DNA from: Curvibacter sp.
GTDB lineage: Bacteria; Pseudomonadota; Gammaproteobacteria; Burkholderiales; Burkholderiaceae_C
Length of the DNA stretch: 39,168 nucleotides
Reading direction: 5' to 3'
Assembly (NCBI GenBank): GCA_019233055.1
Contig: JAFAMV010000042.1
Coordinates: forward strand, 1-39,168
The position numbers and the translations under genes are program-made. The notes below the pieces were generated by a model. That model searched no databases. It saw only the letters and a program-made list of their open reading frames with translations, and was not told the origin of the DNA. Positions 1 through 39,168 of the stretch are shown piece by piece (the first letter of the stretch is position 1; every line of letters starts with the position of its first letter).

Positions 1-1372
1 TGTAGCCCTGGCCGATGCCCAGCGAGATGGTCTCGCCCGCGTACCAGCGCTTCTGCTCGGGGCGCTTGTAGGTGTTGCGCTTCCATTCGGTCGAGGGCAG
101 CACGCCCCGGACCTCGCCGAAGATGTCGATGCCGGTGACCGATCCGAAGCCGAACTTCTGCACTTCGTCATGGATCAGGTCCACCCCCATGTCGTTGGCC
201 AGCATGTAGTAGTACACGTCGCACGACTGCACGATGGACTTGTACATGTCCACGGTGCCGTGCCCCCCCTCCTTGTCATCGCGGAAGCGGTGGTTGCCGA
301 ACATGAAATAGCCCGGGTCGAAGATGGTCTGCTGGGGCGTGCGCTTGCCGGTCTCCAATGCCGCCAGGGCCATGAAGGGCTTGTAGGTCGAACCCGGCGG
401 GTAGGTGCCGCGCAAGGCCCGGTTCAGCAGCGGCTTGTCGGGCGAGTCGTTGAGGGCCTGCCAGTTCTCCTGGTCGATGCCGTCGACGAAGAGGTTGGGG
501 TCGAAGGTGGGCTTGCTCACGAAGGCCAGCACTTCGCCGGTCTTGGGGTCCAGCGCCACCATCGCGCCACGGCGGTCGCCGAACAGGTCCTCGACCAGCT
601 TCTGCAGCTTGATGTCGATCGACAGCACCACGGTGTTGCCCGGGGTCGCCGGGTGGCTGCTGAGGCGGCGCACCGCGCGCCCGCCGGCGGAGGTCTCCAT
701 CAGCTCGAAGCCGGTGGTGCCATGGAGCTGGCTCTCGTAGCTCTGTTCGACGCCGAGCTTGCCGATGTACTCGGTGCCGCGGTAATTGGCCTCGTCGTCG
801 GAATCCTGGATCTCTTCCTTTTCCTTCTCGTTGATGCGGCCGATGTAGCCGATCACATGGCTGGCCAGCTCACCATAGGGGTAGTTGCGGAACAGCCGGG
901 CCTTGATCTCCACACCGGGGAAGCGGAAGCGCTGCGCCGCGAAGCGCGCCACCTCCTCGTCGGACAGCCGGGTGCGGATGGGCAGTGAATCGAAGCTGCG
1001 CGACTCCTCCGAGAGCTTCTTGAAGCGGCGCCGGTCGCGCGGCTGGACGTCGACCACCTTGGCCAGTTCATCGATCAGGTCCTCGATGGGCTGGAGGGTC
1101 TTGGAGGGTGTGATCTCCAGCGTGTAGGCCGAATAGTTGCTGGCCAGCACCACCCCGTTGCGGTCCACGATCAGGCCCCGGTTGGGCACGATGGGCACGA
1201 CGGCGGTGCGGTTGTTCTCGGCCTGTTCGGCCAGGTCGGCGTGGCGCACCACCTGCAGGTAGAGCAGGCGCGCCGCCACCAGCGAGAAGCAGAGGATGAC
1301 CCCCAGCCCCGCCACCAGCACCCGGGTGCGGAAGCGCGAGAGATCGGCTTCGACGTTGCGCAGCTCGGTCAT
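1..1372 (-). CDS. mrdA: Penicillin-binding protein 2 (peptidoglycan D,D-transpeptidase), 3' end outside window
   Basis: The minus-strand reading frame starts with ATG at 1372 (MTELRNVEADLSRFRTR) and runs off the left edge, so only about 457 residues are present. A hydrophobic segment at about residues 18-40 fits a single N-terminal membrane anchor. The acyl-serine motif STYK is at residues 328-331 and the SxD-type motif SCD at 383-385. Both positions match PBP2 closely; the KTG motif would lie beyond the window. PBP2 crosslinks peptidoglycan during lateral-wall growth in the rod complex with RodA and MreBCD, which agrees with the mreDCB genes immediately upstream in the same direction. The gap to mreD is about 95 bases. 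Confidence 0.95.
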   Translation of the reverse strand, partial: MTELRNVEADLSRFRTRVLVAGLGVILCFSLVAARLLYLQVVRHADLAEQAENNRTAVVPIVPNRGLIVDRNGVVLASNYSAYTLEITPSKTLQPIEDLIDELAKVVDVQPRDRRRFKKLSEESRSFDSLPIRTRLSDEEVARFAAQRFRFPGVEIKARLFRNYPYGELASHVIGYIGRINEKEKEEIQDSDDEANYRGTEYIGKLGVEQSYESQLHGTTGFELMETSAGGRAVRRLSSHPATPGNTVVLSIDIKLQKLVEDLFGDRRGAMVALDPKTGEVLAFVSKPTFDPNLFVDGIDQENWQALNDSPDKPLLNRALRGTYPPGSTYKPFMALAALETGKRTPQQTIFDPGYFMFGNHRFRDDKEGGHGTVDMYKSIVQSCDVYYYMLANDMGVDLIHDEVQKFGFGSVTGIDIFGEVRGVLPSTEWKRNTYKRPEQKRWYAGETISLGIGQGY

Positions 1373-1467
1373 GCGCCCCTCCAGGGCGGGGTGGCGCCCG
1401 GCTTGCACCGCGAGGGCGGACAGGACGGCGCCGGGGCGTCAGGCAGCGGCAACAGAAGACTCATGAC

Positions 1468-1989
1468 TCACAACGGACGGTTCTGGTCGCGGTCCGGCGG
1501 GCGGCGCTGTGGTGCCAGCAGACCCCAGTGGGCCAACGGCCACAGGACCGCCTCGCACAAGGCCGCCAACAGGAACCAGAAGCCCGGGAACACCCCGCCC
1601 ATGGCCAGGCGCAGCAGCAGCTCGATCAGGTGCGAAGCCAGGAACAGCGGAAACAGCTGCAGCGCCTGGGACAGCGCGCCGAACCACAGCAGCCGCCGTT
1701 GCATGGCCAGGGCCAGGTAGCTCAGGGCGCAGTAGGCCAGCGCGTGCTGGCCCAGCAGGGAAGACTGGTGCACGTCCATGATGACGCCGAAGACGAAGGC
1801 GGCCCCCATGCCGACGCGCAGCGGCTGGTGCACCGACCAGAACACCAGCAGCAGCATCAGCACATCGGGCATGCCCGGCAGGCGCCCCAGCGGCAGCATG
1901 TTGACCAGCAGGCCCGCCACCAGAGACGCCCAGATGAACACCGGATTGGCCGGCAGCAGGAGCTGCTGGCCGCTGGCCTTGCCCATCAT
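1468..1989 (-). CDS. mreD: Rod shape-determining protein MreD
   Basis: A 173-residue, strongly hydrophobic protein with several predicted membrane segments, for example VFIWASLVAGLLVNMLPLG near the N-terminus. The length and position between mreC and mrdA are typical of MreD, an inner-membrane component of the elongasome that links MreC to the PBP2/RodA machinery. The start overlaps the end of mreC (ATG codons at 1989 and 1986; mreC stop at 1986-1988), so the two are probably translationally coupled. Family assignment rests on size, hydrophobicity and context more than on signature residues. Confidence 0.9.
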   Translation of the reverse strand: MMGKASGQQLLLPANPVFIWASLVAGLLVNMLPLGRLPGMPDVLMLLLVFWSVHQPLRVGMGAAFVFGVIMDVHQSSLLGQHALAYCALSYLALAMQRRLLWFGALSQALQLFPLFLASHLIELLLRLAMGGVFPGFWFLLAALCEAVLWPLAHWGLLAPQRRPPDRDQNRPL

Positions 1990-2906
1990 TTGCGTGCTCC
2001 CTTGCGGCTGCCGGCCGCAGGCACTTCCACCGGCTGCGGGCGCGGCGGCATCTGCGAGCCCACCGGCGACAGCACCATCACATGCCGGGTGGCGCTGACC
2101 AGGGCCAGCGGCAGGCAGTGGATGCGGGCGAAGGCCGAATCGGCGCGGCGCTCGACCTTGTCCACCCGGGCCACCTGCAGACCCGGCGGGTACACGCCGT
2201 CGACCCCGCTGGTGGACAGCAGATCACCGTCCTGCACATCGGCATTGGCCGGCATGAAACGCAGCTCCAGGCCGCCGCTGCCCAGTGAATCGCCATAGGC
2301 GACACTGCGCGCGCCGGTGCGGGTGTTGAGCACGGGGATCGCGAAATCACGGTCGATGACCAGGGTGACCTCGGCCATCAGCGGCTCGACACGGGTGACC
2401 TGCCCCAGCACGCCGGCCTCGTCGATCACCGGCGCGCCGAGCTGCACGTTCTTGAGCTGCCCCTTGTCGATGACGACCCGGCGCGTGTAGGGGTCGGGCG
2501 CGTCGTACAGCACCTCGGCGGCCTGGCCCTGGGCCTGCAGACGCTGGTTCAGGGTCAGCAGGCCGCGCAGGCGTGCGTTCTCGTGCAGCAGCTCCTCGAC
2601 CTGACTGGCCCGCTGCGACAGCAGGGCCAGCTTGCGACGGGCATCCTCCTCGACCACCTGGGCCTGCTGCAGCGACTCGAAGTAGCCGCTGCCGCCCTGG
2701 ATCCAGCGCACCGGCTGCAGGGCCAGCCATTGCATCGGGTACAGCACGGTCGAGACCACCGCCCGCACCGGCTGGGTGATCTGGAAACGGACATCGGCCA
2801 CCATCAGGAACAGGGACAGGGCGCTGAAGAACAGCAGCCGCGACAGCGCCGACGGCCCCTGTTTGAAGAACGGAGGTGGATTGCGATCCAGGGTCCCGAG
2901 AGGCAT
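1986..2906 (-). CDS. mreC: Rod shape-determining protein MreC
   Basis: A 306-residue protein with a short cytoplasmic N-terminus, one membrane segment (about residues 22-40), a coiled-coil region (about 75-110, rich in LLSQRASQVEELLHENARL-type heptads) and a periplasmic beta-rich domain containing the characteristic VIDEAGVLGQV and LVIDRDFAIPV stretches. MreC forms periplasmic filaments that contact PBP2 and couple it to cytoplasmic MreB. The C-terminus is proline- and arginine-rich and probably disordered. It lies downstream of mreB, from which it is separated by an intrinsic-terminator-like hairpin, and overlaps mreD. Confidence 0.95.
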   Translation of the reverse strand: MPLGTLDRNPPPFFKQGPSALSRLLFFSALSLFLMVADVRFQITQPVRAVVSTVLYPMQWLALQPVRWIQGGSGYFESLQQAQVVEEDARRKLALLSQRASQVEELLHENARLRGLLTLNQRLQAQGQAAEVLYDAPDPYTRRVVIDKGQLKNVQLGAPVIDEAGVLGQVTRVEPLMAEVTLVIDRDFAIPVLNTRTGARSVAYGDSLGSGGLELRFMPANADVQDGDLLSTSGVDGVYPPGLQVARVDKVERRADSAFARIHCLPLALVSATRHVMVLSPVGSQMPPRPQPVEVPAAGSRKGARK

Positions 2907-2935
2907 GTTCGCTTAAACCAGAATCACCAGGATGG

Positions 2936-2969
2936 AAAAAGCCGGCTGCAACCTGCGGGGCAGCCGGCT
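2936..2969 (-). terminator. Intrinsic terminator or attenuator between mreB and mreC
   Basis: Read on the minus strand, a perfect 10-bp stem (AGCCGGCTGC / GCAGCCGGCT) with a 10-base loop is followed directly by five T residues (A-run at 2936-2940 on the plus strand). It sits just after the mreB stop codon. It could lower mreCD-mrdA expression relative to mreB by partial termination. Confidence 0.8.
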
Positions 2970-2988
2970 CGACATGGTGCTGCGGCCC

Positions 2989-4032
<1,044 letters not shown>

Positions 4033-4233
4033 TCAAATTCCTCTCAGGCACGACCTGCGCTTCGGCCTGTCGTCGCCTTGGTTTCACGGGGTCAAAATGG
4101 GCTTTTTTCGCTCAATTACCAGCACTTGAAGGGGTAACGCGACAAAGACGGGATAATACCCGATCCCCTGTGAATAACTTCCCCCGGCACCCCGGGAGCG
4201 CAGCTTTACTTCTGGTTTTTCCAGCACTCTTCT

Positions 4234-4533
4234 ATGGCCCTCACCCCCCAGGACATCGCCCGGATCGCCAACCTGGCCCGGCTTGAACTGCAGCCCGCCG
4301 AAAGTGAGCGGATGCTCACCCAATTGAATGGCTTTTTCGACATCGTCGAGAAGATGCGCGCCGTCGACACCCGCGGCCTGGAGCCCCTGGCCCACCCCGT
4401 GGCGGCCATCCAGGACGTGGCCCTGCGCCTGCGTGAAGACACCGCCAGCGAGCCCAACCAGCGCGAGGCCAACCAGCAAAGCGCGCCCGCCGTCGAGCAG
4501 GGCCTGTTCCTGGTGCCCAAGGTGATCGAGTAA
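4234..4533 (+). CDS. gatC: Aspartyl/glutamyl-tRNA amidotransferase subunit C
   Basis: A 99-residue protein beginning [17 protein letters not shown], the standard GatC N-terminus, with the conserved EPLAHP stretch near residue 52. GatC is the small belt-like subunit that stabilises GatA-GatB in the complex converting misacylated Glu-tRNA(Gln) or Asp-tRNA(Asn) to the amidated form. gatA follows after 12 bases. The absence of any inserted gene between gatC and gatA contrasts with the gatA-gatB gap. Confidence 0.95.
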
Positions 4534-4545
4534 GGAAGCGCCCGA

Positions 4546-6039
4546 ATGACCTCCCCTGCATTGCACGACCTGGGCGTGGCCGAGCTGGCCCGCCGACTCC
4601 AGACCCGTGAGGTTTCCGCCGTCGAGGCGGCCACCCATTTCCTGGGCCGCATCCAGGCAGCCCCCCAGTACGGCGCCTTCGTCGCCCTGAACGAAGAGGC
4701 CACCCTGGCCGAGGCGCGCGCCGCCGACGAGCGGATCGCCGCCGGCCAGGCCCGCCCCCTGGACGGGGTGCCGATCGCACACAAAGATATCTTCGTTACA
4801 AAAAATTTCCCCAGCACGGCGGGTTCAAAGATGCTGGCCGGCTATCAATCCCCTTTTGACGCCACGGTTGTCACCCGCCTGGCCGAGGCCGGCGCCGTGA
4901 CCCTGGGCAAGCTCAATTGCGACGAATTCGCCATGGGCTCGGCCAACGAGAACTCGGCTGTCGCCCCGCTGGGTTTCGCGGCCCCGGCCCCGGTGCGCAA
5001 CCCCTGGGACCCCGAACGCGTGCCCGGCGGCTCCTCGGGCGGCAGCGCCGCCGCCGTGGCGGCCCGCCTGGCCCCGGCCGTGACCGGCACCGACACCGGC
5101 GGCTCGATCCGCCAGCCCGCCAGCTTCTGCGGCATCACCGGCATCAAGCCCACCTACGGCCGGGCTTCGCGCTACGGCATGATCGCCTTCGCCTCCAGCC
5201 TCGACCAGGCCGGCCCCATGGCCCGCAGCGCCGAAGACTGCGCCCTGCTGCTGTCGGCGATCTGCGGCCCCGACCCGGACCGCGACTCGACCTCGCTCGA
5301 CGTGCCGGCCGAAGACTTCTCGCGCGGCCTGAACGACTCGATCGACGGCCTGCGCATCGGCATCCCGGCCGAATTCTTCGGCGAAGGCCTGGCCCCCGAT
5401 GTGCGCGCCGCCGTCGATGCGGCCCTGAAGGAATACGAAAAGCTGGGCGCCAAGCTGGTCCCCATCAGCCTGCCGCGCACCGAGCTGTCCATCCCGGTCT
5501 ACTACATCATCGCCCCGGCCGAGGCCAGCTCCAACCTGAGCCGTTTCGACGGCGTCAAGTTCGGCCACCGCGCCAAGGACTACGCCGACCTGACCGACAT
5601 GTACAAGAAGACCCGCGCGGAAGGCTTCGGCGACGAGGTCAAGCGCCGCATCATGATCGGCGCCTATGTGCTGTCGCACGGCTATTACGACGCCTACTAC
5701 CTGCAGGCGCAGAAGATCCGCCGCATGATCGCCGACGACTTCCAGCAGGCCTTCAAGAGCTGCGATGTGATCGCCGGCCCGGTGGCCCCCACCGTGGCCT
5801 GGAAGCTCGGCGCCAAGTCCGCCGACCCGGTGGCCAACTACCTGGCCGACATCTTCACCCTGCCCGGCTCCCTGGCCGGCCTGCCCGGCATGAGCCTGCC
5901 GGCCGGCTTCGGCGAAGGCGGCATGCCCGTGGGCCTGCAGCTGATCGGCAACTACTTCGGCGAAACCCGCCTGCTCAACGCGGCCCACCGCTTCCAGCAG
6001 GCCACCGACTTCCACCTCCGCCGCCCCGAACTGGGCTGA
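4546..6039 (+). CDS. gatA: Aspartyl/glutamyl-tRNA amidotransferase subunit A
   Basis: A 497-residue amidase-signature enzyme that releases ammonia from glutamine for transamidation of tRNA-bound Glu or Asp. The Ser-cisSer-Lys triad is visible: Lys80 in AHKDIF, Ser163 in the GGSSGGS signature and Ser187 in [12 protein letters not shown]. The C-terminus contains the expected PGMSLPAGF and GLQLIG motifs. It lies 12 bases after gatC. In many relatives gatB follows at once, but here two unrelated genes intervene. Confidence 0.97.
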
Positions 6040-6066
6040 ACGGGCGTCGATTCACACCGCAAGCGC

Positions 6067-7269
6067 ATGGCCTATTCGGATCAGGAACTGCTGGCTCTGA
6101 TCAACGAACCTGAGTCGTTGACCTTGGAGCGCAAGGAATCCTTCGTCAAGGAGAAGGCCTGCAAGACGGTGTGCGCTTTTGCCAACGATCTGGCAAACAC
6201 ACGTCGCAGCGGCGTGTTGCTGATCGGGGTGAATGACCAAGGCCAGGTGCTGGGTGTCCAGGTCACCGACCTGCTGTTGCAGGCAGTCGATCAGATCAAA
6301 TCAGACGCCCGTATACAGCCTCTGCCCAGTCTGACCGTCCGGGTGATCAATGCGGGGGAGCATCAGGTCATTGCCATCGAGGTTCAGCCTTCCAATCTGC
6401 CACCCGTGCGCTTTGACGGCCGCACCTGGGTGCGCATGGCCGCCAGTACGCACCAGGCCAACCTGGAAGACGAGCGCGTGCTCAACGAACGCCGCCGCAC
6501 CCATGCCGGCCGCTCGTTTGACAGCGAACCCGTACCTTCCGCCGCCGTGGATGATCTGGACCTGCGCTACTTCGAGGACATCTACCTGCCCAGCGCCCTG
6601 GCGCGCGATGTGCTCGCGGCCAATGGCCGCCAAATCGAAGAGAAACTCTGCACCACCCGCATGGCTTCAGGTACGGCCCCCTGCGTGCCGACCGTGGCCG
6701 GCCTGCTGACGCTGGGCTGGTCGGCGCAGGACTTCCTCAGCGGTGCCTACGTGCAGTTCATACGCTATGCAGGCACAGAGCAAGGCTCCGCCATTCTGGA
6801 CGAAGAGGCCATCACCGGCAATCTGGAAACCGTGATTCGCAGAAGCGAGGAGCGGCTCAAGGCGCACATCACGAGCAGCGTGCGCATCCTCGGCACCGAC
6901 CGCGAGAAAGTCGAACCCAGCTACCCGCTCGAAGCCCTGCAACAGTTGCTGCGCAACGCCATCCTGCATCGCAACTACGAAGGCACCAACGCACCGACGC
7001 GGATGTACTGGTTTGCAGATCGCCTGGAGATCTGGAATCCGGGCGGTCCATTCGGGCTGGTCACCCGCGAGAATTTCGGCCAACCCTACGCCACCGATTA
7101 CCGCAACCCCTGCATCGCCGAGGTGCTCCGGAATCTGGGCTTCGTCCAGAAGTTCGGTTTCGGAATCCAAAGTGCCCGACAGACCCTGGCCGCCAACGGA
7201 AACCCCGCGCCCGAATTCAAGGTCGAACAGGGCTATGTGCTGGTCACCATCCGCCAAAGGCCAGAATGA
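6067..7269 (+). CDS. AlbA_2 (Schlafen-type) domain protein with C-terminal GHKL-like ATP-binding domain
   Basis: A 400-residue protein. The N-terminal half matches the AlbA_2/Slfn domain: an ExK pair at Glu21 and Lys23, and the core strand GVLLIGVNDQGQVLG at about 49-63. The C-terminal half matches the GHKL-like domain found at the end of RecG-like AlbA_2 proteins, with the N-box LLRNAILHRNY at about 294-304 and the following WNPGGPFG. Proteins of this type are annotated as ATP-binding putative regulators, and some occur in defence loci; a specific role is not known. It starts 27 bases after gatA, and its stop overlaps the ATG of the ParA-like gene (ATGA at 7266-7269), implying a two-gene unit. 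By eye its base composition is less GC-rich than gatA and gatB, suggesting acquisition. Confidence 0.8.
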   Translation: MAYSDQELLALINEPESLTLERKESFVKEKACKTVCAFANDLANTRRSGVLLIGVNDQGQVLGVQVTDLLLQAVDQIKSDARIQPLPSLTVRVINAGEHQVIAIEVQPSNLPPVRFDGRTWVRMAASTHQANLEDERVLNERRRTHAGRSFDSEPVPSAAVDDLDLRYFEDIYLPSALARDVLAANGRQIEEKLCTTRMASGTAPCVPTVAGLLTLGWSAQDFLSGAYVQFIRYAGTEQGSAILDEEAITGNLETVIRRSEERLKAHITSSVRILGTDREKVEPSYPLEALQQLLRNAILHRNYEGTNAPTRMYWFADRLEIWNPGGPFGLVTRENFGQPYATDYRNPCIAEVLRNLGFVQKFGFGIQSARQTLAANGNPAPEFKVEQGYVLVTIRQRPE

Positions 7270-8282
7270 GCACGCCCACCCTGAGTTTCTTCAACAACAA
7301 GGGGGGGGTGGGCAAGACGACGCTCGTCTACCACCTCTCGTGGATGCTGGCCGAATTGGGTTTGAACGTGTTGGTGGTCGACGCCGACCCCCAGGCCAAT
7401 CTGACGGCCGCCTTCCTGGACGAAGCCGCCTTGATCGACCTCTGGAACACCGACCCCGGCCAGCCCGCGCAGACGCTGTTCGATGCCCTGCGCCCCTTGA
7501 CTCGGGTCGGCGATATCCTGCCCGTGCAAGCCCGCCAGATCACCCCAGGCCTGCACCTGATCCCCGGCGACCTAGCCCTCTCGGGTTTTGAAGACCCGCT
7601 GTCTGAGCAATGGGCCAAGGCCCTGTCCGAGGAAAACGCCGAGCGCGCCCTGTTGGTGCTCAGCGCTTTCTGGCGGGTGGCCCAACAAAGCGCGGCCGAC
7701 CTCCAGGCGGATCTCATCATTTTTGATGTGGGCCCCAACCTGGGTGCCATCAACCGCTCCGTGCTCCTGGGCACGGACCACGTGATCGTGCCCCTGGCTG
7801 CCGACCTTTTCTCGCTGCAGGGCCTGCGCAACCTGGGGCCCGCGCTGAAGCGCTGGCGATCGGGTTGGGCCGTGCGCCGCCAGGCGGTGGATGCGACGCT
7901 CGGCCCTCTGCCTGATGGCGCCATGCAGCCGGCCGGCTACATCGGCCTGCAACACCAGGAGCGGCTGTCGCGCCCGGTTCAGGCCTATGTCTCATGGCTC
8001 AACCGCATCCCCGGCGAATACAGGCAATGCCTGCTGTATGAGCCCGCCCAGCCCCCGGAATCGCTGCCGGACATCCGCAACGATCCCCACTGCCTGGCCC
8101 TGTTGCGCCACTACAAAAGCCTGATCCCCTTTGCCCAGGAGGCGCGTAAACCCGTCTTCAAACTGCGCTCGGCCGACGGCGCCATCGGCAGCCACGGAGC
8201 CGCTGTGTCTCGCGCCTACCAAGACTTTGAACAACTGGCCTGCAAGATACTTGATCGAATCGGCCTGGCCCTCCCCCTTTGA
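7266..8282 (+). CDS. ParA-like (MinD/ParA superfamily) ATPase
   Basis: A 338-residue protein with the deviant Walker A motif KGGVGKT at residues 12-18, the VVDADPQAN (A') segment near 38-46, and the switch II region [16 protein letters not shown] near 154-169. The signature lysines for dimer-dependent ATP hydrolysis are present. The C-terminal third (about 200-338) is not typical of chromosomal ParA, and no parB or centromere-like repeats are nearby, so chromosome partition is unlikely. Coupling to the AlbA_2 protein suggests that the ATPase acts with it. The gene ends 16 bases before gatB and so lies inside the gat transcription unit. Confidence 0.8.
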
Positions 8283-8298
8283 TTTTTCTGACCTGCCC

Positions 8299-9747
8299 AT
8301 GAGCCAACCCCAACTCGTCCAAGGCTACGAAGTCGTGATCGGCTTCGAAACCCACGCCCAGCTCTCCACCCAGAGCAAGGTCTTCAGCCGCGCGCCCACC
8401 GCCTTCGGTGCCGAGCCCAACACCCAGGCCTGCGCCGTGGACCTGGCCCTGCCCGGCACGCTGCCGGTCATGAACAAGGGGGCGGTCGAACGCGCCATCG
8501 AGTTCGGCCTGGCGATCGGCTCGCACATCTCGCCCAAGAGCATCTTCGCGCGCAAGAACTACTTCTACCCCGACCTGCCCAAGGGCTACCAGATCAGCCA
8601 GTTCGAGATCCCGGTGGTGGTCGGCGGCCAGGTCGAGTTCTTCCTCGGCGACGAGAAGAAGACCGTGCGCCTGGTGCGCGCCCACCTCGAAGAAGACGCC
8701 GGCAAGTCGCTGCACGAGGACTTCATCGGCCAGTCGGGCATCGACCTGAACCGCGCCGGCACGCCGCTGCTGGAGATCGTCACCGAGCCCGACATCCGCT
8801 CCAGCGACGAAGCCGTGGCCTACGCCAAGGAACTGCACAAGATCGTCACCTGGATCGGCATCTGCGACGGCAACATGCAGGAAGGCAGCTTCCGCTGCGA
8901 CGCCAACGTCTCGGTGCGCAAGCCCGGCCAGCCCCTGGGCACCCGGCGCGAGATCAAGAACCTGAACAGCTTCAAGTTCATGCAGCAGGCCATCGACTTC
9001 GAGGTACGCTGGCAGATCGAGCAGATCGAGGACGGCCACGCCATCCAGCAGGCCACCGTGCTGTTCGACCCCGACACCGGCGAGACCCGTGCCATGCGCA
9101 CCAAGGAAGACGCGGCCGACTACCGCTATTTCCCCGATCCCGACCTGCCCCCGCTGGTGATTGCCGAGGAATGGGTGCAGCGCGTGAAGGCGGCCATGAC
9201 CGAGCTGCCGCGCACCATGGCGGCCCGCTTCGTGGCCGACTACGGCCTGCCCGAGTACGACGCCACCACCCTGACCCAGAGCAAGGCCATGGCGGCCTAC
9301 TTTGAAGCAGCGGCCAAGGCCTGCGGCCAGCCCAAGCTGGTCAGCAACTGGGTGATGGGCGAACTGTCGCGCCGCCTCAACAGCGGCGAGGCCAGCATCG
9401 AGACCGCCCCGGTGAACGCCGCACAGCTGGCGGCGCTGGTGGGCCGCATCGCCGACGGCACCATCTCCAACAACGCCGGCAAGCAGGTGTTCGAAGCCCT
9501 GTGGAGCGGCGAGGCCGCCGAGGTCGACGCCGTCATCGAGGCCAAGGGTCTCAAGCAGATGAACGATTCGGGCGCGCTCGAGAAGATCATCGACGAGGTG
9601 ATTGCCGCCAACGCCGACAACGTGGCGCAGTACAAGGCCGGCAAGGACAAGGCCTTCAACGCCCTGGTCGGTCAGGTCATGAAGGCGAGCAAAGGCAAGG
9701 CCAACCCGGGCCAGGTCAACGAATTGCTGAAGGCCCGGCTGGCCTGA
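8299..9747 (+). CDS. gatB: Aspartyl/glutamyl-tRNA amidotransferase subunit B
   Basis: A 482-residue protein. I chose the ATG at 8299 ([22 protein letters not shown]) because it gives the standard GatB N-terminus; an in-frame extension back to 8131 overlaps the ParA-like gene and has no family resemblance. The kinase-like phosphorylation domain contains [14 protein letters not shown], and the C-terminal helical tRNA-binding (YqeY-like) domain ends with [22 protein letters not shown]. GatB activates tRNA-bound Glu or Asp with ATP before ammonia transfer from GatA. An imperfect hairpin without a T-run covers the stop codon. Confidence 0.97.
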
Positions 9748-9772
9748 GGGCCTTGGGGCGACTCAGCGCCCC
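9730..9772. terminator. Weak hairpins between convergent gatB and DUF4124 gene
   Basis: Two adjacent stems, AAGGCCC/GGGCCTT at 9730-9736 and 9748-9754, and GGGGCG/CGCCCC at 9755-9760 and 9767-9772, overlap both stop codons. Neither is followed by a T-run, so termination is only a possibility. Confidence 0.3.
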
Positions 9773-10449
9773 GCTCCTGTGGCGCCGCCCCCTGCGGCCC
9801 CGGCCGCCGGTTGCGCGGCGCTCGCGGCAGCGGCCCACAGAGGCCGTAGATGCGCCAGCTCGGCGTCGAAGCGGCCGTTGATGCGCTGTTTCTCGGCCTC
9901 CTGGTCGCGGACAAAGCGCCATTGGGCCTGTTCGGCATCCTGGTTGTCCTGCATCTTCTGCCGCAGGGCCGGCGGGGCCTTGCTGGGGTCCTTGCGATAG
10001 AACTCGTATTCGGCAGCGATCGACTTGCGCTGCACCAGCAACTCGTCGATCCGGCTGCGCGCCAGCCGGGTCACATCGTCGACCTGCTGCAAGGATTCGG
10101 TCCGCTCCCGCTCCAGCGTCTGTTCGTTGGGGTAGCGGGCCAGCAGGGCCCGCTCTCGGCGACGGTCTTCGGCGACGCGGGCCTGTTCCTCTTCCTGTCT
10201 GCGCTGCTGCGCCTCCTCGGCCTGGCGCTCCTGGGCGGTCTGGGGTGGGCGGACGGTGGCCTTGACGGTGCCGCTCGGGTTGAGCAGCTTCTGCTCACGG
10301 TCCTGGCATTCAGGGATGGGGCGATCGGCAGTGATGCGATGCCCCTGGGCGTCGACGCAGGTGTAGATGCCGGCAGCCTGCCCGCATGGGCTCGCTCCGG
10401 TCAGGCATAGACATGCGCCGAATCCCCAACTCCTGAATGCACGCGTCAC
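9763..10449 (-). CDS. DUF4124 domain protein with signal peptide and coiled coil
   Basis: A 228-residue protein. Residues 1-26 look like a Sec signal peptide (MTRAFRSWGFGACLCLTG then a cleavage-like AAG). The short DUF4124 region follows (IYTCVDAQGHRITADRPIPEC, with two cysteines), as in many betaproteobacterial periplasmic proteins of unknown function. Residues 75-205 are rich in Q, E, R and A and predicted as coiled coil; the last 20 are Ala/Gly-rich. Its ATG overlaps the pyrE stop codon (10446-10449), so it is probably co-translated with pyrE. Function is not known. Confidence 0.8.
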   Translation of the reverse strand: MTRAFRSWGFGACLCLTGASPCGQAAGIYTCVDAQGHRITADRPIPECQDREQKLLNPSGTVKATVRPPQTAQERQAEEAQQRRQEEEQARVAEDRRRERALLARYPNEQTLERERTESLQQVDDVTRLARSRIDELLVQRKSIAAEYEFYRKDPSKAPPALRQKMQDNQDAEQAQWRFVRDQEAEKQRINGRFDAELAHLRPLWAAAASAAQPAAGAAGGGATGAGR

Positions 10450-11159
10450 GCGGTCCCTTCATCAACTCCATAGCGCTGGCGGTAGGCCAGCACACGTTCG
10501 TGGTCGGCCTGCAGGCCGGCACCGGATTGAGAAAGATACTGTAGCAAGTCTGAGAGCTTTGCGACCGCGCAGACCTGCAGTCCGAGTTGATCCCGGACAT
10601 ATTGCACAGCACTGTGCGGCACGTCCTGGCCGTTTTCCGTGGCCTTTTCCTGACGGTCGAGCGCAATCGCCACCGCATGCGGACGGGCACCTGCGGCCTC
10701 GATGATGGCGATCGACTCGCGGGCCGCCGTGCCGGCCGACATCACGTCGTCGACGATCAGCACCCGTCCCTTCAGCGGCGCGCCCACCAGGGTGCCGCCC
10801 TCGCCGTGGTCCTTGGCCTCCTTGCGGTTGTAGGCGAAGGGCACGTTGCGCCCCAGGCGCGCCAATTCGATCGCCACCGCCGCCGCCAGCGGGATGCCCT
10901 TGTAGGCCGGGCCGAAGATCATGTCGAACTCGATGCCGCTGGCCAACAGGCGTTTTGCATAGAATTCAGCCAGTCGACCGAGCTTGGCGCCGTCATCGAA
11001 CAGACCGGCGTTGAAGAAATAGGGGCTCATGCGCCCGGCCTTGGTCTTGAATTCACCGAAACGCAACACGCCCGAATCCACCGCGAACCGGACGAAGTCC
11101 TGGGCCAGGGCCTCTTGTCCGGACGTGTTGCCAACCTGCTGCGCGCGCTCAACCACCAT
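10446..11159 (-). CDS. pyrE: Orotate phosphoribosyltransferase
   Basis: A 237-residue protein that joins orotate to PRPP to form OMP in pyrimidine synthesis. The PRPP-binding motif VLIVDDVMSAGTA and the upstream FDMIFGPAYKGIPLA and YFFNAGLFDDG segments are characteristic. I chose the ATG at 11159 (MVVERAQQVGN) because the longer in-frame extension to 11357 only runs back through the divergent xth gene. The start codon abuts the beginning of xth, so promoters for both genes must lie within each other's coding sequence. Confidence 0.95.
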   Translation of the reverse strand: MVVERAQQVGNTSGQEALAQDFVRFAVDSGVLRFGEFKTKAGRMSPYFFNAGLFDDGAKLGRLAEFYAKRLLASGIEFDMIFGPAYKGIPLAAAVAIELARLGRNVPFAYNRKEAKDHGEGGTLVGAPLKGRVLIVDDVMSAGTAARESIAIIEAAGARPHAVAIALDRQEKATENGQDVPHSAVQYVRDQLGLQVCAVAKLSDLLQYLSQSGAGLQADHERVLAYRQRYGVDEGTA

Positions 11160-11169
11160 GGGGAATTCC

Positions 11170-11862
11170 TTGTTCAAATTGACCAGCCTCAATCTCAATG
11201 GCATCCGCTCTGCCGCCACCAAAGGCGTCGAAGCCTGGATCGAAGGCACCGAGCCGGATTGTATTTGCGTGCAGGAGATCAAGGCCCAGGCGCCCGACAT
11301 GGCCGGGCGCTTCGAGCAGATCGCGGGCCTGACGGGCCATTTCCAGTTCGCCGACAAGAAGGGCTACTCGGGCGTGGGTGTCTACACCCGCCATGAGCCC
11401 AGCGAGGTGGTGATCGGCTTCGACGGCGGCGAATTCGATGCCGAGGGCCGCTATGTCGAACTGCGCTTCGACACCCCGGCACGCCGCCTGTCGATCATCA
11501 GCAGCTACTTTCCGAGCGGCTCCTCGGGCGAAGAGCGCCAGCAGGCCAAGTTCCGCTTCCTGGACCGGATCCATCCGCACCTCATGGCGCTGAAGACTGA
11601 GCGCGAATTCATCCTCTGCGGCGACCTCAACATCGCCCACCGCGAGGCCGACCTGAAGAACTGGAAGGGCAACCTCAAGAACAGCGGCTTCCTGCCCGAG
11701 GAGCGCGCCTGGATGAGCCAGGTCCTGGCCGACGACGCCACCACGGGCGGCCTGGTCGACGTCTACCGGCGCCTGCAGCCCGACACCACCGACGCCTGCT
11801 ACACCTGGTGGAGCAACCGGGGCCAGGCCTATGCGAAGAATGTGGGCTGGCGGCTGGACTAG
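11170..11862 (+). pseudogene. xth: Host exodeoxyribonuclease III, 5' part truncated by the integrated element
   Basis: The frame encodes the first 230 residues of an exonuclease III/AP endonuclease (EEP fold): LTSLNLNGIRSA at the start, VQEIKAQ with the metal-binding Glu, GDLNIAH with the catalytic Asp and Asn, and a final GWRLD. It then meets a stop (TAG at 11860-11862) created by foreign DNA. The catalytic SDHAP histidine segment is missing here but is found at 36469-36580; joining 11861 to 36469 gives a complete in-frame gene of 267 residues. I prefer the TTG at 11170 because GGGGA lies 5 bases upstream and the product length matches the intact copy; ATG at 11158 is the alternative. The truncated product should lack nuclease activity. 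Confidence 0.92.
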
Positions 11863-11873
11863 TCAATGCGACA
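11858..11873 (+). other. attL: left junction of the integrated element
   Basis: Host xth sequence ends in CTGGACTA and element sequence starts with GTCAATGCGACATAA. The shared core with the right junction is CTA (11859-11861). CAATGCGACA at 11864-11873 is the exact inverse complement of TGTCGCATTG at the right end, as expected for the arms of a serine-recombinase attachment site. Confidence 0.85.
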
Positions 11874-11894
11874 TAATACCTACGATAATAGCGC

Positions 11895-13520
11895 ATGGCC
11901 ATCAGCAAAACCTACTCTCCAGGAACCCCGGTTTACTCATACAGGCGCTTTTCGTCTGGTCGTCAGTCGTCGGGCCACAGCCTTGAACGCCAGACCGAGT
12001 CTGCGCGCAAGTGGTGTGCCGAACAGGGCCTTCAGCTGGACGAGAGCCTCGCCCTCGCTGATCTGGGTGTGTCCGCGTACAAGGGGGACAACGTTGCGCG
12101 CGGCGCACTAGCGGGCTTTCTTGCTGCGGCAGAGTCTGGCAGGGTGCCAAAGGGGGCCATCCTGTTGGTCGAGAGCCTTGATCGGTTGAGCCGGGCGACC
12201 ATTCCAGACGCGATGGCGGTACTCACGAATATCGTGCGAAGCGGGATCCGTGTCGTGTCGCTCATCGATGGGCATGAGTGGAATGAGAAAACGATCGAGG
12301 ACACCACGTCCTTCATGTTGTCCGTTCTTCTTTTCGCACGGGCCCACAACGAAAGCTCTACGAAGGCCAGGCGCGTCAGCGAACAATTTCAGAAGAAGCG
12401 AGAGGAGAAGAGGCCGGTCGTCTCGCGAGGCCACGGTCCAGGTTGGGCGATAGCATTGCCAGACAACTCGGCTTGGGTGCTTGACGATGAGCGTGCGGAG
12501 TCCGTTCGTAAGACGTTTGAGCTTGCGGCGGCAGGTCACGGTGGCATTGCGATTGCCCGCCAAGCAAACCAAGAGGGGTGGCCACTCCCCTGGAGAAAGA
12601 GGGCAAACACCTCAACACGCTGGGAGCACACGGGGGTTAGTCGCCTGCTGAGGGATCGGCGGACACTCGGAGAGTGGCAGCCCAAGAAGATGATCGCGGG
12701 AAAACTGAGCCCGGACGGACAACCAGTCCAAAACTACTACCCGAGAGTGATATCCGATGAACTGTGGCATCGCGTCGTCGCAGCCCTGAGTACGCGCGAG
12801 GGACCAAGTCGCGTACGCGGCATTAAAGCCGACGTGTTCTCCGGGTTGCTGTACTGCAAATGCGGTGAACGCATGGACCGCAAGGCACCAGCCGCACGTG
12901 GCTACCCGAGGTATTACTGCCTGGGAAGGAAGAACGGCGCATCGAACTGCCCCGCTGTCGCGGAAACCGCCATCGTCAAATCGGTGCTTTCGGGTATCGC
13001 CCAAATTGAGCAAGCCGCATTCAACCCAGAAAGCTCCGCAGAGGAAGCACGGACAACATTGACCGCCTCAACGGCCAAACTCGAAGACCTTCATCGGCGG
13101 GCTGGACGACTGCTGGACGCGCTAGAAGGTGGCGACGAAGAGGGCACGTTGATCCGTGGGCGTCTGAATGAAGTTCGCAAGGAAATTGCCACGACCGAAC
13201 AGGTCATTGCTCGGACTCAGGCTCAAATGGCTGCTGCTCCAGTGCTTGATCCGAACTTCGGTCAGCGGATTGCGGTGATGGCCGCAGACGCGATCGCAAA
13301 CAAGGATGATGTGGCCGAGCGAAGCAAACTGGCCGAAGGACTCTGGCAGGTGGTGAAAAAGATCGTGTGGACCGGCCGCTACTTCATGGTCTACGCAAGA
13401 AGCGGTGCCGCATTCGGCATCACACCGCCGCCCGACACTCTGCAGCGTGCAAAGAATCGGAACACAGGGAAGCCGAGGGGCACGCCTCGAAAAGCCCGAA
13501 ATTCGGAAGCGAAGCAATGA
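11895..13520 (+). CDS. Large serine recombinase (integrase)
   Basis: A 541-residue protein with the architecture of large serine recombinases. The N-terminal resolvase fold has the YRRFSSGRQ signature (catalytic Ser20, within YxRxS) and LVESLDRLSR near 94-103. A Recombinase domain follows (about 170-290). A zinc ribbon with CKCG near 319-322 and YYC...NCP near 339-352 follows, then a coiled coil (about 385-440) and a basic C-terminal tail. Such enzymes cut at a two-base core and integrate element attP into attB without high-energy cofactors. The gene begins 34 bases inside attL, so it almost certainly placed this island in xth. No obvious recombination directionality factor is adjacent. Confidence 0.93.
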   Translation: MAISKTYSPGTPVYSYRRFSSGRQSSGHSLERQTESARKWCAEQGLQLDESLALADLGVSAYKGDNVARGALAGFLAAAESGRVPKGAILLVESLDRLSRATIPDAMAVLTNIVRSGIRVVSLIDGHEWNEKTIEDTTSFMLSVLLFARAHNESSTKARRVSEQFQKKREEKRPVVSRGHGPGWAIALPDNSAWVLDDERAESVRKTFELAAAGHGGIAIARQANQEGWPLPWRKRANTSTRWEHTGVSRLLRDRRTLGEWQPKKMIAGKLSPDGQPVQNYYPRVISDELWHRVVAALSTREGPSRVRGIKADVFSGLLYCKCGERMDRKAPAARGYPRYYCLGRKNGASNCPAVAETAIVKSVLSGIAQIEQAAFNPESSAEEARTTLTASTAKLEDLHRRAGRLLDALEGGDEEGTLIRGRLNEVRKEIATTEQVIARTQAQMAAAPVLDPNFGQRIAVMAADAIANKDDVAERSKLAEGLWQVVKKIVWTGRYFMVYARSGAAFGITPPPDTLQRAKNRNTGKPRGTPRKARNSEAKQ

Positions 13521-13523
13521 CCA

Positions 13524-13547
13524 ATTCGGCAGCCGCAGCTGCCGAAT
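13524..13547. terminator. Perfect hairpin between convergent recombinase and RadC-like genes
   Basis: ATTCGGCAGC and GCTGCCGAAT form a perfect 10-bp stem with a CGCA loop, 4 bases after the recombinase stop codon. It has no T-run, so it may be a bidirectional transcript end or a protein site. Confidence 0.5.
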
Positions 13548-13570
13548 GCACCGAACTGCCGGCGCCTGTC

Positions 13571-14101
13571 TCAAATGAGCCCTGACTCCGCCATCGACGT
13601 CATGGCCGAAGCTGCCACTACGAAGTGATCCAGGACCCGCACGTCCACCAGGCCCAACGCCGTCTTCAGCGTCGATGTCAGCCGCTCATCTGCCGATGAC
13701 GGCGTTGTGCTGCCGCTCGGATGGTTATGCACCAAGATTACCGCTGCTGAGTTGAGGCGCAGGGCGTCCTTGACGAGCTCGCGCGGATACACGGATGTCT
13801 GCGTCAGCGTGCCCCTGAACATCTCGACGAAGTCGATGACCCGGTGTTGCGCATCCAGATGCACCACAGCGAAGACCTCGTAACCGAGGGTGCCAAGCCG
13901 GGCCTGCAAGAAGGTGCGAACGATGACCGGGTCGCTCAGTACATCAGTGCCTCGAAGCTGCGCCGCCAGCAGCGCCTGCGCCGCTTGCAGGACCTCACTG
14001 TCCTGTGCCTGCCGGTAGCGGCCCGCGATCTCGCGCACCAGCAGCGCATGGGTGTTGATGCCGTCGAACGCCGACAGCGAAGAGATGAGGTTGTGCGACA
14101 T
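13571..14101 (-). CDS. RadC-like JAB/MPN domain protein
   Basis: A 176-residue protein starting at ATG 14101 (MSHNLISSLSAFDG); an upstream in-frame ATG at 14149 is less likely. The C-terminal half carries the JAMM metal motif: HNHPSGSTTPSSAD fits H-x-H-x7-S-x2-D, preceded by GTLTQTSVYPRELVKDAL, as in RadC/DUF2466 proteins. The helix-hairpin-helix region of chromosomal RadC is not evident. Such short RadC homologues are common on integrative elements and prophages; their biochemical role is not settled and RadC itself is not clearly a DNA-repair protein. It converges on the recombinase gene. Confidence 0.85.
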   Translation of the reverse strand: MSHNLISSLSAFDGINTHALLVREIAGRYRQAQDSEVLQAAQALLAAQLRGTDVLSDPVIVRTFLQARLGTLGYEVFAVVHLDAQHRVIDFVEMFRGTLTQTSVYPRELVKDALRLNSAAVILVHNHPSGSTTPSSADERLTSTLKTALGLVDVRVLDHFVVAASAMTSMAESGLI

Positions 14102-14291
14102 GGTCGTATCCTGAAGTCCGGGCGGGATTGCCCGAAGGCCCGACAGCACGCCGCAGCGCAGATGTCAGTGCTCGAAGACGACCCACGGGCGCCAGCGCTC
14201 GACAGAGCGCGCCGGCATTGACAGCGAGAACGACGTGATAGCGTGACGAGGACAGCAAGCCAGCCCAGCCCACCCCGCCGCCGACCACAAC

Positions 14292-14317
14292 AAAAAAAGG
14301 GGAGCGTGTCGCTCCCC
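14292..14317 (-). terminator. Intrinsic terminator after the 268-residue unknown protein
   Basis: On the minus strand, GGGGAGCG and CGCTCCCC form an 8-bp stem with a 3-base loop, followed by seven T residues. It lies 24 bases after the stop codon of the gene at 14341-15147. Confidence 0.85.
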
Positions 14318-14340
14318 CTCACTTGCTTGCTAGATGCCTT

Positions 14341-15147
14341 TCAGCAGAGCGAAGGTCCGGCTGGTGCTGCCGATTGCCCATGGCTCAGGTCCAGCACCGG
14401 TGCCCAGGTTGCTGACACCCGGCGAGCGGCAGCAGTCAGCTCGTAGGTCAGGAACAACCAGGGCCGCTCGCCGTAACGCTCGGCCACCGACGCGCCCTTG
14501 AGCCGCTGCGCCTGCGTCGCCACGGGGAGCGTGCTCGCCGCACTCATGGCAGCCTGACAACGGTCGCGCAACGTGTGCCCCAACCTAACGTGGCCGATGG
14601 CCACGGGCCGCGCCGCATCGTGGCCGGCTGCAGTCCAGACCACCGGCAGAGACACTTCATCTTCTAGACCGCCCTCCACGGCATACCGCTCGATGACGCC
14701 CATGATGTCGGCCACCGCAACCCACACCGAGCACGGCAGGTCGCCAGATACTGGCACTGTCCACGCCAGGTAGGCATCCTGGCTATTCATGCTGATGGTT
14801 GGCTGCACCAGCACCTCAGGTTGAACGCTGGCCAGCCCGGCCAAGTGGCTGCTCGGCCCCAATGGCAGGTGCAGCAGCAACGCCACGTCGGTTGGACGTC
14901 CGCCGTCGTTGCAGATGAACTCCGCGAACGGACCCAGTTCACGCACACACACCAGACCAGCAAAGGCCGGTGGACACAGGGCTCGGCGCCGCGTCGGCCA
15001 CAGGCGCGTCAGGCCCTGGACGATGCAGCGCTGGAAGCGTCGCAGGGCGCCATCGGCAAGCCAGTCGGCCTCTGACATGGGCACCTCTTGAACGGCAAGA
15101 AGTTCGGCGGTTTGTTTGTTGGCCACGGAGGCCGCTTGTTCAGACAT
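14341..15147 (-). CDS. Protein of unknown family, paralogue of the product at 17123-17842
   Basis: A 268-residue protein that I cannot assign to a named family. The ATG at 15147 (MSEQAASVANKQTAEL) has GGAG 9 bases upstream; an in-frame extension to 15273 runs into the repeat array. The central part shares a pattern with the product of 17123-17842: a hydrophobic LLLHLP strand, then a SVQPEVL segment, then DAYLAW at residues 124-129, then hydrophobic strands around VAVADIMGVIERYAVEGG. No catalytic motif, signal peptide or membrane segment is evident. It is followed by a strong intrinsic terminator and preceded by the tandem structured repeats, which could be part of its leader. Confidence 0.7.
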   Translation of the reverse strand: MSEQAASVANKQTAELLAVQEVPMSEADWLADGALRRFQRCIVQGLTRLWPTRRRALCPPAFAGLVCVRELGPFAEFICNDGGRPTDVALLLHLPLGPSSHLAGLASVQPEVLVQPTISMNSQDAYLAWTVPVSGDLPCSVWVAVADIMGVIERYAVEGGLEDEVSLPVVWTAAGHDAARPVAIGHVRLGHTLRDRCQAAMSAASTLPVATQAQRLKGASVAERYGERPWLFLTYELTAAARRVSATWAPVLDLSHGQSAAPAGPSLC

Positions 15148-15218
15148 GGTTGTTGTCTCCAGATGATGATTGCGGCGGGCACATGCACGCCATCGCCTGT
15201 AACGACGAGATCTATATC

Positions 15219-15822
15219 TCGCCGTGCAAGCCATGCAGGGCGCTGCCCGCGCGTGGAGGGGATCCGCCGCCACAGGACGGCGAGGCCAGCGTTCAAATAC
15301 GTTGGCCCGTGGCCTAAGCTTGGCCGTTTACGGCCAACCAGCGACGCTGAGTGCCGGGCCTGAGCCGTCGGCCAGACGGCGACCCCGCCCCAGCGGGGGC
15401 AGATAGCCGCGCGCCGAGCGAAGCCGAGGCCAAGGCGTTGCCCGGGGGCGCAGCCCCGCCCCTCGGACCCGAAGGGGACGAGGCAAGGGGCCATTGCGCC
15501 GCCGATCAGGGCGTACCGCCCCTTGCAATCCATGCAAGGCATCGCCCGCGCATGGAGGGGAGCCGCCGCCGCAGGACGGCGGGGCCAGTGCGTCCAAGCA
15601 CGCTGGCCCGTCGCGCAAGCTTGGTCGCCTACGACCAACGAGCGACGCGGGGGGGCCGGGCCTGAGCCGTCGGCCAGACGGCGACCCCGCCCCAGCGGGG
15701 TCAGATAGCCGTGCGCCGAGCGAAGCCGAGGCCATGGCGTTGCCCGGGGGCGCAGCCCCGCCCCTCGGACCCGAAGGGAACGGGGCAAGGGGCCATTGAG
15801 CCGCAGGCCGGGGCGTCCAGCC
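15219..15822. repeat. Two tandem, hairpin-rich repeat units of about 300 bases
   Basis: Unit A (about 15219-15519) and unit B (about 15520-15822) align with an offset of 299-302 bases. The most conserved half starts at TGAGCCGTCGGCCAGACGGC (15361 and 15663). Each unit folds into a chain of short hairpins, including GCCGTC/GACGGC and ACCCCGC/GCGGGG-type stems. One stem is TTGGCCG/CGGCCAA in unit A (15320-15337) and TTGGTCG/CGACCAA in unit B (15621-15638), a compensatory change. No convincing gene spans the array; long open frames on both strands are repeat-derived. The 969-base gap from 15148 to 16116 otherwise holds only the inverted and direct repeats listed separately and an upstream operator-like palindrome. 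Confidence 0.85.
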
Positions 15823-15881
15823 CCGCATCGCAGCGCAGGGCTCGTGCCCTGTGTGAAGGTGGCAATGGCCCCTTGCCCCGT
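15780..15881. repeat. 19-bp inverted repeat with a nearby 15-bp direct repeat
   Basis: ACGGGGCAAGGGGCCATTG at 15780-15798 recurs as its exact inverse complement at 15863-15881; a diverged direct copy lies in unit A (about 15474-15496). In addition GGGGCGTCCAGCCCC, itself a hairpin, occurs at 15810-15824 and again at 15946-15960. Confidence 0.85.
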
Positions 15882-16071
15882 CCTCAAAGAGGACGAGGGG
15901 CGCGGTATTGAGGCGGAGCGCAGCCCTAGCTGTGCAATAAGCGGCGGGGCGTCCAGCCCCGGAAAGCGAATGGTCGCCTGGGTTTCCGAGCGCGGGCTCG
16001 TACCGGGCTCGTGCCTTGCAGGTGATCTCGGTGCGCGTCGTCGTCGGCTCCATCGGTCGCTACACCTTGTA

Positions 16072-16097
16072 GGTCCGACACAAGTGTGGGACGGACC
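16072..16097. promoter_or_regulatory. Palindromic operator-like site upstream of the gene at 16117
   Basis: GGTCCG at 16072-16077 and CGGACC at 16092-16097 form an inverted repeat, with an inner ACAC/GTGT pairing. It ends 19 bases before the start codon, a position suited to a repressor site or a leader hairpin. Confidence 0.45.
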
Positions 16098-16116
16098 GAC
16101 AACACAAAGAGTCCTC

Positions 16117-17028
16117 ATGACCACGACGAACGACACGACCGCAGCACCGGCGAAGCCGAGCCACGCGCTGGCGCAGACACTGCGCCCCTTGCGCGGCGCA
16201 CCCGCACTTGATGTTGCGGATGGCGCTGGCCTCGACAACCGCATCGTGCGAGAGCAACAACTGCTGAGCACGCTGTGTTACTTGCACCGCTTCCAATGGC
16301 TCACGGCCCGGATGCTGGCGCCTCTGGTATTTCCCCACGCATCGCAGGCGTTGCCCCTGGCGCGCCGGCTGCTGAACTCGATGCAGAGCGACAGCCTGCT
16401 GATTCGCCGTGCTGTGCCGCAGTGCGGATCGGCGGAAGCGTTCCTGCTGTCCGCCAAGGGCGCCAAGCTACTCCATGAATCGACCGGCGCGGATGCGGCC
16501 AGCGGCCAGAATGTGAGCCTCGGCAATGCAATTCATCGCGCCGCCGCAAACTGGTTCTGCATCACGGCCCTTGGTCGCGGATGGGATGTGGCGACCGAGC
16601 ACGAGCTGGCCACCGGCATCACTGGTGTTCACGCTGTCGGCGGCAAGGTGTTCGATGGCCTGCTTCTGGGTGATATCGGCGCGAACGGCGTCGGTGACGC
16701 GGTGGCAATCGAGGTCGAACGCGCTTGGAAGAATCGCGAGGAACGCAAGGCGATAGTAGATGTCTGCATTCGCCACCTCGGTGCTGAGCCGATGACCATG
16801 CTGACCGACTCCTACGCGCTGCGCCAGATGAGCATCGTTGCCACCGACATGTCGGCGTTGAGGCACATGTCGGCCTCATTCCTCGAAGCCTATCGGGACG
16901 GACGCATCACCGAGGCGCAGCTGCAAGCCGTGAACGTCTGCCTGCTGCCGGTCAGCCGCAGCCTGGTGCCCGGGGAGACTGAAGAAGGCAATCTTTGGTT
17001 CGATGTGCTGCTGCCCGCACTGAACTGA
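16117..17028 (+). CDS. Unknown protein with winged-helix-like N-terminus, resembling replication-relaxation proteins
   Basis: A 303-residue protein starting at ATG 16117 (MTTTNDTTAAPAKPSH); the longer in-frame extension to 15796 only reads through repeats. After a polar N-terminal tail, residues 48-115 (LLSTLCYLHRFQWLTARML to FLLSAKGAKLL) look like a winged helix. Residues 160-215 contain VFDGLLLG, then VAIEVERAWKNREERKAIVD, an acidic-strand and ExE arrangement reminiscent of restriction-endonuclease-like folds in replication-relaxation family proteins found on plasmids and integrative elements. That assignment is inference from pattern, not a confirmed match. It is flanked on both sides by minus-strand genes for two paralogous unknown proteins. 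Confidence 0.6.
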   Translation: MTTTNDTTAAPAKPSHALAQTLRPLRGAPALDVADGAGLDNRIVREQQLLSTLCYLHRFQWLTARMLAPLVFPHASQALPLARRLLNSMQSDSLLIRRAVPQCGSAEAFLLSAKGAKLLHESTGADAASGQNVSLGNAIHRAAANWFCITALGRGWDVATEHELATGITGVHAVGGKVFDGLLLGDIGANGVGDAVAIEVERAWKNREERKAIVDVCIRHLGAEPMTMLTDSYALRQMSIVATDMSALRHMSASFLEAYRDGRITEAQLQAVNVCLLPVSRSLVPGETEEGNLWFDVLLPALN

Positions 17029-17043
17029 AGCCTCGAACGGCAA

Positions 17044-17076
17044 GGGCCCTGGCGCCGGTGATCGGTGTCAGGGCCC
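17044..17076 (+). terminator. Probable terminator after the gene at 16117
   Basis: GGGCCCTG and CAGGGCCC form an 8-bp stem with a 17-base loop, followed by a pyrimidine-rich CTTCTTCGTCGTTT. It lies 15 bases after the stop codon. Confidence 0.55.
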
Positions 17077-17122
17077 CTTCTTCGTCGTTTGGCGAAGACG
17101 CGATGATTGAGTGTCTTTTGAG

Positions 17123-17842
17123 TCAGTAGCTCATTGCGAGGTCGATACCCAGCATGCGGTGACCATCCTCGAAACACACACCGTGCACCCAGGGGCGCAG
17201 GCCGTGGTGCTGGGCCTGCCGTGCCGCCGCCTCCAGGTCCTCATCGGTCCACACTTGTGAGGGGCGATAGCTGCGGGCGCTGTCCGTCGTAGCCTGAATG
17301 GCGAGCTCGAACGACTCGTCCACCACGATGCCGGTCACAGCGTTGGTGTAGCCCGAACGGACTACCAAGGGTAGCCAACCCCAACTCGAATAGGCACGCG
17401 AGGCGGACAGGGCCGCGTCGGCGATACTGGCCCAAGTCACCATCAGCTCGACCGGTGTCTGCCCAGCTGGCTCGCAACCCCAAGCCAGGTACGTGTCGTT
17501 TTGCTGCTTGTCGAGCGTATGCCGGTTCAGCACTTGCGGCTGCAGCGCAAACAGTGTACCGAGCAGCGGCTCCAGGTCCATGGGGAGTTCCAGCACCACG
17601 GCCAAGGGCGCGACCTGGTGGGCTTGGATTCCACGGCTCCACAAATCGTCGCGCAGCAGTGCCATGAGACGGCCGGTATCGGCAACGTAACCGAAGGCAG
17701 CGGGGATGCGGCCGCACTGGCGCGCTGCAACGCGCCGGCATTGATGCCGCGCAGGCCCCAGAGCTGGAATGAGCCTCTGGGCCTCTTGGCAGTCGTAGAC
17801 CGTGAGGTCGGGGTAGCAAAAGTGGGATTGAGATTGGGACAC
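17123..17842 (-). CDS. Protein of unknown family, paralogue of the product at 14341-15147
   Basis: A 239-residue protein with a GTG start at 17842 (MSQSQSHFCYPDL). GGAG lies 6 bases upstream, inside a perfect hairpin. I cannot assign a family. Residues 80-130 parallel the other unknown protein: AVVLELP, then ALQPQVL, then DTYLAW at 106-111, followed by a hydrophobic WASIADAALSASRAYSSWG. Both lie on the minus strand on either side of the winged-helix-like gene, so they probably arose by duplication within a module. No membrane segment or enzyme motif is evident. Confidence 0.65.
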   Translation of the reverse strand: MSQSQSHFCYPDLTVYDCQEAQRLIPALGPARHQCRRVAARQCGRIPAAFGYVADTGRLMALLRDDLWSRGIQAHQVAPLAVVLELPMDLEPLLGTLFALQPQVLNRHTLDKQQNDTYLAWGCEPAGQTPVELMVTWASIADAALSASRAYSSWGWLPLVVRSGYTNAVTGIVVDESFELAIQATTDSARSYRPSQVWTDEDLEAAARQAQHHGLRPWVHGVCFEDGHRMLGIDLAMSY

Positions 17843-17846
17843 GTTG

Positions 17847-17866
17847 GTCTCCGTAGTTGCGGAGAC
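17847..17866 (-). promoter_or_regulatory. Hairpin enclosing the ribosome-binding site of the 17842 gene
   Basis: GTCTCCG and CGGAGAC form a perfect 7-bp stem with a 6-base loop. On the minus strand the second arm contains GGAG, 6 bases before the GTG start, so folding would hide the ribosome-binding site. Confidence 0.5.
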
Positions 17867-18016
17867 ACATGAAGCGCCCAGGTTTTATTGCGTCGCACTC
17901 CGGCGCGCCTACCCCGGCAGGACCGGCTGCGGTTCCCTCCTTGCCCGGTCTGCGGATCCGATCCGAATTTCAGGAGTGGTCAGACGGGACTTCCTGCCGG
18001 AGTCAGGTGTTCAGGG

Positions 18017-18045
18017 TTGATGGATGGATGGATTGATTGATGGAT
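18017..18045. repeat. Tetranucleotide tandem tract (TGGA/TTGA)
   Basis: About seven tandem four-base units alternate between TGGA and TTGA. It lies in non-coding DNA about 250 bases upstream of the methyltransferase start. Confidence 0.8.
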
Positions 18046-18268
18046 CCGGTTTTCCTCACCTCGAAACCTGTAGCGCCGGCTTCCCGAAATTCGGCCCAAG
18101 CGGCCGACGTAAGGCGCCAGGAAATCGACCTTAGAGCGCCCCGAAGCGTCGAGCTGCCGAGATCGACGCGCCGAATTTAAAACGAGATCACTGGACTGTG
18201 CACTCAGCGGTTGAGCTGGGTGCAGTCCCCCAAGTTCGCCCGCAGGTGCAGGCGACGCTCGCACCCCC

Positions 18269-18292
18269 AGCCCCTGAGTCCTTTCGGGGGCT
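18269..18292 (+). promoter_or_regulatory. Hairpin overlapping the methyltransferase ribosome-binding site
   Basis: AGCCCC and GGGGCT pair across a 12-base loop, ending two bases before the ATG at 18295. The only purine-rich candidate ribosome-binding site, GGGGG, is in the second arm. Confidence 0.4.
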
Positions 18293-18294
18293 CC

Positions 18295-19653
18295 ATGTCT
18301 TCTCAATTCAACCAGTCTCAACAGACCAGTCAACACACCCAACTCACCAACCACCAGCAGACCCATCGGGTCATGGAGATGTTCGCAGGCATCGGTGGAT
18401 TCCATCATGGTCTGCAGCGCGCCAACAGTGCGGTGCGCGCAGTCACTGGACGCACGCCTTATCAAGTGGTCTGGGCGAACCAGTGGGAACCCGCCCGCAA
18501 GGCCCAGCATGCGGCCCAGGTTTACGCCGAGCGCACCGGACTCGAGGTCATCAACCGCGACATCAACGAGGTGCTCAAGGACGAGGCCGAGCTGAAGCGC
18601 ATCGACGACCTGGCGCCCAACATGCTTGTCGGCGGATTCCCCTGCCAAGACTATTCAGTGGCCAACTCCGGCGCGGCCGGCTTGGCAGGCGCCAAGGGGT
18701 CGCTTTGGTGGTCCATCCATGCCATGCTGCAACAGCGCCTTGATGCGGGCCTCCCTATCGAGACAGTGCTGCTGGAGAACGTGGACCGGCTGCTGGCCTC
18801 ACCTAAGGGCGCACCGGGCCAGGACTTCGCGGTCATCCTGGCCAGCCTGCAGAGGCTGGGCTATGCCGTGACCTGGCAGGTGGTCAACGCGGGCGACTAT
18901 GGCTACCCGCAGCGCCGCCGCCGCACCTACATCCTGGCCGTCCACGAGACGACGAGCCAGTACCAGGCCTGCGTGGCCGCCACCGGCCAAGCGCGCAGTT
19001 GGCTGGTTCAGCGTGCGCCACTGGCCCGGGCCTTCCCGGTCCAGGCCGATGGTCGCATGACGTGCTTCGCCGTCGGAGGCGACGAACAGGCGGCGTTGCA
19101 GCAGTACCGGCCCACGTCCTCGGGTCGGTCTCAATTCGCCAACGCCGGCCTGTGCGTTGACGGCAAGGTCTGGACCATCAAGACCAAGGCGATGGCACCA
19201 GTCGATGTCAGCGAGTTCGTCGGCCGGCCCCAGCCGTTGACTCTAGGCGACGTGGTGGCCGCCACGGGTAACGTGCCGGAGGCGTGCTTCATCGACGACA
19301 AGGAGCTGGCTCGATGGGAGCAGGTCAAGGGTGCCAAGAGCATCCCACGAACGGCCAGCACTGGCTACCAGTACACCTTCAGCGAGGGCGCGATGCCTTT
19401 CCCCGACCGACTGGACCGTGCTGCGCGAACCATCATCACCAGCGAGCTGGGCGGTTCGGCCTCCCGCACCCGCCATGTCATTCGCCACAGTGATGGACGC
19501 CTGCGTCGGTTGACGGCGGAGGAACTGGAGGTGGCATTCCAGTTCCCGCACGGCTACACAGCGGGCCTAAGCGATGCGCAGCGGTCGCTGCTGCTCGGCA
19601 ATGCCGTGATGCCTGGGGTCATCGAACGCATCGCGCGAGTGGTCGCGGACTGA
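18295..19653 (+). CDS. DNA (cytosine-5-)-methyltransferase
   Basis: A 452-residue enzyme that transfers a methyl group from SAM to carbon 5 of cytosine. All key motifs are in order: motif I FAGIGG at residues 30-35, motif IV GFPCQ with catalytic Cys117, motif VI ENV at 161-163, motif VIII YPQRRRR near 204-210, and motif X LLGNAVMP near the C-terminus. A variable target-recognition region lies between motifs VIII and X (about 225-410). I chose ATG 18295; the N-terminal 25 residues are a Gln/Thr/Ser/His-rich tail before the first strand. No restriction endonuclease partner is adjacent: a strong terminator and a small opposing gene separate it from the defence operon, so it may be a solitary enzyme. 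Confidence 0.93.
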   Translation: MSSQFNQSQQTSQHTQLTNHQQTHRVMEMFAGIGGFHHGLQRANSAVRAVTGRTPYQVVWANQWEPARKAQHAAQVYAERTGLEVINRDINEVLKDEAELKRIDDLAPNMLVGGFPCQDYSVANSGAAGLAGAKGSLWWSIHAMLQQRLDAGLPIETVLLENVDRLLASPKGAPGQDFAVILASLQRLGYAVTWQVVNAGDYGYPQRRRRTYILAVHETTSQYQACVAATGQARSWLVQRAPLARAFPVQADGRMTCFAVGGDEQAALQQYRPTSSGRSQFANAGLCVDGKVWTIKTKAMAPVDVSEFVGRPQPLTLGDVVAATGNVPEACFIDDKELARWEQVKGAKSIPRTASTGYQYTFSEGAMPFPDRLDRAARTIITSELGGSASRTRHVIRHSDGRLRRLTAEELEVAFQFPHGYTAGLSDAQRSLLLGNAVMPGVIERIARVVAD

Positions 19654-19674
19654 GTCCGACCTATACCAACCAGA

Positions 19675-19699
19675 ACGGGCGCCTTCGGGCGCCCGTTTT
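19675..19699 (+). terminator. Intrinsic terminator after the C5 methyltransferase gene
   Basis: A perfect 9-bp stem (ACGGGCGCC / GGCGCCCGT) closed by a TTCG tetraloop is followed by T residues. It lies 21 bases after the stop codon. Confidence 0.92.
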
Positions 19700-19793
19700 G
19701 CTTCTAGCTCCAGGTCACCGCGTCCGTGAATGAACGCGGATCTCGCGGCGAACCATCGGCAACCGGCGTCCGCAGAACGCATCAGACTTGCAA

Positions 19794-20030
19794 CTACCAG
19801 TCTGAGCCAGAGCTAAATGAGTCTCCACTGAAGCTGGAGAAGGCGTCTGACCCGATTGAGCTTGGCATGTCGGACATGGTGAAACTACAGCCAAACGGAT
19901 TGCCTGCGACATCGAAGCCGCCGCCCTCCAACATGGGCAAGCCGGTTGAAGGGTTGACGGACGGCCCAGCCACCTCTGGGGTGGCGCTTGAACCGCCGCT
20001 TTGGCTGAACAGCCAGGACCAAATCGACAT
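19794..20030 (-). CDS. Small conserved protein of unknown function (78 residues)
   Basis: The ATG at 20030 (MSIWSWLF) is preceded by GGAG 6 bases upstream, a good ribosome-binding site. The sequence has the layout of a small proteobacterial family I recall: a hydrophobic start, a central NPSTGLPM followed by FDVAGNPFG, and a Ser/Asp-rich tail ending SGSDW. The family has no known function. It opposes the methyltransferase and is divergent from the defence operon. Confidence that it is a real gene comes from the ribosome-binding site and the family-like motifs rather than from length. Confidence 0.65.
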   Translation of the reverse strand: MSIWSWLFSQSGGSSATPEVAGPSVNPSTGLPMLEGGGFDVAGNPFGCSFTMSDMPSSIGSDAFSSFSGDSFSSGSDW

Positions 20031-20054
20031 AGAGACTCCTGCAAGGTTGAACGT

Positions 20055-20092
20055 GTGAATGGACTGCATCCAACCGTAGATAGTCCATTCAC
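20055..20092. promoter_or_regulatory. 11-bp inverted repeat in the divergent region before the defence operon
   Basis: GTGAATGGACT at 20055-20065 and AGTCCATTCAC at 20082-20092 are perfect inverse complements separated by 16 bases, extendable by CG/CG pairs with one wobble. It sits 25 bases upstream of the small minus-strand gene and about 180 bases upstream of the HTH gene, a plausible operator for the HTH protein. Confidence 0.5.
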
Positions 20093-20269
20093 GCGCTCAT
20101 CGTCAATGTCGATCACGGAGATCGTCAAGCATTGATCGACCAAAGTTACAGGTGATGGCGCCGCCCAGGCCAGATGTGATCACTCATTGATGGTTCGACA
20201 CAGAGCGACGGCATTGCACAGCCATGCACTCTCTTACACTACGTGGCAGAGCCAATTCATCGTTGCCAC

Positions 20270-20491
20270 ATGAAAACCGACCTTGCCATTGTCATGACCG
20301 TTGAGGAAGTCGCGGACTACCTGCGCGTCAATCGGCGCACGGTCTATCGCCTTACGGTCAGCCGTAAGTTGCCGGGCTTCAAGGTCGGTGCGACTTGGCG
20401 CTTCAAGCGCGCTGACATCGACGACTGGATCGCCGCCCAAGCAGCAAGCCCGCTTGCCGAGGGCCCGGCCGAGGGGAGGCGCACACGATGA
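20270..20491 (+). CDS. Excisionase-type helix-turn-helix DNA-binding protein
   Basis: A 73-residue protein starting at ATG 20270 (MKTDLAIVMTVEEVADYL); a GTG at 20243 is an alternative, and neither has a strong ribosome-binding site. The sequence TVEEVADYLRVNRRTVYRL...GFKVGATWRFKRADIDDWI is the classic MerR-like/excisionase-family winged HTH. Its stop overlaps the ATG of the SNF2-type helicase gene (ATGA at 20488-20491), so it heads the operon. It could be an operon regulator or the recombination directionality factor of the serine recombinase; the tight coupling favours regulation. It ends in an Ala/Glu/Arg tail. Confidence 0.85.
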   Translation: MKTDLAIVMTVEEVADYLRVNRRTVYRLTVSRKLPGFKVGATWRFKRADIDDWIAAQAASPLAEGPAEGRRTR

Positions 20492-23400
20492 AGCTGGTTC
20501 AAAACCGGGGTTCCGACCGTGCTATCGACCTGCTGCGCCCGTACTTCAAGGCGGGCCAGGCGCTGGCGCTCATGACGCCGACCTTCTCGCTCCATGCCTA
20601 CGCGGAGCTACGCGACGCCCTGGCACGTTTGAACGGCACCCAGCTCATCCTGCCGGGCGAAGGCCAAGACCTGGAGATTCAGGGCGGTGAAGGCGATCGA
20701 GCAGCCCGCAATCGCCTGCAGACCCGGTGGCTTGCCAACCAGTGCGCAGCGTGGCTTCAGGGCAATGTGGAGGTACGGCAGGCGCCCGGTCGGATCCCGC
20801 AGGGCACGGCTGTACTGCGTAACGCGGAGGGCACACCTGAGCAAGTCATCATGGGGTCAGTGGGTATGAGCACGGAAGGTCTAGGGCTGACGCCTGGCAA
20901 TCCCCTGAGCCTGACCCAAGCCTCTGAGAACACTGCAGAAGCCGCCATGCTGGCCCAATGGTTTGACCAGCAATGGAAGACGCTGCCGTCGGCCACTGAG
21001 TCTGCCGACGCCGCGCGACAGGCACTGCTCGACCGGCTGAAGTCCATCGGCGAGCACCGGGCCCCGTTCGCAATCTACGCGCTGATGCTGAACCACTTGT
21101 TCGGCGGCCGAGAGGACGCACTGGACGAAGAACGAATCGTCAAGTCAGCCACCGGCATTCGCAATACAGTGGTCTGGAAAAAGCTGTTCAAGTTCCAGCG
21201 GGATGGCGTGGTAGGCGCCATCGACAAGTTGGCGCGCTTTGGCGGCTGCATCATCGCGGACAGCGTGGGCCTGGGTAAGACCTTCGAGGCCTTGGCTGTA
21301 ATCAAGTATCACGAGCTGCGCAACGATCGGGTTCTGGTTCTGGCGCCCAAGCGCCTGCGCGACAACTGGACGCTGTACAAGGCCAACGACAAGCGCAACA
21401 TCCTGGCGGCGGACCGGTTCAACTACGACGTGTTGAACCACACCGACCTGTCGCGCGACGGCGGCCACTCGGGCGACATAGACCTGTCCCACGTGAACTG
21501 GGGCAACTACGACCTGGTCGTAATCGACGAGAGCCACAACTTCCGCAATAAGAAGTCTCCCAGGAAAGACACCGAGACGCGCTACGACCGGCTGATGCGC
21601 AAGATCATCCGGGAAGGGGTCAAGACCCGGGTCTTGATGCTGTCAGCCACTCCGGTGAACAACCGGCTGACCGATCTACGCAACCAAATCGCCTTCGCCA
21701 CCGAGGGCGACGACACGGCACTGGCCGACTACGGCATCGCCAGCATCCAGCAAACCACGCGCAAGGCGCAAATCCAGTTCAACCGCTGGCTTGGCCTTGA
21801 AGAGTCCGAGCGCACACCCACGGGTTTGATTGAGATGCTGGGCTTCGATTACTTCACGCTGTTGGACCACCTAACCATTGCGAGGTCGCGCCGGCACATC
21901 CAGAAGTACTACGGTACCCAGGAGACTGGACGCTTCCCGGACCGCCGGCCGCCCATCAACATCAAGGCTGATGTGGACCGGGCGGGCCAGTTCCGCGCCA
22001 TCAGGGACATCAACCTGGAGATTCGGCGCCTGAATCTGGCCGCTTACGCGCCGCTACGCTACGTGCTGCCGCACAAGCAGGCAGCCTACGACGCCAAGTA
22101 CAGCACTGAGATCCGAGGCGGCGAGAGCTTCTTCCGCCAGGCCGACCGCGAGGAAAGCCTCATCCACCTGCTGCGGGTGAACGTGCTCAAACGCATGGAG
22201 AGCGCGGTATCGTCGTTCGCACTAACACTGCAGCGGCAACTTCGCGACGTGGAGGCGGTGCTCGCACAGATTGAGCAGCATGCCGACCAGGCAGCCAACG
22301 GCAACGGCATCGAAGAGCTGGACATTGCCGACGTGGACATCGAAGACCCCGCCTTCGAGGCGCTGCTGGTGGGCCGCAAGGTAAAGGTTCTGCTGGGCGA
22401 CGTGGACCTCATCCGGTGGCGCCAGGACTTGGTCGAGGACCGCAACCGCCTGGACACGCTGCTGGCCGCTGCCCAGCAGGTGGACGCGGCGCGCGACGCG
22501 AAGCTCGCGAAGCTGCGCGACATGGTCGAGGATAAGTGCCGCCACCCTATCAACGACGGCAACCGCAAGATCATCGTCTTCACGGCGTTCTCGGACACCG
22601 CCCAGTACCTCTACGCCAATTTGGCGCCGTGGGCCAAGGCTACGCTGAGCATCGACACCGCCCTGGTGACCGGCAGCGCCGGCATCCAGACAACGCTGCC
22701 TGGCCTGCGTAAGAGCATGAGCAACGTGCTGTCGGCATTCGCGCCTCGCGCCAAGGAGCGCCCGACCGACATGGCAGGTGAGGGCGAGATTGACCTGCTG
22801 ATTGCGACCGACTGCATATCCGAGGGCCAAAACTTGCAGGACTGCGACTGGCTCATCAACTACGACATCCACTGGAACCCGGTTCGCATCATCCAGCGCT
22901 TCGGCCGCATCGACCGCATCGGCTCGCCTAACCGCAGCATTCAGTTGGTCAACTTCTGGCCGAACATCGCCCTCGACGAGTACATCAATCTGGAACAGCG
23001 CGTTAGCGGGCGCATGGTGTTGCTGGACGTGTCGGCCACCGGTGAGGAGAACCTCATCGAGCAACAGTCTGGCGATCCGATGAATGACCTGGAGTACCGC
23101 CGCAAGCAGCTCTTGAAGCTGCAGGACTCTGTCATCGACATGGAAGACCTCAGCAGCGGGGTCTCTATCACCGACTTGACGCTATCAGACTTCCGCATCG
23201 ACCTGGCCCAGTTCCTCCGCGAACATCCGGCGGTGCTGGAGGGCATGCCGCTCGGCGCCCACGCGGTTACGAGCAGCATCGATGCCGACATTGAGCCCGG
23301 CATCATCTTCTGCCTTCGGGCCGAAGGTGCAGGGGCAAGCAAGGCCCCGGCCGGCGCGGGATCTGGCGATTACCCACTGGCGCCGATCTACCTAGCCCAT

Positions 23401-23766
23401 GTGGGCGACGACGGCACTACGGTGCTGCCCTATCCGCAAGCCAAGCGCATCCTGGACCGCCTCAAGCGCCTGGCTTTGGGCCGCGAGCTGCCCGACCTAG
23501 GCGCCAGCAACCGCCACGACAAGAACACCCGCCACGGCGAGGACATGAGGCACGCCCAGAAGTTGCTGGCCTCGGCAGTGGCCTCGGTGGTCGGCAAGGC
23601 CGAAGAGCGTGCCGTCGCGAGCTTGTTCTCGCCTGGCGGCACGCACGCCATCAAGGGCGAGTTCGCTGGGACAGGTGACTTCGAGGTGCTGGCATTCATG
23701 GTGGTTCTGTCCACCCAAAACACAAAGGGAGCAACGCATGAGCATGGAGCACAGCCAACGCCTTGA
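20488..23766 (+). CDS. SNF2-type SF2 helicase/translocase with degenerate PLD-like N-terminal domain
   Basis: A 1092-residue protein. Residues 1-170 resemble the phospholipase-D-like domain often fused to such helicases (GSVGMSTEGLGLTPGN matches the GS-N-T-GL-N end of an HKD motif), but the expected His-x-Lys is absent (RIPQGTAVL). The ATPase core has DSVGLGKT at 258-265, DESHN at 347-351, SATP at 386-389 and QRFGRIDR at 803-810, with a long helical insertion (about 540-690) between lobes. It should translocate on double-stranded DNA using ATP. It is the second gene of the operon and overlaps the next gene by 29 bases. Helicases of this build accompany several restriction-type defence systems, including type III-like loci. 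Confidence 0.88.
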   Translation: MKLVQNRGSDRAIDLLRPYFKAGQALALMTPTFSLHAYAELRDALARLNGTQLILPGEGQDLEIQGGEGDRAARNRLQTRWLANQCAAWLQGNVEVRQAPGRIPQGTAVLRNAEGTPEQVIMGSVGMSTEGLGLTPGNPLSLTQASENTAEAAMLAQWFDQQWKTLPSATESADAARQALLDRLKSIGEHRAPFAIYALMLNHLFGGREDALDEERIVKSATGIRNTVVWKKLFKFQRDGVVGAIDKLARFGGCIIADSVGLGKTFEALAVIKYHELRNDRVLVLAPKRLRDNWTLYKANDKRNILAADRFNYDVLNHTDLSRDGGHSGDIDLSHVNWGNYDLVVIDESHNFRNKKSPRKDTETRYDRLMRKIIREGVKTRVLMLSATPVNNRLTDLRNQIAFATEGDDTALADYGIASIQQTTRKAQIQFNRWLGLEESERTPTGLIEMLGFDYFTLLDHLTIARSRRHIQKYYGTQETGRFPDRRPPINIKADVDRAGQFRAIRDINLEIRRLNLAAYAPLRYVLPHKQAAYDAKYSTEIRGGESFFRQADREESLIHLLRVNVLKRMESAVSSFALTLQRQLRDVEAVLAQIEQHADQAANGNGIEELDIADVDIEDPAFEALLVGRKVKVLLGDVDLIRWRQDLVEDRNRLDTLLAAAQQVDAARDAKLAKLRDMVEDKCRHPINDGNRKIIVFTAFSDTAQYLYANLAPWAKATLSIDTALVTGSAGIQTTLPGLRKSMSNVLSAFAPRAKERPTDMAGEGEIDLLIATDCISEGQNLQDCDWLINYDIHWNPVRIIQRFGRIDRIGSPNRSIQLVNFWPNIALDEYINLEQRVSGRMVLLDVSATGEENLIEQQSGDPMNDLEYRRKQLLKLQDSVIDMEDLSSGVSITDLTLSDFRIDLAQFLREHPAVLEGMPLGAHAVTSSIDADIEPGIIFCLRAEGAGASKAPAGAGSGDYPLAPIYLAHVGDDGTTVLPYPQAKRILDRLKRLALGRELPDLGASNRHDKNTRHGEDMRHAQKLLASAVASVVGKAEERAVASLFSPGGTHAIKGEFAGTGDFEVLAFMVVLSTQNTKGATHEHGAQPTP

Positions 23767-26428
23767 GCCGCTGGCAAAAGATGTCGTCGATAAGCTCGAC
23801 ACCGTGGCGAGTACAGCCCGGCAGTGGCTGGCCACCCCCCGCCGTCTTGGTATCGACGCCTTGGCAGTCGGCGGGAACACACTGAACTCGGACCGAGCAG
23901 CGCGAGCGCTCGACGATGTCAATCAGGCCAACGAGACCGCATACCGAAAGCTGGCCAGCGAGCCAGCCATCGCGCGGGTTATCGCTGAAGATGACGACGG
24001 GCACCTCACCACCTACTACTTCTGCCGCGCCGAGCAAGGTCTTGCTAACTTGGGCTTAGTCAGTTATCGCGCACCGGTTGGGCGGCTGGCTTCGCTGCCG
24101 GTCGGCGAGGAGTACGTCCGGCCCGATGGCAAGGCATTGATCGTTGTCGAGCGAGCGCAGTTGCGCCCCTCGCCTCTGGCCGGGGCTTGGGACGCCTACA
24201 CGGTCCTTCAGTCGGAAGATGCACCAACGGTCACCATCGAATCGCTGCGCAAGCTGCTTGATCGACACCCAGAGCTGGCCGAACCCGGCGAGGACCTGGT
24301 CGCCCAGCTGCTGGCGAGTGCCGAGGCCAGCCAGAATGTCATCGAGGGCATGAAGCGCAGTGTCATCACCAAGATGGGCCTACGCGACCAGCCGGTGCTG
24401 GACCAGTTCCAAGACGAGATCTTCCGCCTGCCACTCAATCGCCGGGTCCTGTTGCTGGGGCCTCCGGGCACGGGCAAGACGACAACGCTGATCCGTCGCC
24501 TAGGGCAGAAGCTCGATGTCCAGTTTCTGGACGAGGACGAGCAGCGCGTAGCCGAGGAGCTTGCCCAGAGTCAGCAGGTGCCGCACGGGAAGAGCTGGCT
24601 GATGTTCACGCCGACGGAGCTGTTGAAGCAGTACCTGAAGGAGGCCTTTGCCCGTGAAGGTATCCCAGCACCGGATCAGAACATCCGCACTTGGGCTGAC
24701 CACCGTCGCGACCTGGCAAGGCAGACCTTCGGCGTCCTGCGTACCGCAACAGGCGGCGGCACCTTCGTGCTCAAGGAGGTGAACAGCCTGCAGCCGACGG
24801 CCGTGACCCAGCCGATTGCGTGGTTCGAAGACTTTCAAGCCTGGCAAGGCGCCGCTTACCGGACCGAGCTCATGGAGAGCGCGCAGGCGCTGGCCGCTGC
24901 TGGGCTGGCAACAGCTCAGCAACTGGGCATGCGCCTGCAAGCTCCCCTCAAAGAGGATGGTCCGTGGCCGGGAACATTCACGGCGTTGGCGGGTGAACTG
25001 CCCGCCATTCAGGCATTTGTATCGCGACTCAAGGACGAGACCGATGCCACCATCAAAGCCGCGCTGAACTCCCAACTCGCCCGCAACCGGAGTTTGGTGA
25101 GCGAACTGGCGAAGTTCATCGAGAGCCTGCAGCAAGCGGCCGATAGCGATGCTGACGATGACCAAGACGCCGAGGATGACGAAGATGTGGCTGCGCCCAA
25201 AGTCGGCCCAGGGGCCGCAATCAATGCCTACATGCAGGCAGTCCGCACGCAGGCCCGCAATGCCGCAGCCAAGCGATCCACCAACAAGACCACCCGCAAC
25301 GGCAAGGTCATCGAGTGGTTGGGCGACCGCACGCTGGCACCCGCCGAGCTGACAGCCCTCGGAATAAACCTGCTCCTCCAGGCCCATGCCCGCCGATTTG
25401 TAAACCCGGTCAAGCGCTACGTCGATGGCATCCAGAAGCGCTACCGAGCGTTCCGAAAGGTTCGCCAGGACGAAGGCCGGTGGTATGCGAAGGCTGGGTA
25501 CGAGGCACGTGAGCTGAATCCGCTTGAGCTGGATCTCGTCCTACTGGCGATTCTCCGGTCTGCTGGTGAGCTGCTGCAGCGCCCCACAGTGATGCGTGAC
25601 ATCGACAGCCCAGCCTGGGCTTCCCTGAAGCCCGTGCTGGCCGCTCTGCGCAGCCAGGTCGTCGTCGATGAGGCCACCGACTTCTCACCGATTCAACTGG
25701 CCTGCATGGCGGCGCTCGCGCACCCCCGCCTGCGTTCGTTCTTCGCCTGTGGCGACTTCAACCAGCGGCTGACCACCTGGGGCGCCCGCTCCGCCGACGA
25801 GCTGCAGTGGGTCTTCGCGGACTTTGACATTCGGCGTGTCAACGTCTCCTACCGCCAGAGCCGCCAACTCAACGAACTCGCGCGAGACATCATCGCCTGT
25901 GTCGGCGGTTCCGACCAAGATGCCACCCTACCCGCCGAGGTCAACAACGAGGGCGGACCTCCGGTGCTTCTGGAGTACGCATCTCTTGAGGACGCCGTAG
26001 GCTGGCTGGCTGCGAGGATTCAGTGGATCGACCGGTTCCTTGACGGACGACTCCCGTCTACCGCGATCTTCGTCAACTCAGAAGCCGAGGTTGAACCGGT
26101 TGCCAATGCGCTGAACCTGGCACTCGCCAACCAGAACATTCAGGTAGTCGCCTGTCGTGAAGGCCAGGCCGTCGGGCAGGAGAGCAATGTCCGGGTCTTC
26201 GATGTTCAGCACATCAAGGGGCTGGAGTTCGAGGCCGTCTTCTTCGTGGGCATCGATCAATTGGCCACCGCCCGTCCGGAGCTGTTTGACAAGTTTCTCT
26301 ACGTTGGGGCCACTCGCGCTGCGCAGTACCTGGGCGTGACCTGCAGCGCAGCCTTGCCGCTCGTGCTGGAGCCTCTGCGCAAGCATTTCGGTACGACCTG
26401 GGATGCCACCCAGTCCGAACAGTCGTGA
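23738..26428 (+). CDS. UvrD/PcrA-like SF1 helicase
   Basis: An 896-residue protein. I chose ATG 23738 because AAAGGGA lies 7 bases upstream; the longer frame from 23609 reads inside the helicase gene. Walker A LLLGPPGTGKT is at residues 238-248, Walker B VVVDEATDFSP at about 641-651, and a UvrD-type C-terminal lobe has VQHIKGLEFE at 823-832 and YVGATRAA near 857-864. A very acidic stretch (residues 469-483, almost all Asp/Glu) lies in the middle, perhaps a flexible linker. The N-terminal 220 residues match nothing I recognise. SF1A helicases of this type unwind or strip proteins from DNA; here it probably serves the defence complex. Confidence 0.85.
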   Translation: MSMEHSQRLEPLAKDVVDKLDTVASTARQWLATPRRLGIDALAVGGNTLNSDRAARALDDVNQANETAYRKLASEPAIARVIAEDDDGHLTTYYFCRAEQGLANLGLVSYRAPVGRLASLPVGEEYVRPDGKALIVVERAQLRPSPLAGAWDAYTVLQSEDAPTVTIESLRKLLDRHPELAEPGEDLVAQLLASAEASQNVIEGMKRSVITKMGLRDQPVLDQFQDEIFRLPLNRRVLLLGPPGTGKTTTLIRRLGQKLDVQFLDEDEQRVAEELAQSQQVPHGKSWLMFTPTELLKQYLKEAFAREGIPAPDQNIRTWADHRRDLARQTFGVLRTATGGGTFVLKEVNSLQPTAVTQPIAWFEDFQAWQGAAYRTELMESAQALAAAGLATAQQLGMRLQAPLKEDGPWPGTFTALAGELPAIQAFVSRLKDETDATIKAALNSQLARNRSLVSELAKFIESLQQAADSDADDDQDAEDDEDVAAPKVGPGAAINAYMQAVRTQARNAAAKRSTNKTTRNGKVIEWLGDRTLAPAELTALGINLLLQAHARRFVNPVKRYVDGIQKRYRAFRKVRQDEGRWYAKAGYEARELNPLELDLVLLAILRSAGELLQRPTVMRDIDSPAWASLKPVLAALRSQVVVDEATDFSPIQLACMAALAHPRLRSFFACGDFNQRLTTWGARSADELQWVFADFDIRRVNVSYRQSRQLNELARDIIACVGGSDQDATLPAEVNNEGGPPVLLEYASLEDAVGWLAARIQWIDRFLDGRLPSTAIFVNSEAEVEPVANALNLALANQNIQVVACREGQAVGQESNVRVFDVQHIKGLEFEAVFFVGIDQLATARPELFDKFLYVGATRAAQYLGVTCSAALPLVLEPLRKHFGTTWDATQSEQS

Positions 26429-26444
26429 CAGCAAGGCAGACACC

Positions 26445-28232
26445 ATGAGCTTCCGCACCGCAGAACCCGCACTGAAGGACGTTCTCGACAGCATTGCTGC
26501 CGGTCAAATTCAGCTACCCGACTTCCAGCGCGGCTGGGTCTGGGATGACAACCACATCCGGTCGCTGATCGCGAGCCTCTCCCTGTCGTACCCCATCGGC
26601 GCCGTGATGTTTCTGGAGGCCGGCGGCGTGCCGTTCAAGCCCCGGCTGTTCGCTGGCGTGCAACTGCAGCCCGCACCCAAGCCCAAGACCCTGGTGCTGG
26701 ACGGCCAGCAGCGGCTGACCTCGATGTACCTGTCGTTGCGCAGCGGCCAGCCCGTGCCCACGCGCACCGAGAAGGGTGCCGACATCCGCCGGCTCTACTT
26801 CCTGGACATGGCCAAGTGCCTGGATCCGAACGCCGACCGGGAGGAGGCCGTCATCTCGGTCCCTGAGTCGCTGAAGCTCACCTCGGACTTCGGACGCAAA
26901 GTCGACCTTGACGTGAGCACGAATGAACTGCAGTACGCCCAACGCTTGTTCCCGGTGGCGCTGCTGTTCGACATTCAGGGGTTCATGACCTGGGAGAGCG
27001 GCTTCAGTGCTCACCACCAGTTCGACGCGGAAGCCATGCAGTTCATGCAGAAGTTCCGCAATGAGATTTGGCTACGCTTCCAGCAGTTCAAGGTGCCGGC
27101 CATCGAGCTGACCCAGGACACGCCACGGGAGGCGGTGTGCCAGGTCTTCGAAAAGGTCAACACAGGTGGCGTGACGCTGACCGTGTTCGAGCTGATGACC
27201 GCCACCTTTGCAGCGGACGAGTTCAACCTGCGCGATGACTGGGAAGCTCGGCGCGAACGGCTGACCGCCAAGCACGACCTGCTGGAGGCGGTGGACGGCA
27301 CAAGCTTCCTGACTGCCGTCACTCTGCTGGCCAGCTACCGGCGGCACCTGGTTCAGAAGACAGCGGTGAGCTGCAAACGTGCCGACGTGCTGAAGCTGGA
27401 TCTGGCCGACTTCAAAGCCCTGGAGGCGGCCCTGGAATTGGGCTTCAAGCGCGCTGCCGAGCTTCTGGCCGAGGAGAAGATCTTCGACGAGCGCAGCCTG
27501 CCCTATGCCACCCAGTTGATACCGCTGGCTGCAATCTGTGCCCACCTGGGTGAACGGACCACCCTACACGGCACCAAGCAAAGCCTTTTGCGATGGTTCT
27601 GGAGCGGCGTGCTGGGCGAGCTGTACGGTGGCGCCAACGAGACGCGCTTCGCGATGGACATGCAGGACGTGGTGGCTTGGGTAGACGGCGGCACCGAACC
27701 GCGCACCGTGCGCGACGCCAACTTTGCACCCACCCGCCTGTTATCGCTGCAAAGCCGCCTGGCAGCGGCCTACAAGGGGCTGGCGGCCCTGCTGATGAAG
27801 CATGGCGGGCGCGACTTCGTCAGCGGCACGCCCATCGACCTGAACACCTACTTCAACAACGCCATCGATATCCACCACATCTTCCCGCGTGCGTGGTGCG
27901 AGAAGGAGAAGCTGCCGAAGGACAAGTGGAACAGCGTGATCAACAAGGCGCCGCTGGCTGCCGGCACCAATCGTTTCATCAGCGGTGACGCCCCCAGCGT
28001 CTACCTGGGCCGCATCCAGAAAGCCAAGCAGGTGCCGCCGACCAGCCTGGACGAGTTTCTGACCTCGCACGTCATCCCCGTGGCCGCACTGCGCGCCGAC
28101 GACTTTGACGCCTTCATCCGCCTGCGCGCTGCGGCATTGCTGGCGCTCATTGAAGCCGCCACCGGCAAGACCGTGTCGGGCCGCGACAGCGAAGACACCG
28201 TCAAGGCGTTCGGAGCTGCGCTGACCCCATGA
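26445..28232 (+). CDS. DUF262-HNH (GmrSD/SspE-like) nuclease
   Basis: A 595-residue protein starting at ATG 26445 (MSFRTAEPALKDVLDSI), 16 bases after the SF1 helicase gene. The N-terminal DUF262 (ParB/Srx-like) domain has LPDFQRGWVW at 24-33 and the hallmark DGQQRL at 86-91. The C-terminal HNH-type DUF1524-like nuclease region has DIHHIFPRAW at 475-484 and the matching Asn in NKAPLAAGTNR at 500-510. Family members include GmrSD, which cuts modified phage DNA, and SspE of the phosphorothioate system; DUF262 hydrolyses nucleotides to control the nuclease. Both key motifs are intact, so activity is likely. The stop overlaps the next start (ATGA at 28229-28232). Confidence 0.87.
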   Translation: MSFRTAEPALKDVLDSIAAGQIQLPDFQRGWVWDDNHIRSLIASLSLSYPIGAVMFLEAGGVPFKPRLFAGVQLQPAPKPKTLVLDGQQRLTSMYLSLRSGQPVPTRTEKGADIRRLYFLDMAKCLDPNADREEAVISVPESLKLTSDFGRKVDLDVSTNELQYAQRLFPVALLFDIQGFMTWESGFSAHHQFDAEAMQFMQKFRNEIWLRFQQFKVPAIELTQDTPREAVCQVFEKVNTGGVTLTVFELMTATFAADEFNLRDDWEARRERLTAKHDLLEAVDGTSFLTAVTLLASYRRHLVQKTAVSCKRADVLKLDLADFKALEAALELGFKRAAELLAEEKIFDERSLPYATQLIPLAAICAHLGERTTLHGTKQSLLRWFWSGVLGELYGGANETRFAMDMQDVVAWVDGGTEPRTVRDANFAPTRLLSLQSRLAAAYKGLAALLMKHGGRDFVSGTPIDLNTYFNNAIDIHHIFPRAWCEKEKLPKDKWNSVINKAPLAAGTNRFISGDAPSVYLGRIQKAKQVPPTSLDEFLTSHVIPVAALRADDFDAFIRLRAAALLALIEAATGKTVSGRDSEDTVKAFGAALTP

Positions 28233-29068
28233 CGGCGACGCACCACCTCACCGCCGACGACGTGGTCAAGGCACTTGCCTTGCCCGAGCGCGCACGGGTG
28301 GACCAGCGCGTCCCAAAGAAGATGCTGGCTGAGCACGGCGCGCCCACGGCAGCCGACCGTCGCCTGCTGACCGACGGCATCGAGGAGCTGCAGTGGATCG
28401 CAGTGCTGAAGCCGGGCACCGTGGCGATACCGGAGCACCGTGCGGACGGGCGCGAGTACCTGGAAGTCGCAGTGTTGGCCGTGCAGGTCCGCGCCACGCA
28501 TGGCAAGGCGTCACAGCAGCTGCGGCTGGCCGAGCTGGTGCACCGGGCCGTGCCCTACCCCGTGGTGCTGATTCAGTGGCTGGCGGCAACCAATGGCGCC
28601 CCGCCAGACGACCGTGTGCCGCCAGCGGCGGCAGCACTGGCCATCAGCTTGATCCACAAGCGGGCGGCGCAGAACGAAGCAGGCAAGGTGGTGGTCGACG
28701 GTGAACTGGTCCGCAGTGAGCTGGTGGACGCAGACGGTGAACCTGCGTCGCAGGCCGGCGCGCTGCTCGAAGCCCTGGCATTGGACCGCCATCCCCACCA
28801 AGACCTAATGGCCCTGTACCAGAGCTGGATGGACTGCCTGACCGCAGCGGAAGCCGCTCGAATCACCGGGAACTTCCACCTACCCAGTGGCCCTAGCGCA
28901 ACCGCTGCACAGCGCGAAGCCCTGCGGTTGTGCCAGCGGCTGGAACAAGAAGCGGCGCGCCTGCGCAACCAGGCCGCTAAGGAACGGCAGATCGCCAAGC
29001 AGGTGGACTTAAACCTGACGCTTCAACGCCTGCAGGCCGACCTGAACGAGGCTCGCGCGCGGCTATGA
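28229..29068 (+). CDS. DUF4391 protein
   Basis: A 279-residue protein. The N-terminal part, with RVDQRVPKKMLAEHGAP then DGIEELQWIAVLKPGTVAIP, resembles DUF4391, a family of unknown function usually encoded beside type III-like methyltransferases and SNF2-type helicases. The C-terminal 70 residues are a helical, Arg/Gln/Leu-rich coiled coil that could mediate assembly. No catalytic motif is visible. It overlaps the DUF262 gene by four bases and precedes mod by 31 bases, so I infer a structural or adaptor role in the same complex. Confidence 0.8.
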   Translation: MTATHHLTADDVVKALALPERARVDQRVPKKMLAEHGAPTAADRRLLTDGIEELQWIAVLKPGTVAIPEHRADGREYLEVAVLAVQVRATHGKASQQLRLAELVHRAVPYPVVLIQWLAATNGAPPDDRVPPAAAALAISLIHKRAAQNEAGKVVVDGELVRSELVDADGEPASQAGALLEALALDRHPHQDLMALYQSWMDCLTAAEAARITGNFHLPSGPSATAAQREALRLCQRLEQEAARLRNQAAKERQIAKQVDLNLTLQRLQADLNEARARL

Positions 29069-29099
29069 CGCGCAAACCCTGACAAGTAAGAACGACCGA

Positions 29100-31175
29100 A
29101 TGAAAGACCCGAAGATGCAGAAGATCGAAGCGGCCAGCCCGGAGGCCCAATCGGCCAACTTGGTGGCCGACAACGTGTCCCAGCTCCAGGCCCTGTTCCC
29201 AGAGCTGGTGACCGAGGGGCCGAACGGCCCGGCCGTCAATGTGGACGTGCTCAAGGCGCTAGTGGGCGACGCCACGGTGACCGACGCCGAAGAGAGGTAC
29301 GGCCTGAACTGGCACGGCAAGCGGGCCGCGAGGCAGCTGGCGTTGACGCCCAGCGCCGGCACGCTGCGCCCGTCCCCTAAGGATAGTGTGAACTGGGACT
29401 CAACCCAGAATTTGTTTATCGAGGGTGACAATCTTGAGGCGCTAAAACTGCTCCAAAAAAGTTTCAGCAAGAAGATCAAGATGATCTACGTCGACCCTCC
29501 ATACAACACCGGAAAGGATTTCATCTACCGGGACAATTTTCAAAGTAGTCTGTCTAGCTATCTTGAACAGACCCACCAAGCTGATGGCGGTCAATTAGTA
29601 ACAAGCAACCCCGAGAGCAGCGGACGCTTCCATACTGACTGGCTGAACATGCTTTACCCTCGTTTGAAGCTGGCGCGCAGCCTCCTGCGAAGGGATGGGG
29701 TAATATTTCTATCCATTGATGACAATGAGCAGCACTCATTGCGACTCATGATGGACGAAGTATTTGGACAGGAGAACTACTGCGCAACTTTTGTCTGGAA
29801 TACCGAAGGCAACACCGACAATCAATATACTATCAAGGTAAATCATGAGTATATTCTTGCGTACTATTACGATGCCAACTATGCCGAATCCGCAATTGGT
29901 CGAGTTGTTGATCCAAACACTCGGGAGGATAGCAACTTGTGGAAGGGCGTTGCCGACAATAACATCAATAAGAACAACCCAGAGAATCCACCAAGTATCG
30001 TCGAACTTCCAATAGGATTTCCCTGCGCTGAGGAGACGCTCCTCTACCCAAAGAAGAACGTCGACCAAGCCTTTTTCGACCAGGTTGCCATCGATAAGTT
30101 CATATCTGACCCCATTCGAGAAAGATATGGAATAGAAAAAAAGTCAGGCCTGCCAGTCAAGCTCGACGATATGGTTGTTTCTGACCATAAACTTGTTAAG
30201 CCATGCCGGATATTCGTTGGAATGGCAAACAAGAACAAGCTGCTCGACTTCATTGCGAACGGCTGCCAACCGATAAACGACGACGGCTCGCCGTTAAGGT
30301 TCTACCTCAATTCGAATGCTGCCGTCAGATACAACAGAGAGAACGATCGACCCAGAAACATTCTCTCCGTGATTCGAAACGTTGGAACAACAGAGCGAAG
30401 CAAGACAATTCTAAAAAACAAGGGGATTTACTATGACTATCCCAAGCCGGCGACCCTTCTTGAGTATCTTGTAAGAATTGGCTGCGAGGACAAGCAAGGT
30501 ATCGTTTTGGATTTCTTCGCGGGATCCGGAACTACTGGAGAGGCAGTGATGAACCTAAACGCCTCAGAGAAGGCAGCGCGGCGGTTTATCTGCATTCAAC
30601 TTCCCGAGAAGACGGAGGCAAAGAGCGACGCCCGAATTCGAGGATTTAACAATCTGGCAGAGATCGGAAGACGGCGGCTCGCGGTTGCTACTGAGGATTT
30701 GCGGATGGCCCAAGGCCCGCTGCTGTCTGGCGAGATAAGGAACCTCGGATTCCGCTCATTTCGGCTCGACTCCTCGAACATTCGCGCATGGGTTCCAGCA
30801 GCGTCCGGGATGACCGAGAACCTGCTTGCCCATGCCGAACACCTGCTCCCGGGACGAACCGACGAAGACATTCTGGCGGAGTTGTTGCTGAAGCTCGGCC
30901 TGGACCTCTGCGTCCCCACGCAAGCACGGAGCGCTGGAGGCAAGCCGCTGCGCAGCATTGCAGGGGGCGTGCTCATCACCTGCTTGGCTCCTCAGATTGC
31001 GTCGACGGAAGTCGAGTCACTCGCCCAGAGCATCGTCGCGTGGCACAAGGAGCTGGCCCCGGCCGGCGACACTACATGCGTGTTCCGCGACAGTGCCTTT
31101 GCCGACGACGTAGCTAAGACCAACATGGCCGCGATCCTGGAGCAGAACGGCATCGCCAACGTGCGCAGTCTGTGA
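29100..31175 (+). CDS. mod: Type III restriction-modification methyltransferase subunit (adenine-N6, beta class)
   Basis: A 691-residue protein. Motif IV DPPYNTG is at residues 132-138 and motif I DFFAGSG at 471-477; this order defines the beta class, to which Mod subunits belong. The target-recognition region lies between (about 190-440). Mod methylates adenine on one strand of an asymmetric site and provides recognition for Res. The stretch from about 29380 to 30680, holding the motifs and recognition region, is visibly AT-richer than both ends of the gene, consistent with cassette exchange of specificity. Short A6-A7 runs (for example 30136-30142) occur there but no longer repeats of the kind that drive phase variation. 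The Fic gene follows after 7 bases. Confidence 0.92.
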   Translation: MKDPKMQKIEAASPEAQSANLVADNVSQLQALFPELVTEGPNGPAVNVDVLKALVGDATVTDAEERYGLNWHGKRAARQLALTPSAGTLRPSPKDSVNWDSTQNLFIEGDNLEALKLLQKSFSKKIKMIYVDPPYNTGKDFIYRDNFQSSLSSYLEQTHQADGGQLVTSNPESSGRFHTDWLNMLYPRLKLARSLLRRDGVIFLSIDDNEQHSLRLMMDEVFGQENYCATFVWNTEGNTDNQYTIKVNHEYILAYYYDANYAESAIGRVVDPNTREDSNLWKGVADNNINKNNPENPPSIVELPIGFPCAEETLLYPKKNVDQAFFDQVAIDKFISDPIRERYGIEKKSGLPVKLDDMVVSDHKLVKPCRIFVGMANKNKLLDFIANGCQPINDDGSPLRFYLNSNAAVRYNRENDRPRNILSVIRNVGTTERSKTILKNKGIYYDYPKPATLLEYLVRIGCEDKQGIVLDFFAGSGTTGEAVMNLNASEKAARRFICIQLPEKTEAKSDARIRGFNNLAEIGRRRLAVATEDLRMAQGPLLSGEIRNLGFRSFRLDSSNIRAWVPAASGMTENLLAHAEHLLPGRTDEDILAELLLKLGLDLCVPTQARSAGGKPLRSIAGGVLITCLAPQIASTEVESLAQSIVAWHKELAPAGDTTCVFRDSAFADDVAKTNMAAILEQNGIANVRSL

Positions 31176-31182
31176 GGCCAAC

Positions 31183-32298
31183 ATGCAGCCGTTCGAACCC
31201 CACGCCTTGCCGCTGACTGATTTGGACTGGCGCCAGTTGCTGCCCCTGGTCGGGCAGGCCAACGCCGCGCTCGCCCGTTACGACGGGCTGTTGGCCGGCA
31301 TCCCCAACCCGGCGGTGATGCTGTCACCGCTGACCACTCAAGAAGCTGTGCTGTCTTCCAAGATCGAAGGCACCCAGGCCACGGTGGACGAGGTTCTGGA
31401 GCAGGAAGCAGGGCTGCTGAAGGAAGGCGAGAAGTTCGAGGACATCCAGGAGATTTCCAACTACCGCAATGCGCTGTACCAGGCGCGCGAATACCTCAAG
31501 GACTATCCCATCCGGCTAGGCTTCGTGCGCGAGCTGCACCGTACCCTGATGAACAGTGTGCGTGGCAAGGACAAGACGCCCGGCGAGTTCCGGCTGGACC
31601 AAAACTGGATCGGCAAGATGGGCTGCAAGATGGAGGAAGCCTCCTTCGTACCGCCCAACCCTGTGCAATTGCCCGACCACCTGCGCGCCTGGGAGGCCTA
31701 CCTGGACTCGGACGACGTGGACTTCCTGATCCAGACGGCAGTGGTGCATGCCCAGTTCGAGTTGCTCCACCCGTTCAAGGACGGCAATGGCCGGATCGGG
31801 CGCATCTTGATCCCGCTGTTCCTGTATCAGAAGAGGGTGCTCTCGCAGCCTATGTTCTATCTGTCTGAGTACCTGGAGAACCACCGAGACGAGTACTACC
31901 TTCGGCTCAAAGGCATCTCGGCCGAGAACGACTGGAACAGCTGGATTGCCTACTTCCTGAGAGCCACCGCTACGCAGGCAGCACAGAACGCTCAGCGGGT
32001 GGCTGCCATTCAGGCGCTGTACGAAGAGATGAAGCTCGCAATCCACGAGACCACTCACTCCCAGTACACAGTGCACCTGCTGGACGCCATCTTCTCCAAG
32101 CCGATCTTTCGTACATCGGAGCTGACCCAACGGCTCACGGACGAGCATGGCATCCACGAAAAGACAGCGCCCGCCCTGCTGAGACAGCTGCGCGATGCCG
32201 GCATCCTGCGCGAGATCCAGCCAGGCGCCGGGCGACGGTCTGCCACGCTGTGTTTTCCCAGGCTGATCAACTTGGCGGAAGGTCGGAACGTACTGTGA
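31183..32298 (+). CDS. Fic family AMPylase-type protein with N-terminal inhibitory motif
   Basis: A 371-residue protein. The catalytic Fic loop HPFKDGNGRIGR is complete at residues 196-207 (His196). The inhibitory motif SSKIEG at 58-63 fits (S/T)xxxE(G/N) and precedes the Fic core, the class II arrangement in which Glu62 blocks ATP binding until activation. The N-terminal segment LSSKIEGTQAT and the C-terminal winged helix (about 300-360) are common in this subfamily. Fic enzymes transfer AMP or related groups to target hydroxyls. Its place between mod and res suggests that it regulates the system or acts as a linked toxin-like effector; the target is unknown. Confidence 0.92.
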   Translation: MQPFEPHALPLTDLDWRQLLPLVGQANAALARYDGLLAGIPNPAVMLSPLTTQEAVLSSKIEGTQATVDEVLEQEAGLLKEGEKFEDIQEISNYRNALYQAREYLKDYPIRLGFVRELHRTLMNSVRGKDKTPGEFRLDQNWIGKMGCKMEEASFVPPNPVQLPDHLRAWEAYLDSDDVDFLIQTAVVHAQFELLHPFKDGNGRIGRILIPLFLYQKRVLSQPMFYLSEYLENHRDEYYLRLKGISAENDWNSWIAYFLRATATQAAQNAQRVAAIQALYEEMKLAIHETTHSQYTVHLLDAIFSKPIFRTSELTQRLTDEHGIHEKTAPALLRQLRDAGILREIQPGAGRRSATLCFPRLINLAEGRNVL

Positions 32299-32314
32299 CG
32301 CAGAGGCCTAAAGT

Positions 32315-32408
32315 TTGTGGAGCCGCCAACAAGCACAACGACGATTGTGGAGTCCAATTTTAAAAATGGACTCCGAAAAGACTTTTGCCTCTGTTCCAGG
32401 CTCCACAA
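32315..32408. promoter_or_regulatory. Four-copy TTGTGGAG(C/T)C motif array between fic and res
   Basis: TTGTGGAGCC at 32315-32324 and TTGTGGAGTCC at 32345-32355 are direct copies. GGACTCC at 32368-32374 and GGCTCCACAA at 32399-32408 are inverse copies. They form nested hairpins: the outer 10-bp pair is perfect, and the inner GGAGTCCA/TGGACTCC pair surrounds an AT-rich centre. The 173-base gap is the longest in the operon, so this is a likely operator or attenuator controlling res. Confidence 0.6.
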
Positions 32409-32471
32409 CCCGAATCCTGCCTTCTGGCATCCTTACCACCGAATTGATCAGTAAGCCATTGATTTATATGT

Positions 32472-35400
32472 ATGAAACTCCACTTTGAACCCAACCTGGA
32501 CTACCAGCTCCAGGCTATCGAGTCCGTCTGCGACCTGTTCCGGGGACAGGAGATCTGCCGAACAGAGTTCACCGTCACCATGAAGCTGCCGGACCAGCAG
32601 CTGACCCTGGGCGTGGCCGACACCGACAAGGGCCTGGGCAACCGCCTGACACTGGTGGACGACCAACTGCTGGACAACCTGCGCAGCGTGCAGCTGCGCA
32701 ATGGTCTGGCGCCAGCGGGCACGCTGGCATCGGGCGATTTCACCGTAGAGATGGAGACCGGCACTGGCAAGACTTACGTCTACCTGCGCACGGTCTTCGA
32801 GCTCAACAAGCGCTACGGCTTTACCAAGTTCGTCATCGTGGTGCCGTCGGTGGCCATTAAGGAGGGCGTCTACAAGTCGCTGCAGATCACCGAGGAGCAC
32901 TTCAAGAGCATGTACGCCGGCGTGCCGGTGGATTTCTTCCTCTACGACTCCAGCAAGCTGGGCCAGGTGCGCAACTTCGCCACCAGCGCCACCATCCAAA
33001 TCATGGTGGTGACGGTGGGCGCCATCAACAAGAAGGAGGTGAACAACCTCTACAAGGACAGCGAGAAGACCGGCGGAGAGAAGCCCATCGACCTTATCCG
33101 CGCCACACGTCCCATCGTCATCGTGGACGAGCCGCAGAGCGTGGACGGTGGCCTCAGCGGCGCGGGCAAGGCCGCGCTGGACGCGATGAACCCGCTGTGC
33201 ACGCTGCGTTACTCGGCCACCCACGCCAACAAGCACCACATGGTGTACCGGCTGGACGCCGTGGACGCCTACGAGCGCAAGCTGGTCAAGCAGATCGAGG
33301 TGGCGGCAGCCACCATCGAGGACGCTTTCAACAAGCCCTATGTGCGTCTGCTGGAGGTCAGCAACACGAAGGGCATCTCTGCCAAGGTCGAGCTGCATGT
33401 GCAGACCGCCTCCGGCGCCAAGCCACAAGTACTGACCGTCAACGACGGCGACGACTTGCAGCAACTGGCCAAGCGGGCGGTGTACACCGACTTCCGTGTC
33501 GGCGAGATCAACACCGTCAAGGGCGAAGAGTTCATGGAGCTGCGCTATCCCGGCGGCGAGGTCTACCTGGCGCTGGGCCAGGCCCACGGGGAGGTGGACG
33601 CCCTGGCCGTGCAGCGCGAGATGATCCGGCGGACCATCAAGGAGCACCTGGAGAAGGAGAAGCTGCTGCAGCCCAAGGGCATCAAGGTGCTGTCGCTGTT
33701 CTTCATCGAGTCGGTGGCACGGTATCGCCAGTACGACAAAGACGGCAACCCGGTGAAGGGCGACTATGCCCGCATCTTCGAGGAGGAGTACCGGCGGGCT
33801 GCGAAGCTGCCGGCCTACCAGAGCCTGTTCGGCGAGGTGGACCTGGCACAGGAGGCGGCGGTCGTGCACGACGGCTACTTCTCCATCGACAAGAAGGGCC
33901 GCTGGGCAGACCCCGAGCTGGACAGGGAAGGTGGCCTGAAGAACGAAACCAGCCGTGCAGACGCCGAGCGCGGCTACAACCTCATCATGAAAGAGAAGGA
34001 GAAGCTGCTCAGCTTCAGCACACCGCTGAAGTTCATCTTCTCCCACTCGGCGCTGAAGGAAGGCTGGGACAACCCCAACGTCTTTCAGATCTGCGCCCTG
34101 CGCGAAATGGGCAGTGAGCGCGAACGCCGCCAGACCCTGGGCAGGGGCCTGCGCTTGTGCGTCAACCAAGACGGGCAGCGCGTCTACGGGCACGACGTGA
34201 ACCGGCTCACGGTGATTGCGACCGAGTCCTATCAGGAGTTTGCCGACCAGCTCCAGAAGGAAATCGAGGCCGACACCGGCATCCGGTTCGGCATCGTCGA
34301 GCAGCACCAGTTCGCCACCATCGCCATCACCACGCCCGACGGCAAGGTGGCCCCGCTGGGCGTGGACCAGTCCAAGGCCCTGTGGGACCACCTGCGCGCT
34401 GCCGGCCACATCGACGCCAAGGGCAAGGTGCAGGACTCGCTTAAGACCGCCCTGAAGGACGGCAAGCTGGACCTGCCCGAGGCCTTCGAGCCGTACCGTG
34501 GCCAGGTGGCCGAGCTGCTGCGCAAGGTGACGGGCCGCGTGGAGGTAAAGAACCGCGACGACCGCGAGACCGTGCCGCTGCGCAAGGGCGCCGACGGCAA
34601 GGCGGTGACGCTCAGTGAAGACTTCAAGGCGCTGTGGGACCGCATCAAACACAAGACCACGTATCGCGTGCAGTTCGACAACGACAAGCTCATCCGCGAC
34701 TGCACCGCCGCGCTGACCCGTGACCTGCACATCGCCCGTGCCCGGCTGCAGTGGCGCAAGGCGGAGATCGGCATCGGCAAGGCCGGCGTGGAGGCGCGCG
34801 AGAAGGAAGGCGCCTACATCGTGACGCTGGACGAGGCGGACATCGAGCTGCCTGACCTGCTGACCGACCTGCAGGACCGCACGCAGCTGACGCGGCGCAC
34901 GCTGGTCAAAATCCTGACCGAGTGCGAACGGCTGGACGACTTCAAGCGCAATCCGCAGCAGTTCATTGAGCAGGCGGCGGAAATCATCAACCGCTGCAAA
35001 CGCATGGCCCTGGTGGACGGCATTCGCTACCAGCGCCTGGGCGACGACGCCGTCTGGGCCCAGGAGCTGTTCGAGACCGAGGAGCTGACCGGCTACCTGA
35101 CCAACATGCTGCGGGACACCAAGCGCTCAATCTACGCGCACGTGGTCTACGACTCGGCCACCGAGCGCGACTTCGCCGACGCCCTAGAGAAGGACGATGA
35201 CGTGGTGCTGTACGCCAAGCTGCCCGGCTGGTTCAAGGTGCCCACTCCGCTGGGCAACTACAACCCTGACTGGGCCGTGCTGGTGAACAAGGACGGCACC
35301 CGACGCCTCTACTTCGTGGTCGAGACCAAGAGCAGCCTTTTTACCGACGATCTGCGCAACAAGGAGAGCGCGAAGATCGAGTGCGGTAAGGCGCACTTCA

Positions 35401-35480
35401 AGGCACTTGCAGTGGGCGAGAACCCAGCGCGTTACTTGGTGGCCACGTCGTTCAGCGATGTTCTGACCGCTGCGGAGTGA
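32472..35480 (+). CDS. res: Type III restriction endonuclease subunit (SF2 helicase-nuclease)
   Basis: A 1002-residue protein. Walker A METGTGKT is at residues 94-101 and motif II DEPQ at 219-222. Later helicase motifs follow in SHSALKEGWDNPNVF and RQTLGRGLRLCVNQ. The C-terminal nuclease has NPDW at 931-934 and ETK at 951-953, the PD-(D/E)xK pattern expected of Res. Res and Mod form a complex that recognises an asymmetric site, uses ATP for one-dimensional communication along DNA, and cleaves when two sites meet. It starts 173 bases after fic, past a candidate operator, so its expression may be delayed relative to mod. All motifs appear intact. Confidence 0.93.
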   Translation: MKLHFEPNLDYQLQAIESVCDLFRGQEICRTEFTVTMKLPDQQLTLGVADTDKGLGNRLTLVDDQLLDNLRSVQLRNGLAPAGTLASGDFTVEMETGTGKTYVYLRTVFELNKRYGFTKFVIVVPSVAIKEGVYKSLQITEEHFKSMYAGVPVDFFLYDSSKLGQVRNFATSATIQIMVVTVGAINKKEVNNLYKDSEKTGGEKPIDLIRATRPIVIVDEPQSVDGGLSGAGKAALDAMNPLCTLRYSATHANKHHMVYRLDAVDAYERKLVKQIEVAAATIEDAFNKPYVRLLEVSNTKGISAKVELHVQTASGAKPQVLTVNDGDDLQQLAKRAVYTDFRVGEINTVKGEEFMELRYPGGEVYLALGQAHGEVDALAVQREMIRRTIKEHLEKEKLLQPKGIKVLSLFFIESVARYRQYDKDGNPVKGDYARIFEEEYRRAAKLPAYQSLFGEVDLAQEAAVVHDGYFSIDKKGRWADPELDREGGLKNETSRADAERGYNLIMKEKEKLLSFSTPLKFIFSHSALKEGWDNPNVFQICALREMGSERERRQTLGRGLRLCVNQDGQRVYGHDVNRLTVIATESYQEFADQLQKEIEADTGIRFGIVEQHQFATIAITTPDGKVAPLGVDQSKALWDHLRAAGHIDAKGKVQDSLKTALKDGKLDLPEAFEPYRGQVAELLRKVTGRVEVKNRDDRETVPLRKGADGKAVTLSEDFKALWDRIKHKTTYRVQFDNDKLIRDCTAALTRDLHIARARLQWRKAEIGIGKAGVEAREKEGAYIVTLDEADIELPDLLTDLQDRTQLTRRTLVKILTECERLDDFKRNPQQFIEQAAEIINRCKRMALVDGIRYQRLGDDAVWAQELFETEELTGYLTNMLRDTKRSIYAHVVYDSATERDFADALEKDDDVVLYAKLPGWFKVPTPLGNYNPDWAVLVNKDGTRRLYFVVETKSSLFTDDLRNKESAKIECGKAHFKALAVGENPARYLVATSFSDVLTAAE

Positions 35481-35532
35481 GGTTCACTTGCTTCTGACGG
35501 CCCCAAAGATCCACCACCATTGAGAGCCCACT

Positions 35533-36333
35533 ATGAAAGTAATCACTGCAAACCTAAACGGAATCCGATCCGCGGCCACTAAGGGCTTCTTCGAGTGGCT
35601 CCAACTGCAAGATGCAGACGCCCTTGGGGTGCAGGAAATCAAGGCGCAATCTGACGTTGTGGAAGGCACTTTCTGCCAATCAGCAGGTTTGTCTGGCCAC
35701 TTCCACTACGCCGAGAAGAAGGGTTACTCCGGTGTCGGTCTTTACACCCGCGTCGAGCCCAGCGACATCTTGGCTGGCTTCGGAGTTCCCGAGTTCGACG
35801 CGGAAGGGCGCTGGATCGAGAAGCGCTTCGACCGACCAGGCCGGAAGCTCAGCATCATCAGCTGTTACTACCCTAGCGGCTCCAGTGGCGACGATCGACA
35901 GCAGGCCAAGTTCCGCTTCCTCGACGCGATGGGGCCGCATCTGGCATCGCTCAAGAAGCAACGGGATTTCATCCTCGTCGGTGACGTGAACATAGCTCAC
36001 AAAGAAGCCGACTTGAAGAACTGGAAGTCCAACCAGAAGAACTCTGGCTTCCTTCCCGAGGAGCGGGCCTGGTTGACCCAGTTGCTAGGAACAGAAAAGG
36101 GGCAGGGTGGCTTGGTGGATGTGTACCGTCGCCTGCACCCCGACACTACCGATACCTGTTACACGTGGTGGAGCAACCGCGGACAGGCTTACGCAAAGAA
36201 TGTTGGTTGGAGACTGGACTACCAGTTCGCGACTCCTGGCATTGCAGCCCTTGCGCGGTCTGCGGCGATCTACAAGGAGCAGCGGTTCAGTGACCATGCG
36301 CCACTCACCATCGAATACGACATGTCGCTGTGA
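35533..36333 (+). CDS. xth: Exodeoxyribonuclease III, complete copy carried by the element
   Basis: A 266-residue EEP-family nuclease that removes 3' blocks and cuts at abasic sites in base-excision repair. Metal and catalytic residues are present: Glu35 in VQEIKAQ, GDVNIAH, the RLD segment and His255 in SDHAP. It is clearly homologous to the split host gene but diverged throughout, with different codons, so it is not a recent duplication of it. It lies 52 bases after res in the same direction and 120 bases before attR. The simplest explanation is that the element brings a working xth to replace the one it destroys. Confidence 0.94.
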   Translation: MKVITANLNGIRSAATKGFFEWLQLQDADALGVQEIKAQSDVVEGTFCQSAGLSGHFHYAEKKGYSGVGLYTRVEPSDILAGFGVPEFDAEGRWIEKRFDRPGRKLSIISCYYPSGSSGDDRQQAKFRFLDAMGPHLASLKKQRDFILVGDVNIAHKEADLKNWKSNQKNSGFLPEERAWLTQLLGTEKGQGGLVDVYRRLHPDTTDTCYTWWSNRGQAYAKNVGWRLDYQFATPGIAALARSAAIYKEQRFSDHAPLTIEYDMSL

Positions 36334-36454
36334 GGAGCCTCGGCGACGACTGCGGCCTTCAGACGGCCAGTGCGGCCGGTAAGTCTGCCCAAAACCCCAC
36401 CAGCCGCGACAGTTGCGTTGCCCCATGAATGACAATATGAAAACGTGGGTTTTT
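36334..36454. other. Non-coding right end of the element
   Basis: About 120 bases between the element xth stop codon and the right terminal repeat. I see no gene; the last part is AT-richer, ending in a T6 run just before attR. Confidence 0.6.
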
Positions 36455-36468
36455 TGTCGCATTGTCTA
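36455..36468 (+). other. attR: right junction of the integrated element
   Basis: TGTCGCATTG at 36455-36464 is the inverse complement of the left arm. It is followed by TCTA, where CTA (36466-36468) is the core shared with attL, and then by host xth sequence CCACCTGGCC. Confidence 0.85.
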
Positions 36469-36580
36469 CCACCTGGCCACACCGGCCCTGGCCGCCCTGG
36501 CCCGCAGCGAGCAGATCTACAAGGGCGAGAAGTTCTCGGACCATGCGCCGATCACGGTGACCTACGACCTCGCGCTCTAG
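36469..36580 (+). pseudogene. xth: Host exodeoxyribonuclease III, displaced 3' end
   Basis: Joined in frame after position 11861 this stretch encodes YHLATPALAALARSEQ, then IYKGEKF, SDHAPITVTYDLAL and a TAG stop at 36578-36580. It restores the SDHAP histidine motif missing from the 5' part. The combined frame is 267 codons plus stop, in line with the 266-residue intact copy. It has no start codon or ribosome-binding site of its own and should not be translated. Confidence 0.92.
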
Positions 36581-36583
36581 GCA

Positions 36584-36603
36584 GCCCGCTCACCCAGGCG
36601 GGC
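36584..36603. terminator. Hairpin between host xth end and LysR gene
   Basis: GCCCGC and GCGGGC pair across an 8-base loop, 4 bases after the xth stop and just before the convergent LysR stop. There is no T-run, so this is a weak call. Confidence 0.35.
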
Positions 36604-36609
36604 ACACGC

Positions 36610-37524
36610 TCAATCCAGCCGCGCCGCCTCCTCGAACGTCTGCCGCACGAAATCGCGGAAATAGCGCAGCGCAGGCGCCTCGGTGCGCCCCTTGAGGGTG
36701 ACGCAGCCGAACCGGGCAAGTCCCTGCAGGGCGGGTTCGAGCTGCAGCTCCACCAGTTCACCGCTTTGCAGGCCCTCGCGCGCCGCCGCCACGATGCCCA
36801 GGAACACCGCCTCGGTGCGGCGCGCGGTCTCCACCAGGCTGCCGACGTCTTCGCACTCCAGCCGCGTCATGACCCGGGGGTTGGCACGCGGCCCATAGCG
36901 CTCCACCAGCAGGCGCACCACTTCGTCGGCCAGCGGGGTCGAGGCGATCGGGTAGTCAAGCACCTCATCGATGCCCACCGACCGGCGCCCCGCCAGCGGA
37001 TGCCCGCTACGACAGATGAAGCCGGCACGCGACTCGGCCAGCCATTCGATGGTCAGGTCCGGCGCCGGCACGACACGGCGCACGTCCACCACCAGGGCAT
37101 CGAGCTGGCGCGCGCGGATCATCTGCAGTTGCGCCTCGGTCGCCCCCCGGCTGATCTGGGTGCGGACCTGGGGGTGATGCTGTGCCACCTGGCACAGCCA
37201 CGGGATCATCAATAAGGCCCCGGGGCCCGAGCCCAGGCCGACGCGGATGCTGCCCCCCGGACCCTCATGGAACTGGCGCGCGCTGCGCCTCAGCTCCTCG
37301 GCCTCCAACAGCAGCGAGCGCGCCCGGACCACCACCGCCTCGCCCATGGGGGTCAGCAGGTTGCGCTTGCCGATGCGGTCGACGAGGCGCCCGCCCAATT
37401 CGTCCTCCAGGGTGCGGATGCTGCGGCTGAGCGCCGATTGGGTGATGAACAGCCGTTCGGCCGAACGGCTGAAGGAACCGGTCTCGGCCAGCATCAGCAG
37501 ATGCTCCAGGGGTTTGATGTTCAC
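36610..37524 (-). CDS. LysR-family transcriptional regulator
   Basis: A 304-residue regulator. The N-terminal winged HTH is clear (LEHLLMLAETGSFSRSAERL then TQSALSRSIRTLE, residues 7-41), followed by a linker helix and a periplasmic-binding-protein-like effector domain (about 92-300, starting IRVGLGSGPGALL). It is divergent from the MFS transporter gene across 190 bases that contain a LysR-type palindrome, so it probably controls the transporter and the amidohydrolase after it. The effector cannot be read from sequence. Confidence 0.93.
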   Translation of the reverse strand: MNIKPLEHLLMLAETGSFSRSAERLFITQSALSRSIRTLEDELGGRLVDRIGKRNLLTPMGEAVVVRARSLLLEAEELRRSARQFHEGPGGSIRVGLGSGPGALLMIPWLCQVAQHHPQVRTQISRGATEAQLQMIRARQLDALVVDVRRVVPAPDLTIEWLAESRAGFICRSGHPLAGRRSVGIDEVLDYPIASTPLADEVVRLLVERYGPRANPRVMTRLECEDVGSLVETARRTEAVFLGIVAAAREGLQSGELVELQLEPALQGLARFGCVTLKGRTEAPALRYFRDFVRQTFEEAARLD

Positions 37525-37552
37525 TTGAGTATTCCCAACACGACTTGTTTAC

Positions 37553-37571
37553 TCCAATTTAATGCATTGGA
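37553..37571. promoter_or_regulatory. LysR-type operator candidate
   Basis: TCCAAT and ATTGGA form an inverted repeat around a 7-base AT-rich centre. It lies 29 bases upstream of the LysR start and about 145 bases upstream of the MFS start, the usual place for autoregulation and divergent activation. Confidence 0.5.
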
Positions 37572-37714
37572 CTCATCAAAAAGACCTGCTTAGCATGGAA
37601 ATGTTTTTCGCAAGCCGCGAAGGACGGAGACAACACACAGCGCGGCACGGACCGATTCGCCGCCATGTTCATCACAAGGGGCACCGCCCCATAGAGCCCA
37701 GACAGGAGCCTGAC

Positions 37715-38998
37715 ATGTCCCATTTCCCCGCGCAGCGCGACGACCGACACCGTGGTCCGTCCAAGAAGGTGGTGGCCGCCACGGTGGCCGGCAACGCGCT
37801 CGAGTTCTACGACTTCGTCACCTATGCCTTTTTCGCGGTCTACATCGGCCGTGCCTTCTTCCCCACCACCGATCCGCTGACCAGCCTGCTGCTGTCGGTG
37901 GCCGTGTTCGGCGTGGGCTTCGTGTCGCGCCCCCTGGGCGGGGTGCTGATCGGTGCCTATGCCGACCGGGCCGGGCGGCGCCCGGCCATGCTGCTGACCA
38001 TCGGCCTGATCACCGTCGGCACGCTGGGCCTGGCCGCCACCCCGAGCTACGCCCAGATCGGCGTGGCCGCGCCGGTCATCGTGGTGCTGTGCCGGCTCGT
38101 GCAAGGGCTGGCGCTGGGCGGCGAGGTCGGCCCCTCGAGCGCTTTCCTGATCGAAGCCGCACCGGCCGGCCGGCGCGGCCTGTTCGGCAGCTGGCAGCTG
38201 GGCAGCCAGGGCCTGGCCACCCTGGTGGCCGGCCTGCTCGGCCTGGGGCTGAGCGCCGGCCTCAGCCCCGAGCAGCTGCAGGCCTGGGGCTGGCGCCTGC
38301 CCTTCGCCATGGGCCTGCTGCTGATCCCGGTGGCCATCTACCTGCGCCGCGCCATGCCCGAGACCCATGTGCAACGGCCGGAGGTGGTCAATGCCTCCTG
38401 GGCCGATCTGCGCCGCCATGGCCGGCTGATCCTGCTGTCCATGCTGGTGGTGCTCGGCGGCACGGTGGCCACCTATGTGAGCAGCTACATGACCACCTAT
38501 GCCATCACCACCCTGCACCTGCCGCCCACCACCGCCATGGCCGCCACGGTCATGGTCGGCCTCATGACCTTTGCCTTCTCGCTGCTCGGCGGCTGGCTCT
38601 GCGACCGGGTGGGCCGCAAGGCCATGATGGTCTGGCCACGCGTCATCGCCTCGCTGCTGGCCTACCCGGCCTTCGTCTGGATGGCCGGCCGCGCCGACGC
38701 CTTTTCGCTGCTGACCGTGACCGGTGTGCTGGCCGCACTCGGCGCCGTCAGCGGCGCCGCCTCGCTGGTGGCCATTCCCGAGCTGCTGCCGGGGCGCATC
38801 CGCGCGCTGGGCATGTCGGTGATCTACGCCATCGGCGTGGCCATCTTCGGCGGCTCGACCCAATTCGTCATCACCTGGCTGATCACGGCCAGCGGCAGCC
38901 CCGCCGCGCCGGCGGTCTACCTCTGCGCCACCGGCCTGATCGCCGCCCTGGGCATGGCCCTGCTGCCCGAGAGCCGAGACCACCGGCTCGAACACTGA
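37715..38998 (+). CDS. MFS transporter, metabolite:H+ symporter (MHS) type
   Basis: A 427-residue inner-membrane protein with about 12 hydrophobic segments. I chose ATG 37715 because CAGGAG lies 7 bases upstream; the frame extends to 37562 but only into the LysR promoter region. NALEFYDFVTYAFFAVYIG is the characteristic start of the MHS subfamily, and GAYADRAGRRPAM is the MFS loop 2-3 signature. The motif recurs as GGWLCDRVGRKAM between segments 8 and 9. Family members import carboxylates and related compounds with protons. The M20 amidohydrolase starts 20 bases downstream, suggesting uptake followed by hydrolysis of an N-acyl or amide substrate. Confidence 0.9.
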   Translation: MSHFPAQRDDRHRGPSKKVVAATVAGNALEFYDFVTYAFFAVYIGRAFFPTTDPLTSLLLSVAVFGVGFVSRPLGGVLIGAYADRAGRRPAMLLTIGLITVGTLGLAATPSYAQIGVAAPVIVVLCRLVQGLALGGEVGPSSAFLIEAAPAGRRGLFGSWQLGSQGLATLVAGLLGLGLSAGLSPEQLQAWGWRLPFAMGLLLIPVAIYLRRAMPETHVQRPEVVNASWADLRRHGRLILLSMLVVLGGTVATYVSSYMTTYAITTLHLPPTTAMAATVMVGLMTFAFSLLGGWLCDRVGRKAMMVWPRVIASLLAYPAFVWMAGRADAFSLLTVTGVLAALGAVSGAASLVAIPELLPGRIRALGMSVIYAIGVAIFGGSTQFVITWLITASGSPAAPAVYLCATGLIAALGMALLPESRDHRLEH

Positions 38999-39018
38999 CT
39001 GAACCAAGGAGACCCCTC

Positions 39019-39168
39019 ATGACCGCCCTGCTCGACGCCCTGCAGACCCAGGCCCCCGATTTCGTCGACCTGCGCCGCGACATCCACGCCCACCCCGAAC
39101 TCGGCTTCCAGGAGCTGCGCACCAGCGAACTGGTGGCGCAGCGCCTGAAGGACTGGGGCTACGAGGTG
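39019..39168 (+). CDS. M20-family amidohydrolase (hippurate hydrolase-like), 5' part
   Basis: The first 50 residues before the window ends (MTALLDALQTQAPDF). HPELGFQE at residues 25-32, within IHAHPELGFQE, is typical of the N-terminus of M20 amidohydrolases and aminoacylases, which hydrolyse N-acyl amino acids using metal. AAGGAG lies 8 bases upstream of the ATG. It follows the MHS transporter by 20 bases and is probably co-transcribed. Confidence 0.85.
   Translation, partial: MTALLDALQTQAPDFVDLRRDIHAHPELGFQELRTSELVAQRLKDWGYEV

Follow-up and report, generated by a model that had tools for sequence, protein, structure and literature searches.

A candidate two-gene defence module pairing a Schlafen-type protein with a ParA-subfamily ATPase in the gatCAB operon of Curvibacter sp.

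Introduction

Among described systems, a dyad of a HEPN protein (MAE_18760 family) and a ParA/Soj ATPase was predicted to be a toxin-antitoxin system with ParA as the antitoxin, in those parts of Anantharaman et al. 2013 (PMC3710099) drawn on here. The gene pair described below, which lies in a 39,168-nucleotide stretch of Curvibacter sp. DNA (the window), is likewise a two-gene unit in which a ParA/Soj-like ATPase adjoins a predicted RNase; its partner, however, is an AlbA_2/GHKL protein encoded upstream of the ATPase, and not a HEPN protein encoded downstream. A 2026 survey (PMC12839542) described Schlafen RNases that lie within BREX loci; in the sections of it used here, these proteins resemble gene 1 of our pair in possessing a GHKL domain (a “minimal histidine kinase”) and in residing within BREX loci, as does one pair identified in the present study (L106); unlike the gene 1 system, they also carry a wHTH. 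The word “ParA” is absent from the main text of the survey. PARIS shares with the pair the two-gene logic of an ATPase and a toxic nuclease. According to the passages on PARIS in the same survey (PMC12839542), AriA belongs to the OLD-type ABC ATPases and AriB is a TOPRIM nuclease that targets tRNA, whereas Pfam searches detected neither an OLD-type ABC ATPase nor a TOPRIM domain in our two genes.

The nuclease domains of SLFN11, SLFN13 and SAMD9 have the AlbA_2 fold in common with gene 1, which differs from these proteins in comprising one AlbA_2 copy and a GHKL domain, with no helicase part. Bacterial Schlafens in anti-phage defence are also the reported subject of a preprint (doi 10.1101/2025.07.24.666596). 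Among solved structures, those nearest to genes 1 and 2 correspond to the C. diphtheriae proteins DIP2311 (PDB 3lmm) and DIP2308 (PDB 3pg5), respectively. Since their tags lie three apart, the two may perhaps be near-neighbour genes of one locus; judged by titles, no functional paper on this pair was found.

Results

Between the host genes gatA (positions 4546-6039 of the window) and gatB (8299-9747), two intact ORFs were identified on the same, forward strand as both flanking genes: gene 1 (6067-7269), encoding a 400-aa AlbA_2 (Schlafen) and GHKL (HATPase_c_4) protein proposed here as an RNase effector, and gene 2 (7266-8282), encoding a 338-aa ParA-subfamily ATPase proposed as its regulator or antitoxin. 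The genes overlap by four bases (7266-7269) and lie 27 bases from gatA and 16 bases from gatB, so that the coupled arrangement described in the earlier note is borne out by the coordinates; from this spacing, it is plausible that the pair is transcribed together with gatCAB. The lower GC that the same note ascribed to the pair is clear in GC3 (0.771 and 0.823 for genes 1 and 2, against 0.910 and 0.934 for gatA and gatB), and less so in plain GC, where gene 1 (0.618) and gatA (0.698) stand beside a value for gene 2 (0.655) close to that of gatB (0.663).

Comparison of nine genus genomes, namely the Curvibacter sp. genome and eight others, revealed that gatA is joined directly to gatB in all eight of the others, with no gene-1 match at the site. 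The gap between the two genes spans ~2-13 bases in seven and ~85 bases in one (L143); in G005, where gatB is split over two contigs, the junction was taken from piece L150. Elsewhere in these eight genomes, gene-1 matches were weak in three (E 9e-16, 5e-9 and 3e-4) and none were found in five. The empty arrangement, which the earlier note had proposed to look for in close relatives, is the rule in the genus, and the opposite prospect of a pair resident in the gat site of all members does not hold for eight of the nine genomes.

These observations bear on one alternative, in which the pair would be a non-defence regulatory or stress module, comprising an AlbA_2/GHKL transcription or RNA-binding regulator that is localised by ParA and adjusts translation together with gatCAB. 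Its location in a translation operon speaks for such a role, as do the copies found near housekeeping genes and the plasmid-borne distant AlbA_2 relatives, which carry RNA-binding, ATP-binding or helix-turn-helix annotations. Against it stand the gat site without an insert in most of the genus, the presence of close homologues in only ~3% of a class sample, the many unrelated sites at which copies lie, and the pairing of related ParA proteins with SIR2, HEPN and RelA/SpoT genes, as detailed below; SIR2, HEPN and RelA/SpoT are typical toxic-effector folds. We consider this alternative distinctly improbable.

To survey the pair beyond the genus, 84,980 species genomes were scanned with the ParA protein alone as query, and the best 80 of at least 555 relatives (50-72% identity) were taken. 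Labels among these 80 range from Burkholderiales to Planctomycetota, Acidobacteriota, Chloroflexota and Cyanobacteria; many of the loci are MAGs and taxonomic labels can be wrong, L027, for example, being labelled Cytophagales with match figures that agree with those of G037 from the window's own family. A Schlafen homologue lies immediately upstream of ParA in all 80 best loci; 71 of these homologues are whole, and the other nine are interrupted, partial, truncated at a contig end or off-size. With the addition of seven loci from the window's family the count rises to 87/87. Two loci (L086 and L096), in which the longest ParA ORF starts far upstream, escaped the automatic spacing rule, and gene 1 is present in both. 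The commonest spacing is again a 4-base overlap, observed at 61 of 85 measured loci.

Among 360 genomes sampled evenly across the class, gene 1 was detected at E<=1e-50 in 11, in ten of which gene 2 is adjacent. In the eleventh, G527, one contig begins with the C-terminal part of gene 1, and a different contig carries a ParA fragment; a pair merely split over contigs was rejected, as ~1.5 kb behind the gene-1 piece is without ParA. Also identified in the class sample were a close ParA without gene 1, followed by an unclassified 468-aa gene (G381), and a second ParA copy without a partner (G450). Among 200 genomes of the window's family, nine carry gene 1 at the same threshold, eight of them with a close ParA; in the ninth (G043, locus L169), the gene-1 relative is followed by a different gene, of 378 aa, that matches no Pfam family. 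G100, which is one of the eight, has two more gene-1 relatives on a single contig.

Pairwise distances of the gene 1 and gene 2 proteins correlate over 72 pairs (r 0.84, with 0 of 2000 permutations as high), a value to which shared ancestry, not removed by the permutation test, contributes. Taken together, these counts describe a unit that is rare (~3% of the class sample) and patchily distributed, with its two genes tightly coupled. The search for the pair as a conserved unit at other sites, suggested beforehand, thus returned it throughout the 80 best ParA loci and in 10/11 class-sample genomes, and the two genes, far from never co-occurring elsewhere, do so at many other sites. As far as this comparison reaches, it upholds the earlier description of a compact two-gene system, for which a defence role is predicted. 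No PADLOC system model describes the pair; partial matches were obtained between gene 1 and pAgo-associated models and a CARF model, and between gene 2 and PDC-M28B.

Pfam searches of gene 1 identified SLFN_AlbA_2 (PF04326, E 5e-19) and HATPase_c_4 (PF13749, E 4.7e-17), both encoded on the forward strand: the former spans residues ~16-131 (6112-6459) and contains an ESxxxExK motif in the alignment, and the latter covers residues 312-395 (7000-7251). In the predicted structure (pLDDT 92, pTM 0.75), the N-terminal part matched the domains of SLFN11, SLFN13 and SAMD9 (Z ~10-11 over ~110-140 residues) and the C-terminal part matched GHKL proteins (Z ~8-10). The best overall structural match was C. 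diphtheriae DIP2311 (3lmm; Z 22.9), with a whole-chain rmsd of 17.6, and the domains of the gene 1 model are therefore set differently from those of 3lmm; DIP2311 is also longer (583 aa) than gene 1.

Residue conservation was examined in 72-row alignments, which omit the nine of 80 loci where gene 1 is interrupted, partial or off-size. The acidic triad of active Schlafen RNases is present in gene 1 as E16 (72/72), E21 (71/72) and D57 (65/72), accompanied by K23 (72/72), and this region aligns with the (P)ESxxxExK and GVxD motifs of SLFN11 through a weak sequence match (E 1.2). In SLFN13, mutation of E205, E210 or D248 diminishes RNA cleavage, these residues being needed for full cleavage, as described in the sections of PMC5862951 drawn on here. 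By spacing and motif, and without superposition, E16, E21 and D57 would correspond to these three residues. Gene 1 is predicted to be a Schlafen-type endoribonuclease.

In GHKL ATPases the N-box Glu is the catalytic base. In gene 1 the GHKL-fold N-box lies just upstream of the HATPase_c_4 match, and this position is occupied by Gln293 in 72/72 aligned proteins, such that gene 1 does not possess the catalytic Glu characteristic of GHKL enzymes. Glu is found in the compared relatives outside the clade, in the aligned N-box of 3lmm and in the deep BREX copy L106; L107 has Gln. Because Gln replaces the catalytic Glu, the domain is expected to bind and not hydrolyse ATP, and gene 1 has thus probably lost ATP hydrolysis and kept nucleotide binding.

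Gene 2 matched AAA_31/ParA (PF13614, E 8e-28). Its predicted structure (pLDDT 95) has 3pg5 (DIP2308) as the best PDB match, followed by Soj/ParA, and it displays the attributes of the ParA/MinD group, i.e. a deviant Walker A with the signature Lys, Walker A' and B motifs, and a Soj/ParA fold. Five residues (K12, K17, D39, D41 and D154) are invariant in 72/72 aligned ParA proteins. Canonical members of the ParA family transport DNA or proteins; none is known to gate a toxin.

Full-length ParA relatives on plasmids, phages and viral contigs, those on plasmids being drawn from 60 of 3432 records, have another gene in tight spacing, located downstream and not upstream. A SIR2 gene follows tightly in 23 loci, some of them near-copies, and the two SIR2 proteins scanned matched Pfam SIR2_2 and the PADLOC ThsA- and LmuA-type models. 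A HEPN gene is found downstream in L133 (phage Pf1), L138, L151, L182-L184 and L219; in Pf1, it corresponds to an unannotated HEPN-type ORF directly after orf317. HEPN partners of the ParA relatives belong to Pfam HEPN_RiboL-PSP, one of them also matching MAE_28990/MAE_18760-like HEPN below the cut-off, and an RNxxxH motif occurs in all seven checked. Lastly, a RelA/SpoT gene lies downstream in L222, L223 and L161. The 20 matching ParA rows from the class sample comprise ten with Schlafen, three with HEPN, two with SIR2, two with RelA/SpoT, two with no recognised partner and one ParA fragment. Both RelA/SpoT loci of that sample have a small, similar gene upstream.

A phylogeny of 86 ParA rows was reconstructed, comprising 29 Schlafen (26 database loci together with the window, L106 and L107), 23 SIR2, seven HEPN, two RelA/SpoT, 20 without a recognised partner and five outgroup rows, and omitting L129-L132, L161 and most of L185-L221. 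The Schlafen, HEPN and RelA/SpoT rows each form one side of a supported branch, and the 23 SIR2 rows all group on a supported branch together with L123 and L127, whose sequence ends at ParA. The six partner labels require seven changes on this tree, compared with a mean of 47 when shuffled. The HEPN-paired ParAs found here belong to the same subfamily as gene 2, in a separate clade and apart from the five outgroup ParAs.

A C-terminal pattern was considered as a single-motif definition of the ParA subfamily and rejected, because its matches are uneven by partner type: 18/29 Schlafen-type, 21/23 SIR2-type and 3/20 solo members, and 0/7 HEPN, 0/2 RelA and 0/5 outgroup sequences. G101, N163 and W197 separate subfamily members better from outgroup ParAs, of which there are only five rows.

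ParAs without a recognised partner were identified on phages, plasmids and chromosomes, accounting for 20 rows of the tree (L123 and L127 included). In a census of 146 loci, 26 were without a recognised partner and five without a full-length ParA; some of the 26 are plain ParA outgroups, some end in or near ParA, and L161 was later assigned to RelA/SpoT. In the SE1 prophage, for example, a partner-less ParA gene lies two genes from the CI repressor. Since such members exist, the subfamily can do something without an effector.

In a second alternative, ParA is a sensor and activator, and no antitoxin, which would dimerise or assemble on invading DNA and switch on an effector silent alone. A variable effector beside a conserved ParA core is what would be expected of a shared sensor, the catalytic residues of ParA are intact in a Soj/ParA-like fold, and ParA genes without a partner are tolerated. 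Conversely, the occurrence of ParA with an interrupted, partial or missing effector (L031, L037, L064, L086, L093 and G381) is the pattern expected if ParA were the restraint, and a weak one, because ParA was the starting point of the search, errors in MAGs may break genes and G527 presents the opposite case. By analogy, the HEPN version also points away from an activator, ParA having been interpreted as the antitoxin in the relevant parts of PMC3710099. We favour ParA as a restraint, and hold the activator to be rather doubtful.

Closer inspection of genomic context revealed that the order gatA-pair-gatB recurs in four further lineages: Paracidovorax cattleyae, a Limnohabitans MAG, G037/L027 and G117. 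The gat-located loci besides the window are L026, L042, L027/L007 (G037) and L178 (G117); at L178, gatA and the pair are separated by a 101-aa ORF. When 73 Schlafen-type ParAs were placed in a tree, the five from gat sites, that of the window included, made up one side of a supported branch (100/96; recovered in 100% of 200 bootstrap trees). An insertion unique to the Curvibacter sp. genome was rejected in view of these four other lineages and the single ParA clade. The five copies would be best explained by one old gat insertion that was later lost or patchily passed on, perhaps via recombination of the flanking gat genes.

At 18 of the 80 loci, both neighbours lie on the same strand within 250 bases, and riding in host operons is therefore not special to gat. 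On the viral-collection contig L106 the pair sits inside a BREX operon, in the order PglX, Schlafen, ParA, PglZ, BrxL, and the ATPase gene before PglX looks by inspection like BrxC. At L047, an SNF2 helicase precedes the pair, followed by two genes which, on inspection and by family tallies, resemble a DUF1156 methylase and DUF499; at L063 a PLD-helicase precedes the pair, which is followed by an Eco57I-type methylase and a TIR-TPR protein. More broadly, the 267 neighbours scanned (taken from simple gene calls, up to two on each side, with a minimum length of 130 aa and trimmed to 330 residues) include both defence-type and housekeeping families, according to PADLOC and to Pfam scans in which the 25 commonest families of each half were inspected. 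As these are tallies per family without a background set, we make no strong claim of defence-island enrichment.

A third alternative, that a mobile element left the pair behind as a cassette for maintenance, by addiction or partition, with no immune role, accords with the ParA family, the relatives on plasmids and phages and the patchy distribution. It accords less well with the window, where the pair directly adjoins gatA and gatB and not a ParB, and with copies in many phyla and varied surroundings, some inside BREX and restriction operons; we judge it very unlikely. A partition system was likewise not favoured, since the pair has no adjacent ParB in the window and the loci differ in their surroundings.

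Discussion

On balance, we consider it probable that the pair constitutes a mobile two-gene abortive-infection or toxin-antitoxin defence module, consisting of a putatively toxic Schlafen RNase effector and a ParA regulator. This reading draws on the pairing itself, its patchy spread over phyla, the co-variation of the two genes, the catalytic-type residues, the clade-wise exchange of partners and the location of some loci in defence operons. Under the proposed mechanism, gene 1 would cut RNA, probably tRNA or rRNA, and the gene 2 ATPase would restrain this nuclease until infection, presumably by phage, changes the nucleotide- or DNA-bound state of ParA, such that the nuclease is released or activated. 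The pair would then be the Schlafen-bearing form of a broader family, where one ParA subfamily is combined with exchangeable toxic effectors (SIR2, HEPN and RelA/SpoT), and in the Curvibacter sp. lineage the module would probably be transcribed with the gatCAB operon. We counted against a defence module the partner-less ParAs, the exceptional cases G381, G450, G527 and G043, the N-box Glu of L106 and the absent PADLOC model, together with the housekeeping families that also occur among neighbours of the loci.

A further-reaching proposal, which we advance only tentatively, is that this distinct ParA subfamily might serve as a common gate for interchangeable suicide enzymes, namely a Schlafen RNase, a SIR2 NADase, a HEPN RNase and an alarmone-type RelA/SpoT enzyme. 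A DNA-positioning ATPase might thereby have acquired the role of sensing infection, perhaps by using its ATP-dependent DNA-bound state to read nucleoid or phage DNA, and orphan copies in prophage immunity regions might act as decoys or anti-defence antitoxins.

Two elements of this scheme are already in print, namely the ParA-HEPN dyad and the occurrence of Schlafens in BREX loci. No description of Schlafen-ParA, SIR2-ParA or RelA/SpoT-ParA pairs was found in the literature searched, the scope of which did not extend to bioRxiv or to most subscription journals. Nor did that literature describe how widely the Schlafen-ParA pair is spread, the use of four partner types by one ParA subfamily, or the N-box change; priority is uncertain.

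ParA-type ATPases are known as movers of plasmids, chromosomes and organelles. If the present proposal is true, they would also be a reusable regulatory half of immune modules, in the manner of ABC, AAA+ and STAND ATPases. Human Schlafen relatives restrict viruses, and bacterial Schlafens would gain a defined two-gene regulatory partner. A recognisable ParA subfamily would, moreover, help to find effectors, as the partner of an unknown member could be read from its neighbour gene, and phage Pf1, with its HEPN-type gene after orf317, would offer a ready laboratory case.

Genomic setting and relatives of the Schlafen-type gene

About 2 kb from gatB, we also identified a stretch of about 23 kb (11895-35480) flanked by two exonuclease III-type genes, the first with an end apparently cut (11029-11862) and the second full (35533-36333). 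This stretch opens with a large serine recombinase and likely represents a defence island: it encodes a restriction enzyme and a methylase of type III, together with SoFic, a GmrSD-N protein, an SNF2-type helicase and a cytosine methylase.

Residues 27-396 of the AlbA_2/GHKL protein encoded by gene 1 (6067-7269) were found to match parts of PADLOC profiles associated with pAgo (E about 1e-12), a similarity hinting that some pAgo-linked proteins may themselves contain AlbA_2/GHKL parts. Among the relatives of gene 1, that at locus L169 (43% identity) possesses a different downstream gene in place of ParA, and lies downstream of a gene resembling glutaminyl-tRNA synthetase; a Pfam scan of the gene 3' of this gene-1 relative (291-1427, minus strand; 378 aa) returned zero matches. 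At a further locus, L084, a second and more distant Schlafen-type gene (7306-9150) occurs a short way 3' of the Schlafen-ParA pair.

Partners of the ParA subfamily

In two RelA/SpoT-ParA loci, an extra small gene was observed immediately 5' of ParA (L234, 887-1492; L235, 2205-2789, minus strand). The two small genes are alike as judged by eye, and these loci possibly constitute a three-gene version.

In phage Pf1 (L133), an ORF without annotation (4013-4540), immediately 3' of the ParA-like orf317, encodes a HEPN_RiboL-PSP protein possessing an RNxxxH motif. A HEPN partner was also found beside ParA at locus L219, in the same scan as relatives of ParA without a recognised partner. Seven such ParA subfamily genes with no recognised partner (L134, L135, L159, L192, L202, L205 and L214) reside in prophages or phage-like stretches, and in SE1 such a ParA gene is located near the CI repressor. 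These ParAs possibly serve a decoy or anti-defence role.
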